Assembly: GCA_019186845.1 (NCBI GenBank) | Contig: JABARW010000021.1 | Span: 27,692-91,691 of the forward strand | DNA length: 64,000 bases | Direction: 5' to 3' | DNA from: Planctomycetota bacterium | Lineage (GTDB): Bacteria; Planctomycetota; UBA8742; UBA2392 | Shown: piece by piece, positions 1-64,000 of the stretch | Layout: every line of letters starts with the position of its first letter | Numbering within the stretch: position 1 is the stretch's first letter | Made by a program: the position numbers and the translations under genes | The notes under the pieces: model-generated | Seen by the model: the letters and a program-made list of their open reading frames with translations, nothing else | Told to the model about the DNA's origin: nothing | Databases searched by the model: none

Positions 1-2
1 TG

Positions 3-2138
3 CTGGAAGCGCGCCTGCGCGTCGTAAACCAGCCGCGCTTCCAGGCCGGCGCTGAGCTTTACTTTGAGAGCAACGAGAGGATGGCCGAGGGCATCCTCAA
101 GCTCAACGCGACGCGGCCCACAAAGCTGGAGGTCCTTGACCGGAGCTTCATTGACGTCGCCGCGCGCAGCGACCCCAAGCTGGCGGCCGGCATTCCCGAG
201 CGTCTCAAGTCCATGCTCATCGTCGAGTATTGGGCTAACAGCGAGGAGGAGGCCCGCGCAAGCGTGGAGGCCGCCCTGGCCGCCGTGGCCGCGGGGCAGG
301 GCCCGGCGTTTGCGGCCAAGCCCGCCTACAACGCAGCCGACCTCGAGCGTGCCTGGACGGTCCGGAAGGTGGCTTCACCCATTCTTTCGCGCGTCAAAGG
401 CGACCTGAAGCCGACGCGCTGGATCGAAGATTGCGCCGTGCCGCCCTGGCGCCTGCCCCAGTTCATCGACGGCTTCAAGGCCATCTGTGACCGCCACGGC
501 TTCTCGGCGGCCCTGTTTGGCCATGGCGGCGAGGGAAACCTACACGTCAACCCCTTCGTGAACGTCAAGGATGCCGAACATCGGCAGCGCATGCGCAGGG
601 CCGCCGACGAATTGCTCGCACTGATCCAGCAGCTCAAGGGCACCGTGAGCGGAGAGCACGGCGACGGCATCATGCGCAGCCCCTATCTGGCGCGGCAGTA
701 CGGCGAGGCCTTCAGCGTGATGGTGCGGGTGAAGGAGCTGTTCGACCCGCGCTACCTGCTCAACCCCCTTACCAAGATCGTCCATACACCGCGCGAGATC
801 ACCGATTACCTGCGCTGCGGCGAGGACTACGCCCGCGTGCCCACGGGCACAGCGCTGGACCGGCCCGAAGTACTCGAGGAAGTCGAGAAGTGCCACGGCT
901 GCGGCAAGTGCCGCACCTACTGCCCCCTCATGCGCGTGGGCAAAGACGAAAAGTACACGGCGCGAGCCAAGGCCAACCTGCTGCGTGCCGTGGTGGGCGG
1001 CCGGCTGGATGCCTCATTTTTGCTTGATGCCGAGTTCAAGGCCAACATGGACCTCTGCATCGCCTGCGGTCAGTGCCTCGTGGACTGCCCCACCCAAGTG
1101 GACATTCCCGGCATCGCCATGGCGTTTCGCGAGCAGTATGTAGAGCGCAAGGGCAAGGGCGGCGTCGTGGCCGACCTCATGAGCAAGCCAGACCGCATCG
1201 GCAAGACCGGGGCCGCCCTGGCTGGAGTGACGAACACCCTGCTCAAGAATCGCTTCCTGCGGGGCCTGGCCCAGCAGATTACGGGGCTGGATGAGCGGCG
1301 CAAGCTGCCCAAGCTGGCAAAGTCCAAGGGGCTCAGGCCCCTGGCACCCCTGCAGGTGCCTGCGGAGCTGCGCGCCAAGCTGCCCAAGGAAGCCGTCGTG
1401 TTTCCCGGCTGCTTTGCCGAGTACTACGACCCCGACGGCGAGCGCAACACACTCATCGAGATTCTTTCAGTACTGGGCATCGTCGTTCATGCGCCGGAGC
1501 TGAACTGCTGCGGCATTTCCAAGATCACGCAGGGCGACGTCAAGGGCGCAAAACCCGACCTGACGGAAAACGTGCAGCGGCTCGTCGACTTCGTGGAGCG
1601 CGGCGCCAGGGTCATGTTCTCCGCGCCGAGCTGCATGCTGGCCGCCAAACGCGAATGGCCGCGCATCGTGGGCTCGGCGGCAGCGCAGAAGGTTGCTGAT
1701 GCCTGCACAGACGCCCACGTGCTGCTGCTGGAGGTGTTCGCCCATGAAGCCATGCGCGCGCAGCTTACGCCGCAGGGGCGGAGCGTGGCCTATCATGTGC
1801 CCTGCCACAGCCGCGTGCTGGGCGTCGCCCAGCCGGCCATGAAGCTGCTGGATCTCGTGGATGGGGGCAAGACGGTGAACCTGGATGCCGGCTGCTGCGG
1901 CCTCTCAGGCACCTTCGGCCTCAAAACGGACAACTTCGACATGAGCATGAAGATTGCCATGCCGCTTTATAACCGCATCAACCGGGTCAAGCCCGAAGTC
2001 GTGAGTTCGAGCTGTGGCGTGTGCCAGACGCAGATCCGGCAGGGCGTGGAGAACTACGACGGCAGCAAGGTCAGCCCCGACTCGCCCGACGTGATGCACC
2101 CACTGCGGCTGTTGTACGAAGCCCTGCCCAAACGCTGA
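3..2138 (+). CDS. FAD-linked oxidase / Fe-S oxidoreductase fusion (GlcD-GlcF type), 5' partial
   Basis: The reading frame is open from the first bases of the window, so the gene starts upstream. The first in-window ATG at 81 is internal. The visible part holds the C-terminal half of an FAD-linked oxidase domain (GlcD-like, to about 830). Two 4Fe-4S ferredoxin motifs follow: CHGCGKCRTYC at 891-923 and CIACGQCLVDCP at 1056-1091. Two cysteine-rich CCG domains come last, with NCCG near 1504 and GCCGLSG near 1890. This order matches D-lactate or glycolate dehydrogenases of the YdiJ/GlcDF-fusion type, which oxidise a 2-hydroxyacid and pass electrons through the Fe-S clusters to a quinone or partner protein. 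The substrate cannot be read from sequence. A strong hairpin follows the stop, and the next gene is convergent. Confidence 0.9.
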   Translation: MEARLRVVNQPRFQAGAELYFESNERMAEGILKLNATRPTKLEVLDRSFIDVAARSDPKLAAGIPERLKSMLIVEYWANSEEEARASVEAALAAVAAGQGPAFAAKPAYNAADLERAWTVRKVASPILSRVKGDLKPTRWIEDCAVPPWRLPQFIDGFKAICDRHGFSAALFGHGGEGNLHVNPFVNVKDAEHRQRMRRAADELLALIQQLKGTVSGEHGDGIMRSPYLARQYGEAFSVMVRVKELFDPRYLLNPLTKIVHTPREITDYLRCGEDYARVPTGTALDRPEVLEEVEKCHGCGKCRTYCPLMRVGKDEKYTARAKANLLRAVVGGRLDASFLLDAEFKANMDLCIACGQCLVDCPTQVDIPGIAMAFREQYVERKGKGGVVADLMSKPDRIGKTGAALAGVTNTLLKNRFLRGLAQQITGLDERRKLPKLAKSKGLRPLAPLQVPAELRAKLPKEAVVFPGCFAEYYDPDGERNTLIEILSVLGIVVHAPELNCCGISKITQGDVKGAKPDLTENVQRLVDFVERGARVMFSAPSCMLAAKREWPRIVGSAAAQKVADACTDAHVLLLEVFAHEAMRAQLTPQGRSVAYHVPCHSRVLGVAQPAMKLLDLVDGGKTVNLDAGCCGLSGTFGLKTDNFDMSMKIAMPLYNRINRVKPEVVSSSCGVCQTQIRQGVENYDGSKVSPDSPDVMHPLRLLYEALPKR

Positions 2139-2149
2139 CGCCACCAATG

Positions 2150-2177
2150 AAACACCCTCGCTCGCGCGAGGGTGTTT
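2150..2177 (+). terminator. Hairpin terminator after the oxidase gene
   Basis: A 12-bp perfect stem (AAACACCCTCGC / GCGAGGGTGTTT) with a TCGC loop starts 12 bases after the stop codon. The arms carry A and T runs, so it can act in both directions between the convergent genes. Confidence 0.8.
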
Positions 2178-2197
2178 GGTTCGAAGCAGGCTGAGGC

Positions 2198-3238
2198 CTA
2201 GAAGCCTTCGTTCTCGCCGCCGCCGCTGCTGCCGCCTTCGCTCTTGCCTTCGAGGGGCTTGAGGTCGTCATCGCTGACGTCCTTGTTTCCCTTGGGGTTG
2301 GTGATGACGAGGCTGGCGGGAATGCTCAACTGCATGGGGCCCATCTTGACGTCGATGGTGACCTCCATTTTGCTGCAGATTTCGGCCTTACCGATGGTGG
2401 CGAACTCCGTGAGCTTGACGCTCATGTCGATGCCGCCCTCCTGGTCGCCTTCACCTTCGCCCTCACCTTCACCTTCGGGCTGTTCTTCGCTCTCGGGCTT
2501 TTTGGGGTCGGGGGCGCCGTCGCCGCCGGGCATGGCGCCGGCGGGAATCGTCATCTTCGAGGAGAGATTGACTTCCTTGATCTTGAGTTCCTTGCCCTTG
2601 TCCTCATAGACGAAGGTGTACTGAACCAGCTGCTTCTGGCCCTGCAGGGTGCGCTCAGCGGCCATACCGACTACCTTGTTTTCCTCGATGCTGTAGGTCT
2701 CGGAAGGCTGAGTCTCATCCTTGTACTTGACGATAACGTAGGTCTTCTTCTTCTTGGCGTCCTTCTCCGCGGCAGGAACTTCACCATACTTGAAGTTGGC
2801 TTCCTTGAAGCGGCTGTCCCAGGCTTCAACGCCAAACACGAAGCTCATGAAGGGAGCAAAGGCCTGCTGCGCAATCTGCGAGGGGTCCATGCCGCCGGGG
2901 CCCGCGCCACCGCTGGCCTTGTCGGCCTCAAAGTGAACGGGCTTGCCCGCCTTCCAGAGCACCTTGCCGGTCTGCGGCGGAATCTGGATGGGAAGGCCCG
3001 TGCTGGAAGTATCGATCACGATCTTGCCGTCGCCCTTGAACCGCTCGAGGCCCTTGCTTTCCGCGCTGATGATGCGCGTGTAAGCCTTCTTGAGTTCCTT
3101 CTCGGCCTTCTCATCGCCGCGGTCAAACTTCTCGGCGGCGGGCTTCTCCTCGCCCTTAGGCTTCTCCTGGGCGACAACACTGACCGCGCCCACCAGCATC
3201 AGGGCCATCAGCGCGCTTGCAAAGGTCACCAGCTTCAT
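2198..3238 (-). CDS. Secreted protein of unknown function with acidic Glu-Gly run
   Basis: The protein has 346 residues from the ATG at 3238, which has GGAGAGA six bases upstream. The frame extends further upstream but without a signal sequence. A classic signal peptide (MKLVTFASALMALMLVGAVSVVAQ) is followed by a Lys/Glu-rich stretch. The mature part has beta-rich segments and, near residue 265, a low-complexity (EG)n run with neighbouring Glu/Gln. I recognise no family. It is likely periplasmic or cell-surface. It is convergent with the upstream oxidase gene and shares the hairpin terminator. Confidence 0.8.
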   Translation of the reverse strand: MKLVTFASALMALMLVGAVSVVAQEKPKGEEKPAAEKFDRGDEKAEKELKKAYTRIISAESKGLERFKGDGKIVIDTSSTGLPIQIPPQTGKVLWKAGKPVHFEADKASGGAGPGGMDPSQIAQQAFAPFMSFVFGVEAWDSRFKEANFKYGEVPAAEKDAKKKKTYVIVKYKDETQPSETYSIEENKVVGMAAERTLQGQKQLVQYTFVYEDKGKELKIKEVNLSSKMTIPAGAMPGGDGAPDPKKPESEEQPEGEGEGEGEGDQEGGIDMSVKLTEFATIGKAEICSKMEVTIDVKMGPMQLSIPASLVITNPKGNKDVSDDDLKPLEGKSEGGSSGGGENEGF

Positions 3239-3341
3239 TCGCTCTCTCCGTAGTATGCGGCCCGCAGGCCCGTCGTGCACTTCCAGCAAAGGGGACGGGT
3301 GTAGTGTGCAGTCTGAACAAAGTCTCACGCAAAAAAGCGAA

Positions 3342-3365
3342 GCGGGAGGGCCGTCGCCCTCCCGC
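3342..3365 (-). terminator. Rho-independent terminator of the small lipoprotein gene
   Basis: A perfect 10-bp stem (GCGGGAGGGC / GCCCTCCCGC) with a 4-base loop. On the minus strand it is followed by TTCGCTTTTTT, and it lies 20 bases past the stop of the gene ending at 3386. Confidence 0.85.
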
Positions 3366-3385
3366 CTGAACGCTTCAGCTCAGAA

Positions 3386-3523
3386 CTACTTGTTGGTCGG
3401 AGCTTCGTTCGTCGCCGGGGCCGTGTTGCTGGGGGTGTTGGAAGCAGTGTTCTTGGCCGGGCAGCCGAGGACGAAGGTGGCGCCGAAAGCAACCAGGACA
3501 GCGAGGAGAGCGAACTTCTTCAT
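3386..3523 (-). CDS. Very small lipoprotein (45 aa)
   Basis: The chosen ATG at 3523 has CTGGAG eight bases upstream; the frame extends upstream without good signals. The sequence is a lysine-led hydrophobic signal ending in the lipobox FVLGC (Cys21), then only about 24 residues rich in Asn, Thr, Ala and Pro. This is a minimal lipoprotein with a disordered tail. It has its own terminator and an AT-rich leader, so it is probably a single-gene transcript. Function is unknown. Confidence 0.75.
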   Translation of the reverse strand: MKKFALLAVLVAFGATFVLGCPAKNTASNTPSNTAPATNEAPTNK

Positions 3524-3733
3524 GTCTTGACTCCAGAGTTTAAGAAACGTTTGGTGGGATCCCGTACTTCCTGCGCCCGACCAAGCGTTTGTCATGCCAA
3601 TCGGCAGCCATCCATTTCGTTTGTGTGCAAGTGCCTGAAATTACTAGTCTTATGATAATGGAATTCCGTGGGTTACTTTGGCTTCAATTAACACAACGTT
3701 GCAAACTTCTGAGCGAGTAACATTTCTTTACGG

Positions 3734-4894
3734 CTACTCATCTTCCTCCTCCACGGGGTCGGCTCCCTCGGCTGCAACGGGCAATGGCGGCACTTCGACG
3801 GCGCAGCCGCGCAACGCGGCCAAGCAGCGCTCGATATCGTCAGCCAGGGGTGCCTCGAACTGAACTCGCAGACCGGTGACAGGGTGCTCAAAACTCAGGC
3901 GTGCGGCGTGCAGAGCCTGCCGCGCGATCAGCGGTGGCTCGCCGGGCTCGGGAGCGCGCCCCTGAATCTCGCTGAGCGTGAGGAAGGGCCGGCGGGAGTA
4001 AAGCCGGTCACTCACGACAGGATGGCCTATGCAATTGAGGTGGACGCGAATCTGGTGAGTGCGTCCCGTGCGAGGCCGGCAGCGCAAGAAAGTGAAGCCC
4101 GCAAAGCGCTCAAGCACTTCGTACTCTGTGACGGCGCTGCGACCGGTTCCCGCCCCCACACGCATCATCTCCCGGTGGTTGGGGTCGCGCTCGATGGGCT
4201 TATCAATGACTTCCCGGTCCGCCCTGACTACGCCGCGCACAAGGGTCAGGTACTCCTTTGAGACGGAGCGCTGCTCAAACTGCCGCGCCAGCTTGAAATG
4301 GGCGCTGTCGTCCTTGGCGCAGACCATGACGCCCGTGGTATCGGCGTCGAGGCGATGAACGATACCGGGACGCGCACTACCCTTGCCCGACAGGGCCTCA
4401 AAGTGAAAAAGCAGCGCATTGGCCAGGGTTCCACCCCTACCCGCCCTTGGTGGGTGGCAAGCCAGGGCCGCCTGTTTGTTGACGACGATAATGGCGTCAT
4501 CTTCAAACAGAATTTGCAGAGGAATCTCTTCGGCTTCCAGGTCCAGTTCCTCTATGGCTGGAAGCTCAAGCGATATGGCCTCTCCGCCCTCAAGCTTCAA
4601 CGCGGGCTTGATCCTGTTGGGTTTGAGGTTGCCCACACGGACACAGCCGTCTTTCACCAGAGCGGCGAGCAGAGTCCGCGAATAGTCTGAGAACTGCAGC
4701 GCCAGAAACTTGTCCAGGCGCAGTCCCGCTGACTGAGGCGGGACAAGCACGTCAAACTTCTTCAGATGTTTGAAGTTGGGCGCGAGCACGGGCGGATTGT
4801 GGTAACTGCCGGCCCCCTTGTCGATTGCCTGCCTCAGCCCCGCCGCCAAGGCCTGCTTCGCCGGCGATGTGGGGCCCCTTGCCACGGAGGCCAA
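3734..4894 (-). CDS. RluA/RluD-family 23S rRNA pseudouridine synthase
   Basis: The protein has 386 residues. An S4 RNA-binding domain spans about 54-110 (LRLDKFLALQFSDYSRTLL). The pseudouridine synthase catalytic domain carries the family signature RPGIVHRLDADTTGVMV, with catalytic Asp183, and RTGRTHQIRVHL near the C-terminal side. The family isomerises uridine to pseudouridine in large-subunit rRNA, and the S4 domain favours an RluD- or RluC-like role. The start is a TTG at 4894 with no convincing ribosome binding site. The first 45 residues are unlike the family and the start is uncertain. The acidic C-terminus (DPVEEEDE) is lineage-specific. Confidence 0.9.
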   Translation of the reverse strand: MASVARGPTSPAKQALAAGLRQAIDKGAGSYHNPPVLAPNFKHLKKFDVLVPPQSAGLRLDKFLALQFSDYSRTLLAALVKDGCVRVGNLKPNRIKPALKLEGGEAISLELPAIEELDLEAEEIPLQILFEDDAIIVVNKQAALACHPPRAGRGGTLANALLFHFEALSGKGSARPGIVHRLDADTTGVMVCAKDDSAHFKLARQFEQRSVSKEYLTLVRGVVRADREVIDKPIERDPNHREMMRVGAGTGRSAVTEYEVLERFAGFTFLRCRPRTGRTHQIRVHLNCIGHPVVSDRLYSRRPFLTLSEIQGRAPEPGEPPLIARQALHAARLSFEHPVTGLRVQFEAPLADDIERCLAALRGCAVEVPPLPVAAEGADPVEEEDE

Positions 4895-4956
4895 GAATGC
4901 ATATCTTCTCTGTCCCGAACAGCGGGGCCTTTGACCACCTTCCAGGACGACAGAAC

Positions 4957-5580
4957 ATGAGCAAGACCAGCCTTTTGAGCCTTTTGATTCTCCTCTTCAT
5001 GGGTTTGAGCGTGACGGCGTGCGGCAATGAGAGCACCCGCGTGGACCCTGAAGATGACGAAGAAGACCCGATCCAGTCCTCGGGCCCCTACTCGAGCGAC
5101 CTGATCGAGGTGACCAACAAGGTCATTGAGCAGTTCAAGAAGCAGAAGATTTCCGACAACTTCCGGGCGCGCTACAACGACGCGCCGATCATCGCCGTGA
5201 TCCGCCCGCAGAACGACACCCGCTTCCCCGAGGTCACCCAGATCTTCCAGGAAAACCTCGTGGCGGAACTGCTGGGACGCACCACCCGCCAGGAAGTGCG
5301 CTTCTCTCAGCGTGACAGCGACGTTCAGGCTGAGATCAGCAAGGAAAAGGAAGCCAAAGAAGGCGGTGAGCGCACAGACCGTACCGGCCGCCGCACCAAG
5401 CTGGGCGCTGACTACTTCCTCAAGGCCAAGTTCAGCTCCCTGAGCATGACCGATGGCGAGTACGAATCGGACAGCATCCTGTACACGTTTGAGCTGATTG
5501 ACACGGAAACAGACGAGCTGATTTTCAAGGGCAAGCACCTGATCAAGCGCGTCTCCGAGAAGAGCGCGGTTTATCGCTAA
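4957..5580 (+). CDS. LpoB-like lipoprotein (penicillin-binding protein activator family)
   Basis: The 207-residue protein starts at the ATG at 4957 (AGGA 10 bases upstream). The signal peptide ends in the lipobox SVTAC. The folded part has the LpoB/YcfM layout: a segment around APIIAVIRPQNDTRFPEV, a helix FQENLVAELLG, then GADYFLKAKFSSLS and a C-terminal strand with ELIDTETDELIFKG. In proteobacteria LpoB reaches through peptidoglycan to stimulate PBP1B. It is followed 88 bases downstream by a TPR-type lipoprotein of the sort that often accompanies LpoB homologues, so the pair probably acts together at the cell envelope. Family call is firm; the PBP-activating role here is inferred. Confidence 0.8.
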   Translation: MSKTSLLSLLILLFMGLSVTACGNESTRVDPEDDEEDPIQSSGPYSSDLIEVTNKVIEQFKKQKISDNFRARYNDAPIIAVIRPQNDTRFPEVTQIFQENLVAELLGRTTRQEVRFSQRDSDVQAEISKEKEAKEGGERTDRTGRRTKLGADYFLKAKFSSLSMTDGEYESDSILYTFELIDTETDELIFKGKHLIKRVSEKSAVYR

Positions 5581-5668
5581 GCGCCTGCTGGAACCAGGGC
5601 GTGGGGCGCGCGGCTGCGCACTCCACGCCCTTTTCGCATGACGGGGACCGACTGCGAGGGAGACTCCA

Positions 5669-6919
5669 ATGAGATGGTTCAGCCTGCTCCTGCTGCCGCT
5701 GCTGCTGACCGGCTGCGTGGGCGCGACATACAACGTAGCCGAGTCCATGAAGAAGGGCGGCTACAGGCAAGTGATTGAAGATACGCGCAACATCGAAGAA
5801 TTCCCGGAACGCGATCAGACGCTGATTCTGAACTGGCGGGCCCAGGCCAAGCTTGGCTTGGGATACCAGGAAAGCGCGCGCAACGACTTCATGCGCTCCT
5901 GGAACATGATGAACAACAGCCAGGGTGGCAACGTTGCTGCAGCTTACATGTGGAACGAGAAGTCGAAGTACTACCTCGGCGAGCCCTATGAGCGCATGAT
6001 GAACAGCTATTACCTCGGCTTGCTCTTTTACATGCACGGCAAGCCCGAGGACGCCATGGCCTGCTTCAAGAACGCCCTCTATGTGGACACGGGCGATCTC
6101 GAAGCCAACGAGTACGCTGCGGACTTCGTGCCCAACATGATCATGCGCTCGCGGGTCTACATCGACCGGCGCGATGATAACGGTCTGAAGACCCAGCTTG
6201 ACGAACTCAATCGGCTGCCCAAGGATGCTCGTAACTTTGACCCGAACTGTCCCTGGTTCACGCCCGAAGCCCAGAAGGAGGCCAACACGCTGATCTGGGT
6301 TGAACTGGGCTGGGGTCCCTACATGACAGCCGAGGGCCGCCACGGGGAAATCCGCGTCATTCGCGAGCCCGAGTACGCCGAGCGCTACGCCGAGGTATTC
6401 ATCAACGGCCAGAGCCTGGGCAAGACCTACAAGCTGGGCGACACCTATTACCAGGCCACCACGCGCGGCGGCCGGCCCATGGAGGAGTACCTCAAAGCCA
6501 AGGGCATCGCCAAGGACGTCACTACCGTCGCCGGCGCCGTTGCCATCGGCGTGGGCGCTGAGCTCGCGCGTGAGGGCCACGGCGCGGCAGGCGCGATTAC
6601 TGCCGGCGTGGGTCTGGGGCTGTTGCTCTGGGGTGCACTTTCCAGCGCCGAGGCGGACACGCGCTGCAATGTTCTGCTGCCCGGCCAAATCCATCTCATG
6701 ATGGCCAAAGTGCCGCCGGGCAAACACGAAGTTGAAGTGCGCTATTACGACGGCAGCGGCCGCGAGCTCGGTCGCCAGCGCCAGCGTGCCCTGCCCCTCA
6801 ACGTCCCGGAGCGCGGCGACGCCGTCATGGTAGTTCGCAGTGATCCCCATTACGTAGTGCCGCGCAACGAGAAAGAGCGGGCCGCCGACCCCTACGCCAA
6901 GGCTCCCGCGCTGCGCTAA
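5669..6919 (+). CDS. Helical-repeat lipoprotein, COG3014-like partner of LpoB
   Basis: The 416-residue lipoprotein has signal peptide MRWFSLLLLPLLLTGC and a GAGGGAGA ribosome binding site. Residues about 30-160 are TPR-like helices (NEKSKYYLGEPYERMMNSYY, GLLFYMHGKPEDAMACFKNA). The C-terminal third has a Gly/Ala-rich hydrophobic segment near 285-325 that could insert in or pack on a membrane, then a PEGA-like beta segment (PGKHEVEVRYYDGSG). The architecture resembles the uncharacterised COG3014 family found beside LpoB. It shares a transcript direction with the LpoB-like gene, and a terminator follows at 6947. Confidence 0.75.
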   Translation: MRWFSLLLLPLLLTGCVGATYNVAESMKKGGYRQVIEDTRNIEEFPERDQTLILNWRAQAKLGLGYQESARNDFMRSWNMMNNSQGGNVAAAYMWNEKSKYYLGEPYERMMNSYYLGLLFYMHGKPEDAMACFKNALYVDTGDLEANEYAADFVPNMIMRSRVYIDRRDDNGLKTQLDELNRLPKDARNFDPNCPWFTPEAQKEANTLIWVELGWGPYMTAEGRHGEIRVIREPEYAERYAEVFINGQSLGKTYKLGDTYYQATTRGGRPMEEYLKAKGIAKDVTTVAGAVAIGVGAELAREGHGAAGAITAGVGLGLLLWGALSSAEADTRCNVLLPGQIHLMMAKVPPGKHEVEVRYYDGSGRELGRQRQRALPLNVPERGDAVMVVRSDPHYVVPRNEKERAADPYAKAPALR

Positions 6920-6946
6920 TGCAAGTCAATCTCTCGTTGGGTTGAG

Positions 6947-6970
6947 CCAACCGGCCTTGGTGCCGGTTGG
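6947..6970 (+). terminator. Hairpin terminator after the LpoB/TPR gene pair
   Basis: A 9-bp perfect stem CCAACCGGC / GCCGGTTGG with a 6-base loop, followed by TTCGCTTT, 27 bases after the stop. Confidence 0.7.
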
Positions 6971-7078
6971 TTCGCTTTGAGACGAAATCCATGCCCAATA
7001 TGGCGAAAAACCCGACTCCGCGTTAGATTCTTGTTTTCGGGACTTCCCACGCTTTAGCCGCCCCTGCCGGTGCTAGTC

Positions 7079-9046
7079 ATGGCTGTCGTCGAGATTACTT
7101 GCCCCCACTGCTCTGCCCGAACCTACGTCACGTTCGTGCGGCAAACGGGCACTGGCTCATGCCCTGAGTGCGGCACCGAGATTGCCAACGTTTTTCAGTA
7201 CTCAAACAAAGGCGGGTCCGGCATCGGCACGATGCTGGGCGACACGACGTTCAGCGACTCCTCCGCGACCATCATCGCCTCAGGCCCTTCGGCAGAGAAG
7301 CGCGGCACGGCCCCCCTTGAACTCAGCGGAGCTGATTTCGGCAGTCCCACGAATGAAATGCCTGTGCTGGCCGATGATGCCCCCGCACTGAGCCCGTCGC
7401 TCAGTGGGCCTTCCCTGATGCCCCTGGAAAGCGCGCCCATGCTTGCGCCTTCCACCAGCGCGCCGTCGCTCATACCCAGCAACAGCGCCCCGGCGCTGGA
7501 ACCGTCCAACAGTGCGCCCTCTCTGAATACGGCGGGAAGCCTGCTAACGCCTCCGCCCCCGAAACTTCGCCAGTTCGCGGTGGAAGACCTGCCGGAGCCT
7601 GCCGTAGTCAGCGAGATTCCCGCCCCCAAGCCCACGCGGCGCCCCACCGGCTCCCTGGGGGCTGCCGCGAAATCCGAGCCTGAAAAGGCCACCCGGCCTA
7701 CCCTGCCTTTGGTAAATCTGGGGGAGACTCGCCGACCCACAGCCCCCGTGGCTGCAAAGCGCCCCACTGCACCCGTAGCGGTGCCGACGCGTAGGCCCAC
7801 GGCGCCCATTGCGCTGCCCACAAGACGGCCCACCGGGGCAGTCGCAAAGCCCGCCACGGCCACTCTGCCCAGGCCCATGATGCGGCGCCCCACTGCCTCC
7901 TTGGCTGCCTCTGCGGCGCCGTCCCCCGTTGCGCCTGCGCCCCTCGCTGCCGCGCCCACGCGCAAGCCCACGGCCACTTTGCCCGCACCAGCTCGCCGCC
8001 CCACGAAGCCATTGCCCCCGCGCGATGAACTGGGACCCGTCGAAGAACTCTCTCTGCTGACGCCGCCCCCGGCCCAGGTGCCGGCACCCGCCACGCGCGC
8101 AGCAACGGCCAAGCGGCCAACATCGGCGCTGCCCAAGAGTGAACCCATCTCCGATGCGGGCGGCCGCTCCTACCCGCCCATTCGGGCTCCGGGCGTGCCC
8201 AGCCCGCCGGGACCCACGCGAACGCTTACTGTGGTCGGGTTGGGTGAAGCTCCACGCTTGCCGGGCCCGCCAAAGCCTGAAAACTTCGGCACCAAGAAGT
8301 TCGACCCCGGCCTGACCAAACTGGGCTACACCATGCCGGGCAGCGACGTCTCACATTTCGACTTGCCGCCCCCCAGCCCGGTACCTTTCAGCGCAGTGAG
8401 TGACGCCAGCGAAGACGCCCCCGTGGCCTTGCCCCCTCCGGGCCCCAAGCCCGGCACCCGCATTGCCATGAAGGCGCCGCCGCCACCGCCGCCCAAAACA
8501 GGCACACGAGTGGCCCCGGCCTCGCTGCAGGAAGCGGATTTCGAGGTCGTCGATGACGCCGATGACGCCGATGATGCTCCGGCGGCGGTGGTTTCTCAGG
8601 CCTCCATTGACGAGGGATGGGCCGAAGAAGGGCCGGCCTCCGGCATCGGAAAGGTGGACATTCCAGACATTGGGCTCGACGAAGACCCCTCCGGCGAAGC
8701 CGAGACCAATCCAAGTTTGACCCCGCCGGACGGCGACGACGAAATGCAGGACGAACTGGAAGATGAAGGCTTCGTGCCGGGCCCGCCCGCCAAGCCCCTT
8801 CCAGCCCCACAGAAGCAGGCCCCGGCAGCCGCGAAACCCGCACCGGCCAAGCCCCCCAAGGCGCCGACTGCCCGCTTGGAGCCGCCCGCCGAGGCCGTGC
8901 GCTATCGCCCCGTTCGCCGATTTGATGCCGAGGAGTTCTGGACCCGGGCCTTGATCTACGGGCTCTACACCGTTTGCGCGGCAGGCGCCGTGGCCTTCCT
9001 CTGGCTCATGTACAAGGTCCACGTCCTCAAGGAAGCCGTGTTTTAG
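7079..9046 (+). CDS. Zinc-ribbon protein with RRPT-motif array and C-terminal membrane anchor
   Basis: The 655-residue protein starts at ATG 7079; a GTG at 7070 is in frame and possible. The N-terminus has a zinc ribbon (CPHC near residue 8 and CPEC near 28). It continues as about 580 residues of Pro/Ala/Thr/Ser-rich, probably disordered sequence. Between about residues 180 and 345 the motif R-R/K-P-T recurs roughly nine times (TRRPTGSL, TRRPTAPV, TRRPTAPI, MRRPTASL, ARRPTKPL). An acidic block follows near 480-570. A single transmembrane helix near the C-terminus (LIYGLYTVCAAGAVAFLWLM) leaves the long region on the cytoplasmic side. I recognise no function. RRxT fits the consensus of basophilic Ser/Thr kinases, so a phospho-scaffold is possible. 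Confidence 0.75.
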   Translation: MAVVEITCPHCSARTYVTFVRQTGTGSCPECGTEIANVFQYSNKGGSGIGTMLGDTTFSDSSATIIASGPSAEKRGTAPLELSGADFGSPTNEMPVLADDAPALSPSLSGPSLMPLESAPMLAPSTSAPSLIPSNSAPALEPSNSAPSLNTAGSLLTPPPPKLRQFAVEDLPEPAVVSEIPAPKPTRRPTGSLGAAAKSEPEKATRPTLPLVNLGETRRPTAPVAAKRPTAPVAVPTRRPTAPIALPTRRPTGAVAKPATATLPRPMMRRPTASLAASAAPSPVAPAPLAAAPTRKPTATLPAPARRPTKPLPPRDELGPVEELSLLTPPPAQVPAPATRAATAKRPTSALPKSEPISDAGGRSYPPIRAPGVPSPPGPTRTLTVVGLGEAPRLPGPPKPENFGTKKFDPGLTKLGYTMPGSDVSHFDLPPPSPVPFSAVSDASEDAPVALPPPGPKPGTRIAMKAPPPPPPKTGTRVAPASLQEADFEVVDDADDADDAPAAVVSQASIDEGWAEEGPASGIGKVDIPDIGLDEDPSGEAETNPSLTPPDGDDEMQDELEDEGFVPGPPAKPLPAPQKQAPAAAKPAPAKPPKAPTARLEPPAEAVRYRPVRRFDAEEFWTRALIYGLYTVCAAGAVAFLWLMYKVHVLKEAVF

Positions 9047-9073
9047 ATCCGCTATCGGACGCGCTCCGATGGA

Positions 9074-9685
9074 TCAATCCATCTCGCACGCGCGCCAGAG
9101 ATACCAGCTGGCCACGCTGCGCCAAGGCGCCCAAACCTGGCCGGCCTCTGCCAGTTCCCTGGGCTTGACCAGTTGGCGCCGACCCCACAGTCGCGTGAAG
9201 CCCTTGCGCACGCCGTAGTCTGAAAGCGGCAACACATCCGGCCTGCCCAGCCCGAAGATTAGCAGCATCTCTACCGTCCAGCGCCCGATGCCCCGCACCT
9301 CCGTCAGGCACGAAACGATTTCTTCGTCGCTGAGGCTTGCCAGCTTGCGCGGCGGAGGCACCACGCCTTCCAGTGCTTTGGCTGCCAGGTCCTGCATGGC
9401 CATCGCCTTGGCCTGGCTCAGGCCGCAGGCGCGCAACTCAGGCAAGGGCAGGGCAAGAACTCTGCGTGGCGTCAGGCGGCCCACACGCTTCTTGAACCGC
9501 CCGAAGATCGTCGCAGCTGCCTTGCCCGTGAGCTGCTGATAAGCGATGGATTCCGCCAACGCCCCAAAGGTGCTGGCCAGCGGGGGACGCGGCAGCAGCC
9601 GGCAGGGGCCTACCTCGTCGATGATTCGGGCCAGGCGCCGGTCTACGCGGCGAAGGTGAGTCTCTGCTTCGCCGTGGTGCTTCAT
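9074..9685 (-). CDS. HhH-GPD DNA glycosylase (AlkA-like, 3-methyladenine DNA glycosylase II)
   Basis: The 203-residue protein has the helix-hairpin-helix segment LTEVRGIGRWTVEM (127-140), then the catalytic region PLSDYGVRKG with Asp156 at the position of the AlkA catalytic aspartate. SIAYQQLTGKAA (46-57) is the usual start of the glycosylase fold. The family removes alkylated bases such as 3-methyladenine to start base-excision repair. The protein lacks the N-terminal AlkA domain and so resembles the short archaeal or Bacillus type. Its ATG overlaps the stop of the upstream ABC transporter gene (ATGA), so the two are co-translated although functionally unrelated. Confidence 0.9.
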   Translation of the reverse strand: MKHHGEAETHLRRVDRRLARIIDEVGPCRLLPRPPLASTFGALAESIAYQQLTGKAAATIFGRFKKRVGRLTPRRVLALPLPELRACGLSQAKAMAMQDLAAKALEGVVPPPRKLASLSDEEIVSCLTEVRGIGRWTVEMLLIFGLGRPDVLPLSDYGVRKGFTRLWGRRQLVKPRELAEAGQVWAPWRSVASWYLWRACEMD

Positions 9686-11511
9686 ACCGCCTCCCGGGGA
9701 GCGGAGGCCGAAGCCGCTTCCTCCGCGCCGAACTGCAACCGGTAGAGCTTGCTGTAGCGGCCTCCCAGCGCCAGCAGCTCGCCGTGGCTGCCGCGCTCCA
9801 CGATTTCGCCATGGTGCAGCACGAGAATCTGATCGCTGGCCGTAATGGTGCTGAGGCGATGGGCCACGGCAATGGCCGTGCGCCCCTTCATCAAGCGCGC
9901 CAGGGCGTCCTGAATCAGGGCCTCGGTTTCACTGTCGATGTTGCTGGTGGCTTCATCCAGCAGCAGGATGCGGGGGTCAAACGCGAGTGCCCGCGCAAAT
10001 GCCAGAAGCTGCCTCTGCCCGGCGCTGAAGGTCACCCCGCGCTCGGCCACTTCGGCGTCGAGGCCCTTGTCCAGGGAGCGAATGAAGCTGTCCGCGTGCA
10101 CCACTTCGGCCGCCCTTTGCACCCGCTCGCGGGAAATGCCTTCCTCGCCCAAGCGGATGTTGTCCAGCACGTTGCCGGCGAACAAGAACACGTCCTGCAG
10201 CACCAGCGCAAAGGCGCGGCGCAGGTGGTCAAGCGACATCTCGCGCACATCCACGCCGTCCAGCAGCACCTGGCCTTTCTGCACGTCGTAGAAGCGCATC
10301 ACCAGCGAAATAATGGTGCTCTTGCCGCTGCCCGTGGCCCCCACCAGCGCAAGCGAAGTGCCGGCCGGAACCTTGAAGCTCACGTCCTTGAGCACCCAGT
10401 TTTCGCCCTCGTAGGCAAACCAGACGTTTCTGAACTCGATTTCGCCCGCGATGGACGGGTTGCGTGGCAAGACCGGACTGGTGATTGAGTTGGGCGTGTC
10501 GAGAATGCCAAACAGCCTTTCGGCGCTGGCCATGGCGCTTTGCAGCACGTTGTACTTCTCGCTCATTTCGCGAATCGGGTTGAACATCATCTGCGTGTAG
10601 CTGAAGAACGCGAAGAAGCTGCCGAAGTCGAGCTCGTGCGCGAGGATCTGGCGCGAGCCGTACCAGACCAGCGCCGCCAGGGCCAGCGTCGTCGCGATTT
10701 CGACCGCGGGAAAGAACATCGCGAAGTTGAACACCGTGCGATAGGTGGCCTCGCGGTAGTCGCTGGAACGCTCGTCAAAGCGCCGCGCCTGCCGCTTTTC
10801 CGTGCTGAAAATGCGAGTCACGCGCCAACCCTGGATGGTCTCGTTGAGAAAAGAGTTCACGCTGGCGAGCTTGAGGCGCATATCGCGAAAGGCGTTCCGG
10901 GCGCGGCCCTTGAACACCCAGGAAATCACTCCCACAGCCACCATGGCCCCCAGCACGATGCTGGTCAGACCCGGCGAGATGAAGAACATCATCGCCAGCG
11001 CGCCCAGCACGATGAGCAGATCGCCCACAAGCTGCACCAGACCCGACGCAAACACTTCACCCACGGCCTCGACGTCGCTCGTCACGCGCGTGACCAGGCG
11101 CCCCACCGGGTTGCGGTCAAAGAACTTCAGGGGTTGGTGTTGGATGCGGGTGTAAACGTCCTTGCGCAGGTCAAAGACGGCGCGCGCACCCAAGGCCTGA
11201 AACCAGTAGCCGTTGCCGAACTGCGCCACAAACTGCACCACGACGAGCACGAAATAGCCCAGGGCCAGCCAGCCGAGAGCCTCCAGGGCTGCCTCATCCG
11301 AACCCTTGAGGGACAGGGATGTGAAAGGCCCGTTGATGATTTCGCGAATAATCAGGGGCAGCACCAGGGCGACGCCGCCGGCCACCAGCATGCAGGCCGC
11401 GCCGCCGGTCACCAACCCAAGTTTGCGCCTGGCATAGGGCAGCAGGCGCTTGATCAGGCGGGCGTCGTAGGCCTTTCCCAGGACTTCTTCTTCATGAATG
11501 TTGTTGCTCAA
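9682..11511 (-). CDS. ABC exporter, MsbA/MdlB-type fused permease-ATPase
   Basis: The 609-residue half-transporter starts at TTG 11511 with GAGGCGG upstream. Six transmembrane helices lie in about 30-320, and the ATP-binding domain in about 350-595. The ATPase shows Walker A GATGSGKST (near 389), signature SAGQRQLLAFARAL, Walker B ILLLDEATSNID and an H-loop histidine in AVAHRLS. The family exports lipids, drugs or peptides as a dimer in the inner membrane; substrate is not predictable. It is the first gene of a two-gene operon with the AlkA-like gene. Confidence 0.93.
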   Translation of the reverse strand: MSNNIHEEEVLGKAYDARLIKRLLPYARRKLGLVTGGAACMLVAGGVALVLPLIIREIINGPFTSLSLKGSDEAALEALGWLALGYFVLVVVQFVAQFGNGYWFQALGARAVFDLRKDVYTRIQHQPLKFFDRNPVGRLVTRVTSDVEAVGEVFASGLVQLVGDLLIVLGALAMMFFISPGLTSIVLGAMVAVGVISWVFKGRARNAFRDMRLKLASVNSFLNETIQGWRVTRIFSTEKRQARRFDERSSDYREATYRTVFNFAMFFPAVEIATTLALAALVWYGSRQILAHELDFGSFFAFFSYTQMMFNPIREMSEKYNVLQSAMASAERLFGILDTPNSITSPVLPRNPSIAGEIEFRNVWFAYEGENWVLKDVSFKVPAGTSLALVGATGSGKSTIISLVMRFYDVQKGQVLLDGVDVREMSLDHLRRAFALVLQDVFLFAGNVLDNIRLGEEGISRERVQRAAEVVHADSFIRSLDKGLDAEVAERGVTFSAGQRQLLAFARALAFDPRILLLDEATSNIDSETEALIQDALARLMKGRTAIAVAHRLSTITASDQILVLHHGEIVERGSHGELLALGGRYSKLYRLQFGAEEAASASAPREAV

Positions 11512-11670
11512 ACATCCGCCTCATTCGACACCGAACGGCCCAGCATAGACCAGCTTGCGCCCTCCGCAACCGCACAGGCCAGGCCGGGGGCATCCGAGAA
11601 AACGCGGGACTGCGCCTGCTACGGTGTCGCTTCTTCAAGCTATACTCGTGGCAGGGGTTGCGAGAAGGCC

Positions 11671-12471
11671 ATGGCGGATGAGTCGACAGCAGCGAGGGCT
11701 TCCGCCCTTACAGCGATGCAGGGTCTATTTTCGGGCCTGGAGTCGCGCTTGATGCGGCAGCGCATGTTGCCGCACCCCCTCGATGGCTCGCTCTACGACT
11801 TTGACGCTAACCGTGTATCGCGGCGCAGCCACATTGCGGGGGATTTGAGTCCCGGCGGCCAAAGCGCGTTCACGCGTCGAGAGGCCCTGGGCCTCCTGCA
11901 CAAGCCGCTGCTGGGCGCCACCACGCTCAAGGTCTGTGTGGTGCTGGACTTTGCGTGGGCCCCTGCGGAGTCCAGCCGCTTCACCCCCCGCGCCGTGGAG
12001 CAGGCGGCGAACTGGGCTTTGACCTCAATGAGGCCCGACATCTACTTCATCCTTGGCGTCGCCGGGCTTTCGAGCACTCCTCAGCTCGGCCCCAGTGATG
12101 AGGCTTTGCGCTCGCTTTCGGGAGGCACAAACTGGCGCGCCGGCTTTGTGGAGTTCCTCAATCCTGGCTGGCGCGTGTCGGCGCCGCGCGACGGCGTGAT
12201 TCTGCCGGCGCTGTTCGAGAACCTCTTTGACCCCGAACCCCATGAACAGAAAGCCGCCCGCGTGGATGCCGCCCTGCAGGCCGCCCAAGAACTGAAAGAG
12301 CCCGGCGGTTTCCTGCTGTTGGAGGAGCTGGCAAGGCGCGCGGCCGTCAGCGGGGAACTGGTTACGGACCGGGCCATGCTTTATGCGGGACGAACCCCGG
12401 GATTGGACGTGAAGGACGTCGAAGGAAATCTCATTATCCAGCGGAACAGGTTTACAAGCGTGGGAGCGTAA
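11671..12471 (+). CDS. Unknown protein heading the ESCRT-like cluster; possible C-terminal winged helix
   Basis: The 266-residue protein starts at ATG 11671 (GAGAAGG upstream); the much longer upstream frame is antisense to the ABC transporter and not real. The N-terminus is helical. The middle (TLKVCVVLDFAWAP ... PDIYFILGVAGL) alternates strands and helices in a Rossmann-like way. The last 60 residues (GGFLLLEELARRAAVSGELV then NLIIQRNRF) look like a helix-turn-helix with a beta wing. I recognise no family. Its stop directly abuts the start of the next gene, so it is translated with the Snf7-like proteins. Winged helices are common in ESCRT-II and some CdvB proteins, so an adaptor role is an inference worth testing. 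Confidence 0.7.
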   Translation: MADESTAARASALTAMQGLFSGLESRLMRQRMLPHPLDGSLYDFDANRVSRRSHIAGDLSPGGQSAFTRREALGLLHKPLLGATTLKVCVVLDFAWAPAESSRFTPRAVEQAANWALTSMRPDIYFILGVAGLSSTPQLGPSDEALRSLSGGTNWRAGFVEFLNPGWRVSAPRDGVILPALFENLFDPEPHEQKAARVDAALQAAQELKEPGGFLLLEELARRAAVSGELVTDRAMLYAGRTPGLDVKDVEGNLIIQRNRFTSVGA

Positions 12472-13206
12472 GTGGGACTCGGCGACTTCTTTCGCAGGTT
12501 ATTCGGCCGCGGCGGTGACCCCGACGAAGAGAGGCCCGTGGACAAAGCCGCCATGCGCGAAGAGCTTGACCGCTATGACGAGCTGATCACCCGCAACGAA
12601 GTCGAATTGCGCAAAGTCATGCAGGAGCTGCAGCGCCTTGAGATGCAGGAGAAAGCGCAGGCCGAAGCCCTCAAGGCCGGCAAGATCGGCGACCAGGAAA
12701 AGGAAGTTGTACTGCTCAGCGTTAAGCGCAACCGCACGCGCATCGAATCGCTGAAGCACCGCATCCACGTTTACAACAAAAACATCGAAGTGCTGCAAAG
12801 CATGGTCGACAAGCACCAGACCATCGCGGCCATGAACCTGCGCGGCATCGAAAACCAGATGGTCGAACGTCTGGCCATGGATTTTGACGAGCGCAAAGAC
12901 AAGTACATGGAGTCCATCGAGACCGCCAACGCGATGAAGGGCACCGACACCGGCATCCTTTCCCTGGCCGAGAAAGAAGACCTCAAGAAGCTCGAACGCG
13001 AGTTGCTGGGCAACAAACCCGTCGAAGAAAAGCCCCAAGCAGTCCCCAACGCAAGCGAGAGGTCCGAAACGTCGAAGAAGCAGCCCGAGAAAGTGATGAG
13101 CGAAGCTGAGATGGAAGCGGAGATGGCCAAGCTCGAGGCCGAAATGGCGCAGCGAGAACAGGATTTGAAAGCTGCCGAGGTCAAGGAAAGGCCGCAAACG
13201 GAGTGA
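12472..13206 (+). CDS. Snf7/ESCRT-III-like charged helical protein A
   Basis: The 244-residue protein starts with GTG immediately after the previous stop codon. The N-terminus MGLGDFFRRLFGRGG is a short amphipathic, basic, Gly-rich segment like that of CHMP4/Snf7. It is followed by a long charged helical hairpin (about 26-62 and 72-135). A third helix includes MNLRGIENQMVERLAMDFDE. A Lys/Glu/Pro linker follows, then an acidic C-terminal helix (MSEAEMEAEMAKLEAEMAQ) that could be a MIT-interacting tail. It lacks the EDPxKL start typical of PspA/Vipp1. Together with the Vps4-like ATPase at 15202 it looks like a membrane-remodelling polymer subunit. Homology is inferred from layout and visual alignment only. 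Confidence 0.7.
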   Translation: MGLGDFFRRLFGRGGDPDEERPVDKAAMREELDRYDELITRNEVELRKVMQELQRLEMQEKAQAEALKAGKIGDQEKEVVLLSVKRNRTRIESLKHRIHVYNKNIEVLQSMVDKHQTIAAMNLRGIENQMVERLAMDFDERKDKYMESIETANAMKGTDTGILSLAEKEDLKKLERELLGNKPVEEKPQAVPNASERSETSKKQPEKVMSEAEMEAEMAKLEAEMAQREQDLKAAEVKERPQTE

Positions 13207-13209
13207 GTA

Positions 13210-13289
13210 GGTATCGGGTATCAGGTTCCGGGTTTCAGGTGAGGCAAGCGATCCTGATTCCTGAAACCTGATACCCGGCATCTGATACC
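13210..13289. repeat. Two opposed heptamer arrays forming a large imperfect hairpin
   Basis: The left arm at 13210-13237 is four degenerate heptamers (GGTATCG, GGTATCA, GGTTCCG, GGTTTCA). The right arm at 13255-13289 is the inverse (TGATTCC, TGAAACC, TGATACC, CGGCATC, TGATACC). The consensus unit is GGTATCA. The arms can fold into a long stem between two Snf7-like genes. This resembles the short tandemly repeated heptanucleotides seen between genes in other bacteria. Confidence 0.8.
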
Positions 13290-13321
13290 TTCAGGCAAGT
13301 CAGGCAAAGTGGACGGTGCAC

Positions 13322-13933
13322 ATGGGCTTTTTCCAACTGCTTTTCGGACAGAAGATCGACTCGCGCACACTCAAGGTCAAGTTGCGCGAGGTGGAGCGCG
13401 AGCGCCGCAAATACTTCATGGAGGTGCGCAAGCTGTCCACACGCCAGAGCAGCATCATCGACCAGATCAAAGCCGCGCGCAAAGAGGGCAACCAGATCGA
13501 GGTGGATTACCTCTGGGAGGAACTCAAAGATCTCAAGCACGACTTCGCCTTCAACAAGCGCGCGGCGAAAGTCGCCAATCTTGAGGGCATCGCGCTGAAG
13601 AAGTACACGCGAGGCCTTGAGCGCCTTGAGAAACGGAAGGACAAGAACAGTATCCAGAAGCTGATCACGCGCATTCGCAACAGCGGCCTCGATGCCAAGC
13701 TTGCCCTGGCCCAGATCGACGAAGAGGGCTACATCGACGAACTCAATGCCACCCTCGATGCCTTGGGGCTCGAAGTGGAAGAGGCCATGACGGACGACGA
13801 CCCGGAGAAGAAGAAGTTTCTCGAGGAGATCGACAGCATCGTGGAGGCCGAAAGCTCTGGCAGCTTCGACGAGGCGTTGAAGAGCGAACAGGAGCTCAAG
13901 CGCAAGCTGGAGTCCGACGAGAAGGCGGTCTAG
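13322..13933 (+). CDS. Snf7/ESCRT-III-like charged helical protein B
   Basis: The 203-residue protein starts at ATG 13322; an in-frame GTG at 13316 is less likely. It begins MGFFQLLFGQ, the same hydrophobic amphipathic start as its neighbour, then a long charged helical hairpin to about residue 125. The segment after the core, YIDELNATLDALGLEVEEAM, resembles the helix-5 region of CHMP2/Vps2 proteins (VLDELGLSLTDEL). The acidic tail ends with SFDEALKSEQELKRKLESDE, which fits loosely the MIM1-type MIT-binding pattern. This is the best individual case for an ESCRT-III relation in the locus. Confidence 0.72.
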   Translation: MGFFQLLFGQKIDSRTLKVKLREVERERRKYFMEVRKLSTRQSSIIDQIKAARKEGNQIEVDYLWEELKDLKHDFAFNKRAAKVANLEGIALKKYTRGLERLEKRKDKNSIQKLITRIRNSGLDAKLALAQIDEEGYIDELNATLDALGLEVEEAMTDDDPEKKKFLEEIDSIVEAESSGSFDEALKSEQELKRKLESDEKAV

Positions 13934-14066
13934 GCCGTTCGCGGCTGCTGGATCGCGCCGCGGGGAGCCTGGAACTGTTCTTCGGCTTGCCTGCTGTCTT
14001 GAGTGAGCACGCGAGCGTCACATTACTGGTTACAAACCAAGCGATACGACTTCCCAGATAGGACCC

Positions 14067-15158
14067 ATGGCCAAGGCCCCCCACTCATCGAACACTCAAC
14101 TCGGCATCAGCGAGCAGACAGCGCGCGAGTTCAAGCGCATCGCCGAGCAGGAAGAGCAGGCCGGCACCGAAGCCTGGAACGACGGTGAATACGACACCGC
14201 CGCGTCTCATTTCGAGCGCGCCGCCAGCACCCTCAAGAAGTACGCGGCCCATGTTCAGGCGGCGGCCCAGGCCCAGGTCATCAAGCGCAAGGCGGCCAAG
14301 CTCCTCGATCTCTGTCGCCAGTTGCGGGACCTCACCCAGGACGGCAAACCCGACGAAAGCAAGGCGCGCAAGCTGCGCACCGAAAGCCAGAGCGAACTCG
14401 CCGTCATCAACGCCGACCTAGAGGCGGCCACGCCCAAAGAGGCCGCCCCGGCCAGGCACAAGAGCAAGGCCGAGAACCTGACCTCGGCGCCGACGCAGCC
14501 GCCCACGCGCAAGGAAGCTCCGGACGACAAGCCCGCGCCTGCGGAGCCCCAATCTGAAAGCAAGCCCAACTTGCGGCTTGTCGGCTCCAAGCATGACGGC
14601 GGAGAGGTGCTGGAGCTGGATTTCGCGGGCGTTGCCCCAAAGGCGGAGGGCTCGGGCCGCAGTGCGCCCGCCCTGGCCGACCCCAGCGAGCAGAAGACGG
14701 CGCCGAGCCTGCAGCGCATCATTGAAGGCCAGACCGCCCTGAAGCCCGAGCGTGTCGTTGAGCTGTCTCGCGCTCTGGGTCGCTGCGACTTTGAAGTGAT
14801 GGCGAAGGCCTTTGACGCCATAAGCGACGATTTCTCGGCGGGCCACGCCCCGGACCCGGGCGTTGAAATCGAGCGCCTGCTGAGCAGCGTCTTTGCCCGA
14901 GAAATCGCGCAGGTCTTGCGCAAGGCCCCCGGCGACCTGAGCCAGGGCGCCATGGAACTGGCCCGCCGCGCCTACGGCGAAGGCAATTTCAAGGGTGCCG
15001 CGGAGCACTTCAAGCAGGCGGCCATGGAACTGCTGGGGACCGGCGCCGACGGCCGCAGCGACGAGGACGTGGCGGCCAGCGAGATGAAGGCCAGCAAGCT
15101 GCTGACGTTCAGCAGCCGGTTGCGCAAAGCCGTCAGTGACGGCAAACCCACGACCTGA
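14067..15158 (+). CDS. Protein with two MIT-like helical segments
   Basis: The 363-residue protein has AGGACCC just upstream of ATG 14067. Residues about 11-85 form a MIT-like three-helix unit: EEQAGTEAWNDGEYDTAASH, then FERAASTLKKYAAHVQAAAQ, then RKAAKLLDLCRQLRDL. A similar unit recurs near the C-terminus (MELARRAYGEGNFKGAAEHF ... KASKLLTFSSRLRKAV). Between them lies a Pro/Ala/Glu-rich linker (about 115-215) and a helical stretch. MIT domains bind the C-terminal tails of ESCRT-III proteins, and the Vps4-like ATPase encoded next has the same kind of unit. I infer an adaptor that recruits the Snf7-like proteins. No enzyme motif is visible. Confidence 0.7.
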   Translation: MAKAPHSSNTQLGISEQTAREFKRIAEQEEQAGTEAWNDGEYDTAASHFERAASTLKKYAAHVQAAAQAQVIKRKAAKLLDLCRQLRDLTQDGKPDESKARKLRTESQSELAVINADLEAATPKEAAPARHKSKAENLTSAPTQPPTRKEAPDDKPAPAEPQSESKPNLRLVGSKHDGGEVLELDFAGVAPKAEGSGRSAPALADPSEQKTAPSLQRIIEGQTALKPERVVELSRALGRCDFEVMAKAFDAISDDFSAGHAPDPGVEIERLLSSVFAREIAQVLRKAPGDLSQGAMELARRAYGEGNFKGAAEHFKQAAMELLGTGADGRSDEDVAASEMKASKLLTFSSRLRKAVSDGKPTT

Positions 15159-15201
15159 CGGCGGGTCAGTTTTCAGCCACTTCGGCCAGGCGGCATACGA
15201 C

Positions 15202-16449
15202 ATGTCTCTCGATCTCGGTCCCAAACTGAAGTCCGCCTGCGACGATTCGCTGCACAAGGCCAAGATGGCCTGGAAAGCCGGCGATTCGGAGCAGGCCGCT
15301 CAGCACTTCGACCAGGCCAGCAAACTGATGCTGAAGTTTGCCGAGTACGCCAACAGCCGCGCCCAGGAGTATCAGCGCAAGCGCAAGGCCATCGAGTATC
15401 GCGAGTTTGCGGGCCGCCTGCGTGAGTTGCACAACGAGCAGGCCGTCGGCGCCAAGGCAGCGAAGCTGCCGGCGCCTCCCAGCAACGACGAGGATGTCGA
15501 CTCCCGGCAGACCGAGCAGGCGGGTAACAAGAGCGAGCTGTCCAACGCCGTCAACTCGCTGATTCACGTTTCACCCGTAACATGGGAAGACATCGGCGGC
15601 CTGGAGCAAACCAAGCGCGACATCAAGTACACGCTGGGTCTCTCGCTCGCCACGCCGCCCAAGGGCGTCAAGATCGCCACCTTTCGAAACATCATGTTCT
15701 ACGGGCCGCCGGGCACGGGCAAAACGCTGATCGCCGCAGCCACCAGCAACGCCCTGAAGGTAACAAGCGATGGGCAGGCGTTGTTTTTCAACGTGAAGGT
15801 CAGCGGCGTGATGAGCAAGTATTTCGGTGAGAGTTCGAAGATCATCAGCGAGATATACGGTACTGCGCGCGACAACAGCCCAAGCGTGGTCTTTCTTGAT
15901 GAGTTCGAATCACTCACGGCCTCGCGCGGCTCTGACGAACAAAGCGGCGCAGAGCGAAGGATACTGAGCACCATCCTGAGCGAGCTTGACGGCCTGACCG
16001 AGAAGGGCCGCACCGACATTTTCGTGCTCACCATCGCGGCCACCAACCGCCCATGGGAAATCGACAACGCCGTGCTGTCGCGCTTTGAGAAGCAGATTCT
16101 GATTCCGCTGCCCGACCCGGTTACGCGCGAAGCCATCCTCCGGATCCAGACCGAGAAAAAGGGTTTCGTGCTGGAGTGCGAATTGGCCGAGCTCGTGAAG
16201 CTGACCGAGGGCTACTCAGGCCGCGAGATCGAGCGCCTTGTAAAGCAGGTTACTAGCACCATGATCAGCGAACTCAACGCCGATCTGCCCGATGTAATCG
16301 ACAAAGGCCTGGCGCAAGCCAAGAGTTATCAGGTAAAGGTGCGCCCGCTGAATCTGCGCGATTTCCAGGTCGCTGCCGAAGGCATCCGCCCGGTCACCTC
16401 GCCCGAAGAAGCCGCGCGCTATCTCGATTGGCGGCAGGACCAGGATTGA
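15202..16449 (+). CDS. Vps4-like AAA ATPase with N-terminal MIT-like domain
   Basis: The 415-residue protein starts at ATG 15202 (AGGCGG upstream); an in-frame GTG at 15136 overlaps the previous gene. Residues about 5-80 form a MIT-like three-helix unit (KAKMAWKAGDSEQAAQHFDQ, then KRKAIEYREFAGRLRELH). The AAA core opens with VTWEDIGGLEQTK. It has Walker A GPPGTGKT (168-175), pore loop KYFGES (206-211), Walker B VVFLDE (229-234), arginine pair R252-R253 in AERRIL, sensor 1 ATNRPWEID (280-288) and RFEKQILIPLPD. TEGYSGREIE and a C-terminal PVTSPEEAARYLDW helix follow. These match Vps4/katanin-clade ATPases, not FtsH or Cdc48. Vps4 disassembles ESCRT-III polymers. All catalytic residues are present. 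Confidence 0.88.
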   Translation: MSLDLGPKLKSACDDSLHKAKMAWKAGDSEQAAQHFDQASKLMLKFAEYANSRAQEYQRKRKAIEYREFAGRLRELHNEQAVGAKAAKLPAPPSNDEDVDSRQTEQAGNKSELSNAVNSLIHVSPVTWEDIGGLEQTKRDIKYTLGLSLATPPKGVKIATFRNIMFYGPPGTGKTLIAAATSNALKVTSDGQALFFNVKVSGVMSKYFGESSKIISEIYGTARDNSPSVVFLDEFESLTASRGSDEQSGAERRILSTILSELDGLTEKGRTDIFVLTIAATNRPWEIDNAVLSRFEKQILIPLPDPVTREAILRIQTEKKGFVLECELAELVKLTEGYSGREIERLVKQVTSTMISELNADLPDVIDKGLAQAKSYQVKVRPLNLRDFQVAAEGIRPVTSPEEAARYLDWRQDQD

Positions 16450-16556
16450 CCGGAGTGACATCGGCCTCCGGCCGATGTTCGCCGGGCTGCGCGCGCCACG
16501 AGTCGCGCCTTGCGCGACACATTGGCCAGAGGCCAATGCCACAAGCGTGCACCCAA

Positions 16557-16587
16557 TCGACAATCGTCAATCGACAATCGACAATCG
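16557..16587. repeat. Tandem heptamer array TCGACAA x4
   Basis: Four head-to-tail heptamers (TCGACAA, TCGTCAA, TCGACAA, TCGACAA) plus TCG lie just upstream of the tail-anchored zinc-ribbon gene. Two short palindromes sit upstream: CATCGGCC-TCC-GGCCGATG near 16459 and ATTGGCC-AGA-GGCCAAT near 16521. No terminator T-run is present. Confidence 0.85.
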
Positions 16588-16591
16588 CCGC

Positions 16592-17044
16592 ATGGTAGAT
16601 CATGAGCGCCAACTGATTCGCCTCGCCAAGAAGCACCTGACGCGCTGCCCCTATTGCGCAAAGGACTACAGCGAGATCCCCCACCCCAAGCTCAAACAGT
16701 TCCGCTGCCTGGGGTGCTCGGCGTTCATTTCAAACGAGATGATGGTCGAGGACCTCGACGACGAAGTCTTTGACCGCGACACGCAGAATGTTTGTTCAAA
16801 CTGCGGCTACCACTGGCCCGAAGACCTGCTGCCGCCCGCGAAATGCCCCGGCTGCTCCCAGGAAAACGCCCTGGCGGACCTCATCACTGAGCGCGACTTC
16901 GCCGCCCATCACGCCAATTTTACTGTGACGGGTCCCATCCCCAACCAAACCGGCACCAACGCGCGCGGCTGCATGCTCCTGGCTGCCGTGCTGATCTTGC
17001 TGCTAATGTTCCAGGGCCTGATTTTCAAGGGCTGTTTGGGTTGA
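16592..17044 (+). CDS. Tail-anchored double zinc-ribbon protein in the ESCRT-like cluster
   Basis: The 150-residue protein starts at ATG 16592, with no clear ribosome binding site because the heptamer array fills the leader. There are two zinc ribbons: CPYC with CLGC (about 19-44), and CSNC with CPGC (about 67-88). A C-terminal transmembrane helix (MLLAAVLILLLMFQGLIF) would anchor the protein with the ribbons in the cytoplasm. Placed between the Vps4-like ATPase and the third Snf7-like gene, it may be the membrane receptor or nucleation factor for the system. That role is inferred from position only. Confidence 0.75.
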   Translation: MVDHERQLIRLAKKHLTRCPYCAKDYSEIPHPKLKQFRCLGCSAFISNEMMVEDLDDEVFDRDTQNVCSNCGYHWPEDLLPPAKCPGCSQENALADLITERDFAAHHANFTVTGPIPNQTGTNARGCMLLAAVLILLLMFQGLIFKGCLG

Positions 17045-17105
17045 ACCGACACTGGCCACAGGCCATGGGCTCGCGCAGACGCCGCAGCCCGGCATTGGCC
17101 ACATA

Positions 17106-17126
17106 CCGAAATCCGGAATCCGATGA
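17106..17126. repeat. Short heptamer array CCGAAAT / CCGGAAT / CCGATGA
   Basis: Three degenerate heptamers lie between the zinc-ribbon gene and the third Snf7-like gene. They belong to the same kind of intergenic 7-base array as those at 13210 and 16557, with a different unit. Confidence 0.6.
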
Positions 17127-17174
17127 CAGTAGCTGCCGGCTTCCTGCAATAATGAGCGTCCGAGGTGCATCGCC

Positions 17175-17783
17175 ATGGGGATATTCAAATCCAAAGAAGA
17201 ACGTCGCCTGCAGCGCGACATGGAAATCAAGAAGGGCATCCAGCGCATCAAGCGCCAGCTCACCGATTTGGGCCGCAACGAAGAGGAGTGGCTTGAAAAA
17301 GCTAGGCGAGCCCAGCGCATGGGCGCCAACGACCAGCTCGCGTTCATTCGCAAATCGCTAAAGGCCACAGCCACGCAGCGCCGCGCCATAGAGCGGCAGC
17401 TGCTGACGATCGAAGCCGCGTTCCAGATGAAGAACCAGGCGGAGAGTTACGCCACGTTTGCCGAGAGCATGGGTGTCGTGGCCAAGAGCATCAACGACGT
17501 CTACAAGAACACTGACCTCGAGAAAACGCAGCGCAACTTCGAGCATGCCATGATGCAGGCGGAGACTATGAGCCAGCGCATGGATTTGTTCCTGGACATG
17601 AGCAAGGACACGCTCTTCTCAGGCGAGACGGCCAGCGGCGAGCAGCTGGTCAGCGACGAAGAAATCGACCAAATGATCGGCATCTCCAGCACGGAGCGCA
17701 AAAAGAAGACGCGCGAAGAGCTCGACAAAGAAATCGCCAAAGAACTCGGCGAAATGGGCGCCGACGAAGAAAAGGCGAAGTAA
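17175..17783 (+). CDS. Snf7/ESCRT-III-like charged helical protein C
   Basis: The 202-residue protein starts at ATG 17175 (CCGAGG upstream). After MGIFKSKEERR there is a basic first helix to about 50. The second runs through ATQRRAIERQLLTIEAAFQM and MGVVAKSINDVYKNTDLEKT, then AETMSQRMDLFLDMS. This corresponds by eye, helix for helix, to the Snf7 core of CHMP4 (KRYEKQLAQIDGTLSTIE ... MGYAAKAMKAAHDNMDIDKV). The acidic segment SDEEIDQMIG and the final EELDKEIAKELGEMG helix fit the ESCRT-III C-terminal regulatory tail. It ends the cluster; hairpins and a convergent murD follow. Confidence 0.72.
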   Translation: MGIFKSKEERRLQRDMEIKKGIQRIKRQLTDLGRNEEEWLEKARRAQRMGANDQLAFIRKSLKATATQRRAIERQLLTIEAAFQMKNQAESYATFAESMGVVAKSINDVYKNTDLEKTQRNFEHAMMQAETMSQRMDLFLDMSKDTLFSGETASGEQLVSDEEIDQMIGISSTERKKKTREELDKEIAKELGEMGADEEKAK

Positions 17784-17808
17784 GTGGCGCAGCCATCTTG
17801 GCTGCGGG

Positions 17809-17831
17809 CGAACGGGCATCCTGCCCGTTCG
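17809..17831 (+). terminator. Hairpin at the end of the ESCRT-like cluster
   Basis: A perfect 10-bp stem CGAACGGGCA / TGCCCGTTCG with a 3-base loop, followed by TGTTCTT. A second smaller stem (GCAGCC-ATCTT-GGCTGC) precedes it. Both lie between convergent genes. Confidence 0.55.
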
Positions 17832-17853
17832 TGTTCTTGCCGGCGAGACGCCG

Positions 17854-19443
17854 TCAAGCCCGCAGGCGGGACGCCTGCGCCACCAGCGCTTTGAAATGCT
17901 TGCCGCGCTCTTCGAAGTTGGCGAACTTCTTGCCCGGGGCGTACTCGTAGAAACTCGTGCTCGCGGGCGACATGAGCAGGACATCGCCGGGCGCAAGCGC
18001 CTTGAAAGCGCGCTCGCAGGCTTCGTCAAACGTGGCGCACTCATTCAGGGGCGCAGCATGCTGCACCCCTACTGCTGACGCGATCGCGGCTTTGAGGACG
18101 GGCGCGGTTGTTCCTTGCAAGTAGACGGCCTTGATGCCGCCATGCGTCGCGATGCGTTTGCCCAGCTCCGTGTAATCAATGTTCTTGGTGCCGCCACCCA
18201 GGATCAGGTGGATGCCCTTGTCGAAGGCACTCAGCGCGGCCAGCGTGGCTGCGGGGTCCGTTGCGATGCTGTCGTTGTAGACTCGCGCGCCATTTACTTC
18301 ACCACAGGGCTCCAGCCGATGCTCCACACCCCGAAAAGTGCGCATGGCCCTGCTGACATTGCCCAGATCTTCGGGGTCCAATACCCGGCTCACGAGCGCG
18401 GCGGCTGCCACGGCATTTGCCCAGTTAAACTCGCCCGGCAGGCGCAAGTCAGCCCGTTGCGCCACCTGAATGATCGAAGGTGAAGTGTTCCCCTCCTGCG
18501 GCTCAACACAAAGCTTCAGCTGACCGCGCACTCCCGACGCAACTACCTGCCCATCTCGCCGACCGAGACGCAACTTCCCCGCCGGCAGCTTCAGGGAAAA
18601 CAGTCTCACGTGCTCCGGCACGTCGCCAAACATTCTGGTTGTTTCACCATCGTCGGCATTGAGCAGCGCCTGGCAGCCCCCATAGCGAAAGATCGCCTGC
18701 TTTGCCCAGGAGTACTCTGCAAAATCGCGGTGCCAGTCCAGGTGATTGGGAGTGATGTTCGTGATCAGGGAGTAGTCGCAGGACTTGCAGATACGGTGCC
18801 AATCCATCAGTTGAAAGCTGCTCAGCTCCAGCACAACAATGTCGCGGGACCTGATTTCGTCGAGCCGGTTTATGAGGGGCGTGCCCAGATTGCCGCCCAG
18901 CCAGACGTTTGGCGGCTGCTCAGGAGGCTCAACGCAATCCGGAACGTCGCTTGAAGGAATGGGATCAGCCCATTGCGTCCAGAGTGAAGCCTGCCCGGGC
19001 GCGTAAGACCAGCGCAGCATCTCATAGGTAAGCGTGGTCGTCGTAGTCTTGCCGTTGCTTCCCGTAATGCCGACGGTTTTCGCCGGGCAGGCTTCGATGA
19101 AGAGCGACATCTCCTGCGTGACTTCAGCCCCAGCCTCACGCGCGGCTACCAGGAACCTGTTATCCGGGCGCACGGCAGGGGAGTGGATCACGACTTGCGC
19201 TCGCGCGAAATCGGCTTCGCGGTGTTCGCCCAGTCGCAGCGTGACGGGAATGTAGCTGATGGCTTCGAGGCTGGGCGCAAGCGTTTTTTCGTCGCGCAAA
19301 TCGGTCACAAGGATTTCGCTGGCCCCCCACCGGTGCAGAAACTTTACGGCCTCCACGCCGCCCTGCCACAGGCCCAGGCCCATGACCAGTGCGCGCTTGC
19401 CTTTGAAGCGGGCGAACTTCTCTGCGATTGCGGGGTTTGCCAT
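17854..19443 (-). CDS. murD: UDP-N-acetylmuramoylalanine--D-glutamate ligase
   Basis: The 529-residue protein has N-terminal GLGLWQGGVEAVKFL, the ATP-binding loop GITGSNGKTTT (125-134), the central-domain motif VVLELSSFQL, NITPNHLDWH and the C-terminal RTFRGVEHRLE with NDSIATDPAAT. These are characteristic of MurD, which adds D-glutamate to UDP-MurNAc-L-alanine in the cytoplasm. It is longer than usual MurD (about 440-450); extra segments lie after the P-loop and near the C-terminus. Its presence argues that this organism makes peptidoglycan. It lies 9 bases downstream of the PEGA lipoprotein gene; no other mur genes are near. Confidence 0.92.
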   Translation of the reverse strand: MANPAIAEKFARFKGKRALVMGLGLWQGGVEAVKFLHRWGASEILVTDLRDEKTLAPSLEAISYIPVTLRLGEHREADFARAQVVIHSPAVRPDNRFLVAAREAGAEVTQEMSLFIEACPAKTVGITGSNGKTTTTTLTYEMLRWSYAPGQASLWTQWADPIPSSDVPDCVEPPEQPPNVWLGGNLGTPLINRLDEIRSRDIVVLELSSFQLMDWHRICKSCDYSLITNITPNHLDWHRDFAEYSWAKQAIFRYGGCQALLNADDGETTRMFGDVPEHVRLFSLKLPAGKLRLGRRDGQVVASGVRGQLKLCVEPQEGNTSPSIIQVAQRADLRLPGEFNWANAVAAAALVSRVLDPEDLGNVSRAMRTFRGVEHRLEPCGEVNGARVYNDSIATDPAATLAALSAFDKGIHLILGGGTKNIDYTELGKRIATHGGIKAVYLQGTTAPVLKAAIASAVGVQHAAPLNECATFDEACERAFKALAPGDVLLMSPASTSFYEYAPGKKFANFEERGKHFKALVAQASRLRA

Positions 19444-19452
19444 GGTGGCTGC

Positions 19453-19917
19453 TCAGCGTCGCCAGCTTCCCTTGCTGGCAGCAAACTCGAAGCGTTCCGC
19501 CAACGTTGTTTCCTCGCGGAAGTCCGCGGCCCGCTTGCGCAATTCCTCAACATCGCCGGGTTCCGCCTTTACGAGCTTCTGGCTGATCTCGTGCCTGTCG
19601 ACAATTTTCCAGGGCGCCAGAACCTCTGCGAAGAAGTCGATGGGCGGATACTCGTACCAGGGCGTGACCAGTTCGATCTCCCCGCTGGCCGTGCGATATC
19701 CCGGCTTGCGCAGCGTCCACTCCCGCCGACCGTAATAGGAGAAATTGACATAAAAGGGGCCGTCCGGGTGCTGCTCGGGGCGCGTTTGCCCCACCAGCTC
19801 GCCGTCGATGTAAACGTCAGCGCCGGGGGGATCACTGCGGACGTATATGCGGCGCTCCACGCATCCCGTGCACAGGAGCAGGCAAAGGCAAAGCAGACTG
19901 ACGGTTCGCCGCAACAT
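19453..19917 (-). CDS. PEGA-domain lipoprotein
   Basis: The 154-residue protein has signal sequence MLRRTVSLLCLCLLLCTGC with the lipobox cysteine at 19. A PEGA-type beta-sandwich follows (VRSDPPGADVYIDGELVGQT, then YYGRREWTLRKPGY). The C-terminal part is helical and charged. PEGA domains occur in surface-layer and envelope proteins and probably bind other proteins or wall material. It precedes murD in the same direction. Confidence 0.8.
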   Translation of the reverse strand: MLRRTVSLLCLCLLLCTGCVERRIYVRSDPPGADVYIDGELVGQTRPEQHPDGPFYVNFSYYGRREWTLRKPGYRTASGEIELVTPWYEYPPIDFFAEVLAPWKIVDRHEISQKLVKAEPGDVEELRKRAADFREETTLAERFEFAASKGSWRR

Positions 19918-20002
19918 GGCGGCATGCTAGCAAGGTGCTTGGCCGGACCACCCGATTTCCGGCGTCCCGCCCCGGCCTCTATGAAACCCCTCGAATTGCC
20001 AA

Positions 20003-20030
20003 TTGAGAACCGCCCGCGCGCTGCTATGTT
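20003..20030 (+). promoter_or_regulatory. Candidate sigma70-type promoter for the UspA gene
   Basis: TTGAGA at 20003 and TATGTT at 20025 are spaced by 16 bases, about 35 bases before the UspA start codon, in a short intergenic region between divergent genes. The match is by eye only. Confidence 0.4.
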
Positions 20031-20064
20031 TGCGGCCTGACCGCGCCGCAACGGAGACCCTGCC

Positions 20065-21126
20065 ATGATGAACAAATTCAAGCGAATCGTCTTCCCCACC
20101 GACTTCGGCGAGACCGCCCAGAGCGCCTTGCGCGTGGCCAGCGCCATGGCCGCCTACTACCGCGCGCAGCTCGACATCGTCTCCGTCGTGGACAGCACGG
20201 TCTATGCCTATGCGGGCTACCCCTTCGCCACCCTGGCCGCCGACCTGATGAAGAGCGCCGAGGAGCAGCTCAACAAGCTCAAGCTGCCGGAGGAGGCCAA
20301 GGGCGTCGAGGTCAAGCGCTTCGTGCTCTCCGGCAACGCCGCACACGAAATCGCGGATCACGCCCAGCGCCACAGTGCCGACTTGATCTGCATGTCCACC
20401 CACGCGCGCGGGGCCATTGGTCGTTTCTTCCTCGGCAGCGTGGCAGACAAGGTTTTGCACATCGCGCCCTGTCCCGTGCTGGTACTGCGCAAGCCCGAGG
20501 GCATCGCAAAGGCCCACGCCACCGCGGCCAGGAAGGATGAAAAGCCCTTCCGCAAGATCCTGTTCCCCACCGACTTCTCGCCCACGGCCAACCTGGCCCT
20601 GCGGCGCGCCATTGCCCTTACCGAAGATTACGACGCCGAACTCGTCGTGCTGCATATCGTGGATGACTCGCTGATCAGCACTCACGTCGAGAGCGAGCGC
20701 GACATCATCCTGAAAGGATTGCGCGAGCACGCCCTGGCTGAAATGAAGGCCGGCCTGCCCACGGATCTGGTCGAGAACTTCCATACCGTTGGCGTAGTCA
20801 AGCGCGGCGACCCCACCAAGGTCATCCCGGCCTACGCCGAGTCGAACCATTGCGATCTGATCGTCATGGGCAGCCACGGTCGCACAGGTCTTGGCCGCGT
20901 CCTGCTGGGCAGCGTGGCGGACAAAGTCGTGCGCAACGCCAAGTGCCCGGTATTCATTGAGCGCGCGAAACAATCCATCGAGATGCAGAGCGAAATGGCG
21001 AAGAAGGCACAGAAACTCGGTGCGAAGATACTTGCCAAGGGCCAGGGAGTGCTTAAGGGCGCCGCCGCCGGAAGCTCCGGCCGCAATGACGCAATCAAGC
21101 CCATGCGTTCAGGACCTCGCACCTGA
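20065..21126 (+). CDS. Tandem universal stress protein (UspA x2)
   Basis: The 353-residue protein has two UspA domains (about 5-147 and 165-305), each opening with KRIVFPTDFGETAQSAL or RKILFPTDFSPTANLAL. Each ends with the ATP-binding loop pattern G-x2-G-x9-G (STHARGAIGRFFLGSVADKV and GSHGRTGLGRVLLGSVADKV). The complete loop indicates the ATP-binding type. Such proteins respond to starvation, energy or oxidative stress. The last 45 residues are a Lys/Ala-rich extension. A clear terminator follows. Confidence 0.93.
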   Translation: MMNKFKRIVFPTDFGETAQSALRVASAMAAYYRAQLDIVSVVDSTVYAYAGYPFATLAADLMKSAEEQLNKLKLPEEAKGVEVKRFVLSGNAAHEIADHAQRHSADLICMSTHARGAIGRFFLGSVADKVLHIAPCPVLVLRKPEGIAKAHATAARKDEKPFRKILFPTDFSPTANLALRRAIALTEDYDAELVVLHIVDDSLISTHVESERDIILKGLREHALAEMKAGLPTDLVENFHTVGVVKRGDPTKVIPAYAESNHCDLIVMGSHGRTGLGRVLLGSVADKVVRNAKCPVFIERAKQSIEMQSEMAKKAQKLGAKILAKGQGVLKGAAAGSSGRNDAIKPMRSGPRT

Positions 21127-21148
21127 CGCTAGTCAAAGTTACAAGGAA

Positions 21149-21180
21149 AAGGGACGCGCCAGGCGCGTCCCTTGTTCTTT
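21149..21180 (+). terminator. Rho-independent terminator of the UspA gene
   Basis: The stem AAGGGACGCG / CGCGTCCCTT, with CCAGG in the loop, is followed by GTTCTTT and begins 23 bases after the stop. Confidence 0.8.
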
Positions 21181-21197
21181 CGCAGTCACCGTCAGTG

Positions 21198-22181
21198 CTA
21201 CTTCTCGTCCTTCTCAAGATGTTCCAGCAGTTCCTTGGCCTGCTTGACCCAATCATGATCCGCGGGCCCGGCCTCAATCACGGCCTTGGTTTCCTTGATG
21301 GCCCCTGCCTTGTCGCCGGACTGGAACAACAGGTAGGCGGCATAGACACGGTACTCGATGGCCTTGGCATGCTTGGGAAACGCGGCCACGCAGGTCAACA
21401 GCACTTCGCGGGCTTCCTTGTACTCTTCCTTCTGCCAGTGACCCATCATCACGCCATGTACGGACTCCATGGCCCGCTCATCTTTGGCCTCAAGAAACAC
21501 CTTCGTCAGCTCCTTGCACAACTCGACGCCGCGCTCGCTGTCGAGCTCGCCCTTGAACAGCGCATCGGCAAGCTTGAGCTTCACATCGTTGACGCGCTTG
21601 TCGTCCTTGGCAAGGCCGGCCAGAACCGTGTCAAGCAGCTTGGCCGCGTCGGCGTGACGGGAGAGTTTGGCGTAGGTGTCCGCCAGCTTGAGGGAGAGGT
21701 CGACGTTCTTGGAGTCCTTGGCCAGCTCCGCTTCCAGCTTCTCGACATCCTTCAGCGCGGTCGAGATGTCGTCGAACCACTTCAGGGCCTCTTCGGCCGT
21801 AGAAAACGGAGCGCCCACCTGTGTGATGAGGGCCTTCTCCTTGGCGTCAGCGATGACCAGCGTCGGCATGGCCGATACGCCGTACTTCTTGGGCGTAGCC
21901 TGATCCTTGTCCACGTCGATCAAAATGGCTACGAAGTCTTTCGCGATGCGCTCTCCGAGCGCCTTGTCCGGCCACACGTTCTTGGCCAGCCGCTTGCAGG
22001 GACCTCACCACTCCGCCGTGAACTCGATGAACATCAGCTTGTTGGACTTGGCAGCCGCCTCGAGACCCTTCTTGTAGTCGGTCTCCCATTTGACTCCCCC
22101 GGCACTGTCGCCGGCAAGGAGCGGGGCGCAGCAAAGCACCACAAGCAGGGCCGCCAGGCCCGCCGTAACCGCATTGCGCAT
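21198..22181 (-). CDS. Thioredoxin-like selenoprotein with UGPC active site and helical repeat tail
   Basis: The frame is continuous from ATG 22181 (AGGAG upstream) to 21198 except for one TGA at 22007-22005. That TGA sits exactly at the first cysteine of the thioredoxin motif: FTAEW-TGA-GPCKRL, i.e. W-U-G-P-C with U at residue 59 and Cys62. Signal peptide and lipobox-like sequence lead (LLVVLCCAPLLAGD), so the protein is exported. The cis-proline motif SAMPTLVI follows. Residues about 140-325 are TPR-like helices. A hairpin downstream of the UGA fits a bacterial SECIS element. I read this as selenocysteine, 327 residues in all, acting as a periplasmic thiol oxidoreductase. Alternatives are a nonsense mutation or sequencing error. 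Confidence 0.82.
21968..21989 (-). promoter_or_regulatory. Candidate bacterial SECIS hairpin in the selenoprotein mRNA
   Basis: The mRNA after the UGA contains CUGGCCA, loop AGAACGUG, then UGGCCGG, a 7-bp stem with one U-G pair. The loop starts 22 bases after the UGA and has G as its second base. Published bacterial SECIS rules ask for a loop about 16-37 bases downstream with G in the first two positions. The hairpin lies within coding sequence, as bacterial SECIS elements do. Confidence 0.65.
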
Positions 22182-22207
22182 GCAGCATCTCCTGAAAAGT
22201 GAACGGC

Positions 22208-22225
22208 CCGCAGCCCCTGCTGCGG
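22208..22225 (-). terminator. Weak hairpin between the carbamoyltransferase and selenoprotein genes
   Basis: A 7-bp stem CCGCAGC / GCTGCGG with a 4-base loop. On the minus strand it is followed by GGCCGTTCACTTTT. It may end the upstream carbamoyltransferase transcript. Confidence 0.4.
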
Positions 22226-22310
22226 ACCCTCTGTTCATACGAAATTGAACGGTTCGGGCGCAGGTTTTTCTGATAAAGGCACGGCACCCACAGGGCCCCG
22301 TTGCGCCGCG

Positions 22311-23333
22311 CTACTCGGAAAGAAGCTTGACCAACAGGGCCTTCTGCGCGTGCAGGCGGTTCTCGGCCTGCTGGTACACCACGCAATCTTCGCCGTCAAG
22401 CACAGCATCGTCCACCACCACGTTGCGGCGTACCGGCAGGCAGTGCATGAACTTGGCGCGGCTGGTGGCGGCCATTTTTTCTTCCGTGACCGTCCAGCTT
22501 GGAAGGGTGGCGCGATAGGCCATCTCGTCCTTGGGGCGGCCGTAGAACTCGCGGGACAACCAGCTCTTGGCGTAGATGACCTCAGCGCCGTCAAAGGCCG
22601 CCGACTGGTCGTGGGTAACTTCGACCTTGCCCCCCGCCTGCCTGGCGACCTGCTTGGCCTGCTCCACCAGCCCGGGTTCCAGGTCCATCTTCGGCGGGTG
22701 GGCGACCACCACGTTGCAGCCGCCCATGGCCGCGGCCATCAGAAAGGAGTGGGGCACCGCCAGAGGCAGGGGCTTGATGTGGGGAGCCCAGGTCAGCACA
22801 ACTTTCTTTCTGCGCGTGACCCCATTGAAGACTTCGCGCAGGGTCATGAGGTCCGCCAGGCCCTGGCAGGGATGCTCAACAGCGCTCTCCAGGTTGATCA
22901 GGGGCGTGCTGCTGTAGTTGGAGAACGCCGAGAGAATGGGATCGGCCCGATCTTCCTCGTAGCTCTGCATCTTGGGAAAGCTGCGCACGGCGATCACGTC
23001 GCCGTAGCGCGAGAGTACCTTGGCCGCGTCCTTGATGTGCTCGGGGCGGTCGCCGTTCATGACGATGCCCTCTTTCCACTCGAGGTCCCAGGAATCCTGG
23101 CCGACGTTGAGCACCACGGGATGAGCGCCGAGCTGATAGGTTCCGATTTCAAAGCTGGTGCGGGTGCGCAGGCTGCTGTTGAAGAACAGCATGATGACCG
23201 TCTTGCCGGCGAGCGACCAGGAGCGCTGCTCCTTCTTCATCTCCGAAGCGAGGTCGATGATCGAGTTGATTTCCTCGGCTGAGAAGTCCGACAGGCGAAG
23301 AAAGTCGCGTCCGCGAATGTCCACTTTCGGCAT
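22311..23333 (-). CDS. N-acetyl/N-succinyl-L-ornithine carbamoyltransferase (ArgF' type)
   Basis: The 340-residue protein starts at ATG 23333 (AGGGGA upstream). It has the carbamoyl-phosphate loop as FFNSSLRTRTSFE, the HPCQGLADLMT motif and HCLPVRRNVVV near the C-terminus. These mark the acylornithine carbamoyltransferase branch rather than ordinary ArgF/OTCase (which has STRT and HCLP without RR). The residue before EHI in NGDRPEHIKDAA is proline. In the characterised enzymes, proline here goes with succinylornithine and glutamate with acetylornithine, so N-succinylornithine is the more likely substrate. It would act in an arginine pathway that uses acylated intermediates throughout. Confidence 0.88.
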   Translation of the reverse strand: MPKVDIRGRDFLRLSDFSAEEINSIIDLASEMKKEQRSWSLAGKTVIMLFFNSSLRTRTSFEIGTYQLGAHPVVLNVGQDSWDLEWKEGIVMNGDRPEHIKDAAKVLSRYGDVIAVRSFPKMQSYEEDRADPILSAFSNYSSTPLINLESAVEHPCQGLADLMTLREVFNGVTRRKKVVLTWAPHIKPLPLAVPHSFLMAAAMGGCNVVVAHPPKMDLEPGLVEQAKQVARQAGGKVEVTHDQSAAFDGAEVIYAKSWLSREFYGRPKDEMAYRATLPSWTVTEEKMAATSRAKFMHCLPVRRNVVVDDAVLDGEDCVVYQQAENRLHAQKALLVKLLSE

Positions 23334-23488
23334 GGCTGCGTCCCCTGAAGATTGCGCGGGAATCATGCGATTAATCCGGCGCGTGTAAAGCGGCCCTGTC
23401 CCCCGACACCGCAGCCAAGCGGCCCCTTTGATGGAACCTAGCACCTGCCCCCCGCTTTCTTACACTGTGGCCTCGCTGAGGGGCAGCC

Positions 23489-24895
23489 ATGGGGATTTTC
23501 AAGGCTTATGACGTGCGCGGTATCGTGCCCGCCGAGCTGAACGCGGAGACGGCTTACCGCATCGGCTTTGGCTTTGCCAAGCTTCTCTCCGAGGATGCCG
23601 ACAATCCGCTGATTGTGGTTGGCGTGGATGCCCGCCCCACCGGACCCTGGCTGGCCGCCTGGCTGTGCGACGGCATTCTGGCCGGGGGCGGGCGGCCAGA
23701 GTTCATCGGGCCCAGCACCTCACCCATGCTCTATTGGGCCGTTGCGGGGCGGAGTGGCGAGTTTTCCGGCGGCGCCATGATTACGGCCAGCCACAATCCC
23801 GCCCGCTATAACGGCGTGAAGTTCTGCCGTGAGAAGGCCATTCCCATCTCCCTCGAAACCGGCATGCGCGACATCGAGGCCGCCATGCCCCAGGCGCCGG
23901 CACCCGGTTCGCAGCCTTCTTACATGCCGCGCGTTACCCTGTTTGACGGCGCGCGCATGAGAATGCCGGAAAGCGTGACGCCCCTGGGCCTCGACCCCAT
24001 GCTGTATCAGGGCTACATGCAGCATGTGCGGCGCTTTGCCAAGCGCATGCCCGAGCACTTGAAATTGGCACTGGACACGGCCAACGGAATGGGCGGCATC
24101 TATCTACCCCTGCTGCGCAGTCTGGGACTCAACGTCGTCGCCATTAACAGTGAGTGCGACGGCACCTTTCCCAACCATGAGGCGAACCCCAGCAAGCTTG
24201 ACAACCTGAGGCCGCTGGTAGATCTGGTAAGGCGCGAGAAGTGCGCCCTGGGCGTGGCCATTGACGGTGACGGTGACCGAGCAGTGTTTGTCGACGAAGT
24301 CGGCGCGCCCGTGGGGCAGGACATGATCACGGCGCTTCTGGCGCGCGAGTTTTTGTCGCGCGAAAAGGGCGCCCTGGTGCTCTATGACCTGCGCAGCTCG
24401 CGCGCCGTCGCCGAAATCGTCGAGGAAGCCGGGGGCCGCGCCATCCGCGAGCGCGTAGGCCACAGCTTCATGAAGGCCACCATGCGCAAGGTGGGTTGCG
24501 TGTTCGGCGGAGAGCTGGCCGGGCACTATTACTTCCGCGACAGCTTCTACGCCGACAGTGCCATCATAACGGTGATAGAGGTGCTCAATGCAATGGGCCT
24601 GCGGGACGAAACGCTATCCAACCTGATCAAGCCTTTGCGCCGCTATTTCCAAAGCGGAGAAGTGAACTTCAAGCTCGACAAGGCCGCGGCCTTCAAGGCC
24701 GTAAAGGAGCGCTACGCAGACGGCCGCATCGACGAACTCGACGGCGTCACCGTGCAGTATGACGACTGGTGGTTCAACCTGCGCGGCAGTAACACCGAGC
24801 CCCTGGTGCGCCTGAACCTCGAGGCCTCCAGCCGTGAACAGTTGGGGGAAAAGTTCGCCGAGCTGCGCAAGATCCTGGGGGATCCGGCTGAGTAG
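23489..24895 (+). CDS. Phosphomannomutase / phosphoglucomutase
   Basis: The 468-residue alpha-D-phosphohexomutase has the active-site phosphoserine in TASHNP (Ser101), the metal loop DGDGDR (about 259-264), the sugar-binding motif GELAGHYYF (about 340) and the phosphate-binding loop RGSNTEP (about 431). The opening FKAYDVRGIVP is typical of the ManB/AlgC group, which interconverts hexose 1- and 6-phosphates for polysaccharide and nucleotide-sugar synthesis. Mannose versus glucose preference is not readable, and AlgC types use both. The membrane protein gene downstream begins 5 bases after its stop. Confidence 0.93.
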   Translation: MGIFKAYDVRGIVPAELNAETAYRIGFGFAKLLSEDADNPLIVVGVDARPTGPWLAAWLCDGILAGGGRPEFIGPSTSPMLYWAVAGRSGEFSGGAMITASHNPARYNGVKFCREKAIPISLETGMRDIEAAMPQAPAPGSQPSYMPRVTLFDGARMRMPESVTPLGLDPMLYQGYMQHVRRFAKRMPEHLKLALDTANGMGGIYLPLLRSLGLNVVAINSECDGTFPNHEANPSKLDNLRPLVDLVRREKCALGVAIDGDGDRAVFVDEVGAPVGQDMITALLAREFLSREKGALVLYDLRSSRAVAEIVEEAGGRAIRERVGHSFMKATMRKVGCVFGGELAGHYYFRDSFYADSAIITVIEVLNAMGLRDETLSNLIKPLRRYFQSGEVNFKLDKAAAFKAVKERYADGRIDELDGVTVQYDDWWFNLRGSNTEPLVRLNLEASSREQLGEKFAELRKILGDPAE

Positions 24896-24899
24896 CGCG

Positions 24900-25433
24900 A
24901 TGCTTGCCAATGTCCAGTCCGAGTTCTCCCCGGCCGGAACACTGTTCGTGCTGGCCCTGATGTTTCTGCCGCTGCTTTTCGCCTGGGCGGCCAGCGTCTA
25001 TGAGAACCGGCTAAGCGTCTATTTCAGCGAGCAGCTTGCCGAGCCGGTCAACCTCGCCCGAGGGCATCTCGTCTTAAGTGTGATCATCAGCTACAGCGTG
25101 CCGCTGACGGCCATTTCCTTCGGCCTGCTGGGGCTTTACCAGGTCACCGGGGAAATCTGGGGCACCGAAGTAGTGGAAGGCAAACCCCTGCACAGCACGG
25201 AGAAACTTCTGACGTTCTTTGCCTTCACGCTGGTCACGAGTTGCCTCGGGGCGGTACTGGCCAAGCGCCTGTTGTTTCGCAAACACCTGGCTGAGCCCTC
25301 CTACAGTGAGGCGCGCGGCCTGTTCCTGCGCTGGGTGGACCGGGTCAACCTGGCCTGCGCGGTCTTGACCATCGGGCTCTACTGGATTGCGCTCTGGCTG
25401 TTTCCCGAACTCGCGCTCAAGACGCTTAATTGA
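24900..25433 (+). CDS. Four-helix integral membrane protein
   Basis: The 177-residue protein starts at ATG 24900, 5 bases after the phosphohexomutase stop. Four hydrophobic segments are visible: about 13-32, 56-80, 104-122 and 148-168. A conserved-looking cytoplasmic stretch YENRLSVYFSEQL follows the first. I recognise no family. The tight spacing suggests co-transcription with the mutase. Confidence 0.75.
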   Translation: MLANVQSEFSPAGTLFVLALMFLPLLFAWAASVYENRLSVYFSEQLAEPVNLARGHLVLSVIISYSVPLTAISFGLLGLYQVTGEIWGTEVVEGKPLHSTEKLLTFFAFTLVTSCLGAVLAKRLLFRKHLAEPSYSEARGLFLRWVDRVNLACAVLTIGLYWIALWLFPELALKTLN

Positions 25434-25436
25434 AGC

Positions 25437-25455
25437 GGGGCGACATCGTCGCCCC
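25437..25455. terminator. GC hairpin between convergent genes
   Basis: An 8-bp perfect stem GGGGCGAC / GTCGCCCC with loop ATC lies just after the stop of the membrane protein gene and before the end of the convergent eRF1-like gene. It lacks a T-run. Confidence 0.5.
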
Positions 25456-25478
25456 ACTGAACCCCAGCAGGCAGCCCA

Positions 25479-26603
25479 TCAAAGGCGTGGGCTGCGCAGC
25501 AGGGCGGCAGCGCCTCCCAGCTTCCTGCGGAAATCGTTGTTCTTTACGAACTCAAGCTTGGTGCCGTACTTGAGCGCGGTGCGGGTGACGGCCTCCTTCA
25601 GGTCCACCTCGACGACCTTCTTGCTCTCGCAAGCCAGGCAGGTCTTGGTGGGAGAGCTGAAAAGAGCGCCGCAGTCATCGCACTGAGCGCCGGACTGCTT
25701 CAAGTCCACGGGCAGCAGGACTTCATAGGCCTGGCCGCGCGACAGGTAGGTCAGTACATCTTCAAGGCCTGAGACTCCCATCGTGGTCGAGTGGATTTCG
25801 CGAATGATGCGATCCATCTTGTGTGTTTCTTCCTCGTCCTCGGCCTTGTGGAAGTAGTCCACAGCGTTCTGCAGCAATTCGTGCTCGGCGATGCGTGAGT
25901 CCACACGCTCTCCCCCCACCACACGGCGTCGCAGGTCGGAAGTCATGGCCTCAAGAAGGGTCGAGCGAGTCTTGTCCGGGCCGGCCACAACAATGCGCTT
26001 GTAGCGGTGCTTGGCAACGAGGTCCGCCAGGATGTCCGCCACTTCCTGCACGTGGGCAAGCTTCTCGCCTTCAATGCGGCGCTGGAAACGCATCTGACTC
26101 CAGCCTCCGCGATGGATACGGCGATGGACTTCGCTGCGCACGTCGGCGCTGTCCACCAACTCGCCCAGAGCCACCTCAAAGATGCGCGCACTGCGGCTGT
26201 CAATCTGAACGACGGCGTAGGGCTCGAACTCCTCGGCCACGAACGCAAGCTGCGCAACCCAGGGGAAGCGGCGATAGGCCACCTGGTCCTCGAAGGGGAC
26301 GGCCGTCTCAAAGCGTTCAACCACCTCGCCGCCCTTGAGGAAGAGGGCCAAGCCAATGACGTTGGGTTTGACTTCCTGCTCGCGGATCAGGCTGACCTTC
26401 TCGATGGCCGCGCGAAGGAAGTCGCGGCCCTTGGCGTCGTCGCCGAGCACGCGCTCGATCTCGGCGGCCCGGTTCTTGACGAAGATGAGGTTTTCCTTGC
26501 GGCGGTCATGGCCTCCCTCACGGCAACGCAGATACACCGAAAGCACGTGAGGATACTGCGACTCCATCGTTGCAAGCGACTGCAGGCGGCGCTTCAGGTC
26601 CAT
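25479..26603 (-). CDS. Bacterial eRF1/Vms1-like (VLRF1-type) protein with zinc ribbon
   Basis: The 374-residue protein starts at ATG 26603, with AAGGAG five bases before it. After an N-terminal domain, the motif HRGGWSQMRFQRR (near 163-175) matches the loop of the Vms1/ANKZF1-like release-factor family, whose eukaryotic members cleave peptidyl-tRNA on stalled ribosomes. An eRF1 domain 3-like fold follows (RIVVAGPDKTRSTLLEAM). A zinc ribbon near 310-340 carries CDDC and CLAC. The glutamine thought to be catalytic is present. A role in ribosome rescue or termination is inferred; bacterial members are mostly uncharacterised. Confidence 0.82.
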   Translation of the reverse strand: MDLKRRLQSLATMESQYPHVLSVYLRCREGGHDRRKENLIFVKNRAAEIERVLGDDAKGRDFLRAAIEKVSLIREQEVKPNVIGLALFLKGGEVVERFETAVPFEDQVAYRRFPWVAQLAFVAEEFEPYAVVQIDSRSARIFEVALGELVDSADVRSEVHRRIHRGGWSQMRFQRRIEGEKLAHVQEVADILADLVAKHRYKRIVVAGPDKTRSTLLEAMTSDLRRRVVGGERVDSRIAEHELLQNAVDYFHKAEDEEETHKMDRIIREIHSTTMGVSGLEDVLTYLSRGQAYEVLLPVDLKQSGAQCDDCGALFSSPTKTCLACESKKVVEVDLKEAVTRTALKYGTKLEFVKNNDFRRKLGGAAALLRSPRL

Positions 26604-26692
26604 AATCACTCCTTGTCAACAAGGCGCGAAAGGATAGCCCCGAAGGCGCTCTTGGCAACGGGCAGCGCCTACCCAAGGCGCCTCAATTGGCT

Positions 26693-27580
26693 ATGATTCC
26701 CGCCATGAACAGCCAGGTCGCGCCAAGACTGCGTAAACCCGAGTGGCTCAAGCGGGCCCTGCCCGCCTCCGGCGGCCAAAAGCCCCTGGAAAACCTGCTC
26801 CAGGACAAGGGCCTCGTGACCGTTTGCGAGGAAGCCCGCTGTCCCAACAAGGCCGAATGCTACAGCCACGGCACGGCGACCTTCATGATTCTCGGCGATG
26901 TCTGCACGCGGCGCTGCGCGTTCTGCAGCGTAGGCAAGGGACGCCCCCTGCCGCCGGACCCCAGCGAGCCGGCCCGTCTGGCCGATGCCGTGGCCGCCAT
27001 GAAACTGACCCATGTGGTCATCACCAGCGTGGACCGCGACGACCTCCACGACGGCGGCTCGAACCACTGGGCCTCGGTCGTGCGTGAGGTAAAGCAGCGC
27101 TTTCCGGAGGTCATCGTCGAAGTCCTCACGCCGGACTTTCAGGGCCGTAAGGATCAGATTGACCGCGTGGTGGAGGCCAAGCCACGCGTTTTCAACCATA
27201 ACGTGGAGACGGTGCCGGCGCTCTATCGGCGCATTCGCCCCGGCAGCATCTACGAGCGCAGCCTGGAACTGCTGCGCCACGTCAAGCAGCGCGACGGCAG
27301 CATGACCACCAAGAGTGGCGTCATGCTCGGCCTGGGCGAAACCCGCGATGAGTTGCGCGTCGTCATGAAAGACCTGCGCGCGGCGGGCGTGGACATGCTG
27401 ACGGTGGGCCAGTACCTCAGACCGGCGGGGCAGTGCGCAGAGGTGGTCCGCTATGTGCCTCCGGCCGAGTTCTCCGAAATCAAGCAGGAGGCCCTGGCCA
27501 TGGGCTTTCCCCTGGTGGCCAGCGGCCCCTTTGTGCGCTCAAGTTACAACGCCAGGGAGCAGTTTCTGGGCCAGGCCTAG
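26693..27580 (+). CDS. lipA: Lipoyl synthase
   Basis: The protein has about 295 residues. Start candidates are ATG 26693 and 26705, neither with a strong ribosome binding site. The auxiliary cluster motif CEEARCPNKAEC and the radical SAM motif CTRRCAFC are both intact, and the C-terminal GPFVRSSYNA carries the serine that ligates the auxiliary cluster. LipA inserts two sulfurs into octanoyl groups on E2 and H proteins. LipB is not in the window. The B12-binding gene follows 30 bases downstream. Confidence 0.97.
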   Translation: MIPAMNSQVAPRLRKPEWLKRALPASGGQKPLENLLQDKGLVTVCEEARCPNKAECYSHGTATFMILGDVCTRRCAFCSVGKGRPLPPDPSEPARLADAVAAMKLTHVVITSVDRDDLHDGGSNHWASVVREVKQRFPEVIVEVLTPDFQGRKDQIDRVVEAKPRVFNHNVETVPALYRRIRPGSIYERSLELLRHVKQRDGSMTTKSGVMLGLGETRDELRVVMKDLRAAGVDMLTVGQYLRPAGQCAEVVRYVPPAEFSEIKQEALAMGFPLVASGPFVRSSYNAREQFLGQA

Positions 27581-27610
27581 GCGGTGTGGCGACGGCGCAG
27601 GAAGTGAAGC

Positions 27611-28027
27611 ATGGGCGAGGAACGCAAAATCAGGGTTCTGGTGGCCAAGGCCGGCCTCGACGGTCATGACCGCGGCGCAAAGATCGTCGCGGCGAGCCTG
27701 CGCGACAGCGGCATGGAGGTCATTTACACCGGCTTGCGCCAGACGCCGGAGATGATCGTGGCGGCCGCGATCCAAGAGGACGTAGACGCTATCGGCCTGT
27801 CTTCTCTCTCAGGCGCCCACATGACGCTGTTTCCACGCGTGCTTGAACTGCTCAAGAGTCACGGCGCCGAAAACATTCTGCTCTTTGGCGGAGGCATTAT
27901 TCCGGATGCCGATGCCAAGGCCCTGCAGGCGATGGGCATGGGCCGCATGTTCGGGCCCGGCAGTGACACCCGTGACATCGCGGCCTACATCCATTCCGAA
28001 GTCGTGAAGCGCCGCGCCCTGGCCTGA
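27611..28027 (+). CDS. B12-binding protein, methylmalonyl-CoA mutase C-terminal domain type
   Basis: The 138-residue stand-alone cobalamin-binding domain has [15 protein letters not shown] with the DxHxxG lower-ligand histidine, [10 protein letters not shown] and the GGGIIPDAD loop. It matches the small subunit or C-terminal domain of methylmalonyl-CoA or related acyl-CoA mutases. The catalytic TIM-barrel subunit would be encoded elsewhere. It follows lipA closely. Confidence 0.92.
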
Positions 28028-28104
28028 CGGCCCGAGGCCTGCAATCTCGCGGCGGCCTGTCATAATCATGTTATGCTTCTGCGTTGCCCGAAGAGGAACG
28101 AGCC

Positions 28105-29265
28105 ATGACCGACCCCAACACGCCCAAGCCTGACTTTCACCGTCCTCCGCCCGGGGCCTGGAGTGGACCGTTGCCGCCGCCGCCCCCGCCGGGCATGGCG
28201 CCACCTCCTCCTCCGGGTATGGGCATGCCGCCCCAGTACCGTATGAATCGCGGCCAGAACAGCTTCTGGAAGGTGGCAGGCATAGTGGTGATGGTGGGTG
28301 TTATCGGCTTCAACCTGCTGATCTTCATGGCCATGTTCGGCGGCATGGGCGGCGGATATGACCCCCACGGCCTGACGGAGCACACGCGCGCCAGCGGCGG
28401 CAATGACAAGATCGCGGTCATTGAGGTCAGCGGCGTCATTATGGAAAGCGAAAGCTCACTGTTTTCGCCCGGCGCCAACCCCGTGGCCTTTGTGCAGGAC
28501 GGCCTAAGGCGCGCCCGACAGGACGATAGCGTCAAGGCGGTCATCATTGAGGTGAACAGCCCCGGTGGAGGCATCACCGCCAGCGATCTGATCTATCACG
28601 AGATTGTGGAGTTCAAGAAATCCAGCGGTAAGCCCGTCATCATCTACATGAAGGATCTGGCAGCCAGCGGAGGCTACTACGTCTCGGCCCCGGCCGATGT
28701 CATCGTCGCCAACCGCACGACGCTGACCGGAAGCATCGGGGTCATCATGCAGGGCTTCAACCTGCACGGCACCTTGACTGAAATCCTCAAGGGCCGCGAC
28801 ATGACCATTAAGGCCGGTGACAACAAGGACATGGGCTCCATGTTCTCCGACCCTGAGAGCGAACAGGCCAAAGAGAGCCGCCGCCTGCTGCAGCAACTCG
28901 TCGATGAAATGCACGTCCAGTTCAAGCAGGTGGTAAAGGACGGGCGCGGCAGCAAGCTCAAGCCCGACTGGGATAGCTACTGCGACGGACGGATTTTCAG
29001 CGCCCAGACCGCATTGAAACAGGGCTTCATTGACAAGATCGGCTACTTTGAAGATGCCTTGGCTGAGGCCTCCCGCCTCAGCGGCGCCTCAGACCCGACG
29101 GTGGTCGAGTATGGTCGCCAGAGCGGCCTGGCCGCGCTTTTTGGCGCAAGTTCGAGCACCAAGGGCGCCCAGGCTGAAGAGGCCGTGGCCGATGCGCTGG
29201 CCGGACGTCTGGAGGAGCATCTGAGGCTCTACCCTGGCAAGCCCCTGGCGCTGTGGGTTCCCTAG
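28105..29265 (+). CDS. sppA: Signal peptide peptidase SppA (short, S49 family)
   Basis: The 386-residue protein starts at ATG 28105 (AGAGGAA upstream). The N-terminus is Pro-rich (PPPPPPGMAPPPPPGMGMPP), then a transmembrane helix near 55-78. The S49 protease domain shows VNSPGGGITASD, the nucleophile in DLAASGGYYVSA (Ser about 188) and the lysine base in AGDNKDMGSM (about Lys241). This is the single-domain form. It cleaves signal-peptide remnants in the membrane. The long proline-rich cytoplasmic head is unusual. Confidence 0.92.
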   Translation: MTDPNTPKPDFHRPPPGAWSGPLPPPPPPGMAPPPPPGMGMPPQYRMNRGQNSFWKVAGIVVMVGVIGFNLLIFMAMFGGMGGGYDPHGLTEHTRASGGNDKIAVIEVSGVIMESESSLFSPGANPVAFVQDGLRRARQDDSVKAVIIEVNSPGGGITASDLIYHEIVEFKKSSGKPVIIYMKDLAASGGYYVSAPADVIVANRTTLTGSIGVIMQGFNLHGTLTEILKGRDMTIKAGDNKDMGSMFSDPESEQAKESRRLLQQLVDEMHVQFKQVVKDGRGSKLKPDWDSYCDGRIFSAQTALKQGFIDKIGYFEDALAEASRLSGASDPTVVEYGRQSGLAALFGASSSTKGAQAEEAVADALAGRLEEHLRLYPGKPLALWVP

Positions 29266-29322
29266 CAGGCCGCCAACATAGTCGCCATGCCGCTTTTCAG
29301 GGCAGGCCAGGGCCAGCTCGCG

Positions 29323-30105
29323 TCAGAACATGTACTTGACAGCCAGGAATCCCGCCAGAGCCAGCAGACAGAATGCCACGGTCAGCCACTCAAAGTAGCG
29401 TTCGATGAAGGGCTTGATGCGGTCGCCGAAGGAATAGGCCAGAAGCGCCACGCCCATCATGCGGGTGCCGCGGCCTGCGATGCTTCCTGTAACCAGTGCC
29501 GTGAAACTGACCTCGAACACACCGCCTGCAATCGTGAACACCTTGTAGGGAATAGGCGTGAGTGCCGCCGAGAAATAGGCCCAGAAGGCGTTCTCATCGA
29601 ACTTCTGCTTGACCTTGTAGAAGAGACCGTCGGAGTAGAACTCGACACCGCCCGCGCGAATAGGACTTGACGTGTCAACTCCTGAGCCCGGCGTGCCAAA
29701 CCAGCTCGCGGCCCAGCCCATGCGCTCGATCAGGGGCACGGCCACGTTCTCGAACAGCGCATAGCCGATGTACCAACCCGCAATGCCGCCCAGTACCGAG
29801 GCCGCGGTACAAACGGCACCAAAGTAGAGGCTCCTGCGCCGCTTTCCGAAACACAGGGCCAACAGCAGAGGATCCGGAGGAATGGGGAAGAAGCTGGCCT
29901 CGGCGAAGCTGATTAGGGCAAGTGCCGCGACGCCATAGCGGGACTCCGCCCAGCTCAAGACCCATGCATACAAGCCTTTTACCAGCCGGAAGGGCCAAAG
30001 CAGTGCGCCGAGCAGGCCACCTTTGGGAAGCCTGGAAGCCTCGATGGCGGCAGGGCCCGCGCCCCCTGGCGCGCGCTCCCGCGCGGACTGAGGCTCATCA
30101 GTCAC
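29323..30105 (-). CDS. VTT/DedA-like membrane protein (YqaA type)
   Basis: The 260-residue protein starts at GTG 30105, with GGGAGAGG eight bases upstream and an 8-base overlap with the end of hemD. It has a VTT (SNARE-associated) layout: ISFAEASFFPIPPDPLLLAL, then a Gly-rich membrane loop (GGIAGWYIGYAL) and ALTPIPYKVFTIAGGVF. These re-entrant motifs mark DedA/YqaA proteins, linked to lipid transport across the inner membrane. An extra hydrophilic stretch of about 45 residues sits between the two halves. Confidence 0.85.
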   Translation of the reverse strand: MTDEPQSARERAPGGAGPAAIEASRLPKGGLLGALLWPFRLVKGLYAWVLSWAESRYGVAALALISFAEASFFPIPPDPLLLALCFGKRRRSLYFGAVCTAASVLGGIAGWYIGYALFENVAVPLIERMGWAASWFGTPGSGVDTSSPIRAGGVEFYSDGLFYKVKQKFDENAFWAYFSAALTPIPYKVFTIAGGVFEVSFTALVTGSIAGRGTRMMGVALLAYSFGDRIKPFIERYFEWLTVAFCLLALAGFLAVKYMF

Positions 30106-30895
30106 GGGCGACCTCTCCCTTGACGACGGCGGCAATCAACCCCGACATGTCGTGCTGCTCTGCCTCGACTGTGGGCTCAATTCCAAGGTCACGCAGTGCG
30201 CGCGACGTCATGGGTCCGATGCTGTAGGTGCGCAGCCCCTTGAGCCAGTCACGGGCCATGTCTCCCAGCGCCTTAATAGCGTTGACGGCCGTGCTCGGGC
30301 TCGAAAAGCAGACCACGTCTACCCGTCCCTCGCCGACCTCCCGGCGCAGCACTTCGCCGCCCTCGATATCAGGCGTGTTCCGGTACACCACGGGGTCCAC
30401 CACAGTAGCGCCCTGTTTGCGCAGCCCATCCCTTAACAGGGGGCTGGCCAAATCGCCGCGCGGCAGCAGCAGTCGCTGCCCCGCCAGCTTCATCATGCGG
30501 CTCAGCGCGGCAAGCAGTTCCTCCGAGGACTGCTGCTCGGGAATGTAATCCGGCGTCACCCCATACTTATGCAGCTCCGCGGCCGTGGCCTCCCCCACGC
30601 AGGCGATGCGATGCGACTTGATGTCGTTCATGGGGATGCCGCGCTCTTTGGCGCGGGAGCAGAAGTACATGACGCCGTTGATGCTGGTGAAAATGATCCA
30701 GGAGAAGGTGGGGAGTTTGGCCAGGGCCTCATCGGCCTGGGTCCAGTCCTGGGGCGGCAGGAAGGTGATCATGGGACAGATGACGGGATGGGCGCCCAAG
30801 GCCGCCAGCGCGTCCGCCATTTCCTGGGCGCGGCCACGCTCGCGCGTGATGGCGATGCGCAGGCCATTGAGTGGTTTGCCGTTCACGGGTGTCAT
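30098..30895 (-). CDS. hemD: Uroporphyrinogen-III synthase
   Basis: The 265-residue protein follows the HemD two-domain layout: GLRIAITRERGRAQEMADAL, FTSINGVMYF, CVGEATAAEL, LLLPRGDLASPLL, VVCFSSPSTAVNAI and SIGPMTSRALRDLG. The enzyme closes and inverts ring D of hydroxymethylbilane in tetrapyrrole synthesis, which would supply haem and the cobalamin used by the nearby B12 protein. Translation appears coupled to the downstream VTT gene. Other hem genes are not in the window. Confidence 0.92.
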   Translation of the reverse strand: MTPVNGKPLNGLRIAITRERGRAQEMADALAALGAHPVICPMITFLPPQDWTQADEALAKLPTFSWIIFTSINGVMYFCSRAKERGIPMNDIKSHRIACVGEATAAELHKYGVTPDYIPEQQSSEELLAALSRMMKLAGQRLLLPRGDLASPLLRDGLRKQGATVVDPVVYRNTPDIEGGEVLRREVGEGRVDVVCFSSPSTAVNAIKALGDMARDWLKGLRTYSIGPMTSRALRDLGIEPTVEAEQHDMSGLIAAVVKGEVARD

Positions 30896-31060
30896 GCCAA
30901 TCTTTTACAAGCTCGCGTGAGCGCGACAATGCGAAGTCCGGCTCCGGCCGCAATCAGGTTGCGGATTCGAGAGGCCTGTGCCCGGCGGTTTATCACATCC
31001 AATGCATGGTATGTTCATTGGCCAACTCTAAGATGGCGCCCATCTGATCAGGAGAAGCCA

Positions 31061-31702
31061 ATGGCCGGACCCCGACCCATGCCCGGGCAGCAACCCCAGG
31101 GATTTCCGCAGCAGTACGCCCCGCCGCCCGGCTATCAGCCGCCCAAGGCTGGTGGAAGCGGGGTGCTTAAAGGCTGCATCATCGCCTTCGTGGTCATGTT
31201 CATTCTGGGAAGCCTGGCCGTTGCGGGTATTGGCGGACTCGCATGGTTTGGCGTGTCCAAGGCGTCCCAGGCCCTGGGCCAGGAAGTCGATGCCGCGATT
31301 ACGGTCTCTGACCAGTTCATGGCCAAACTGGCCGCAGGCGACATCAAGGGCGCACACAGCCTTTGCGACCCTGTGATCAAGGAAGAAGCCCTCAACGCCT
31401 ATTTCCAGGCCAACGAGAAGTACCTCAAGGCCAATAAGGGCGTCACGTACAAGACGGAGGAACTGATGGGCATCTCCGTCCGCGGCGCCGTCAGCGTCCA
31501 TAACAATGAGGGCTGGGTCATGCTCAACCCGGCCGACCTCAACGGACACAGCGGAGTGCAGGTGCGCTTTGTGCTCTATCGTTCGGGCGGAACCTACCGG
31601 GTCAAGGGCTTCTGGCTCGACAACGTTCCCGGCGCCAGTGAGGCCCCTCTGGGCGAGCAGCACATGCCGGCTTCAAGCTCGGGCAGCCAGAAGTGGGATT
31701 GA
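31061..31702 (+). CDS. Pro-rich single-pass membrane protein with a small C-terminal domain
   Basis: The 213-residue protein starts at ATG 31061 with AGGAG nine bases upstream. The N-terminus is Pro/Gln/Gly-rich (about 35 residues), followed by a transmembrane helix (CIIAFVVMFILGSLAVAGIG). The outer domain (about 70-200) has an NTF2/DUF4864-like feel (QFMAKLAAGDIKGAHSLCDP ... VRFVLYRSGGTYRVKGFWLD). Function is unknown. Its stop overlaps the upstream region of the pyroglutamyl peptidase gene (TGAGATG). Confidence 0.75.
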   Translation: MAGPRPMPGQQPQGFPQQYAPPPGYQPPKAGGSGVLKGCIIAFVVMFILGSLAVAGIGGLAWFGVSKASQALGQEVDAAITVSDQFMAKLAAGDIKGAHSLCDPVIKEEALNAYFQANEKYLKANKGVTYKTEELMGISVRGAVSVHNNEGWVMLNPADLNGHSGVQVRFVLYRSGGTYRVKGFWLDNVPGASEAPLGEQHMPASSSGSQKWD

Positions 31703-31703
31703 G

Positions 31704-32342
31704 ATGGACCTGCCACGCGTCCTTTTGAGTGGCTTTGAGCCCTTTGGCTCCTTCAGCTTCAATCCAAGCTGGCAGGCGCTGCTGCGTGCCAGCCAGGGCA
31801 GCCTGCTGCCGCCCGGTGCTCGCTTTGGCCTCGTCGAAGTCCCGGTGACATTCGACCGCGCCTTTGCCGTCTTCAAGCATGCCCTTGTGGGTTTCTGCCC
31901 GGACGTCGCGCTGTGCTTTGGCGTCCATGCAGGCATGGCGGGTCGAGGTGCGGAGACCATCTACATCGAGCGCCTGGCGCGCAACCGCGACGCCGCGACT
32001 AAAGCGGACAACCAGGGCCAGATTCGCAAGCAGAGCGCCATTCACCCCGATGCCCCCCTCGAGATCTCGACCCGCTTTGCCGTGGAGCCCTTTCTTTCGA
32101 CCCTGGCTGCCGAGGGTTTTGAGGCTGAAGTCTCCGATGACGCAGGCGGGTATCTGTGCAACCACCTCTATTTCCGCGCCGCCCACGCCTTTGGTGCCGA
32201 GATTCCAATCCTGTTTGTGCATGTGCCGCCCGTAGAAGGTGCAGGCGGAACCATGAAATTGAGTCGCCTGGCATCAGCGGTAAGCCTTCTGGCCGGGGAA
32301 GCCGCGCGGGTTGCCGCCACGATCTCGAAGGAACAAGCGTGA
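31704..32342 (+). CDS. pcp: Pyroglutamyl-peptidase I (C15 family)
   Basis: The 212-residue protein has the family opening VLLSGFEPFGSFSFNPSW and the catalytic cysteine in DDAGGYLCNHLYF (Cys152). The histidine is in LFVHVPP (His173) and a glutamate in ETIYIER. The family removes N-terminal pyroglutamate from peptides in the cytoplasm. It overlaps the GTG start of the efflux adaptor gene by four bases, so translation is coupled. Confidence 0.88.
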   Translation: MDLPRVLLSGFEPFGSFSFNPSWQALLRASQGSLLPPGARFGLVEVPVTFDRAFAVFKHALVGFCPDVALCFGVHAGMAGRGAETIYIERLARNRDAATKADNQGQIRKQSAIHPDAPLEISTRFAVEPFLSTLAAEGFEAEVSDDAGGYLCNHLYFRAAHAFGAEIPILFVHVPPVEGAGGTMKLSRLASAVSLLAGEAARVAATISKEQA

Positions 32343-33712
32343 ATCGAATCATCCTGGGCCTTGGATTGCTGACGGTCGCCTTCTTGACGGCCTGCGGAGG
32401 TTCTGCCAACTGGGGCGAGAAGAAGGCCCCCCAGGAAGGAGAGAAAAAGGACCCCATCGTGGACGTGCTGGCGCTGAGGCGCTCGAACATTGCGCTCTAC
32501 GAGAGAAGCACGGGGCGTATCGACGCCCACGACGCGGCAGACGTCTATGCCCGGGTATCGGAAGTGGCGCTGGCAGTGCACGTGGAAGTCGGCGACCAGG
32601 TGCAGGCCGGCCAGTTGCTCGTTCAGCTCGATGAGCGCAACGTCCAGATTCAGCTGACTTCGGCCCGGCTGGCCGCAGAGGAATCCCGCCTGTCACTGGC
32701 CAAGCTGCGCCTGGACCTCGACAAGACCGAGGCCGACCTCAAGCGCATCATGGAGTACTACGACCCGGCCAAGCCGGAGTCATCCAAGGTCTTCACCAAG
32801 GACGCCTACGACAATGCCCTGCTCGCACGCGACAAGGCCAGGAACGCCCTGGACGCGGCCGAGGTCCAGCAGAAAAAGGCTCAGAGCGATGTTGACAAGG
32901 CTGAGCTAGCACTCAGCCAGTGCAAAATCTTCGCCCCGATTTCCGGCACGGTGGTTGAGCGCAACGTTCGCGCCAACGAATTGGTCAATGCCTCCACCAA
33001 GCTATACCGCATTACGGACTTCTCGCTCCTGGAACTCAAACTTGAGGTGCCAGAAGCCAGCATGCGCAACCTTCGCGAGCCCGCGCGCACGGCCGTCAAC
33101 GGCGGCCAGCCCCAGCCCGACATCAGCACGGCTCAGGCCGCCTTCTTCACCCTGACGGCTTACCGCAACCCCAAGTTTGAGGAGCGCTTTCTGGGTTTCG
33201 TCGATCGCGTGGCCCCCACCGTAGATCAAGCCCGGGGCATGGTCGCGGTAACGGTTCGCGTTGTGCCCCCGTTACAGGTCGATGGAGAAACGCACAAGGC
33301 AATCCTGGCCCAACTGGACGCCGACAGCCGAAAGGCAGTACTGGAAACGGCGGCAGCAGCAAAGTCCGGCAAGGGCAGCTACACCATCAAGCCCGGCATG
33401 TGGGCGGACGCCCGCGTGGCGTCAGAGGTTCGTGAAGGCGTCCTGGTAGCGCCGGGCGCCGGCCTTGTGGGCGACACGGAGGTGCTCTGGATCATCAGCA
33501 AGCCCAAGAGCAGCGACGAGAAGACCGGGGTGGCCCGCCGCGTTGAAATTCGCGGCCGGCGCGGAGTCACCAGCGAAGGCGTGTTCGAGATTCTGATGCC
33601 GCGGCCGTCGAGGGAAGAAGGCGACCTGCGCGAGGGCGACCTCGTAGTGGTGCGCGGGCAGACCCTGTTGCGTGACGGCCAGAACGTCAGGCTGAACTAC
33701 CTCGGCCAGTAA
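32339..33712 (+). CDS. RND/MFP-type efflux periplasmic adaptor lipoprotein (HlyD family)
   Basis: The 457-residue protein starts at GTG 32339 (GAAGGA upstream). The lipobox is FLTACGG. It has the membrane-fusion layout: beta-barrel and lipoyl half motif (VHVEVGDQVQAGQLLVQLDE), a long alpha-hairpin (about 100-190), and the second lipoyl half (IFAPISGTVVERNVRANELV). A C-terminal beta domain carries a late G-D-x-VVVRGQ segment. Such adaptors link inner-membrane pumps to outer-membrane channels. No RND pump or TolC gene lies next to it, so its partners are elsewhere. Confidence 0.88.
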   Translation: MNRIILGLGLLTVAFLTACGGSANWGEKKAPQEGEKKDPIVDVLALRRSNIALYERSTGRIDAHDAADVYARVSEVALAVHVEVGDQVQAGQLLVQLDERNVQIQLTSARLAAEESRLSLAKLRLDLDKTEADLKRIMEYYDPAKPESSKVFTKDAYDNALLARDKARNALDAAEVQQKKAQSDVDKAELALSQCKIFAPISGTVVERNVRANELVNASTKLYRITDFSLLELKLEVPEASMRNLREPARTAVNGGQPQPDISTAQAAFFTLTAYRNPKFEERFLGFVDRVAPTVDQARGMVAVTVRVVPPLQVDGETHKAILAQLDADSRKAVLETAAAAKSGKGSYTIKPGMWADARVASEVREGVLVAPGAGLVGDTEVLWIISKPKSSDEKTGVARRVEIRGRRGVTSEGVFEILMPRPSREEGDLREGDLVVVRGQTLLRDGQNVRLNYLGQ

Positions 33713-33717
33713 AGGCT

Positions 33718-34329
33718 TTACTGGGCAGGGCGCGCCACGCTCCTGGGCGGGCCAAACCAGCGAAGCATGAACGTGACGTTCCACAGGCTACCGTCGCTGT
33801 TCTCGCGCTCCATCTCCGAGATTTTGTCGTAACGCTGGTCCGTGCGGTCAATGCGCAGGTCAGTGATCCAGGCGTACTTGAACATGCGGTTTTCTACTTC
33901 CGTGATATAGGCCTCCCACTGGCCCAGGGTCACGTTCTTCAGCTTCACCTCTACCTGATACTCCATGTAATTGCGCTTGTCGGTCATCTTTGGCGCAACC
34001 TGGATGTCAATCTGGTCCTCAGGCCCCTGCGTGTCACGCAGCTTCTGAAGTTCGGCGATCTCCACAAGCTGGCTGGGCGTCTGGGCCTTTGTTTCGAGAT
34101 TGATGGGCTTGATGACGTCATCGCGAACCAGCAGATAGTAGCGGTTGATGTTGTAGGAGAGTTCCTGCCCGATCTTCTGGTTCAGGGCGTAGAGGCGGGG
34201 GTAGTCCTGTGCCAGTTCTTCACGCTGGTCCATCTTCAGCTTGTAGCCCACACCGGCTGCCCCCGCGAGCAGGAAGCAGATCACGATGTAAGCCGTCATG
34301 GCGTTAGAGCCTTCTTTGTCGGCAGCCAT
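33718..34329 (-). CDS. PilO-like single-pass membrane protein
   Basis: The 203-residue protein starts at ATG 34329, overlapping the stop of the PilM/N-like gene by one base (TGATG). One N-terminal transmembrane helix (AYIVICFLLAGAAGVGYKL) is followed by a helical stretch and an alpha/beta domain with YMEYQVEVKLKNVTLGQWEA. This is the layout of PilO/GspM-type proteins that sit on the PilM-PilN platform. The match is by architecture and partner, not clear sequence identity. Confidence 0.65.
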   Translation of the reverse strand: MAADKEGSNAMTAYIVICFLLAGAAGVGYKLKMDQREELAQDYPRLYALNQKIGQELSYNINRYYLLVRDDVIKPINLETKAQTPSQLVEIAELQKLRDTQGPEDQIDIQVAPKMTDKRNYMEYQVEVKLKNVTLGQWEAYITEVENRMFKYAWITDLRIDRTDQRYDKISEMERENSDGSLWNVTFMLRWFGPPRSVARPAQ

Positions 34330-36275
34330 CACTTGCTCCCCGCGGGACGGGCCGCCGCTGCTCTGGCTGGCTCCTTCACTTTCTGCAACTTCAGATTCAG
34401 CCGCATCTCGTTTGCCACGCGCTCTCCATTGCGCACGCCCTTGGCCGTACCGGAAGCAGGCTGGGGCTCGCCGTCATAGACCTCCGGCTTGGCCGCCATC
34501 AGTTTCTTGAGCGCGTCCACCATGCGGAGGTCTTCGCGCTTGCCGCCGCGCTTGGAGATCTCCTCTGCTGTTTCGCTCGTGGAGGCAAAGAATGTGACGC
34601 TGGCCATGTCCTGGTTCACGTCAATCTTGACCAGGGCAAAGTCGTAGCTGGGTTGTCCGTCTTTGAGTGCGCCGATGACATCCGAAACGATGACGTCCGC
34701 GCGGTGAGGAATCGGGTGGTCTGTGACCACATCGCCGCGCAGTTTCTTCTGGTGGTCTTCCAGCCGTTTGGCCACAGCGCGGATCTCCGCCGCGGGCTCT
34801 CCCTCGATAACCGGGTATACCAGCTCCTGCTTGTCCTTGGCCGAAAGTTTGCTCTTGTCCATATTCTTGAAGGCCTGCCCGAAATACTGCTGGAGATCGT
34901 TGGGCATGACAAGCAGGTCGGCCGTGGCGCGCTCCAGGCTCTGGACCTGAGTATACGCCACGAGAAACATGATGCCGGCGAACAGGAACACAAGCGTGGC
35001 CGTAAACGCCAGAGGCGTCTTGGCGTAGTCAAACAGTGTGCCCGCCGCCAGGTCGCCCGTGCGATAGTCGACTCCCGTAAAGTCCCGCCCCAGCCCCTTG
35101 AGCGCGACACCCGTCAGGAAGGTGATCTCACCGAGGTCCGGCGCCTTGACGCCCCGCTCGCCGTCGCGCCCCACCGGATTGACCGTGTCCATCAGGTCAA
35201 TGGCGCTGAAGTTCTCGATCTGAAGCTCATTGGCTAGTGCCGCCGCCAGGTGCTGGCCTTCGGGGCCCAATCCGCTGACCACGAGACGCAGAACGGGCAC
35301 TTCGAGTCGCATCATGTAAAGGCTGCGACGGGCCTCCGCGGCCACGCGGCCTACGAACTTGAGCAGTTCCTCTCGGCTCATCTTGCGGATTCGGTCAGCG
35401 ACCTGCTGAGCGCCCAGGTTCACGCTTTCGCTCTTGGGCAAGCCGACGTTGGCTGTGTCAGCGGCCGGAAGCGTGGCGGGCTCATTGCCGGAATCCGTGT
35501 CATCTCGCTCCGGCTCGCCTGTAAGAAGCACGTACTCGTCGCGCGGAGCCTGCTGGGCCGTACCGATGGCCTGGGCCTCCAGTTGCTTCAACTGGGCCTT
35601 GGACTGCTCGGCCGTCGGGGCCGCCCCGCCTGCACCCGCCACGTAAGGACTTACAAACACGCGGGTGCTCAAAACCTTGCCATCTGACAACAGCGAGACA
35701 GCGGCCGTGTTGCCGGCGAAGTCAAGCCACAGCGTGGCCGGCTTGTCGGCGGACAACTCTTCGTGCAGCAGGCCCAGATTGAGCGTGCCCGAAAGGTTGC
35801 AGTCCACGCTGTCCACGCCCACGCCGGCCATTTCCAGGGCGTCGAGGCGCTTCTTGATGTAGTCCTTGTCGGCCGCCATCACCAGTACGCGAGATCCCGC
35901 CGCGTCGCTGGAAAGAATGGAGTAACCCACGGCCAGATCTTCGATGGGAACGCTGGGAATGGCGCCTTCCACCTGAAACTGGATGACCTTGTTTATCTGG
36001 CGCCGGTCCGAGAAGGCCAGGCGCAGTTCCCGATAGCGCATGGCATCGGGGCCCACGAGCAGGATCTTGTGTCCGCTACCCAGCTTGTTGGCCTTGAGGA
36101 AGGCTGCCACCTGGTCCGCCAGGTGTTTGGTGCGATCGACGACAACAGCGCCATCTTCCGTGCGCGCTTCGGCCAGGGCACCCGTCGCCACGCTCTTGAG
36201 ACGCGGCTTCCTGGCGCTGCCGCCGACCGTAACAGCCAGAATCTGGGTTTGGTTGATGTAAAGAGCAGTAGCCAA
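34329..36275 (-). CDS. PilM/GspL-like actin-fold protein fused to a PilN-like membrane segment
   Basis: The protein has 648 residues from TTG 36275, which has AAAGG eight bases upstream. An ATG at 36395 would overlap the divergent hflX region and is unlikely. The first 400 residues have the actin-like PilM pattern (LYINQTQILAVTVGG, FSDRRQINKVIQFQVEGAIP, TLWLDFAGNTAAVSLLSDGK). A transmembrane helix near 435-460 (TPLAFTATLVFLFAGIMFLV) is followed by a coiled, PilN-like periplasmic part with a Pro/Ala/Lys tail. PilM and PilN normally are separate subunits of the type IV pilus or type II secretion platform; here they appear as one chain. Confidence 0.75.
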   Translation of the reverse strand: MATALYINQTQILAVTVGGSARKPRLKSVATGALAEARTEDGAVVVDRTKHLADQVAAFLKANKLGSGHKILLVGPDAMRYRELRLAFSDRRQINKVIQFQVEGAIPSVPIEDLAVGYSILSSDAAGSRVLVMAADKDYIKKRLDALEMAGVGVDSVDCNLSGTLNLGLLHEELSADKPATLWLDFAGNTAAVSLLSDGKVLSTRVFVSPYVAGAGGAAPTAEQSKAQLKQLEAQAIGTAQQAPRDEYVLLTGEPERDDTDSGNEPATLPAADTANVGLPKSESVNLGAQQVADRIRKMSREELLKFVGRVAAEARRSLYMMRLEVPVLRLVVSGLGPEGQHLAAALANELQIENFSAIDLMDTVNPVGRDGERGVKAPDLGEITFLTGVALKGLGRDFTGVDYRTGDLAAGTLFDYAKTPLAFTATLVFLFAGIMFLVAYTQVQSLERATADLLVMPNDLQQYFGQAFKNMDKSKLSAKDKQELVYPVIEGEPAAEIRAVAKRLEDHQKKLRGDVVTDHPIPHRADVIVSDVIGALKDGQPSYDFALVKIDVNQDMASVTFFASTSETAEEISKRGGKREDLRMVDALKKLMAAKPEVYDGEPQPASGTAKGVRNGERVANEMRLNLKLQKVKEPARAAAARPAGSK

Positions 36276-36430
36276 GGCGACACCTTTAGTCGGGGCTGGT
36301 GAATGTAACGCCAGTCCTCCTTGGGCGTTGGGAAAATCCGCCGGGGTATTCTCCGGGCCCGCTCGCGGCGCCCCCTCCCCCCGCCGCAGCCCCAAGCTAC
36401 CCTGCCTGCCAGGACCGGAGCCGGCAGGCC

Positions 36431-37708
36431 ATGTACGACAAGACAGTTCTCGACGAGTTGTCCTACCAGAACATACCGGGCGTCATCGTCGGTGTGACTC
36501 TGCCCGACGATGCGCCTTTTGGCGACGAACCCCTGGATGAAATCAGCTCGCTCTGCAGCACCGCCGGCATCCGCGTGCGCGCCGCCATTCACCAGAATCG
36601 CAAGGACATCGACCCGACGTACTATGTGGGCAAAGGCAAGGCCACGGAGATCTCCGAAGCCGTCAAGGAGTCCGGCGCCAAGCTGGTGGTTTTCGACAAC
36701 GACCTTAAGCCCGGCCACCAGAAGAACCTGGAAGAAGTCTGCGGCTGCGCCGTCATTGATCGCACCGAGCTGATTCTGGCCATTTTCAACCAGCATGCCC
36801 GCACTCGACAAGCGCGGGTGCAGGTGGAGCTCGCGCGGGCCGAGTATGCTCTGCCGCGCCTGAAGAACCTGTGGAGCCACCTGGAGCGCCAGCGCGGGGC
36901 GTTGAGCGCGGTCGGCGGCGCGGGCGAGCGCCAGATAGAACTCGACCGCCGCATGCTGAAAAAGCGCATCCAGCGCTTGCAGGATGAATTGAAGGAGATT
37001 CTCAAGCGCCGCGAAATCGAGGTGGCTCGCCGCAGCGACCTGTTCCAGGTAGCCATCGTGGGCTACACCAACGCCGGCAAGAGCACCCTTATGAACGCCC
37101 TGACTCAGGAAGGTGTGCTGGCCGAGGACAAGCTGTTTGCCACGCTGGACACCCGTACCTGCATCTGGAAGCTCCCGGACCACAAGGTGCTGCTCAGCGA
37201 CACGGTCGGGTTCATCCGCAATCTGCCCCACAAGCTGGTGGCAAGCTTCCAGGCCACGCTGGAAGAAGTGCGCGAGGCCGATCTTCTGCTGCACGTGGTG
37301 GATGTCAGCCACCCCGCCGCCCAGGAAATGATCGAAGCGGTCAACACCGTTCTACGGGAGATCGGCGCCGAGGCCAACCGCACGCTCATGATCTTCAACA
37401 AGATCGACCGGGCCCACGACAAACCGTTGCTGGCGCAGCTTCATGCGCGCTACCCCGACTGCGTGAACATTTCTGCCGCCACGGGCGAGGGCCTGCCCGC
37501 CCTGTCCACCCGTGTGCAGGAGATTGTGGAAGAACGCGAAACCAGCGTCGACTGGACATTCAGCGCCGCCAACGGAAAGCTGCTCGCTTACCTGAAGCAG
37601 CACGGCAAAATTCTCGGCCTCGAATACATCGAGAACGACGTGCGCGTGCGCGCCCTTCTGGAGCCGAGATTCGTGGCAACCGCCACCGAGCTGCGCGACC
37701 GGGGCTGA
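36431..37708 (+). CDS. hflX: GTPase HflX
   Basis: The 425-residue protein starts at ATG 36431. The N-terminal HflX domain (YVGKGKATEI, VFDNDLKPGHQKNLEE, DRTELILAIFNQHA) leads to a coiled linker. The GTPase domain has G1 GYTNAGKST, G3 DTVGFIRNLPH and G4 FNKID. HflX splits and rescues stalled 70S ribosomes. The linker signature reads GGAGERQIELDRR instead of the usual GPGETQLETDRR, a small departure in the loop near the peptidyl-transferase centre. It is divergent from the PilM/N-like gene. Confidence 0.95.
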   Translation: MYDKTVLDELSYQNIPGVIVGVTLPDDAPFGDEPLDEISSLCSTAGIRVRAAIHQNRKDIDPTYYVGKGKATEISEAVKESGAKLVVFDNDLKPGHQKNLEEVCGCAVIDRTELILAIFNQHARTRQARVQVELARAEYALPRLKNLWSHLERQRGALSAVGGAGERQIELDRRMLKKRIQRLQDELKEILKRREIEVARRSDLFQVAIVGYTNAGKSTLMNALTQEGVLAEDKLFATLDTRTCIWKLPDHKVLLSDTVGFIRNLPHKLVASFQATLEEVREADLLLHVVDVSHPAAQEMIEAVNTVLREIGAEANRTLMIFNKIDRAHDKPLLAQLHARYPDCVNISAATGEGLPALSTRVQEIVEERETSVDWTFSAANGKLLAYLKQHGKILGLEYIENDVRVRALLEPRFVATATELRDRG

Positions 37709-37783
37709 GTCCTTACAAATCGCAGCTCCCGCAGTATTCGACGCGACACTCCCTGCCGTTAACCTGAGGCCAAGGAGAATGCC

Positions 37784-38152
37784 ATGAGTTACGGATTTCT
37801 CAGCGGATATCGCATGCAGGCGGCCTCGCGCCAGGCCGTTGAGGCCGGGGCCGAAGCTGAGGCAGCCGGCAACCGGGCCGAACGAGCCGCGCAGCGCCTG
37901 GAAGACATGCTCGCCCGTCATGCCCTGGTCCTCAAAACACTCCTCAGTTTCTGCGAGAAGCGCGGCCTGTTCAACGAGCCCGAGTTTCTGCGGATGATGG
38001 AGGAGGTAGACCTGTCCGACGGGATCCGCGACGGGCGCTATAAACCGGGCGCCGAGCCCAAGCGTTGCGCGGCCTGCGGACGTGCCAATCAGCGCACTGC
38101 CATCCGCTGCATGTACTGTGGGGAAGACATTCCCGATCGCGCCATCATCTGA
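37784..38152 (+). CDS. Small coiled-coil zinc-ribbon protein
   Basis: The 122-residue protein has AAGGAG seven bases before the ATG. The N-terminus is Ala/Glu-rich and helical, probably a short coiled coil (about 12-50). The C-terminus is a zinc ribbon, CAAC and CMYC (about 95-114). I recognise no function. Its 3' end overlaps the convergent TolB-like gene by 8 bases. Confidence 0.75.
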   Translation: MSYGFLSGYRMQAASRQAVEAGAEAEAAGNRAERAAQRLEDMLARHALVLKTLLSFCEKRGLFNEPEFLRMMEEVDLSDGIRDGRYKPGAEPKRCAACGRANQRTAIRCMYCGEDIPDRAII

Positions 38153-39245
38153 CCGCAACGGAGTACAGGCTTTCCGACCCGTCGATGCCGCCGAAGTAGA
38201 TGCGGCCCTTGTACTCCACGGGGTCGGTCACCCGCCCCCGTCCCAGGGGATTTCGAAGGTCGTAGAACGCCTGCCCTGCAAGATCGGTAATCGCAAAGCC
38301 GTCACCGCTGCTCATCAGGCCGGTCTGGGCCTTGTTCACCGTGAGAAACAGAATCCGCCCGTCAGCCATGAAGCGCGGCTGGATGGCGCCGTATCCGCGC
38401 GGGGAGTTGAGTGTGGTGGTCAGGCCTGTGGAGAAGTCATAGACACGAACAGTAAACCAGCCCCCCCGGGCGTACTGGTAGGCCACGCGCAAACCGTCGG
38501 GCGCGAAGTCGGGATGCAAGCCGGCCACGGGGGTGCCGGACGCGCTCAACAACCTCCAGCGCGACACCACTTGACGCAGGTGCTCACGAGGGCGGGCCGG
38601 TGCCCCGCGGACGGGCTCTCGCTCGCGACGATCCTCCAAGGCGACAAACTCTGTGGGTCGCCCGTTCAATGGAGACTTGGGAATCTCCGGCCCCGGCTGG
38701 CCCGAGAGGCTGATTCCGCACAGGCACCAGTCATCGAGCGCGGCTGACCAGGCCGCATGGCAAAGCATGCTGCCGTCCGGAGACCAGGTCGGCTGAACGC
38801 AGTCTTCGCGCGCATCGGGAGTGACGAGTTGAGGCTCGCCCACTGCCTGAAGGTCCAGCAGATAGATGTCCCACCAGCCGCGCGCATTGCCGCCAAAGGA
38901 CAGCCAGCGGCCATCCCTGGAAACGCGAGGCCACAATTCGTCGCCGTCAAGATGGGTGAGGCGCTGGGCAGCGTGATAGCCCAGGCGCTGGCGGTAGATG
39001 TCAAAGCCCCGGCCATCGCGGTCGCTGGCGAAATACAGCCAGTCCCCTCCGTCATCGACCAGACAGGGGTGCAAGTCGCGGGAGAGTCCCTGCGTATGAC
39101 GAGTGACGGGAATGAGCAGTGCACCCTGGGCATAGGGGGACTCTTCGCTGTCCAGCGCGGGTCCCGGCTGCCGCACCACGGGCAGGCCGTAGTAGGAGAC
39201 GCATCCGCCAAGAACCAATGAAAGCAAGCTCAACCACCGAATCAT
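38145..39245 (-). CDS. TolB-like beta-propeller lipoprotein
   Basis: The 366-residue protein has signal MIRWLSLLSLVLGGC with a lipobox. WD40-like PD40 repeats follow: DDGGDWLYFASDRDGRGFDI, RVSRDGRWLSFGGNARGWWD, PTWSPDGSMLCHA, PDFAPDGLRVAYQYARGGW and PRFMADGRILFLTV. Together they suggest a six-bladed propeller anchored to a membrane, facing the periplasm. The stretch between about 205 and 240 is charged and Arg-rich, unlike the rest, and may be a loop. Function is unknown; TolB relatives act in envelope maintenance. Confidence 0.82.
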   Translation of the reverse strand: MIRWLSLLSLVLGGCVSYYGLPVVRQPGPALDSEESPYAQGALLIPVTRHTQGLSRDLHPCLVDDGGDWLYFASDRDGRGFDIYRQRLGYHAAQRLTHLDGDELWPRVSRDGRWLSFGGNARGWWDIYLLDLQAVGEPQLVTPDAREDCVQPTWSPDGSMLCHAAWSAALDDWCLCGISLSGQPGPEIPKSPLNGRPTEFVALEDRREREPVRGAPARPREHLRQVVSRWRLLSASGTPVAGLHPDFAPDGLRVAYQYARGGWFTVRVYDFSTGLTTTLNSPRGYGAIQPRFMADGRILFLTVNKAQTGLMSSGDGFAITDLAGQAFYDLRNPLGRGRVTDPVEYKGRIYFGGIDGSESLYSVAVR

Positions 39246-39427
39246 TTTCGCCTCGCGCTAAGACAACCCGCCGTATCCCCTTCATCGGCAAACCCCGCAG
39301 CCCACTTGAGGGAAAAACTTCCGGCATCCGTCACAGCCGCGCCACAGGCCGCTTTCCAAGCGCACCGAACCGGCCAACAGGGCGTTTCTGCTCAAGACAC
39401 GACATCAGCGGAACCGATGATTGCGGC

Positions 39428-40027
39428 ATGCGCGAGACTCTGCAGAGGCTTGGCAGGTTCGCCCGCCGCGCCCTTCTTGTGGCCGGCGGAGTTAGCGCCT
39501 GCCTGGCGGGTGCCCTCTGGTTCTTTGGCGGCCGCGCCAGTGACCAGAAGGCGGACTGCATCGTGGTCTTTGGCGCCGCGATACGCAAAGGCCGCACGCC
39601 CAGCGACGCGCTGGAGTATCGCCTGGACCATGCACTGACCCTCTATCGACTCGGGCGCGCCCGCCGCATCGTCGTCACAGGCGGAGGGGAGGGCAACTAC
39701 GATGAGGCCGCAGTCATGAGGCAGTGGCTATGCGAGCGCGGCGTCCCGGCGACTGCCATTCTTGTAGACAGCGATTCCTCGACCACGCGCGAGAGCGGCA
39801 AGAACGTGTCAAAGTTGATGCAGCGCCACAAGCTGAAGTCGGCGCTGGTGGTGAGCCAGTGGTTCCACGTTGCCCGTTGCCGACTTGTGCTTGAACAGGA
39901 AGGGACTGCTGAAACACTGGCCGCGCCCTGCGGAGGCAACACCCTGAGGCGCGAGCCCTTCTTCGTGGCGCGTGAACTCTTGGGCCTGCCCGCCTATTTC
40001 TTCCGGCTCGATGAGCTCAGGAGCTGA
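39428..40027 (+). CDS. ElyC/SanA/YdcF-like DUF218 membrane protein
   Basis: The 199-residue protein starts at ATG 39428; the longer upstream frame is not convincing. One transmembrane segment (ARRALLVAGGVSACLAGALWF) is followed by the DUF218 domain: DCIVVFGAAIRKG, RLDHALTLYRLGRARRIVVT, GGGEGNYDEA, DSSTTRESGKNV and SQWFHVARCRLV. In enterobacteria ElyC and SanA affect envelope and peptidoglycan-lipid carrier homeostasis. About 180 bases before it hold no gene that I can support. Confidence 0.85.
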   Translation: MRETLQRLGRFARRALLVAGGVSACLAGALWFFGGRASDQKADCIVVFGAAIRKGRTPSDALEYRLDHALTLYRLGRARRIVVTGGGEGNYDEAAVMRQWLCERGVPATAILVDSDSSTTRESGKNVSKLMQRHKLKSALVVSQWFHVARCRLVLEQEGTAETLAAPCGGNTLRREPFFVARELLGLPAYFFRLDELRS

Positions 40028-40042
40028 TCTGCACTGGCGCTC

Positions 40043-41848
40043 TTATCGGCGACGCTCCAGCGTAATGGTCAGTGGCGTGACGAACGCCCCCGGGCGCGCG
40101 GGGTTCAGACGAAACCGTGAGAACTCCCGCGAGGATTCCCGCGAAACAGCGTAGATGGCAATAGCCTTACGCATCAGCTCAGCGCCATCACTCCACTCCT
40201 GATTCCGGGCCAGTACGAAACTTGAGGCTTGGGCTAACTCCTGGCGGAACTCGAACTCGCCCGGCTTGTACCACGTGGGCTTCTCGACCGCGACTCCGTC
40301 CGTCAAGAACAACCGGGTGTCTTTGCGGCCCCAGGTGTCGACGTCTGAGGGTGGCAGCTTGACGTTGACCGCCGGCTGAACCAAGAAGTGAAAGCGCCAG
40401 GGGCCTGCGCGCGGTGTTGCCCCGGGCACAAGGGAGGCCCACTCTTTCGCTTCTTCGTCGGGCTCATCGAGGTCCACTCGACAGTCGATGCCGCCCTGAT
40501 GCCAGAGTTGCAGCCAGTTGCGCGCCCCGCCAGCGGAGAGAACGGCATAGAACTCAAAGTCGCCACGCTCGTTGGCATAAGTCAGGGAGCGGGAGTCTGT
40601 GACGCTCAGTCGTGTGGCGGGCAGGGTCTCCCTGCGGCCGCCCCCCAGCAACGGGCCTCCCGTGAACGTGTAGTCAACTTTGCCCTCGACTCTGCAGGTG
40701 CTCTCAGGAATCAGACGCAGGTCGACATGAGCATAGTTGGAAGAAGACGGGTCCGCCTCCCGTACCGCCTCGCAGGCCCACCCCCAGCCTACCGCCCCCA
40801 CTCTCAGCACGCCTGCCGCGACCATGGGAAAGTGGAACTCGACCCGACCCTTGGCGGGACAGGGCACGCTCATGAAAATGTGGTCATCAAAGAGGGGGCC
40901 GCGCAGGTCGCTGCGGAACTCCGCCCAGACGCGCACCTCGCACGAGGCATCCACCGGGTTTTCAACATTGACGCGGACTCTCAGGCCCCTGCTGCGCTGC
41001 ATGCGAACGGAGTAGAATGCATTTGTGTCGGGCTCGATCTTGCCGGCCTTGGAAGAGGGCTCGTGCAGCTCATAGCCGTCCAGATACACCGCCAGGGGTG
41101 CCGCCGACTTCTCGTGCACCAGGCTTGTGTGATCATGCTCCGAAACGGGTAGGGCAAAATGCCCTTCCTCATTGGTCACGGCCCGGGGGGTCTCCAACCG
41201 GTCGGGCTTGTCACTCGCCAGCGCCACCACGGCCCCGGCCAGGGGCTTGCGCGTCAGATGGTCAATGACTCTTCCGCGCAGATAGAAGGGGCCGGTCTTT
41301 TTCAAATCACTCGGCAGCGCCGGCTTGAACAGGCCCAACTGCTCAAACTGATGAAGTGCATTGGCGCTCAGATAGCCTGGGCGGGCGGAGAGCACCTCGG
41401 AGCGAGTGCGTATGATCAGGAAGTCACGGGCCGCCGACGCCGAACCGCGCAGCGTCCTGCCGTCGACCGTAACCGCTGGACCCTCATAGGGTTCGTCGAG
41501 TGCCTCTGCCTCAACGTCTGGCGGCGCCGGCACCTCGGACATGCCGCTACCTGCCCCGCCTTGGGACTGCTTGTCATCTCCGGGACTGGGCTCTTCAACG
41601 GGTGCACGGCCGGGCTTGACCTCCCGTGCCGCGCGCTCGGCAACACTTTCTTCCGGGGAATCGCAACCGGACTCCAATTCATCTGTGCCTGACGCTCCCG
41701 GCGCAGGCCGCCAATAGCGCGCCTGGCTTGCACCGGCGACAAACTCCTCGATTGAACCGTAGCGAATGGTCAAGTACGCCCAGCTACCCAGCAACACACC
41801 CACCAGCACCACCAGGGCGATAAGCGAAAATCTGGCAAATGCCTTCAT
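40043..41848 (-). CDS. Large membrane-anchored protein with carboxypeptidase-regulatory-like domain
   Basis: The 601-residue protein starts at ATG 41848 (GAGGCGG upstream). A signal anchor (FSLIALVVLVGVLLGSWAYL) is followed by an acidic, probably disordered 90 residues, then beta-rich domains. The clearest domain begins PFYLRGRVIDHLTRKPLAGA (around residue 190) and continues with EGHFALPVSEHDHTSL, the Cna-B/CarboxypepD_reg pattern. Later segments are beta-rich without recognised family. It is similar in style to the proteins at 50567 and 61916, so probably part of an expanded envelope family. Confidence 0.8.
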   Translation of the reverse strand: MKAFARFSLIALVVLVGVLLGSWAYLTIRYGSIEEFVAGASQARYWRPAPGASGTDELESGCDSPEESVAERAAREVKPGRAPVEEPSPGDDKQSQGGAGSGMSEVPAPPDVEAEALDEPYEGPAVTVDGRTLRGSASAARDFLIIRTRSEVLSARPGYLSANALHQFEQLGLFKPALPSDLKKTGPFYLRGRVIDHLTRKPLAGAVVALASDKPDRLETPRAVTNEEGHFALPVSEHDHTSLVHEKSAAPLAVYLDGYELHEPSSKAGKIEPDTNAFYSVRMQRSRGLRVRVNVENPVDASCEVRVWAEFRSDLRGPLFDDHIFMSVPCPAKGRVEFHFPMVAAGVLRVGAVGWGWACEAVREADPSSSNYAHVDLRLIPESTCRVEGKVDYTFTGGPLLGGGRRETLPATRLSVTDSRSLTYANERGDFEFYAVLSAGGARNWLQLWHQGGIDCRVDLDEPDEEAKEWASLVPGATPRAGPWRFHFLVQPAVNVKLPPSDVDTWGRKDTRLFLTDGVAVEKPTWYKPGEFEFRQELAQASSFVLARNQEWSDGAELMRKAIAIYAVSRESSREFSRFRLNPARPGAFVTPLTITLERRR

Positions 41849-41933
41849 GGCCGCCTCGTGGGGTTGCAACGCGGGGCTATGAATTTTGAACGAACAGCAA
41901 TCGCAGAAGTTGCGGGCGATTGCGTTTTCTGGG

Positions 41934-42221
41934 TCAGTGACTGTGGCCGCAGCCGGGCCCGCAGGAATGCGACGGCCCTTTGTCCGGTTTGGCCTCAGAC
42001 TTTGATTCCGGCTTGGAATCACTGGCAGCGGTACCCTTGCGCGCGTAATCAGTCAGGTAGAAACCGCTGCCCTTGAAAATCAGGCCGGAGCCCGCCGACA
42101 TGAGGCGCTTGACCTTCTTCTTTCCGCACTTGGGACAGAGCTTCACCGGCGCCGCGCTCATGGCGTGAAAGGCCTCAAACTCATGACCGCAATCGGGACA
42201 GGCGTATTCATAGGTAGGCAT
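41934..42221 (-). CDS. FmdB-type zinc-ribbon protein
   Basis: The 95-residue protein has the FmdB opening MPTYEYACPDCGHEFEAFHA, a second CPKC pair (about 34-37), MSAGSGLIFKGSGFYLTDYA, then a Lys/Ser/Glu tail ending in HSCGPGCGHSH, a likely extra metal-binding end. It is the last gene of the chaperone run, 17 bases after grpE. Function is unknown in the family, though such proteins are often near chaperones. Confidence 0.9.
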   Translation of the reverse strand: MPTYEYACPDCGHEFEAFHAMSAAPVKLCPKCGKKKVKRLMSAGSGLIFKGSGFYLTDYARKGTAASDSKPESKSEAKPDKGPSHSCGPGCGHSH

Positions 42222-42238
42222 GGGCGACTCCGGTCAGG

Positions 42239-42886
42239 CTATTTCTGGTTTACCACGACTTTGGCGGGCCGGAGCACACGATCATGGATCTTCCAGCCCC
42301 GCTCAAACACCTGAGCCACGGCGTTGTTCTCGAGCTTATCGTCCTTGGTGAGCATCAGGGCTTCGTGCTCGGCCGGGTCAAAGGGCTTGCCCTGGGCATC
42401 AATGGGCCTGAGTCCGCTCTTTTCAAAGGCCGCCAGCATGGATGAGTAAGTCAGCTTGATTCCTTCGTACAGACCCTTGAAGTCGGGCGTCTTTTCAGCC
42501 ACGGCCAGCGCGCGCTCGAGGTTGTCCACCGTGACCAGCAGTTCCTTGGCGAAGGTACCCACCACATAGCGGGCGACCTCAGATGACTCGCGTTCAAGGC
42601 GCTTGCGGGTATTCTCGAAATCCGCCTGATTGCGCCTTGCCAAATCGAGCCAATGCTCAGCCTCGCCGGCGCGCTTTGCCAGGGCCAGCAGGTCGGCGTC
42701 CGGCAATTGACGCAAGGCCGCCGCCTTGCGCTCCTCGGGAGCTTGAGCGTCGGCGATGGCTTCTCCGGCCAGGGCCTCCCGGGAGACCTTCTCCTCGGCG
42801 TCGTTGTGCACTACATCTTCAGCCGGGTTGTCCCGCGGCGAAGCATTGCCAACCTTGGCTGGATCGCTTTGCTGGTTCTTGCTCAT
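42239..42886 (-). CDS. grpE: Nucleotide exchange factor GrpE
   Basis: The 215-residue protein has an acidic N-terminus and a long coiled-coil helix. The GrpE core is RNQADFENTRKRLERES, then VDNLERALAVAE, GIKLTYSSMLAAFEKSGL and the beta-wing motif FDPAEHEALM. GrpE releases ADP from DnaK. It lies between dnaJ (46 bases upstream) and the FmdB-like gene. DnaK itself is not in the window. Confidence 0.95.
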   Translation of the reverse strand: MSKNQQSDPAKVGNASPRDNPAEDVVHNDAEEKVSREALAGEAIADAQAPEERKAAALRQLPDADLLALAKRAGEAEHWLDLARRNQADFENTRKRLERESSEVARYVVGTFAKELLVTVDNLERALAVAEKTPDFKGLYEGIKLTYSSMLAAFEKSGLRPIDAQGKPFDPAEHEALMLTKDDKLENNAVAQVFERGWKIHDRVLRPAKVVVNQK

Positions 42887-42932
42887 GGCTTCACTGCTCC
42901 TGCACTTTCATGCTCGGGGACTGGCCGCGCCA

Positions 42933-44075
42933 TCAGCGCTTGAGCAACTTCTTCATCATGTCAAGGAAGCTCTGACGCTCCGGCGTCACGTTCTGGTCTT
43001 CCGTTTCTGCAAACTGGCGCAGCAGCTTCTCCTGCTCTTTGGTCAACTTGCGCGGCACCTCGACGACAACCTCCACCAACTGGTCCCCTTTGCCATAACC
43101 GCCAAGCTTCGGAAAACCTTCCCCCTTGAGCCTGAGCACGGTCTGGCTCTGGGTGCCGCGCGGCACCTTCAGCTCGGCCTTGCCCCGAAGTGTGGGCACC
43201 TCAATGCTTGCACCCAGAGCAGCCTGTGCAAAGGAGATGGGAACCACGAGGAACACGTCGGCCTCGGCGCGCTTGAAGACAGGGTGGGGCCGGATGCGCA
43301 CATCGCACAGCAAATCGCCGGCCTCGGCCCCGGGGTCTCCGCTTTCGCCTTCGCCCGCGACTCGAAGGGTGATGCCGTCCTCGATGCCTGCGGGAATCTT
43401 GATCTTGATCTCGCGGGCCTTGACCACGCGCCCGGCCCCGCGGCAGGTGCCGCAGGGATCGGTGATGGTCTCACCGGTACCCCCGCACTGGGGGCAGGTG
43501 CTGCGCATCTGGAAAAAGCCGGCCGAACTCATGACAGCGCCGGCGCCGCCACAGGTGCCGCAGGTGGTCGGCTTCGTGCCCTGCTTGGCGCCGCTGCCGT
43601 GGCAGGTTTCGCAGAGCTCGCCACGGCGGAGCTCAATGGTCCTTTCGATGGGCTCGATGGGGTCAGAGAAATCCAGTTCCACGCTGCAGCGCAGGGAAGC
43701 ACCCTTGCGGGCGCGACGGCGGCCCCGCGTCGAGCCGCGTGAGCCACCGCCGAAGAAATCTCCAAACACACTGCCGCCGAAGATGTCGCCAAACGCCGAG
43801 AATATGTCTTCGACGTTGGTGAAGCCCGCGCCGCCGCCGGGAAAGCCGCCGTCCACACCGGCATGCCCGAACTGGTCGTAGTTGCGACGCTTGCTTTCGT
43901 CGGAGAGCACGCCGTAGGCTTCCGCAGCCTCCTTGAACTTGGACTCGGCTTCCTTGTCGCCCTGGTTGCGGTCCGGGTGGTACTTGAGGGCCAGCTTGTG
44001 ATAGGCCTTCTTGATCTCGTCTGGAGAAGCATTCTTCTCCACACCGAGAATCTCGTAGTAGTCGCGCTTTGCCAT
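42933..44075 (-). CDS. dnaJ: Chaperone protein DnaJ
   Basis: The 380-residue protein has the complete class I architecture. The J domain (4-70) has YHPDRN, then a Gly/Phe-rich region. The four zinc-finger repeats are [24 protein letters not shown] and CGTCRGAG, followed by the C-terminal substrate-binding domains. It stimulates DnaK ATPase and binds unfolded proteins. It is in the minus-strand chaperone run, with grpE next. Confidence 0.97.
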
Positions 44076-44116
44076 ATCACGCTGCCCCTAAACACCGGTA
44101 GCCCGGCCTTACCGGA

Positions 44117-44464
44117 CTATCGCGCCCGCCTGACGACGCCGGCCTGTGCGTCCATCAGCTCCCAGCCCTCCTCCGAGAGCTTGTTGATCAGGCGCAACGC
44201 GTTGAGGCGCTGGATGTGGATATTCTCGCCCTGGGCATAGGGAAACACGTGGGATGCCAGGTACTTCTTGTCAGCGTCCGTTCCCGCCCAGCGTCCCACC
44301 TCAAGCTCGTAGCTCTCCAGGCGCTGCACGGGCACGATGTAACCGTACTCATAGCTCTTGTTAGCTTGGGCCTGCACTTCCGAGCCCGAACTCATGCCCG
44401 CCAGAGCCGAAAGTATCAGGGCGGCGCTCAACACCACCACGGCGGTCCATGTCTTCATTTTCAT
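44117..44464 (-). CDS. Small secreted protein in the chaperone cluster
   Basis: The 115-residue protein starts at ATG 44464 with AAGGAG nine bases upstream. The signal peptide ends around VQAQA. The mature 85 residues (YEYGYIVPVQRLESYELEVG ... LRLINKLSEEGWELMDAQAG) resemble the small DUF4177-like domain with a late NKLSEEGWELM helix. Function is unknown. Confidence 0.75.
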   Translation of the reverse strand: MKMKTWTAVVVLSAALILSALAGMSSGSEVQAQANKSYEYGYIVPVQRLESYELEVGRWAGTDADKKYLASHVFPYAQGENIHIQRLNALRLINKLSEEGWELMDAQAGVVRRAR

Positions 44465-44527
44465 CGTTTTTCTCCAAGGATCAGGCGAATGGCCTTCGAC
44501 CTGAGACGCAATCGGCAAGCCGGTGGT

Positions 44528-44773
44528 TCAGCCCGTGGCTCCGGCCTGCTCGTGCCAGGCGCGTTTGAGTGCCACCTCCTCCTCCCGAGTCAGGCTGCGG
44601 CTCACGTTGTCCAGCGTCACCACGACACGCCTGACATCAAGGCAGATTTCACCCCTGGCGTCTGTGACGCGGGCCCGAGCATCTGGCCCGGGCCCGAGGC
44701 AGAACTGCGCGCGAATGTTGCCGGCCGCGTCGGTGTAGCGGGAGTGAAAGCGGATGGTCCGGCCGGCCCGCAA
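44528..44773 (-). CDS. Small hypothetical protein downstream of groEL1
   Basis: The 81-residue frame starts at TTG 44773, four bases after the groEL stop, and ends before the small secreted protein gene. Its sequence (AGNIRAQFCLGPGPDARARV, ARGEICLDVRRVVVTLDNVS) has strand-like patterning and in-frame GC-rich third positions. No ribosome binding site is obvious and no family is recognised. Confidence 0.5.
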   Translation of the reverse strand: MRAGRTIRFHSRYTDAAGNIRAQFCLGPGPDARARVTDARGEICLDVRRVVVTLDNVSRSLTREEEVALKRAWHEQAGATG

Positions 44774-44777
44774 CGCC

Positions 44778-46382
44778 CTAGGCCACCGCGCCCGCGACGG
44801 ACTTCTTGTCCTTCACATCCGTCACCAGCGTGTTTGTCGTCAGGATCAGCCCCGCCACGGAAGCCGCGTTCTGGATGGCGCAACGGGCCACCTTGGCCGG
44901 GTCGATCACACCCATCTTCAGCATGTCGCCGTACTCGCCCTTCAAAGCGTTGTAGCCGAAGCTGAAGACCTTCTTTTCCTTGATGCTCTCCACCACCAGC
45001 CTTCCATCCTGACCCGAGTTCTCGGCGATCTGCCGCGTGGGAGCTTCCAGCGCGGCCGCCAGCACCTGGGCGCCGAAACGCTCGTCGCCGGAGAACTTCG
45101 CGTCCCGGATGGCCTGTGCCGCGCGCAGGTAAGTTACTCCGCCGCCGGGCACAATGCCCTCCTGCTTGGCCGCGCGCGTGGCGTGCAGGGCGTCATCAAC
45201 CCTGAATTTGCGCTCCTTCATTTCGGCCTCGGTGTGCCCGCCGACGCGAATCATGGCCACGCCGCCCACCAGCTTGGCAAGGCGCTCTTGGAGCTTTTCG
45301 CGGTCGTACTGGCTCTGGCTCTGCTCGATCTGCGTGCGCAACTGCCCGCAACGCGCTTCGATGTCGCGCTTCTTGCCGCCTCCCTCAATGATCGTGGTGT
45401 TGTCCTTGTCCACGGTTACGCGCTTGGCGCGGCCGAGCTGCTCAACGGTGACGCTCTCGAGCGTGACGCCGATGTCCTCACTGATGTGCTGCCCGCCGGT
45501 CACGATGGCCAAGTCGTCCAGCATGGCCTTACGGCGATCGCCAAAGCCGGGCGCCTTCACCGCACACACCTGCAGGGTGCCGCGCAGACGGTTCACGACC
45601 AGCGTGGCCAGCACTTCAGCATCGATGTCCTCAGACACGATCAGCAGGGGCTTGCCACTCTGCGCGACCTTTTCAAGCAGTGGAATCAGTTCGCGTACGC
45701 TGGAGATCTTCTTCTCGTAGAGGAGGATCAGCGGGTTGTCGAACTCGCAGGTGAGGTCGTTGGGGTTGGTGATGAAATAGGGGCTCATGTAGCCCTTGTC
45801 GAAACTCAAGCCGTCCACGTACTCGAGCTCGGTCTTCAGGCCCTTGCCTTCCTCCACCGTCACAACGCCTTCGTCACCGACCTTCTCGATGGCCTCGGCC
45901 ATCAGGCCGCCGATCTCGCCGTCCTGATTGGCGGAGATCGTGGCCACGGCCTTCAGCTCATCGTTGTTCTTGATCTTCTTCGCGTTCTCTTTGATGCAGG
46001 CAACGGCAACCTCGACGGCCTTGTCGATGCCGCGCTTGAGGTCCTGGGGGCCAATGCCGGTGGCGAGCATCTTCAGGCCTTCGTCAATCACGGCCTCGGC
46101 GATCACGGTCGCCGTGCTGGTGCCGTCGCCGGCCTCGTCGTTGGTCTTGCTGGCGACTTCCTGCACGAGCTTGGCGCCCATGTTCTCGAAGGGATCGGCC
46201 AGCTCGATTTCCTTGGCCACGGTCACGCCGTCATTGACGGCGGCCGGGCCGCCAAAGCTCTTGTTCATGAGCGCCAGACGGCCCGAAGGGCCCAGCGTCT
46301 GCTTCACAGCGCGGGCAAGCTGATGCACGCCGTTGGCGATCTTCTTGCGCGCGTCCAGGTCATACAGGATTTGTTTGGCCAT
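44778..46382 (-). CDS. groL: 60 kDa chaperonin GroEL, paralogue 1
   Basis: The 534-residue protein starts at ATG 46382. Typical motifs are [20 protein letters not shown], the ATP-binding [15 protein letters not shown], and [20 protein letters not shown]. It lacks the GGM-rich tail of E. coli GroEL and ends in KKSVAGAVA. It lies just downstream of groES, 111 bases away. It departs from the usual sequence at several places (GPSGR for GPKGR, NQDGEIG). Confidence 0.95.
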
Positions 46383-46493
46383 GGTTGGTCTCGTGTTTCG
46401 TGTCTCGCAGAAACGTCTTTTGTGCCGCGCTACATGTCTCGCGTCAGAACTCCGTGCCGTCTCGGGCCACGCGACCCGCGACGCCCTTCGCAA

Positions 46494-46787
46494 TTACTCC
46501 ACCTTCGCCAGCAGCTCGGCCTCGCGCACGATCTTGTGCTCGACTCCGTCGATCTTGACGTCATTGCCGGAGTACTTGCCGAACAGGACGACGTCGCCGA
46601 TCTTCACCGAAGGCTCAAGGCGCTTGCCGGACTTGAGAAGGCGGCCGGGACCCACAGCTACCACGGTGCCCTTGATCGGCTTTTCCTTGGCCGCGTCGGG
46701 CAGCACGATGCCGCCGGCGGTCTTCTCCTCGGCCTCGGCGGGCTTCAGAACAATGTTGTCGTCCAGCGGGCGGAACTTGCTAGGCAT
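46494..46787 (-). CDS. groS: 10 kDa chaperonin GroES
   Basis: The 97-residue protein starts at ATG 46787 (GGAGAG seven bases upstream). It has the family pattern FRPLDDNIVLKPAEAEEKTA, GGIVLPDAAKEKPIKGTVVA and the closing KIDGVEHKIVREAELLAKVE. It is the lid of the GroEL folding chamber. It sits between the two groEL genes. Confidence 0.96.
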   Translation of the reverse strand: MPSKFRPLDDNIVLKPAEAEEKTAGGIVLPDAAKEKPIKGTVVAVGPGRLLKSGKRLEPSVKIGDVVLFGKYSGNDVKIDGVEHKIVREAELLAKVE

Positions 46788-46899
46788 ATTTCTCTCCACG
46801 AATGCGGTGTTCTTTCTTCTGATTTCCGGGTGTCTGTGTTGCTTGGTCTCTCGCCGGCAACTCCAAGTTCAGAGCCATAAACCAGAGTCGCCATCTGTG

Positions 46900-47214
46900 T
46901 TACTTCTCGCGCTGCACGGTGACGTCCTGGTCGCTCTTGTTGTTCTTCACGCGTTTCATGCGCGCTTCATGGGCCTTGGCCACCAGCTCCCTGGCCTTGT
47001 CGGCGCTGATCTTGCCTGCCGCCAAGTCCTGGAGCTTGCGAGCCGCCGCATCGCGCGAGCCGCACCACGCGAACTGGCGCGCAATGTCCACCCAGGCGAG
47101 GTCTTTGAGTGACTCGGCCAGCGCGGCATCGGCGGCGACGATGTTCTTTACCTCGGCACCCACTTCAATGCGAGTTCCCTCGGCAAACGGCCATTCGGCG
47201 GTCGACTTGTTCAC
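46900..47214 (-). CDS. Small helical protein between groEL2 and groES
   Basis: The 104-residue protein starts at GTG 47214, 18 bases after the groEL2 stop. It is mostly helical (VKNIVAADAALAESLKDLAW, KARELVAKAHEARMKRVKNN) with one Trp-Cys pair (FAWCGSRDAA). No family recognised. Position in the chaperonin operon suggests co-expression. Confidence 0.7.
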   Translation of the reverse strand: MNKSTAEWPFAEGTRIEVGAEVKNIVAADAALAESLKDLAWVDIARQFAWCGSRDAAARKLQDLAAGKISADKARELVAKAHEARMKRVKNNKSDQDVTVQREK

Positions 47215-47232
47215 GGGCTGCTTCCTTGAGAG

Positions 47233-48864
47233 TTAGTCTTCGAAGTCGCCGTGATCGTCGTGATCGTGCTCAGGCTGCTCCTTCTCCGGCGCCTTGGTGA
47301 TGATGGCATCGGTGGTGAGCAACAGCCCCGCGACACTGGCGGACTTCTCGATTGCCGTGCGCGAGACTTTCAGCGGGTCTACGATGCCGAACTCGTACAT
47401 GTCTCCGTACTCGTCCGTGGCCGCGTTGTAGCCGAAGGTCTTGCTCTTGCTTTCGAGGACCTTCTGCGAGATCAGGGCGCCGTGCTTACCCGCGTTCTCT
47501 GCGATCTGCCGGATAGGGCGCTTGAGCGCATCGGCGATGATCTCGATGCCCTGCTGCTCGGCATCGGTGTCGCCCTTGAGCTTGGACACTTCCACGCTGG
47601 CACGCAGCATGCCCACGCCGCCGCCGGGCAGAATGCCCTCTTCCATGGCGGCGCGGGTGGCGTGCAACGCGTCCTCCACGCGGGCCTTGAGCTCCTTCAT
47701 CTCCGGCTCCGTGGGCGCACCTACCTTGATGACCGCGATGCCGCCGGCCAGCTTGGCCAGGCGCTCTTGCAGTTTCTCGCGGTCGTAATCGCTGGTCGTG
47801 CGCTCGATCTCGATCTTGATCTCCGAGATTCGGGCCTGGATGTCCTTCGTGCTGCCCGCGCCCTCACGGATCGTCGTGTATTCCGAATCGACGATGACCT
47901 TCTTGGCCGTACCCAGCTGCTTGAGCGTTACATCTTCAACCTTACCACCCACATCGGCCATAATGGGCGTGACACCGGTCAGGATTGCCAGGTCCTGCAG
48001 CATGGCCTTGCGGCGGTCACCGTAACCAGGCGCTTTCACCGCGCACACGTTCAGGATGCCGCGCAGCTTGTTTACCACCAGGGTGGCCAGGGCCTCACCC
48101 TCGACGCTTTCGGCAATGATCAACAGCGGGCGGTTGCCCGAACTGACCTTTTCCAGTAGCGGCACCAGGGGCTGCGCGCTGCTGAGCTTGTCTTCGTGAA
48201 TGAGAATCAGTGGATTGTCGAACTCGCAGGTCATGCTCTCCTGCTTGTTGACGAAGTTGGGGCTGATGAAGCCGCGGTCAAACTGCATGCCCTCGACCAC
48301 TTTCACTTCAGTCTCGGCACCCTTGCCGTCTTCGACGGTGATGACGCCTTCCTTGCCCACCTGCTCCTGGGCCTGAGCGATAATCTTGCCTACCTCCGTG
48401 TCGTTGTTGCTTGCCACCGCGGCCACAAAGGTGATGTCCTTCTTGCCCTCAACCTTGCGGGAAAGCTTCTTGAGCTCCGCCGTGGCGCAGGCCACGGCCT
48501 TCTTGATGCCGGACAGCAGCGCACCGGGGTCATAGCCCGCCACCACGCGCTTGAGACCTTCGCTGTAAATGGTGTGAGCCAGCAAGGTGGCCGTGGTCGT
48601 GCCGTCTCCGGCAACGTCAGAGGTCTTGGTAGCGACCTCCTTGACCATCTGCGCGCCACAGTTCTCGTAGGGGTCGGTCAGCTCGATTTCCTCTGCTACG
48701 CTGACGCCGTCCTTGGTGATGTTAGGTGCACCCCAGCCCTTATCCAAAATGGCCGTCTGGCCTTTGGGGCCCAACGTTGTCACCACGGCGCGGGCGAGCT
48801 TCGCAACGCCCTGCGCAATCTTCTCACGTGCTTCGGCATCGAACACAATCTGTTTGGCCGGCAT
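47233..48864 (-). CDS. groL: 60 kDa chaperonin GroEL, paralogue 2 with His/Asp tail
   Basis: The 543-residue GroEL starts MPAKQIVFDAEAREKIAQGV. It has LGPKGQTAILDKGWGAPNIT, AGDGTTTATLLAHTIYSEG and [20 protein letters not shown]. The usual GGM tail is replaced by an acidic, histidine-bearing end (EHDHDDHGDFED). It is the first gene of a minus-strand run that continues through the small protein, groES, groEL1, dnaJ, grpE and the FmdB-like gene. The two GroELs are clearly diverged, so they probably have different clients or assemble separately. Confidence 0.95.
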   Translation of the reverse strand: MPAKQIVFDAEAREKIAQGVAKLARAVVTTLGPKGQTAILDKGWGAPNITKDGVSVAEEIELTDPYENCGAQMVKEVATKTSDVAGDGTTTATLLAHTIYSEGLKRVVAGYDPGALLSGIKKAVACATAELKKLSRKVEGKKDITFVAAVASNNDTEVGKIIAQAQEQVGKEGVITVEDGKGAETEVKVVEGMQFDRGFISPNFVNKQESMTCEFDNPLILIHEDKLSSAQPLVPLLEKVSSGNRPLLIIAESVEGEALATLVVNKLRGILNVCAVKAPGYGDRRKAMLQDLAILTGVTPIMADVGGKVEDVTLKQLGTAKKVIVDSEYTTIREGAGSTKDIQARISEIKIEIERTTSDYDREKLQERLAKLAGGIAVIKVGAPTEPEMKELKARVEDALHATRAAMEEGILPGGGVGMLRASVEVSKLKGDTDAEQQGIEIIADALKRPIRQIAENAGKHGALISQKVLESKSKTFGYNAATDEYGDMYEFGIVDPLKVSRTAIEKSASVAGLLLTTDAIITKAPEKEQPEHDHDDHGDFED

Positions 48865-49176
48865 GCTCTAGACCTCCAGCGGAGTCGGAATCAAAGTTGG
48901 CGCGGCAAGCCAAGCAAGGTCGGTGCCAACAGGTGCGCCAGACGCAGGGTGCTAACTCATGAGTGCCACTGGCTTTATAGGAGCGGCTCGTCGTGACCAA
49001 ACCCGCCAAGCCAGACTGCCGCCAAAGTGACAGGGGCGCGCAGAGCCAATGAGCCTCTCTGCAATTATGGCAGACGCAGACACGCAGAGGCCTTGGACTA
49101 TCTCAAACTCTCGAGCAAATTGCGCCTGAGCTTTGGCTGGCACGTAATATCATCGTCAGCCGTCGGGAGGTACCCC
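48865..49176. other. Divergent intergenic region upstream of groEL2 and the NPCBM gene
   Basis: About 310 bases without a gene. It must hold the promoters of the minus-strand chaperone run and of the plus-strand NPCBM gene. A CIRCE-like half site (GGGTGCTAA, one mismatch from GAGTGCTAA) occurs near 48947, but its partner half is missing. I see no perfect heat-shock operator and no RNA gene. Confidence 0.5.
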
Positions 49177-50394
49177 ATGCTGAGGTATGCCGCGCTTGTT
49201 GTTCTGGTCTTCACGTCGCCGCTTTATGCGGGTGCGAGAGTCAACTCCATCTTCAAGCCCCCCATTGAAGGGGACATCACTCGACTCGACAACCTGAATC
49301 GCCTGGAAATCAAGATCGCCGGCAGCGAAGTGCCTGAGCGCATTGGCCTGGATGAGGTCGAAGAGATCAGCTTTGGCCAGTCGGCCGTGGAGCGCAAGAA
49401 AGACGAAACCCCCTTGCGCGTCCTCCTCACCAATGGGGATCTGCTGTACGGTTCTCCCCTGGACGGTCCCGAGGACAATGAAGACCTCTTCAAGCTGACC
49501 TCGCCGCGCCTGGGAGAAATCACCCTCGACATCAATCTGGTCGCACGCATTGAAGTCACGGCCAACGTCAAGCCGGGCAGCCTGCCGGATGTGGACCCCA
49601 AGGACAAAGACTCCCGGGATTGCCTGCACTTCGCCCCCGACGGCGCCGACCCCAAAGCTCAACTCATGCGCGTGACCCGCGAGGGGCTGCTGGTCTACAA
49701 CGAGATTCTGAAACAGGACGACAAGTTCGCGTGGAGCCGCGTGCGCGGCATTGTGTGCAAGCGCAAGCCCGCGGAAGCGGAGAAGGCCCTGCACGGCATA
49801 TTCACGCTGCGCGACGGCAGTGTGCTGAGCGCCCGCATCAAGAGCTGGGGCGGGGGCAAACTCGAACTCGAGCACCGCGTGGGCGCCTTTGTGATGGAAG
49901 AGCGCAACTTGATGAGCGTTACGATGAAAAATGGGCGCTATGCCTACTTGAGCGACATGGAGTTCGCAGCCTCGCCGCAGGAACGCCCCTACTATCTGCC
50001 CGCGGACTTCAAGTATGAGAGCTATCTGTTCAAGGTGCGCCGAGACAGGGCCCAGGGAGGCGGTCAACTGACCCTGCGTGGTAAGACCTACGCCAAGGGT
50101 CTTGGGGTGCACGCCCTCAGCAAGCTGAGCTACAACCTGCGCAAGGGTTACAGCAAACTCGTCGCGACGTTGGGCATCGACGACAGCGCGGGCGACCTGG
50201 CCAGCGTCGAATTCAAGGTCTACGGAGACGGCAAACTGCTCTACGAGTCCGGTGTCGTCAGGCGCAGCTCTCCCGCCATCGAGTTGAACCTTGACGTGCT
50301 GAATGTCAATGAGTTGGTTCTGGAGGTAACGGCGGCCGACAACGCCGACATCCAGGACCGCGCCAACTGGGCCAACATCAAAGTGGTGCGCTAG
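49177..50394 (+). CDS. Secreted protein with C-terminal NPCBM-type domain
   Basis: The 405-residue protein starts at ATG 49177 (GGGAGGTACCCC upstream). The signal peptide is MLRYAALVVLVFTSPLYAGA. The first 260 residues have repeated short beta motifs (LEIKIAGSEVPERIGLDEVE, RVLLTNGDLLYGSPLDGPED). The last 140 are an NPCBM/NEW2-like domain (YAKGLGVHALSKLSYNLRKG, ATLGIDDSAGDLASVEFKVY). These are carbohydrate-binding folds frequent in Planctomycetota. No catalytic domain is visible. Confidence 0.85.
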   Translation: MLRYAALVVLVFTSPLYAGARVNSIFKPPIEGDITRLDNLNRLEIKIAGSEVPERIGLDEVEEISFGQSAVERKKDETPLRVLLTNGDLLYGSPLDGPEDNEDLFKLTSPRLGEITLDINLVARIEVTANVKPGSLPDVDPKDKDSRDCLHFAPDGADPKAQLMRVTREGLLVYNEILKQDDKFAWSRVRGIVCKRKPAEAEKALHGIFTLRDGSVLSARIKSWGGGKLELEHRVGAFVMEERNLMSVTMKNGRYAYLSDMEFAASPQERPYYLPADFKYESYLFKVRRDRAQGGGQLTLRGKTYAKGLGVHALSKLSYNLRKGYSKLVATLGIDDSAGDLASVEFKVYGDGKLLYESGVVRRSSPAIELNLDVLNVNELVLEVTAADNADIQDRANWANIKVVR

Positions 50395-50437
50395 GGTCAA
50401 GCTTCGCGGGCCAATGGAGCCCTCGTGTGTCTGAATT

Positions 50438-50480
50438 GCGGGCGGCGGGCGGCGGGCGGCTGATTCATCGGCCGCCCGCC
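50438..50480. repeat. GCGGGCG heptamers within a terminator-like hairpin
   Basis: Three tandem GCGGGCG units at 50438-50458 are followed by a 10-base loop and the complementary GCCGCCCGCC at 50471-50480. The stem GGCGGGCGGC / GCCGCCCGCC lies about 55 bases after the NPCBM stop and may act as a terminator, though only a short T stretch follows. Confidence 0.65.
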
Positions 50481-50566
50481 TCACTTTGGGCGTGAGACTG
50501 CCGCTTGGCGACGGACAATAAAGACTCATAGACATCGATCAAAGCAGACTTCGGGACATCGCAAAT

Positions 50567-53500
50567 ATGAACCGCTCCAAACAGCCGATTCTCGCCGGCA
50601 TGCTGATCTTCCTGCTGCTGGGCATGGTGGGCCTCTATTTCGTATTCCGCAATGATCCGGGCAAAGGCCGCGAGGCCCGGGGCAATGGAACCAGCCTTGA
50701 TGTCTCAGATGGGGACAACCGAAAGTCCGGCGATGGCGATTCCCGCGGCGGCAATGAGGCGGCCAAGGAAGGACCCAAACCAGACGCGGCCAAGCAACCC
50801 GAAGTCGTGGCGCCCAAGCGCGCCAGCATCGCCGGCAGAATTTCGGGCATCGTGGTGGACTCGGAGGATGAGCCCATTGCATCAAGTCGCGTCCAGCTGC
50901 TGGCGGAAAAGGACGCTTCGCTCAACGGACCCAGCGCCACAACCGACGAGAAGGGCGCCTTCACCTTTGAGGTGAGCATCGAAGAAGGCGTTGAGCATTT
51001 TGTAGCCAGCATCTCCGAAGATTACGCCATCGCCGCCTCCGGGGTGTTTGCCCTCAGCGCGGCCAAGCCCGCGGTGGAGAATGTCAAGCTGAAGCTGTTC
51101 CGCCCGGCGCGAGTTTATGGCGTTGTACTCTCCGGCGACGACCAGTCCCCCCTGCCCGGCGCGGCCATTGAGTTCTCCGCTCCGCGCATGAGCCCGCAGG
51201 AAGACCGGATTGCCAGGCTGCTGGGGCGGTTCAGGCCGGTCAAGAGCGACGAACAGGGCCGCTATGACGTCACCCTCATTCCGCCCGGCAACTATACGGT
51301 GAAGGCCGTGAAGCAGGGTTGGATCAGCAACGAGTTCAACCCCCTGACTCGCGATTCCCAGACCACGGAGCTTGCTGAGTACGCGCAGGTGGAGTTGCTG
51401 CCCTTCATCCTGATTCAGGCTGGCATCGTGGAGGGCCGCGTCATCCGCAAGAGCGACAAGCAGCCCGTGGTGGGCGCCTCGGTCGAATTGACGACGGCGC
51501 TGGGCGGCAGCTTTGGAAGCACGGTCACGGACGCTGAAGGCAAGTACCGCTTTGAGAATGCGCCCCCCTCCGCCATTGGCAATCGCCGTCGCGGACAGGG
51601 CATGCCCGGCGGTCCCGGAGGACAGGGCGGCCCCGGAGGCATCGAAGTGCGGGCCCTGGCTGAAAACTACGCGGTGGCCAGCGTGGGCGTTGCGCCGGTG
51701 GCCGGCGAAGTCGTCAAAGCACGGGACATCGAACTCGAGGACGGATGCACAGTTCGGGGCCGTGTCATTGATACCAAAGGCCAGGGCATCGCGGGCGCGA
51801 GGGTTTACTACAACAACAACGACTTCATTCAGGGCGGCGAAATGGTCGTAGGACTCGCATTGCCTCCTCGTGCTGTGTCCACGACCACGGAGTCCGACGG
51901 CAGTTTCCTGCTCAGGCACATTCCACCCACTAACGACCGCCGACCCTCGCGCATTATCTGCGCCTCCGCCACGGGTTTCTGCAACGGTGAGGCCGCTGCG
52001 CCGATGGTGCCCGGACAAGTGGCTGAAGTGATCATCACGCTGGCGCCCGGCGGCTCCATTGCTGGCAAAGTTACAGACGAGTTCGGCGAGCCCCTCGCCG
52101 GAGTGCCCATTGCGGCCTATGAGGCAGGCGGGCCGCGTGAACTCAACTTCATTATGAACAGCTTCTTCGGCGAGGAGTTGCCGGACCGCGGCAGCAACAG
52201 CATCGTGCCGCCCTCGGTCCGAAGCGCCGAAGACGGCAGTTACCGGCTCGAAGGATTGAAGGCCAAGAAGTACTTCGTTGTCGCCAACAGCCGCAACCAT
52301 GAGAAACACATCAGCAAGGAGATCGACGTCAAGGCCGGTGAAACCGTCGAGTACAACATCGTTCTGATCAACGGCGGCACGGTCTACGGGCGCGTCTTTG
52401 ACGCTCAGGAAAAGGGCGTGCCGGGCGTGGCGGTGACGGTGGCCAAGATCGGCGAAGATGGTATTGCCGTGCGCACCACCTACACCGACCGCAACGGCGC
52501 CTACGAGATCAGCGGGCTGGCCGAAGGTACCTACACGGTGCGGCGATTCGATGGGGACCTTTCCTCCTTTGCCATTCCCAACCCGGCCACAAGCGTGCCC
52601 ATCAAGCGCGGTGAGCGCACCCGTTTTGACATTTACGACCAGCGCCCGGGCACCGCGCGCATCTATGGGCGCGTGCGCGTCGATGGCCAGCCTTACAAAG
52701 AGAAGGGGCTCGTGCTTTACGGGCAGGGGCGGCGCGGCACGGCCGTCAACCAGACCACCACCGACGACCAGGGCGCCTACGAGTTCCGCAGCGTGCCCCT
52801 GGGCAGCTATCAGATCGCGCAGAAGACGGAGGGCGTTCCCTTCCCGCTTCCGAACCTGGTGCGCAAGACCGTCCGCGTGGACAAGGCGGGCGACCTCGAG
52901 GTGAACATTGACTTCATCACCGTGACCATCAGCGGAACCGTGACGCTCGACGGCGGCGGCATTCCTGAAGGTACCGTGCGGGTGTGGATCAATCCCGTCA
53001 ACGCACGTAACGAGGACGGCGAAGAGGGAGACCCCAAGGATGGGCAGATCTCACCCATCGAGGAAATAGTGGGCACCCGTGCCGAGTGCGACAAGAATAC
53101 CGGCGCGTTCGAAATCAAGGGACTCAGCCCAGGTGCCTACAAGATCACCGTGCGCAGCGACAAGTACGGCATGCTGATCAAACCCTACGTCAACGCGCAG
53201 GCGAGCATTACCGGTCTGCAGCTGGTGCTGCCGCGCGAAAACGCGACGCTCAAGGGAACGGTCAAGGGCATCGATGGGGCCAAGCCGACCTTCCCCAACA
53301 CCCTGCTCGCCGTCGTTACCATCGAGGACAGCAGAGGCAAGCAGATCATGCTGGGCGAAAACGGCGTAGCCAACCTGTTCGACAAGAAGGAGTTCGAGAT
53401 CAAGAACCTTCCGCCGGGCACCTACAACGTGATTCTTTCGATTACCAACTACGCGCCTTGCCGCGTCAATGGGGTCAGCTTCAAGGCGGGCGAAACCACG

Positions 53501-53830
53501 GCGCTGGAGTTCAACGTCATCGCGAGCGGCAACGCGAAGATCATCGTTCAGAACAAGGACCTGAATCTCGATGAGGCCTACCAGCTGACCTACGAGATCA
53601 AGGACAGTACCGGAGCGCTGTACAAGAAGCCCTTCACGTTCCTGGACTTCTTCAACCCCGACGGCTCCATGGCGCAGAATCCAGACGAAAACTCCTTCAT
53701 CATCAAGGACCTCCCGCAGGACTCCTACACGATCACGTTCAAGCACCCTGACTATGAGGACGCCACAGCTTCCTTCGTGGTCATCACCGGCCAGACGGTC
53801 GATGTGCCGGTGACCTTCAAGAAGAAATAG
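50567..53830 (+). CDS. Giant surface protein with about nine carboxypeptidase-regulatory-like repeats
   Basis: The 1087-residue protein has an N-terminal signal anchor (ILAGMLIFLLLGMVGLYFVF) and an Asp/Gly/Lys-rich stalk. About nine beta-sandwich repeats of the CarboxypepD_reg/Cna-B-like type begin near residue 84. Each starts with a G-x-V motif (ISGIVVDSEDEPI, VEGRVIRKSDKQPV, VRGRVIDTKGQGI, SIAGKVTDEFGEPLA, TVYGRVFDAQEKGV, RIYGRVRVDG, TISGTVTLDGG, TLKGTVKGIDG). Each ends with G-x-Y or G-x-F and PPGNYTV-like closings. The Gly-rich patch GGPGGQGGPGG (about 345-358) lies inside the third. Such proteins are long envelope adhesins or scaffolds. A co-directional lipoprotein gene follows after 34 bases. 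Confidence 0.85.
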   Translation: MNRSKQPILAGMLIFLLLGMVGLYFVFRNDPGKGREARGNGTSLDVSDGDNRKSGDGDSRGGNEAAKEGPKPDAAKQPEVVAPKRASIAGRISGIVVDSEDEPIASSRVQLLAEKDASLNGPSATTDEKGAFTFEVSIEEGVEHFVASISEDYAIAASGVFALSAAKPAVENVKLKLFRPARVYGVVLSGDDQSPLPGAAIEFSAPRMSPQEDRIARLLGRFRPVKSDEQGRYDVTLIPPGNYTVKAVKQGWISNEFNPLTRDSQTTELAEYAQVELLPFILIQAGIVEGRVIRKSDKQPVVGASVELTTALGGSFGSTVTDAEGKYRFENAPPSAIGNRRRGQGMPGGPGGQGGPGGIEVRALAENYAVASVGVAPVAGEVVKARDIELEDGCTVRGRVIDTKGQGIAGARVYYNNNDFIQGGEMVVGLALPPRAVSTTTESDGSFLLRHIPPTNDRRPSRIICASATGFCNGEAAAPMVPGQVAEVIITLAPGGSIAGKVTDEFGEPLAGVPIAAYEAGGPRELNFIMNSFFGEELPDRGSNSIVPPSVRSAEDGSYRLEGLKAKKYFVVANSRNHEKHISKEIDVKAGETVEYNIVLINGGTVYGRVFDAQEKGVPGVAVTVAKIGEDGIAVRTTYTDRNGAYEISGLAEGTYTVRRFDGDLSSFAIPNPATSVPIKRGERTRFDIYDQRPGTARIYGRVRVDGQPYKEKGLVLYGQGRRGTAVNQTTTDDQGAYEFRSVPLGSYQIAQKTEGVPFPLPNLVRKTVRVDKAGDLEVNIDFITVTISGTVTLDGGGIPEGTVRVWINPVNARNEDGEEGDPKDGQISPIEEIVGTRAECDKNTGAFEIKGLSPGAYKITVRSDKYGMLIKPYVNAQASITGLQLVLPRENATLKGTVKGIDGAKPTFPNTLLAVVTIEDSRGKQIMLGENGVANLFDKKEFEIKNLPPGTYNVILSITNYAPCRVNGVSFKAGETTALEFNVIASGNAKIIVQNKDLNLDEAYQLTYEIKDSTGALYKKPFTFLDFFNPDGSMAQNPDENSFIIKDLPQDSYTITFKHPDYEDATASFVVITGQTVDVPVTFKKK

Positions 53831-53864
53831 GCGCCTGCCGCGATGGGCGCGCTACAATGCGCCT

Positions 53865-55079
53865 ATGGCGCAGGCTCAAATGTCATGCCGCGTTCTGCTG
53901 CCGCTCATGGCGTTGTGGGCGACTCTGCTGCTGGGCGCCTGTTCGACTTCTCAGGCTCGCGCGGCGGGGGGCACATCAGCCCCCGACGCACCTGAAGCGA
54001 GCGCGCCACAAGCTGAGTCCCTCGATCAATTGTTGTCTCAGGACGACTTTGACCTGCCCCGGTCTTTGCTGCTGTTCAGCCGGGAGTATGCGGCCGAATT
54101 CGGCGTCGAGCCCCCTGAGTCCGTAGATGCCTGGCAGGAACGCTTCGCGCGCTACACCAGTGAACTCAAACGCGACCTCAAGCGCGACGCCACGCCCCGG
54201 GCCCGCCTGCTGACGCTCATCGAGTTCGTGCACGGCAAACTGGGTCTGCGCTTTGACAGTGCGGACATGCAGGGCCACGACCCGCAGAATCTCTTCTTCG
54301 ACAACGTCATCACCCGCCGGCAGGGCTATTGCGTGACGCTGAGCCTTGCCTACATCGTGTTTGGCCAGGCGGCGGGGCTTGAGGTTTACGGCGTGCGAAT
54401 TCCAGGGCACTTCGCGGTGCAGTTCAAGGACTTCAGCGGTGAGGAGAAGTTTACCGCCCTGGTCGAAAGCACCGCCCAGGGAAGCCTCCTGGATGAACTC
54501 GAAGTCTCAGCGCGGCATCGTTTCTCGGCCCAATCCGTTGAGGCCGGATGCTATCTCACCCCCCTGACCGACCGCCAGATTCTCGCTGTGATGTACAACA
54601 ATCTTGCCGGGCTGACCCATCTCAGGGGCGACTCCGCCAAAGCCCTCGATCGATACAACCGCTCTCTGGAACTGGGACCCAATAACCCCGAGGCGCTCTA
54701 CAATCGCGCCCTGATTCAGCGCAACCTGAACCTCGCCCAGCCCGCCCTGCGCGATCTGAACGCCGCCATCCGCCTCGATCCCAACTTTACCCTGGCGCTT
54801 CTGGCCCGCGCGGGCCTGCTGTTTGAGGCAGGCGAAACCGAAGCCGGCCGCCAGGACCTCGCCTTGGCCCTGCGCCAGAGGCCCGAATGGCCCCAACCCC
54901 ATCTGCTGGAGGGAACCCTGGCCGCCGGCGAAGGCCGCCTGGAAGACGCCAGGGCCGCCTTTGAGCGCGCACTCCAGCGCGACCCCATGAGCAAGGACGC
55001 TCACAAGGCGCTCGCCCAAGTGGAGCGCAAATTGGGCAATCATCAGAAGGCCGCTGAACACGAAGCTGCCGCGCGCTGA
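53865..55079 (+). CDS. Transglutaminase-like/TPR lipoprotein (SirB1-like)
   Basis: The 404-residue lipoprotein has lipobox LLLGACS. The transglutaminase core2-like domain (about 45-210) has Cys156 in RRQGYCVTLS and His182 in RIPGHFAVQF, then a likely acid partner. The C-terminal half is TPR repeats (YNNLAGLTHLRGDSAKALDR, ALDRYNRSLELGPNNPEALY). SirB1-type proteins share this layout. The catalytic Cys and His are both present, so peptidase or transferase activity is possible. Confidence 0.85.
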   Translation: MAQAQMSCRVLLPLMALWATLLLGACSTSQARAAGGTSAPDAPEASAPQAESLDQLLSQDDFDLPRSLLLFSREYAAEFGVEPPESVDAWQERFARYTSELKRDLKRDATPRARLLTLIEFVHGKLGLRFDSADMQGHDPQNLFFDNVITRRQGYCVTLSLAYIVFGQAAGLEVYGVRIPGHFAVQFKDFSGEEKFTALVESTAQGSLLDELEVSARHRFSAQSVEAGCYLTPLTDRQILAVMYNNLAGLTHLRGDSAKALDRYNRSLELGPNNPEALYNRALIQRNLNLAQPALRDLNAAIRLDPNFTLALLARAGLLFEAGETEAGRQDLALALRQRPEWPQPHLLEGTLAAGEGRLEDARAAFERALQRDPMSKDAHKALAQVERKLGNHQKAAEHEAAAR

Positions 55080-55100
55080 GGCAGATGTTACGCTTGTCCC

Positions 55101-55910
55101 ATGACGACGCCCCGTGAAGCCTCCGCCGTTTGCGAGCTGGCCCTTGCAGCCCGCGCCATGAGCGAATTGCCCGAGCTGGCGATGGAGCAGGCCCGCCAGT
55201 TCACGGCCCGCGCCGCGGCAGCAGCTTGCGTCGTCCAGCACGGAGCCAACGGAACTCAGGTCTCAGCCCTGCGCTGGATGTTTCCTGACGGCCGCACACC
55301 GGTCATTCTGATGCCTACCAGCGTAAAGGACGCCGAGTTTCTGGCCAGTGCCGCCGTGATGCTGGCGCTGCAGGCCGGCCTGCCTTCCGTGTTCGCGGTC
55401 GAAGGAGATCTGCTCGCTGAGCTGAAAGCACCACCGCAGGCCGTGACCTTAGCGTCCGCACATCGCTTTCAAAAGCTTGACACGTCAAGTAACGGGCCGG
55501 ACGCTGAGGTCCAGCGCTGGGAGAGCATCGTGCGTGGCAACGCCGACGCCCTGGCCCTGGCGCAACGTGACCTGCAGCCTGCTGGCGACGGCAAGGTGGA
55601 CTGGCTCGTGATCAGCTACGGTCTCACGGCCCGTGCCGCTCAGGGGGCGGTCGAGGCCGCGCGACAGAAGGGTATTGGCGTCGATCATCTTGTGCTGCAC
55701 ACGCTGTCACCGCTTCCCGAGCGGCTGATTGCCTCAGCCGCCATGGGCCGGCGCTATGTCGTGGTGGCCGAGCGCAACCTGGGACAGGTGCACCGCGAAA
55801 TCCAGCGGCTGTGCCCCAGCCACGCCGTGGTTTTGGTCAGCGCCCTGAGCCGGCCCGTGGAATCCGAGGCCGTGTTGGGCGCCTTGCTGAAGTTCCCGCG
55901 GTGCTGCTGA
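55101..55910 (+). CDS. Stand-alone 2-oxoacid:ferredoxin oxidoreductase domain II-like protein
   Basis: The 269-residue protein starts at ATG 55101. The C-terminal part (WLVISYGLTARAAQGAVEAA, GIGVDHLVLHTLSPLPERLI, RRYVVVAERNLGQVHREIQR) closely follows the C-terminal domain of the alpha subunit of KorA/VorB-type oxidoreductases. The N-terminal part is a shortened PYR-like domain (RTPVILMPTSVKDAEFL) without a TPP-binding subunit or Fe-S motif. It is either a degraded alpha subunit or a repurposed fragment. Its stop overlaps the RAYT start (TGATG). Confidence 0.7.
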   Translation: MTTPREASAVCELALAARAMSELPELAMEQARQFTARAAAAACVVQHGANGTQVSALRWMFPDGRTPVILMPTSVKDAEFLASAAVMLALQAGLPSVFAVEGDLLAELKAPPQAVTLASAHRFQKLDTSSNGPDAEVQRWESIVRGNADALALAQRDLQPAGDGKVDWLVISYGLTARAAQGAVEAARQKGIGVDHLVLHTLSPLPERLIASAAMGRRYVVVAERNLGQVHREIQRLCPSHAVVLVSALSRPVESEAVLGALLKFPRCC

Positions 55911-56335
55911 TGGGCCGCCACTACTACAACGTAACGTTGATGCTTAACCGCGAACACGAGCGGCGCCGCCTGAATTCCGGGCGCCAGGCACCCGCGGTGC
56001 GTGAAGTGCTCGAGCACTTCTCCAGAAGGGCGGCCCGGGTCTATGCCTGGGTCGTCATGCCCGATCACATTCACCTGCTGTTTTCGCGCACGCGCCCCCT
56101 GAAGGACATCGCCCGTTTTGCTGGCCGGATCAAGCGCCAGGTAAACCAGCGCTTGCGGTCCCATGGCGACAGCGACCTTTCCTGGCGTGACGGCTGCATT
56201 GTCTATGAGGTCAGCGAGCAGACACTGGCGGCAGCCCGCGACTATATTCTAGCCAATCCTGTACGGGGCAAGCTGGCTTCCTCGCCGGCCGAGTACGAAC
56301 TGGCGGCGTCGCCGTCGTCCCTGCCCGCCATCTGA
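55910..56335 (+). CDS. RAYT-type (REP-associated tyrosine) transposase, IS200-like Y1
   Basis: The 141-residue protein has the HUH motif in VVMPDHIHLLF (His53, His55) and the catalytic tyrosine in RDYILANPVRG (Tyr112), the pattern of single-copy RAYTs. Such enzymes process REP palindromes and are usually domesticated, not mobile. Translation is coupled to the upstream oxidoreductase-domain gene, which is unusual. I see no flanking IS ends. Confidence 0.85.
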   Translation: MGRHYYNVTLMLNREHERRRLNSGRQAPAVREVLEHFSRRAARVYAWVVMPDHIHLLFSRTRPLKDIARFAGRIKRQVNQRLRSHGDSDLSWRDGCIVYEVSEQTLAAARDYILANPVRGKLASSPAEYELAASPSSLPAI

Positions 56336-56346
56336 CCTGGAGACCG

Positions 56347-56889
56347 TCAGGTCCTGGTCTCGCCGAGGAAGGGCTTGAAGACCATCAGGTAGCCCAGTGC
56401 CGCAATGGTTTTGCCGTCCTTGATGTTGTTGGCCTTGAGCTGAATGCGCAGGTCGCGGAACGACATGGGCCGGTTGCTGATCTGCTCATCTTCGTCGAAA
56501 TTGGTCTTGCTGGGTGTGAGTTCCCGCGCCATGAAAATGAACATCTTCTCGTCGAGAATGCCGGGGCTGGGAAACATCGTAAACATGTGTTCGAGTTTCC
56601 CCGCCCTGTAGCCTGTTTCTTCCTCGAGTTCCCGAGCCGCGCAGGCCATGGGGTCTTCCCCCTCGTCCAGCGTGCCCGCGGGAATCTCCAACAGCGGCTT
56701 TCTGGCTCCGATGCGCCACTGCTCCACCATGAGCACTGTGTCATTGTCCAGCAGGGGGACCACGCAGGCAGCACCGGGATGCTCAATAACCTCGCGGGCG
56801 AACTCCTTGCCCTCATCGTTCTGCAGCGTGATGCGCGCGACCTTGAAGTTGCGAGCCTTGAGCAGTTCTTCCCGGTTGAGAATGCGCAT
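56347..56889 (-). CDS. NUDIX hydrolase, ADP-ribose pyrophosphatase-like
   Basis: The 180-residue protein has a complete NUDIX box G-x5-E-x7-RELEEETG (from GTLDEGE to EEETGY, about 95-117). The start is VARITLQNDEGKEFAREVIE with EQWRIGARKPLLEIPAG, typical of ADP-ribose or related nucleoside-diphosphate sugar hydrolases (NudF group). It acts in nucleotide housekeeping. Its ATG is one base away from the upstream gene's stop (TGACATG), so it is coupled to the membrane protein gene at 56891. Confidence 0.9.
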   Translation of the reverse strand: MRILNREELLKARNFKVARITLQNDEGKEFAREVIEHPGAACVVPLLDNDTVLMVEQWRIGARKPLLEIPAGTLDEGEDPMACAARELEEETGYRAGKLEHMFTMFPSPGILDEKMFIFMARELTPSKTNFDEDEQISNRPMSFRDLRIQLKANNIKDGKTIAALGYLMVFKPFLGETRT

Positions 56890-56890
56890 G

Positions 56891-57601
56891 TCAGCGTCCG
56901 ATCGTTATCTCGACGCGCTCAAGGTTCACCTTCTTCAGCGAACTACCCTCCAGCGTGCCGTTCACCAAGTCCTCGGCGGCGGGCGGCATTTCGCCTCCGG
57001 ACTCCACAAACACCAGCAGGTCGCGCCGCTCACCCACGGCCAGCGTGAAAACACTCCCGGATTGAGCGAGGGTCATGCGCCCGAGCGCCGTGGCGCGTTC
57101 GGCTTGGGCGACGCTGGCCAACCACAGCGCGGTGTATTCCCGGCCAGACTTGTCCCGCAGCCGCAGCGTTCCCCCGCTGAAGACCAGGGGCTCACTCTTG
57201 CTCAGGTTGCGCACCGTCAACTGGTACAGGCGGCCAGGGCGTTCGATGCCCAGGGCCTCGCGCAGCTTCTCGGAATACTTGTCGCGGTAGCCAGGCGCCT
57301 CGTCCACGTCGCGCAGTTCAAAGGCCACTTCACGTGTGCTCTCCGTGCTCTGTCCCCGCAGCACTCCCACCTTGGCCTGGGCCACGCTGGTGGGCACGTC
57401 AACGTTGGCGGCGTCGCCGCCGTTTCGGGGCAGCACCCGCGTCAGCACGTAAACCAGAAACACACTGGAGGCCGCCGCGCTCAAGATGACAAGAAAGTTG
57501 AGCATCAGGCGGGCGCGGGAAGCATCCCGTGCCGCCTCTTCGTAGGCAACATCGTTGGCCGAAGCCGGCTCAGATTCCTGCGCCTTTGGCTCTTGCTGCA
57601 T
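56891..57601 (-). CDS. Single-pass membrane protein of unknown function
   Basis: The 236-residue protein starts at ATG 57601. A short hydrophilic N-terminus precedes a transmembrane helix (LMLNFLVILSAAASSVFLVY). The extracytoplasmic domain has beta-strand patterning (LYQLTVRNLSKSEPLVFSGG, SGSVFTLAVGERRDLLVFVE). No family recognised. It is co-directional with the NUDIX and two upstream small membrane genes. Confidence 0.75.
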   Translation of the reverse strand: MQQEPKAQESEPASANDVAYEEAARDASRARLMLNFLVILSAAASSVFLVYVLTRVLPRNGGDAANVDVPTSVAQAKVGVLRGQSTESTREVAFELRDVDEAPGYRDKYSEKLREALGIERPGRLYQLTVRNLSKSEPLVFSGGTLRLRDKSGREYTALWLASVAQAERATALGRMTLAQSGSVFTLAVGERRDLLVFVESGGEMPPAAEDLVNGTLEGSSLKKVNLERVEITIGR

Positions 57602-57638
57602 GGCGGCATCATAGGGCCAAGGCTGACGCAGCGAAAGC

Positions 57639-58100
57639 TCACGCCGTCGCTGAGCCCGGACGCAGCGCCAGCCAGAGTTCGACCTCGCCCACCGCCAGGC
57701 CAAGCCGCCGGGCAATTTCTCTCGCGTCGTGGCCCGCGCCTGCAAGCTCAGCCGCCTGCGGCCGCCAGTCGCCTTTCTCGCGGGGCAAGACCTTCAACAC
57801 CTGCGCTCCGGCATCGAGAGCGCAGCGCAACTCCTCTTCCCGCTGCGCGGCGTGCTTCAGCACGCGTTCCAGGGCCAGCAGCTTGTCGTCGGCCCGCTGC
57901 GCGGCTTCCTCCACCACGGCCGACAGGTCCCGCATGACGGAGTCCAGGCTGTAGTAGGCGGCTTCCTCACGCTGCGCCTGTTCACGTAGCAGGGCCGCCT
58001 TGCGGCGCACCTGCAGCCAGTGGCGAACGCCGGTCATGACAAGCAGCAGGGCTCCCGTCGCGGCGAGTCCCTGGGTCAGCACATCGAGGTAATCAGCCAT
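57639..58100 (-). CDS. Small membrane/coiled-coil protein with DUF2802-like end
   Basis: The 153-residue protein starts at ATG 58100, overlapping the upstream gene by 8 bases. One transmembrane helix (GLAATGALLLVMTGVRHWL) leads into a coiled coil (about 30-85). The C-terminus ends AREIARRLGLAVGEVELWLAL, a helix-turn-helix-like pattern seen in DUF2802/DUF6115 proteins. The region likely faces the cytoplasm. Confidence 0.7.
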   Translation of the reverse strand: MADYLDVLTQGLAATGALLLVMTGVRHWLQVRRKAALLREQAQREEAAYYSLDSVMRDLSAVVEEAAQRADDKLLALERVLKHAAQREEELRCALDAGAQVLKVLPREKGDWRPQAAELAGAGHDAREIARRLGLAVGEVELWLALRPGSATA

Positions 58101-58407
58101 GGGGAGACTCCTTGCGAGAGAGTGTCCGCAGGCGCACGTCGGCGTCTTCAATCAGGCGATTCAGAAGGCACATTTTCGCATCGAGGCGGGAGAACGATCG
58201 CCGCGACAACTCATCGAGGTGCTCCAGCAGCTCGCGGGCCGCCGCCAGTTGCCGCTCCTGACCGACCGTGGGCACAAAGGCCACCGTGCCCCCCGCCCGG
58301 GGCTTGTGGCGATTTACCCGCCTCAAGAGGCGCGGCAGCACTAAAGAGGCCAGAATGAGAAAGAGCCCGGCCACAACAAGGGCAAGCTGGAGGGGATGAC
58401 TGCTCAT
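58093..58407 (-). CDS. Small single-pass membrane protein
   Basis: The 104-residue protein starts at ATG 58407 (GGAGA upstream). One transmembrane helix (LALVVAGLFLILASLVL) is followed by a basic linker and a charged helix (AARELLEHLDELSRRSFSRL). It overlaps the DUF2802-like gene by 8 bases, suggesting a two-protein membrane complex. Confidence 0.7.
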   Translation of the reverse strand: MSSHPLQLALVVAGLFLILASLVLPRLLRRVNRHKPRAGGTVAFVPTVGQERQLAAARELLEHLDELSRRSFSRLDAKMCLLNRLIEDADVRLRTLSRKESPHG

Positions 58408-58466
58408 CGGTATCTCCATAATAACCTCAAAACAGATAATAGAACAAATTTGCGAGCTTGCAAAAC

Positions 58467-58494
58467 AAAAGGAGCCGCTTGTGCGGCTCCTTTT
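58467..58494 (-). terminator. Terminator of the STN-like protein gene
   Basis: A 12-bp perfect stem AAAAGGAGCCGC / GCGGCTCCTTTT with a TTGT loop. On the minus strand it is followed by GTTTTGC, 16 bases beyond the stop at 58511. Confidence 0.85.
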
Positions 58495-58510
58495 GAGAAT
58501 CGGTCATGGA

Positions 58511-59191
58511 CTACTTGGAAGCGCGAAGCTGGTCGAGCAGGTCAGCCACCGACTTATGTACGTCGCGCGGCGCGGAAACGATCAATTGCCCCTGCGCAAT
58601 CGTGATCTTGGCGGTGCTGCCCCAATCTGCTTTCACGGTGCTCTCGATCATCTCCACGATATCTTCGGTCGTCGGGGGATCTTCCTTGGGGATGTCAACC
58701 TGCGGGCCACGTTGCTCGTCCTGGGCCTTGAGGCGAATCTCCGGCGCCGGGAAATCCTGGACCTTCATGGTGATGTCACGGACATCATAGGTCTTGGTGC
58801 TGACGGCCCCCTGAGCCTTCTCCTGCGTTGTGATGTACAGAACACCGTTCTTGTAACTTTTCACCAGCCCGATCTGGTCAAGCACGATGTTGAGGGCGTT
58901 GCCCAGCTTGATGTCCGCCAGTTCGAGCGTGACCTTACGATCGGCTTCCGCCACGCCCTCCAGGGCCTTCTTGTCAATGACGATCGTAATCTGGCCCTTC
59001 TTGGCGAAGTCTTTGATGACCTCGTTTACGTCCGTGTCGTCGTAATTGACGACGCTCAACGTCGTGCTCTCCAACTTGGCTTCAATCTTCTTGTAAGTGG
59101 CTTCTTCTTTCTTGACGTCGTCGGCGTACACGCCACCCGCCGAGCCAAGAAGCCCCGCGCAGAGCGCGGCCAACAGGGCAATCTTCTTCAT
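58511..59191 (-). CDS. Secreted STN/secretin-N-like protein
   Basis: The 226-residue protein starts at ATG 59191 with GGAGG upstream. The signal peptide is MKKIALLAALCAGLLGSAGG. The mature part begins with KIEAKLESTTLSVVNYDDTD, followed by VNEVIKDFAKKGQITIVID, LELADIKLGNALNIVLDQIG and GVLYITT. This is the two-helix, three-strand STN/secretin-N layout. A second, similar small domain follows (DIVEMIESTVKADWG, LIVSAPRDVHKSVADLLDQL). It resembles the N-domains of secretins without the channel, a form common in planctomycetes. Confidence 0.85.
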   Translation of the reverse strand: MKKIALLAALCAGLLGSAGGVYADDVKKEEATYKKIEAKLESTTLSVVNYDDTDVNEVIKDFAKKGQITIVIDKKALEGVAEADRKVTLELADIKLGNALNIVLDQIGLVKSYKNGVLYITTQEKAQGAVSTKTYDVRDITMKVQDFPAPEIRLKAQDEQRGPQVDIPKEDPPTTEDIVEMIESTVKADWGSTAKITIAQGQLIVSAPRDVHKSVADLLDQLRASK

Positions 59192-59515
59192 GGAAGACTT
59201 CCTCCAAGGGGAGGAAACATCGGGGTCGCCGAACCTTCGTCCGGCCCGCCAAGTGTATCCGGCCGAGCCATGGCCGTCAAATGCCCAGCTGCGTCGAAAC
59301 CGAGAAGCGCGAGCCAACTGAATCCGCGCCGCGCACGCTGCGACTTGCGGCCAATGCTCGGGACATCGGAGGCGGGGGCTATGCGATCTGTGCATTATAT
59401 TGTGCGTTCAGTGCAACACTGATAACTGTTTTATAAAAGCTGTTGCTTCAGGTAACCTTGTCCGCTATGAGTGCGCTGGATACCCACAGGCGAAGAAGCA
59501 ATGAAAGGAACAGTC
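59192..59515. other. AT-richer divergent intergenic region
   Basis: About 320 bases without a gene, between the minus-strand STN-like gene and the plus-strand secreted protein. The section near 59390-59440 is markedly AT-rich (TTATATTGTGC, GATAACTG, TTTTATAAAAG) compared with the window and is the likely promoter area. I could not fix a -35/-10 pair with confidence, and see no RNA gene. Confidence 0.5.
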
Positions 59516-61678
59516 ATGCGCACGCTAGCTTGGGCTTTGATGCTTGGCTGTCTCACCGCTGCTGTCCCGGCCAATTTGTACGCCGACGAGGCGCGGATAG
59601 CCTTCTATGCAATTCCGTCGCGAGTCTATTTCGGGGAGCCGATGCTCCTGGAATTCTGGGCACAAGACCCCGACGCGCCCGGACGTCCGCTGCCAGGCTT
59701 CATCGGAAGCGATGTGTTGATCTCCGGTTTCCGGCATGACGGCGCCGCGTGGGTTCCTGCCTTTGTGCCCTTTGGAGTGGTCGTTTCGGAAAGCCTTACT
59801 ACCGAGTTCGCGGTGGCATTCGAGCACCAGTCCCTGGTAAAGATCGTGGTTTCTTCGTCGATGGCCGATTCTGCGGAGCTCATCGCGGAGTGCGTCATGC
59901 CGGAGGCCGTTGCGACAAAATGCGCCGTACTTGCCACCGAGTTGAGTGACAATGTCTGCATTGTGGCGGGCAGTTCACTTTGTTTCAGCGCCCAAGTTGG
60001 GAACTACGACTTCACAGCAGGCCAGATGGTGGAGTGGCTCGACTACTCGGGTCCGGTCTACTTGCAGTACTTCGCTCCGTCCGGGCTGGGTGCATGGCAG
60101 ACAACCAGTGTAGGCTTGGAGGCAGTGGCTGGACAGATAACGGTCAATGTGCACATGACCAGTGTGGCGCACGCTGGATTGCGCCTTTGGATCGATCCTC
60201 AGGATTGGGCTGATCGCAATTTCGCTGGCGCACCCCCGAGTGCTGAGAAGTGGGTTCATGTGATCGCTTCCAGTCCGGCCTATGTGTCCGTCTTGCTGAG
60301 CGATATGCAGGCAGCGGCGTCCGGGCAGAACTGGAGCATGGAGCAGCTTGCCCATGTGGCGATACTCGACATCTGGGGCAATCACTGCAACGTCGAAGAT
60401 GACTCCAGCCTTACATTACAGATGGCCTGCGAGGAATCCCAGATAGACGCGATCACGGCCGCGCCGGATTTCTCGCGGCTCCCGCTGCCCGACTCAGATC
60501 CGACAGAAGGCACCTTCCCAGAACCCCAGGGATGTGGGTCTCGTTGCAGGGACGCCAGGCAACGCCGCGAAACTCATCGCACTGGTGCAGTGAACGCGGG
60601 CCTTTGCTCCATGCTTACCCCGGCGCTCGTGACCTTCGCGTTCCGCTGGCCGGCCCGGTCAAGCTATTACACGTCGTTGGGGCTGCCCGTCCATCTCAGC
60701 CTGACGCTGTCGGCCCCTGCTTCGGGTGTGGCTCACATATCCGTTTTGGGAGGCGTACTTATTCAGCCTTCGAGTGGTATCTTGGCGCTTGCGCCCGCCA
60801 GTCCTGCGCTGCTTCCGCAAGCTGGTACCGCGATCGCTGTCACGAACACGATTGACGCCAAGGCTGTGCGCACGAGCGCCAGCGTTGCCATCTATGAAGA
60901 CTTGGGGAAATACGTCTCGTACAAGCCGGCGGCTGTAACTACCTGGCACCATGGCGGCGCCGTTTACAGCTACAGTGCCATACCCGACTGGTACTACCCT
61001 TCAGAACTGCCACATCGCGGCTCTCCCTCCACCGCACATAACACATACCGGGATTCCACCCACACTGGAAGCGTCCACAACGGAGAGTTGATCGATCATC
61101 TCCTTTATCAGGGAGTAAGGGAGAGAGCCTCACGGGCAGTCCGCGCCGAGGTAACGTACGACGCCACCAAACTCGGTGCCCAGCCGCTGCAAGTGACGTG
61201 GGACGTCAGTTTGGAGTATCATGTTCTGCAGTACGGCTTTCACAATTCTTTGGAGGGTGGCTACTCCCACAGCGGCGGCGCCATCGAGATGTTCATTTCG
61301 GGAAATCTGGCCAACAAGCGGATTGAGGCCAAGGCTGGAGTGGATAAAAACAATGCCCTTGCGGCAAGTTCCGTTACGGTGGGGGTGGGACCGCTCTCCA
61401 TTCCTATTCCCATTCCGCAGACCACCGGCAACGACTCTGATGGAAGCAGGTCTGCACAGCCCGGCACGTTGATTTACACAGACACCGGGGCCAACACATT
61501 GTTCACTGTAGGCGTCATTTCCGGCCAGGTTCATCGTGCCAAATCCAATGGAGGCTGGTTTCAGTATGAAACCGACCATGGCATAGGATCGAACCTCACT
61601 TCCAGCCGGATTGACGTAACCATTAAGATTGGCGGAGCCCCCTCCTTCGTGTTGGGCACTATCAAGTTTGCGCCGTGA
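59516..61678 (+). CDS. Large secreted protein of unknown function, possibly frame-disrupted
   Basis: The 720-residue protein starts at ATG 59516 (AAAGGA seven bases upstream); ATG 59501 is an alternative. The signal peptide is MRTLAWALMLGCLTAAVPA. The mature protein is rich in beta-strand patterns and Ser/Ala/Val, with many Trp and Tyr. Residues about 340-380 become Cys/Arg/His-rich (RCRDARQRRETHR) and look out of frame. A different frame between about 60524 and 60660 reads more protein-like, so compensating indels are suspected. No family recognised. Codon and base use are less GC-biased than upstream genes. Confidence 0.65.
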   Translation: MRTLAWALMLGCLTAAVPANLYADEARIAFYAIPSRVYFGEPMLLEFWAQDPDAPGRPLPGFIGSDVLISGFRHDGAAWVPAFVPFGVVVSESLTTEFAVAFEHQSLVKIVVSSSMADSAELIAECVMPEAVATKCAVLATELSDNVCIVAGSSLCFSAQVGNYDFTAGQMVEWLDYSGPVYLQYFAPSGLGAWQTTSVGLEAVAGQITVNVHMTSVAHAGLRLWIDPQDWADRNFAGAPPSAEKWVHVIASSPAYVSVLLSDMQAAASGQNWSMEQLAHVAILDIWGNHCNVEDDSSLTLQMACEESQIDAITAAPDFSRLPLPDSDPTEGTFPEPQGCGSRCRDARQRRETHRTGAVNAGLCSMLTPALVTFAFRWPARSSYYTSLGLPVHLSLTLSAPASGVAHISVLGGVLIQPSSGILALAPASPALLPQAGTAIAVTNTIDAKAVRTSASVAIYEDLGKYVSYKPAAVTTWHHGGAVYSYSAIPDWYYPSELPHRGSPSTAHNTYRDSTHTGSVHNGELIDHLLYQGVRERASRAVRAEVTYDATKLGAQPLQVTWDVSLEYHVLQYGFHNSLEGGYSHSGGAIEMFISGNLANKRIEAKAGVDKNNALAASSVTVGVGPLSIPIPIPQTTGNDSDGSRSAQPGTLIYTDTGANTLFTVGVISGQVHRAKSNGGWFQYETDHGIGSNLTSSRIDVTIKIGGAPSFVLGTIKFAP

Positions 61679-61915
61679 GGTCTCCCCAATGGCGATGTTG
61701 GATGCCAGCCGCGCGATAGGTCAACGGAGTTCGTGAGAATGAATGAGTCGCTTACACGCAATAAAGGCGTGCACCGCATATTCACATAACAAAGGGGGCT
61801 GAATCCGCTTACGCTTCCTGGACCCTTTGCTGTCACTTCTGTCGTTGGTGGCGAGCCCCTAAGCAGTTTGCACGGTCCCTGAATGTTCTCCCGTTACGCT
61901 GCCGTGGAAACCGGA

Positions 61916-64000
61916 ATGTCCCTAAGACTCATCGCACTTTCGACATGCGCCATACTGGCGATCGCTGTATGCCTTTGGTGGGTGCTGCGACCGAGCATGA
62001 CACACCCCCACAACGGGAACGCGTCAAACCCGGGACACGACGCCGCGTCAAATGGCGCCTTCCGGCCCATGGCGCGGCCGCCATTCAGGCCGGAGAGTCC
62101 GAGGCGAAGTATCCTGGTATCGGGGCCTTCGAAGTGGCCTGCCGAAACAAGGTGCAGGGCGTTCCTGGTCGGCTTGGTATCGCAGGCGCGCTCACCTGCT
62201 TTGCAACTCGTTCCCGCCGAAGGGGCCTGGCTCCTCGCAGAGCGTGCGGATTGGCCAGCCGATTCTGGCATGTTGCTGATCGTGGAGCACCTGGCCGCAA
62301 GCGCTGAAACTCAGGCCGGGAGTTCCTTCTTCGAGTGCTTCCTTGTCAATTTCAAGCGCGAGCCAGCTCCTAGGTTCACACTGCGGCCACCTGCGAAGTC
62401 CAGTGAACTGAGTGTGGCGGCTCTTGATGCGGAAACCCGGCAACCCATTTCCGCCGAGGTGACCCTATTTGGGGACAGGCGACTGGCCTGTACGAATCTC
62501 GCTGAGTCACTGCTCAGCGCGACAGACATGAGTGTTGTCCAATCGAAACTGAGCGCCATTCAGGTAGCGATGCTTTCCGCATCGCCCATGATAAAGATTG
62601 CCAAAGGTCCGGCGCCGCTTGTGCTGCATGGTTGTGAAACGGGATCTTCTGTAATGGTCCATGGCACGGCCGACGGCTACTCGTCAGCCAGCACAAGTTT
62701 CGAAATCACCACTGACACCGCATTCATTGCCTTGAAGGCCACCACCAGCGTGCTGCTGACCGTGGTGGACCCGCTCGACAGTCCGATCCAGCGACCCGGA
62801 ACCTGCTCATTTGGTCTTTCACTTCTGACACCTGCGAGCACGACTTCACTCAAGTGGCAATCCAAGGGCGCACGCGAGTTCCTATTTGAGGACGTTCCTC
62901 AAGGTGTTGTATCGGTCGCGGCGTCCATAGGCAACCGCGCTGCCACTCGAGAGCTCACCGTGCGCCCCGGTTTCAATAAGGTCACCCTGGAATTGCCGCT
63001 GGCCGCAAGCCCGCCCTTGTTTCAGGTTTCATTCATTGACCAGCATGGAAAGCCCGTAGAAGGCTTGCGCGTCTCCGCCCAGTCCGCAGCAACAGGTCAG
63101 GGCGAGTCCCTCCGGCTCAAGGCCGGGGCCACGCAGAGCTGGTCTGCCTCGCTACTACCACCGGTACGGGTTTTCGTTTCTGATCCATGGGGCAGATTCG
63201 CTCAAAGTCCGCCCGAAGAAGGCTTGGTGCTTGTGCACGCAGAAAACACTGTGACACTGAAGTTGATGGAGACCGACATACGCCGATTTGGCTCCGTGAC
63301 TCTGGAAGTCGATCCACGCTTGACCCGTGAAGTGATGATCTCGTACTGGCCTCAATGTGAGTCCTTGGTAGACACACAATCTGTCCCCCTCTTCCATGCA
63401 GGATCACAGACCCTTGCTGTTCCGAGCAACGGACTGATTGAACTTACAGAGGTTCCTTACGGCATGCTGGTGGCAAGGTCGATCGGCAAGCGTGGTGAAC
63501 TGGCCCCGGCCGCAAGAATCGAAATCTGTGAGCAGGCTCTGGCACGTGAGAATCAGTCCATTCATGTCCGGTTGCAGGATGCAGACCACGCCGGAGTGGA
63601 CAGGGTGATACGCCTCGTGGACGCGTCCACAGGTCAACCTCTGCCTTCCGGCTTGGAATTCATGCTTGACGATCTCGCCCATTCGCCCGCTCTGCTGCGC
63701 TTGCGTGAGGGCGGCATGCTCATCCTTTCGGGCCTAGTGCCGGGCAGGTACACGCTTTCATGTGTCACCGAGGAGTACACCGCTGAAGGAGGCAGCAGCC
63801 ACTTCGAACTCGACGCGACGGGACCGGCTCAGGAGATTGCCCTGAGGGCCGTCAAGGGCGGTCTCGTTCGGGCCACGCTTCAGTTCGCTGACAACGATGT
63901 AGAATGGTTGCAGGTCGAGCCCATGGACCGGGAGTTGGGCCTGAAGCCAGTGCGATTTGAGGTAGACTCAACAGGTGCCGCATACATCACCAACATCCGC
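61916..64000 (+). CDS. Large membrane-anchored surface protein, 3' partial
   Basis: The frame is open from 61883 to the end of the window (about 695 codons from ATG 61916; ATG 61883 is the other candidate, without a ribosome binding site). A signal anchor (LIALSTCAILAIAVCLWWVL) is followed by a Pro/Arg/Asn-rich stalk. Beta-rich domains with repeated internal patterns follow (ELSVAALDAETRQPISAEVT, FQVSFIDQHGKPVEGLRVSA, VIRLVDASTGQPLPSGLEFM, GLVPGRYTLSCV). These match carboxypeptidase-regulatory-like units, as in the proteins at 40043 and 50567. The true 3' end lies beyond the window. Confidence 0.8.
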   Translation, partial: MSLRLIALSTCAILAIAVCLWWVLRPSMTHPHNGNASNPGHDAASNGAFRPMARPPFRPESPRRSILVSGPSKWPAETRCRAFLVGLVSQARSPALQLVPAEGAWLLAERADWPADSGMLLIVEHLAASAETQAGSSFFECFLVNFKREPAPRFTLRPPAKSSELSVAALDAETRQPISAEVTLFGDRRLACTNLAESLLSATDMSVVQSKLSAIQVAMLSASPMIKIAKGPAPLVLHGCETGSSVMVHGTADGYSSASTSFEITTDTAFIALKATTSVLLTVVDPLDSPIQRPGTCSFGLSLLTPASTTSLKWQSKGAREFLFEDVPQGVVSVAASIGNRAATRELTVRPGFNKVTLELPLAASPPLFQVSFIDQHGKPVEGLRVSAQSAATGQGESLRLKAGATQSWSASLLPPVRVFVSDPWGRFAQSPPEEGLVLVHAENTVTLKLMETDIRRFGSVTLEVDPRLTREVMISYWPQCESLVDTQSVPLFHAGSQTLAVPSNGLIELTEVPYGMLVARSIGKRGELAPAARIEICEQALARENQSIHVRLQDADHAGVDRVIRLVDASTGQPLPSGLEFMLDDLAHSPALLRLREGGMLILSGLVPGRYTLSCVTEEYTAEGGSSHFELDATGPAQEIALRAVKGGLVRATLQFADNDVEWLQVEPMDRELGLKPVRFEVDSTGAAYITNIR

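Follow-up and report, generated by a model that had tools for sequence, protein, structure and literature searches.

The seven-gene cluster described here raises the question of whether a bacterium can carry an ESCRT-III protein together with a Vps4-type ATPase. Such a pair counts as a hallmark of archaea and eukaryotes and forms a thread in the account of eukaryote origin. Its conservation in a bacterial phylum whose members divide without FtsZ would alter that archaea/eukaryote-only picture and would make testable the FtsZ-less division of planctomycetes, their membrane shaping and the first meeting of Vps4 with ESCRT-III. The window analysed, meaning the whole stretch of 64,000 nucleotides, comes from Planctomycetota bacterium GCA_019186845.1 (contig JABARW010000021.1, positions 27,692 to 91,691, forward strand). 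It contains seven plus-strand open reading frames (A-G, 11671-17783) separated by intergenic gaps of 0 to 142 bases and lying between unrelated minus-strand genes, just as a sequence-only reading of the same DNA had stated. An Rfam scan gave no match, and a promoter and terminator scan yielded nothing informative. The genes and their boundaries are the following:

9682..11511, minus strand: MsbA-like ABC transporter, boundary of the cluster on the A side
11671..12471, plus strand: A, open reading frame of 266 aa, first gene of the cluster, conserved
12472..13206, plus strand: B, open reading frame of 244 aa, helical protein, its GTG start abutting the stop of A
13322..13933, plus strand: C, open reading frame of 203 aa
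14067..15158, plus strand: D, open reading frame of 363 aa with two MIT/TPR-like units and without ATPase, genus-specific
15202..16449, plus strand: E, AAA+ ATPase of 415 aa
16592..17044, plus strand: F, zinc-ribbon-like with a C-terminal membrane stretch, as judged from sequence
17175..17783, plus strand: G, ESCRT-III (Snf7/CHMP) protein of 202 aa
17854..19443, minus strand: murD (TIGR01087, 301 bits, above cut-off), boundary on the G side

The main evidence comes from gene G. Its product matches the Pfam Snf7 family (PF03357) with an E-value of 1.5e-5 and 25.2 bits, slightly under the curated cut-off of 27.3; the control Sulfolobus acidocaldarius also matches this model below the cut-off. 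Snf7 is matched at E<=0.1 by 29 of 72 G relatives, against 5 for the runner-up family, and precomputed PF03357 assignments exist for 9 of the 120 relatives listed. When the PDB was searched with the 72-row G profile (alignment A5, with 9 of 81 G rows omitted: near-copies, one fragment and one short row), all eight matches at E<=10 were SNF7, CHMP3 or CHMP2A, the best at 7.3e-4. Across 246 planctomycete genomes, Snf7 matches occur in 22, of which 21 bear G and 3, none of them the window's own, exceed the cut-off; PF04012 is absent among the Pfam matches of G up to E 10. The structure model predicts helices at residues 7-49, 52-109, 115-128 and 132-147, with a confident hairpin and poor confidence past about residue 110. 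All chains at Foldseek ranks 1-18 and all VIA-align rows 1-23 obtained with this model belong to the ESCRT-III superfamily. Two parts of G are of interest:

17193..17501, plus strand: residues 7-109, long helical hairpin in the model, aligned to Snf7 and CHMP structures
17712..17777, plus strand: residues 180-201, tail helix in the model, site of MIM1-like motifs in relatives

A relaxed MIM1-like motif is present in 24 of 31 divergent G tails (0.75 in shuffles) and in 24 of all 80 tails scanned (1.8 in shuffles; one of 81 G omitted as short), and the pattern LxxxLxxL[KR] in 24 of 36 Phycisphaerae-type tails (0.08 in shuffles), counts that are not independent because the tails are related. The tail of the window's own G does not fit the MIM1-like motif as coded. 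By sequence match and predicted hairpin, G belongs to the Snf7/CHMP (ESCRT-III) family, and its earlier description as Snf7-like is upheld.

The second component of the pair is gene E, an AAA+ ATPase (PF00004, E 2.6e-33) in which four segments can be distinguished:

15202..15456, plus strand: N-terminal domain, MIT/TPR-like
15691..16110, plus strand: AAA core (PF00004, residues 164-303) with GPPGTGKT, VFLDE and SKYFGES
16078..16092, plus strand: SRFEK, with the two-residue deletion common to Vps4, spastin and katanin in the alignment
16309..16440, plus strand: Vps4_C-like C-terminus, PF09336 at E 0.032, under the cut-off

In a tree of 16 of 28 E-type sequences (E1), 20 of 31 sequences of the paralogue E2 and 8 references, built without archaeal CdvC and with the E of locus L069 omitted for its Ns, E falls in the Vps4/katanin/spastin clade with support 98/91, and with E2 at 98/86; removal of the deletion columns leaves these values at 94/81 and 98/93. 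AU tests were not decisive, a Cdc48 D2 placement of E remaining allowed, and among NCBIfam models CDC48 outscores CdvC for E. E2 occurs in Phycisphaerae, and that of locus L120 has CdvC as its best NCBIfam model (E 4.6e-71, covering positions 17-365 of 370). The Vps4_C domain (PF09336) is detected at E<=1 in 11 of 13 E1 and at E<=0.1 in 26 of 29 E2, that of L120 lying above the cut-off, as do matches in 24 of the 246 genomes. Judging from its sequence, the AAA core of E sits in the Vps4/katanin/spastin (meiotic) clade and not with Cdc48, FtsH or PAN. The stretch after GYSG is 73 residues long in E and ranges from 56 to 80 across every E1 and E2 measured; the corresponding lengths are 104 in Vps4A, 99 in yeast Vps4, 68 in spastin and 71 in katanin. 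Because the beta-domain insert is absent, E is not a Vps4 in the strict sense and resembles katanin and spastin in this region. The Vps4-type ATPase that had been proposed stands as regards clade and shared deletion, but not as regards this insert. In the window's own genome no E2 was found, the next best candidate being a 694-aa open frame that is, going by length, presumably FtsH-like.

The N-terminus of E is more ambiguous. A profile of this domain (alignment A9) matches VPS4B MIT structures at E 0.0013-0.0029, the VPS4B alignment to E beginning at residue 6. Pfam, applied to 22 such domains, favours TPR_2 (10 of 22, best E 0.0015) over MIT (2 of 22, best E 0.028), which weakens the MIT reading. 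The E profile also matches two stretches of D, 14123-14384 and 14948-15131, with an E-value of 9e-8, and the best Pfam matches of D are Nup120 HEAT (8e-4) and TPR_2 (1.7e-3). At the level of sequence the two units of D are related to the N-terminus of E. The claims of a MIT-like start in E and of two MIT-like units in D are thus weaker than those on G and on the clade of E: the VPS4B matches and the repeated unit speak for them, but these domains score to both MIT and TPR.

B and C had been described, with G, as Snf7-like proteins that start with a short amphipathic MG- segment. The starts are as described (MGIF in G, MGFFQLLF in C, MGLGDFFRRLF in B), but when 8 rows per gene were compared with shuffled sequences, shuffles equalled the hydrophobic moment in 0.8-6% of cases for B, in 4-84% for C (84% in the window) and in 78-97% for G, so that among the three only the start of B counts as amphipathic. 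The model of C (pLDDT 77.9) retrieves ESCRT-III superfamily members as 13 of the top 15 Foldseek matches, the first being Sulfolobus CdvB, but VIA-align results are mixed and fail to tell ESCRT-III apart from helical proteins of other kinds. Neither B nor C has a family match in Pfam, and PDB profile searches with each of them returned no ESCRT chain. The B and C alignments A6 and A7 omit low-scoring or fragmentary rows. The idea that B, C and G are linked in sequence was dropped, hhalign giving 1-14% probability only, with small and with deeper alignments. A role for C as a second ESCRT-III-like subunit is likely, a suggestion that derives from its predicted fold and comes without a sequence link, and B is a possible, unproven ESCRT-III-like subunit; to call either of them Snf7-like was an overstatement. 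Winged-helix hints for A are weak and come from relatives only, the best at E 0.057, so that the winged-helix protein once seen there is reduced to a possible, unproven candidate domain near the C-terminus. F contains paired cysteines and, at its C-terminus, a hydrophobic stretch, in keeping with the tail-anchored zinc ribbon suggested for it, although its zinc-ribbon matches are weak.

The order A-B-C-(E1)-G-(E2) recurs among 80 public loci, 73 of them from named planctomycetes, and in some lineages two paralogous ATPases flank G. Within the same genus or family, A, B, C, E and G keep the window order in 12 of 15 relatives, G lying on short or cut contigs in the remaining 3; a complete D was found in 2 relatives, both members of the genus, and F within the genus and in a single other relative. 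Profiles iterated on the same 80 loci in which they were counted find A in 65, B in 69 and C in 70. An ATPase is located at most 6 kb from G in 52 of the 80 loci (28 E1 and 31 E2 counted), L049 being scored as lacking one only because its E1, 6.1 kb away, exceeds the limit. G is present in 47 of the 246 genomes. Of the 24 genomes with Vps4_C, 21 also carry G (Fisher p 1.4e-14), in 15 cases on one contig and within 3 kb. The cluster is therefore more than a chance arrangement, and while the seven-gene set is genus-specific, the wider core consists of A-B-C-G and one or two ATPases; the idea that the genes stay together in relatives applies to A, B, C, E and G, but not to D and F beyond the genus and its vicinity. 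The Snf7 match of G, the clade placement of E and the conserved order are each the opposite of what the sequence-only reading had named as grounds for abandoning it. Two apparent fusions were discarded: a B-C protein of ~435 aa (L026, L027, L033, L036), whose tblastn match spans a stop, the public record for L026 (L051) having B and C as two frames; and an E-G protein in L069, whose apparent frame spans assembly Ns.

From sequence and models taken together, G and its neighbour ATPase E likely act as an ESCRT machine, a reading to which we assign a probability of roughly 80%. The prediction is that G, probably with C and perhaps with B, forms polymers on a membrane, where E would grip subunit tails, presumably through its MIT/TPR-like domain, and pull subunits out of the filament. 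In this proposal, extraction by E reshapes the filament, which would thereby bend, cut or reseal the membrane. A, which is fused to B as one unbroken reading frame in Phycisphaerae (L118, L099), may recognise membrane or cargo, D may serve as an additional tail binder and F as a membrane anchor. The membrane role itself is what we infer, with division without FtsZ, internal membrane shaping and envelope repair as candidate events. A more tentative version, which we would not expect to hold in full, is that planctomycetes possess a complete bacterial ESCRT, with an A-B recogniser of winged helix and coiled coil (a single protein in Phycisphaerae, like CHMP7), at least two ESCRT-III proteins (G and C) and one or both of the MIT-AAA motors E1 and E2, that cuts membranes without FtsZ. 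If true, the Vps4-ESCRT-III pair would be a bacterial trait too, not an archaeal and eukaryotic one alone.

The same machine might act in envelope stress and repair, triggered by kinases and an SPFH scaffold and replacing a missing PspA, which we consider rather unlikely. PspA_IM30 exceeds the cut-off in none of 21 genomes, the window's own included (3 weak matches; control 9 of 14), kinases of the Ser/Thr and Kdo/WaaP types lie near the cluster in other lineages, as does one SPFH protein, and a PspA-SPFH link is known elsewhere (PMC10936438, in the part that treats it). However, of the 6 large proteins scanned downstream, only 1 has SPFH above the cut-off, its sole trace in the own genome is one weak partial match, and the window cluster itself has no kinase or SPFH neighbours. 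Cdv proteins serve division in Sulfolobus, and by analogy the set could substitute for FtsZ here, which we consider unlikely. In its favour, none of the 246 planctomycete genomes has FtsZ above the cut-off, against 13 of 14 in the control, division in Phycisphaerae is described, in the relevant part of PMC6952346, as FtsZ-less and binary-fission-like, and murD adjoins G in the window's family, but FtsZ is missing phylum-wide and its loss therefore cannot discriminate as a correlate; with G in so few genomes, most FtsZ-less planctomycetes sampled manage without it, and the neighbours in other lineages are not cell-wall genes. Very unlikely is the absence of any membrane machine, with E as a Cdc48-like unfoldase bearing a TPR-like adaptor and the helical proteins as coiled-coil partners or as a severed cytoskeletal filament, of the kind that katanin severs: the CDC48 score, the TPR-like matches, the indecisive AU tests and the lack of a family for B and C agree with it, but the sequence and fold evidence of G, the tree support and the CdvC match of E2 argue against it.

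Earlier literature places such pairs elsewhere. A 2024 survey confines systems with both Vps4 and ESCRT-III to archaea and eukaryotes in its pertinent sections (PMC10936438), and a 2023 review states, in the passage concerned, that bacteria have no clear Vps4 homologue (PMC7615534). The nearest report, in its main text, finds that some bacteria have genes of the Snf7 clade and ATPases like Vps4, and leaves planctomycetes unmentioned (PMC11237479); unlike in our cluster, the AAA+ partner in its PspA/Snf7 neighbourhoods has two AAA domains, and its Vps4-like gene moved to bacteria stands beside a TPR-6TM gene, not beside snf7. In the portions of the ESCRT literature examined, a bacterial pairing of a Vps4/katanin-type ATPase with ESCRT-III, kept across planctomycetes, has no precedent, in line with the suspicion that no MIT-Vps4 plus Snf7-like operon had been described in bacteria.

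Among known systems, archaeal Cdv (CdvB as ESCRT-III, CdvC as Vps4) likewise has the genes for ESCRT-III and a Vps4-type ATPase as neighbours, and the likeness extends to the full-length CdvC fit of the L120 E2 and to the top Foldseek match of C; the planctomycete cluster differs in being bacterial, in the two paralogous ATPases around G in some lineages, in the extra A and B and in the kinases or SPFH nearby. Bacterial PspA/Vipp1 (IM30) shares the fold superfamily, and its chains appear among the structural matches of G, but G ranks closer to CHMP chains and lacks PF04012. With eukaryotic ESCRT-III the resemblance is to SNF7, CHMP3 and CHMP2A in sequence and to CHMP2A in fold, and with Vps4, katanin and spastin it lies in the deletion and clade of E, whereas divergence is large and E has no beta-domain insert. 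CHMP7 combines a winged helix with ESCRT-III, an architecture that the single A-B frame brings to mind.

The seven plus-strand genes (A to G) of the cluster are present at 11671..17783, flanked by a minus-strand gene for an MsbA-like ABC transporter on one side and by a minus-strand murD on the other. That G is homologous to ESCRT-III (Snf7/CHMP) and that the AAA+ ATPase E is homologous to the Vps4/katanin/spastin clade, both within a conserved bacterial cluster, are well supported, as the sequence-only reading had proposed. In the family, the order A-B-C-E-G (A being a possible winged helix, and B and C helical proteins) is retained in 12 of 15 relatives, the remaining three having G on short or cut contigs. 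A single-sequence search detected G in 27 of 60 genomes, its own counted, and a profile search did so in 47 of 246 (13 of 133 among high-quality ones); at L020 (G020:C15), the match of the first search contained a TAA and that of the profile search has no internal stop. One scan of public genomes returned 114 encoding stretches, 80 of which were retained; the record titles name planctomycete groups for 73 of them, and Sumerlaeota, Hydrogenedentes, Proteobacteria or simply a bacterium for 7. C occurs in 70 of these loci, B in 69 and A in 65, according to profiles iterated on the very 80 loci counted, and an ATPase, either E1 (E in relatives) or its paralogue E2, lies at most 6 kb from G in 52. 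The commonest orders are A-B-C-G-E2 (21), A-B-C-G (19), A-B-C-E1-G (17), G alone (7) and A-B-C-E1-G-E2 (6), and in loci of Phycisphaerae, among them L118 and L099, A and B form a single reading frame. Of 246 genomes, 24 have Vps4_C over cut-off, and G is present in 21 of these (p 1.4e-14, relatedness still included); by family, G is present in 11 of the 14 with Vps4_C.

The window's contig measures 92 kb, in a planctomycete genome of 3.74 Mb, 89 contigs and 87.65% completeness. In relatives, A, B, C, E and G share contigs of 457 kb, 884 kb and 2.45 Mb, and in a Phycisphaerales MAG (L092) a 3.8-Mb chromosome record carries both G and E2, so contamination is not a likely source of the cluster. 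Two further reading frames of the window, neither with an NCBIfam match at E<=1e-5, are:
7070-9046 (+), a protein of 658 aa that starts with a zinc-ribbon-like segment, continues through a long Pro/Ala-rich middle in which RRPT motifs recur, and has a hydrophobic stretch at the C-terminus
19453-19917 (-), a small ORF, lipoprotein-like, in which a PEGA-like stretch is seen by eye

The placement of E was addressed in a 44-row tree (16 E1, 20 E2 and 8 reference sequences). E1 groups with Vps4, spastin and katanin with support 98/91, and E1, E2 and the four meiotic-type rows (Vps4, spastin, katanin) stand apart from VCP D1, VCP D2, PAN and FtsH (98/86). A two-residue deletion (SRFEK) is common to E1, Vps4, spastin and katanin, E2, VCP, PAN and FtsH having a longer loop there; with the deletion columns removed, the two groupings receive 94/81 and 98/93, respectively. 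In AU tests, joining E1 or E2 to VCP D2 is not rejected (p 0.059 and 0.139), nor is joining E1 to E2 (p 0.24). Motifs GPPGTGKT, VFLDE and SKYFGES are intact in E; its NCBIfam scores are 177 bits for CDC48, 161 for PAN and 158 for CdvC, and in a PDB search VPS4B aligned to residues 6-351, with higher total scores for two-domain Cdc48/VCP chains. Vps4_C is weak in E (E 0.032) and appears in 11 of 13 E1 at E<=1. Unlike Vps4A and yeast Vps4 (104 and 99 residues after GYSG), E lacks the beta-domain insert, since its 73 residues are close to those of spastin (68) and katanin (71).

E2, with a MIT/TPR-like start, lies downstream of G in L063, L079, L086, L116, L123 and Phycisphaerae loci such as L120; a search of the window's own genome found none. 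The L120 copy resembles archaeal CdvC along its length (best NCBIfam model, 4.6e-71, positions 17-365 of 370), and the other copy scanned, from L116, scores 243 bits for CDC48, 218 for PAN and 216 for CdvC. Vps4_C is detected in 26 of 29 E2 at E<=0.1, over cut-off in the L120 copy.

The MIT-like N-terminus proposed from sequence is a weaker part of that reading. A 22-row profile built from the N-terminal domains of E1 and E2 and from both units of D matched VPS4B/SKD1 MIT structures across all three helices (E 0.0013, 0.0024 and 0.0029), although higher-ranking matches were mostly designed TPR proteins (about two helices), plus two designed minibinders (three helices). Taken singly, 2 of the 22 domains matched Pfam MIT (best E 0.028) versus 10 for TPR_2 (best 0.0015), and the window's own domain gave a weak TPR and nothing else. 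MIT is known to resemble TPR, and the domain is therefore MIT- or TPR-like; it may be a MIT domain.

Tails of G were scored against what we take to be the MIM1 consensus. A relaxed motif occurs in 24 of 31 divergent tails versus 0.75 in shuffled ones, or 24 of 80 overall versus 1.8, and LxxxLxxL[KR] in 24 of 36 Phycisphaerae-type tails versus 0.08, all among related, not independent, tails. The strict motif occurs in 2 of 80, and the same scan found no MIM1-like motif in the window's G tail.

Among the genes near the cluster are those for Ser/Thr kinases, for an SPFH protein and, in two other genera of the family, for a Kdo/WaaP-type kinase located between E and G:
L024:9184-9939, Kdo/WaaP-type kinase (PF06293, E 1e-28), between E and G, at the site of F in the window
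L032:9084-9929, Kdo/WaaP-type kinase (PF06293, E 1e-26), same site
L118:4484-5569, L099:4290-5411 and L063:12428-13963, Ser/Thr protein kinases, two with zinc-ribbon-like C-termini and one with an RDD domain
L116:9345-11234, large protein after E2, SPFH/Band_7 over cut-off
L079:11949-13976, large protein after E2, SPFH/Band_7 under cut-off
The domain scan found no SPFH/Band_7 in the large proteins of L063, L086, L099 and L118. Among the matches listed, relatives of G that the databases name at all are termed hypothetical protein, apart from a single stray tRNA-synthetase annotation; those of E are called ATP-binding protein, katanin p60-like, SpoVK/Ycf46/Vps4 family and similar. C and B may contribute to a composite polymer with A as a putative recogniser, and we likewise infer the cellular role of the cluster.

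A clear Vps4 homologue is said to be absent from bacteria in the part of PMC7615534 available, and the accessible parts of PMC7203096 and PMC7618577 name no bacterial Vps4 system. The nearest prior report, as far as its available text goes, is PMC11237479, in which some bacteria carry PspA and Snf7-clade genes near an AAA partner of the double-AAA type, and Vps4-like ATPases have moved to bacteria, another gene standing where snf7 would be. Among the open-licence papers listed as matches, none dealt with a planctomycete ESCRT in its title or the opening of its abstract. According to the accessible part of PMC6952346, FtsZ has not been detected in planctomycetes, and what drives Phycisphaerae division is posed as a question. 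FtsZ-model matches under cut-off were obtained in 9 of 246 planctomycete genomes (G029, G059, G096, G112, G113, G128, G157, G168 and G216; best E 3.2e-47), perhaps representing other tubulin-like families.
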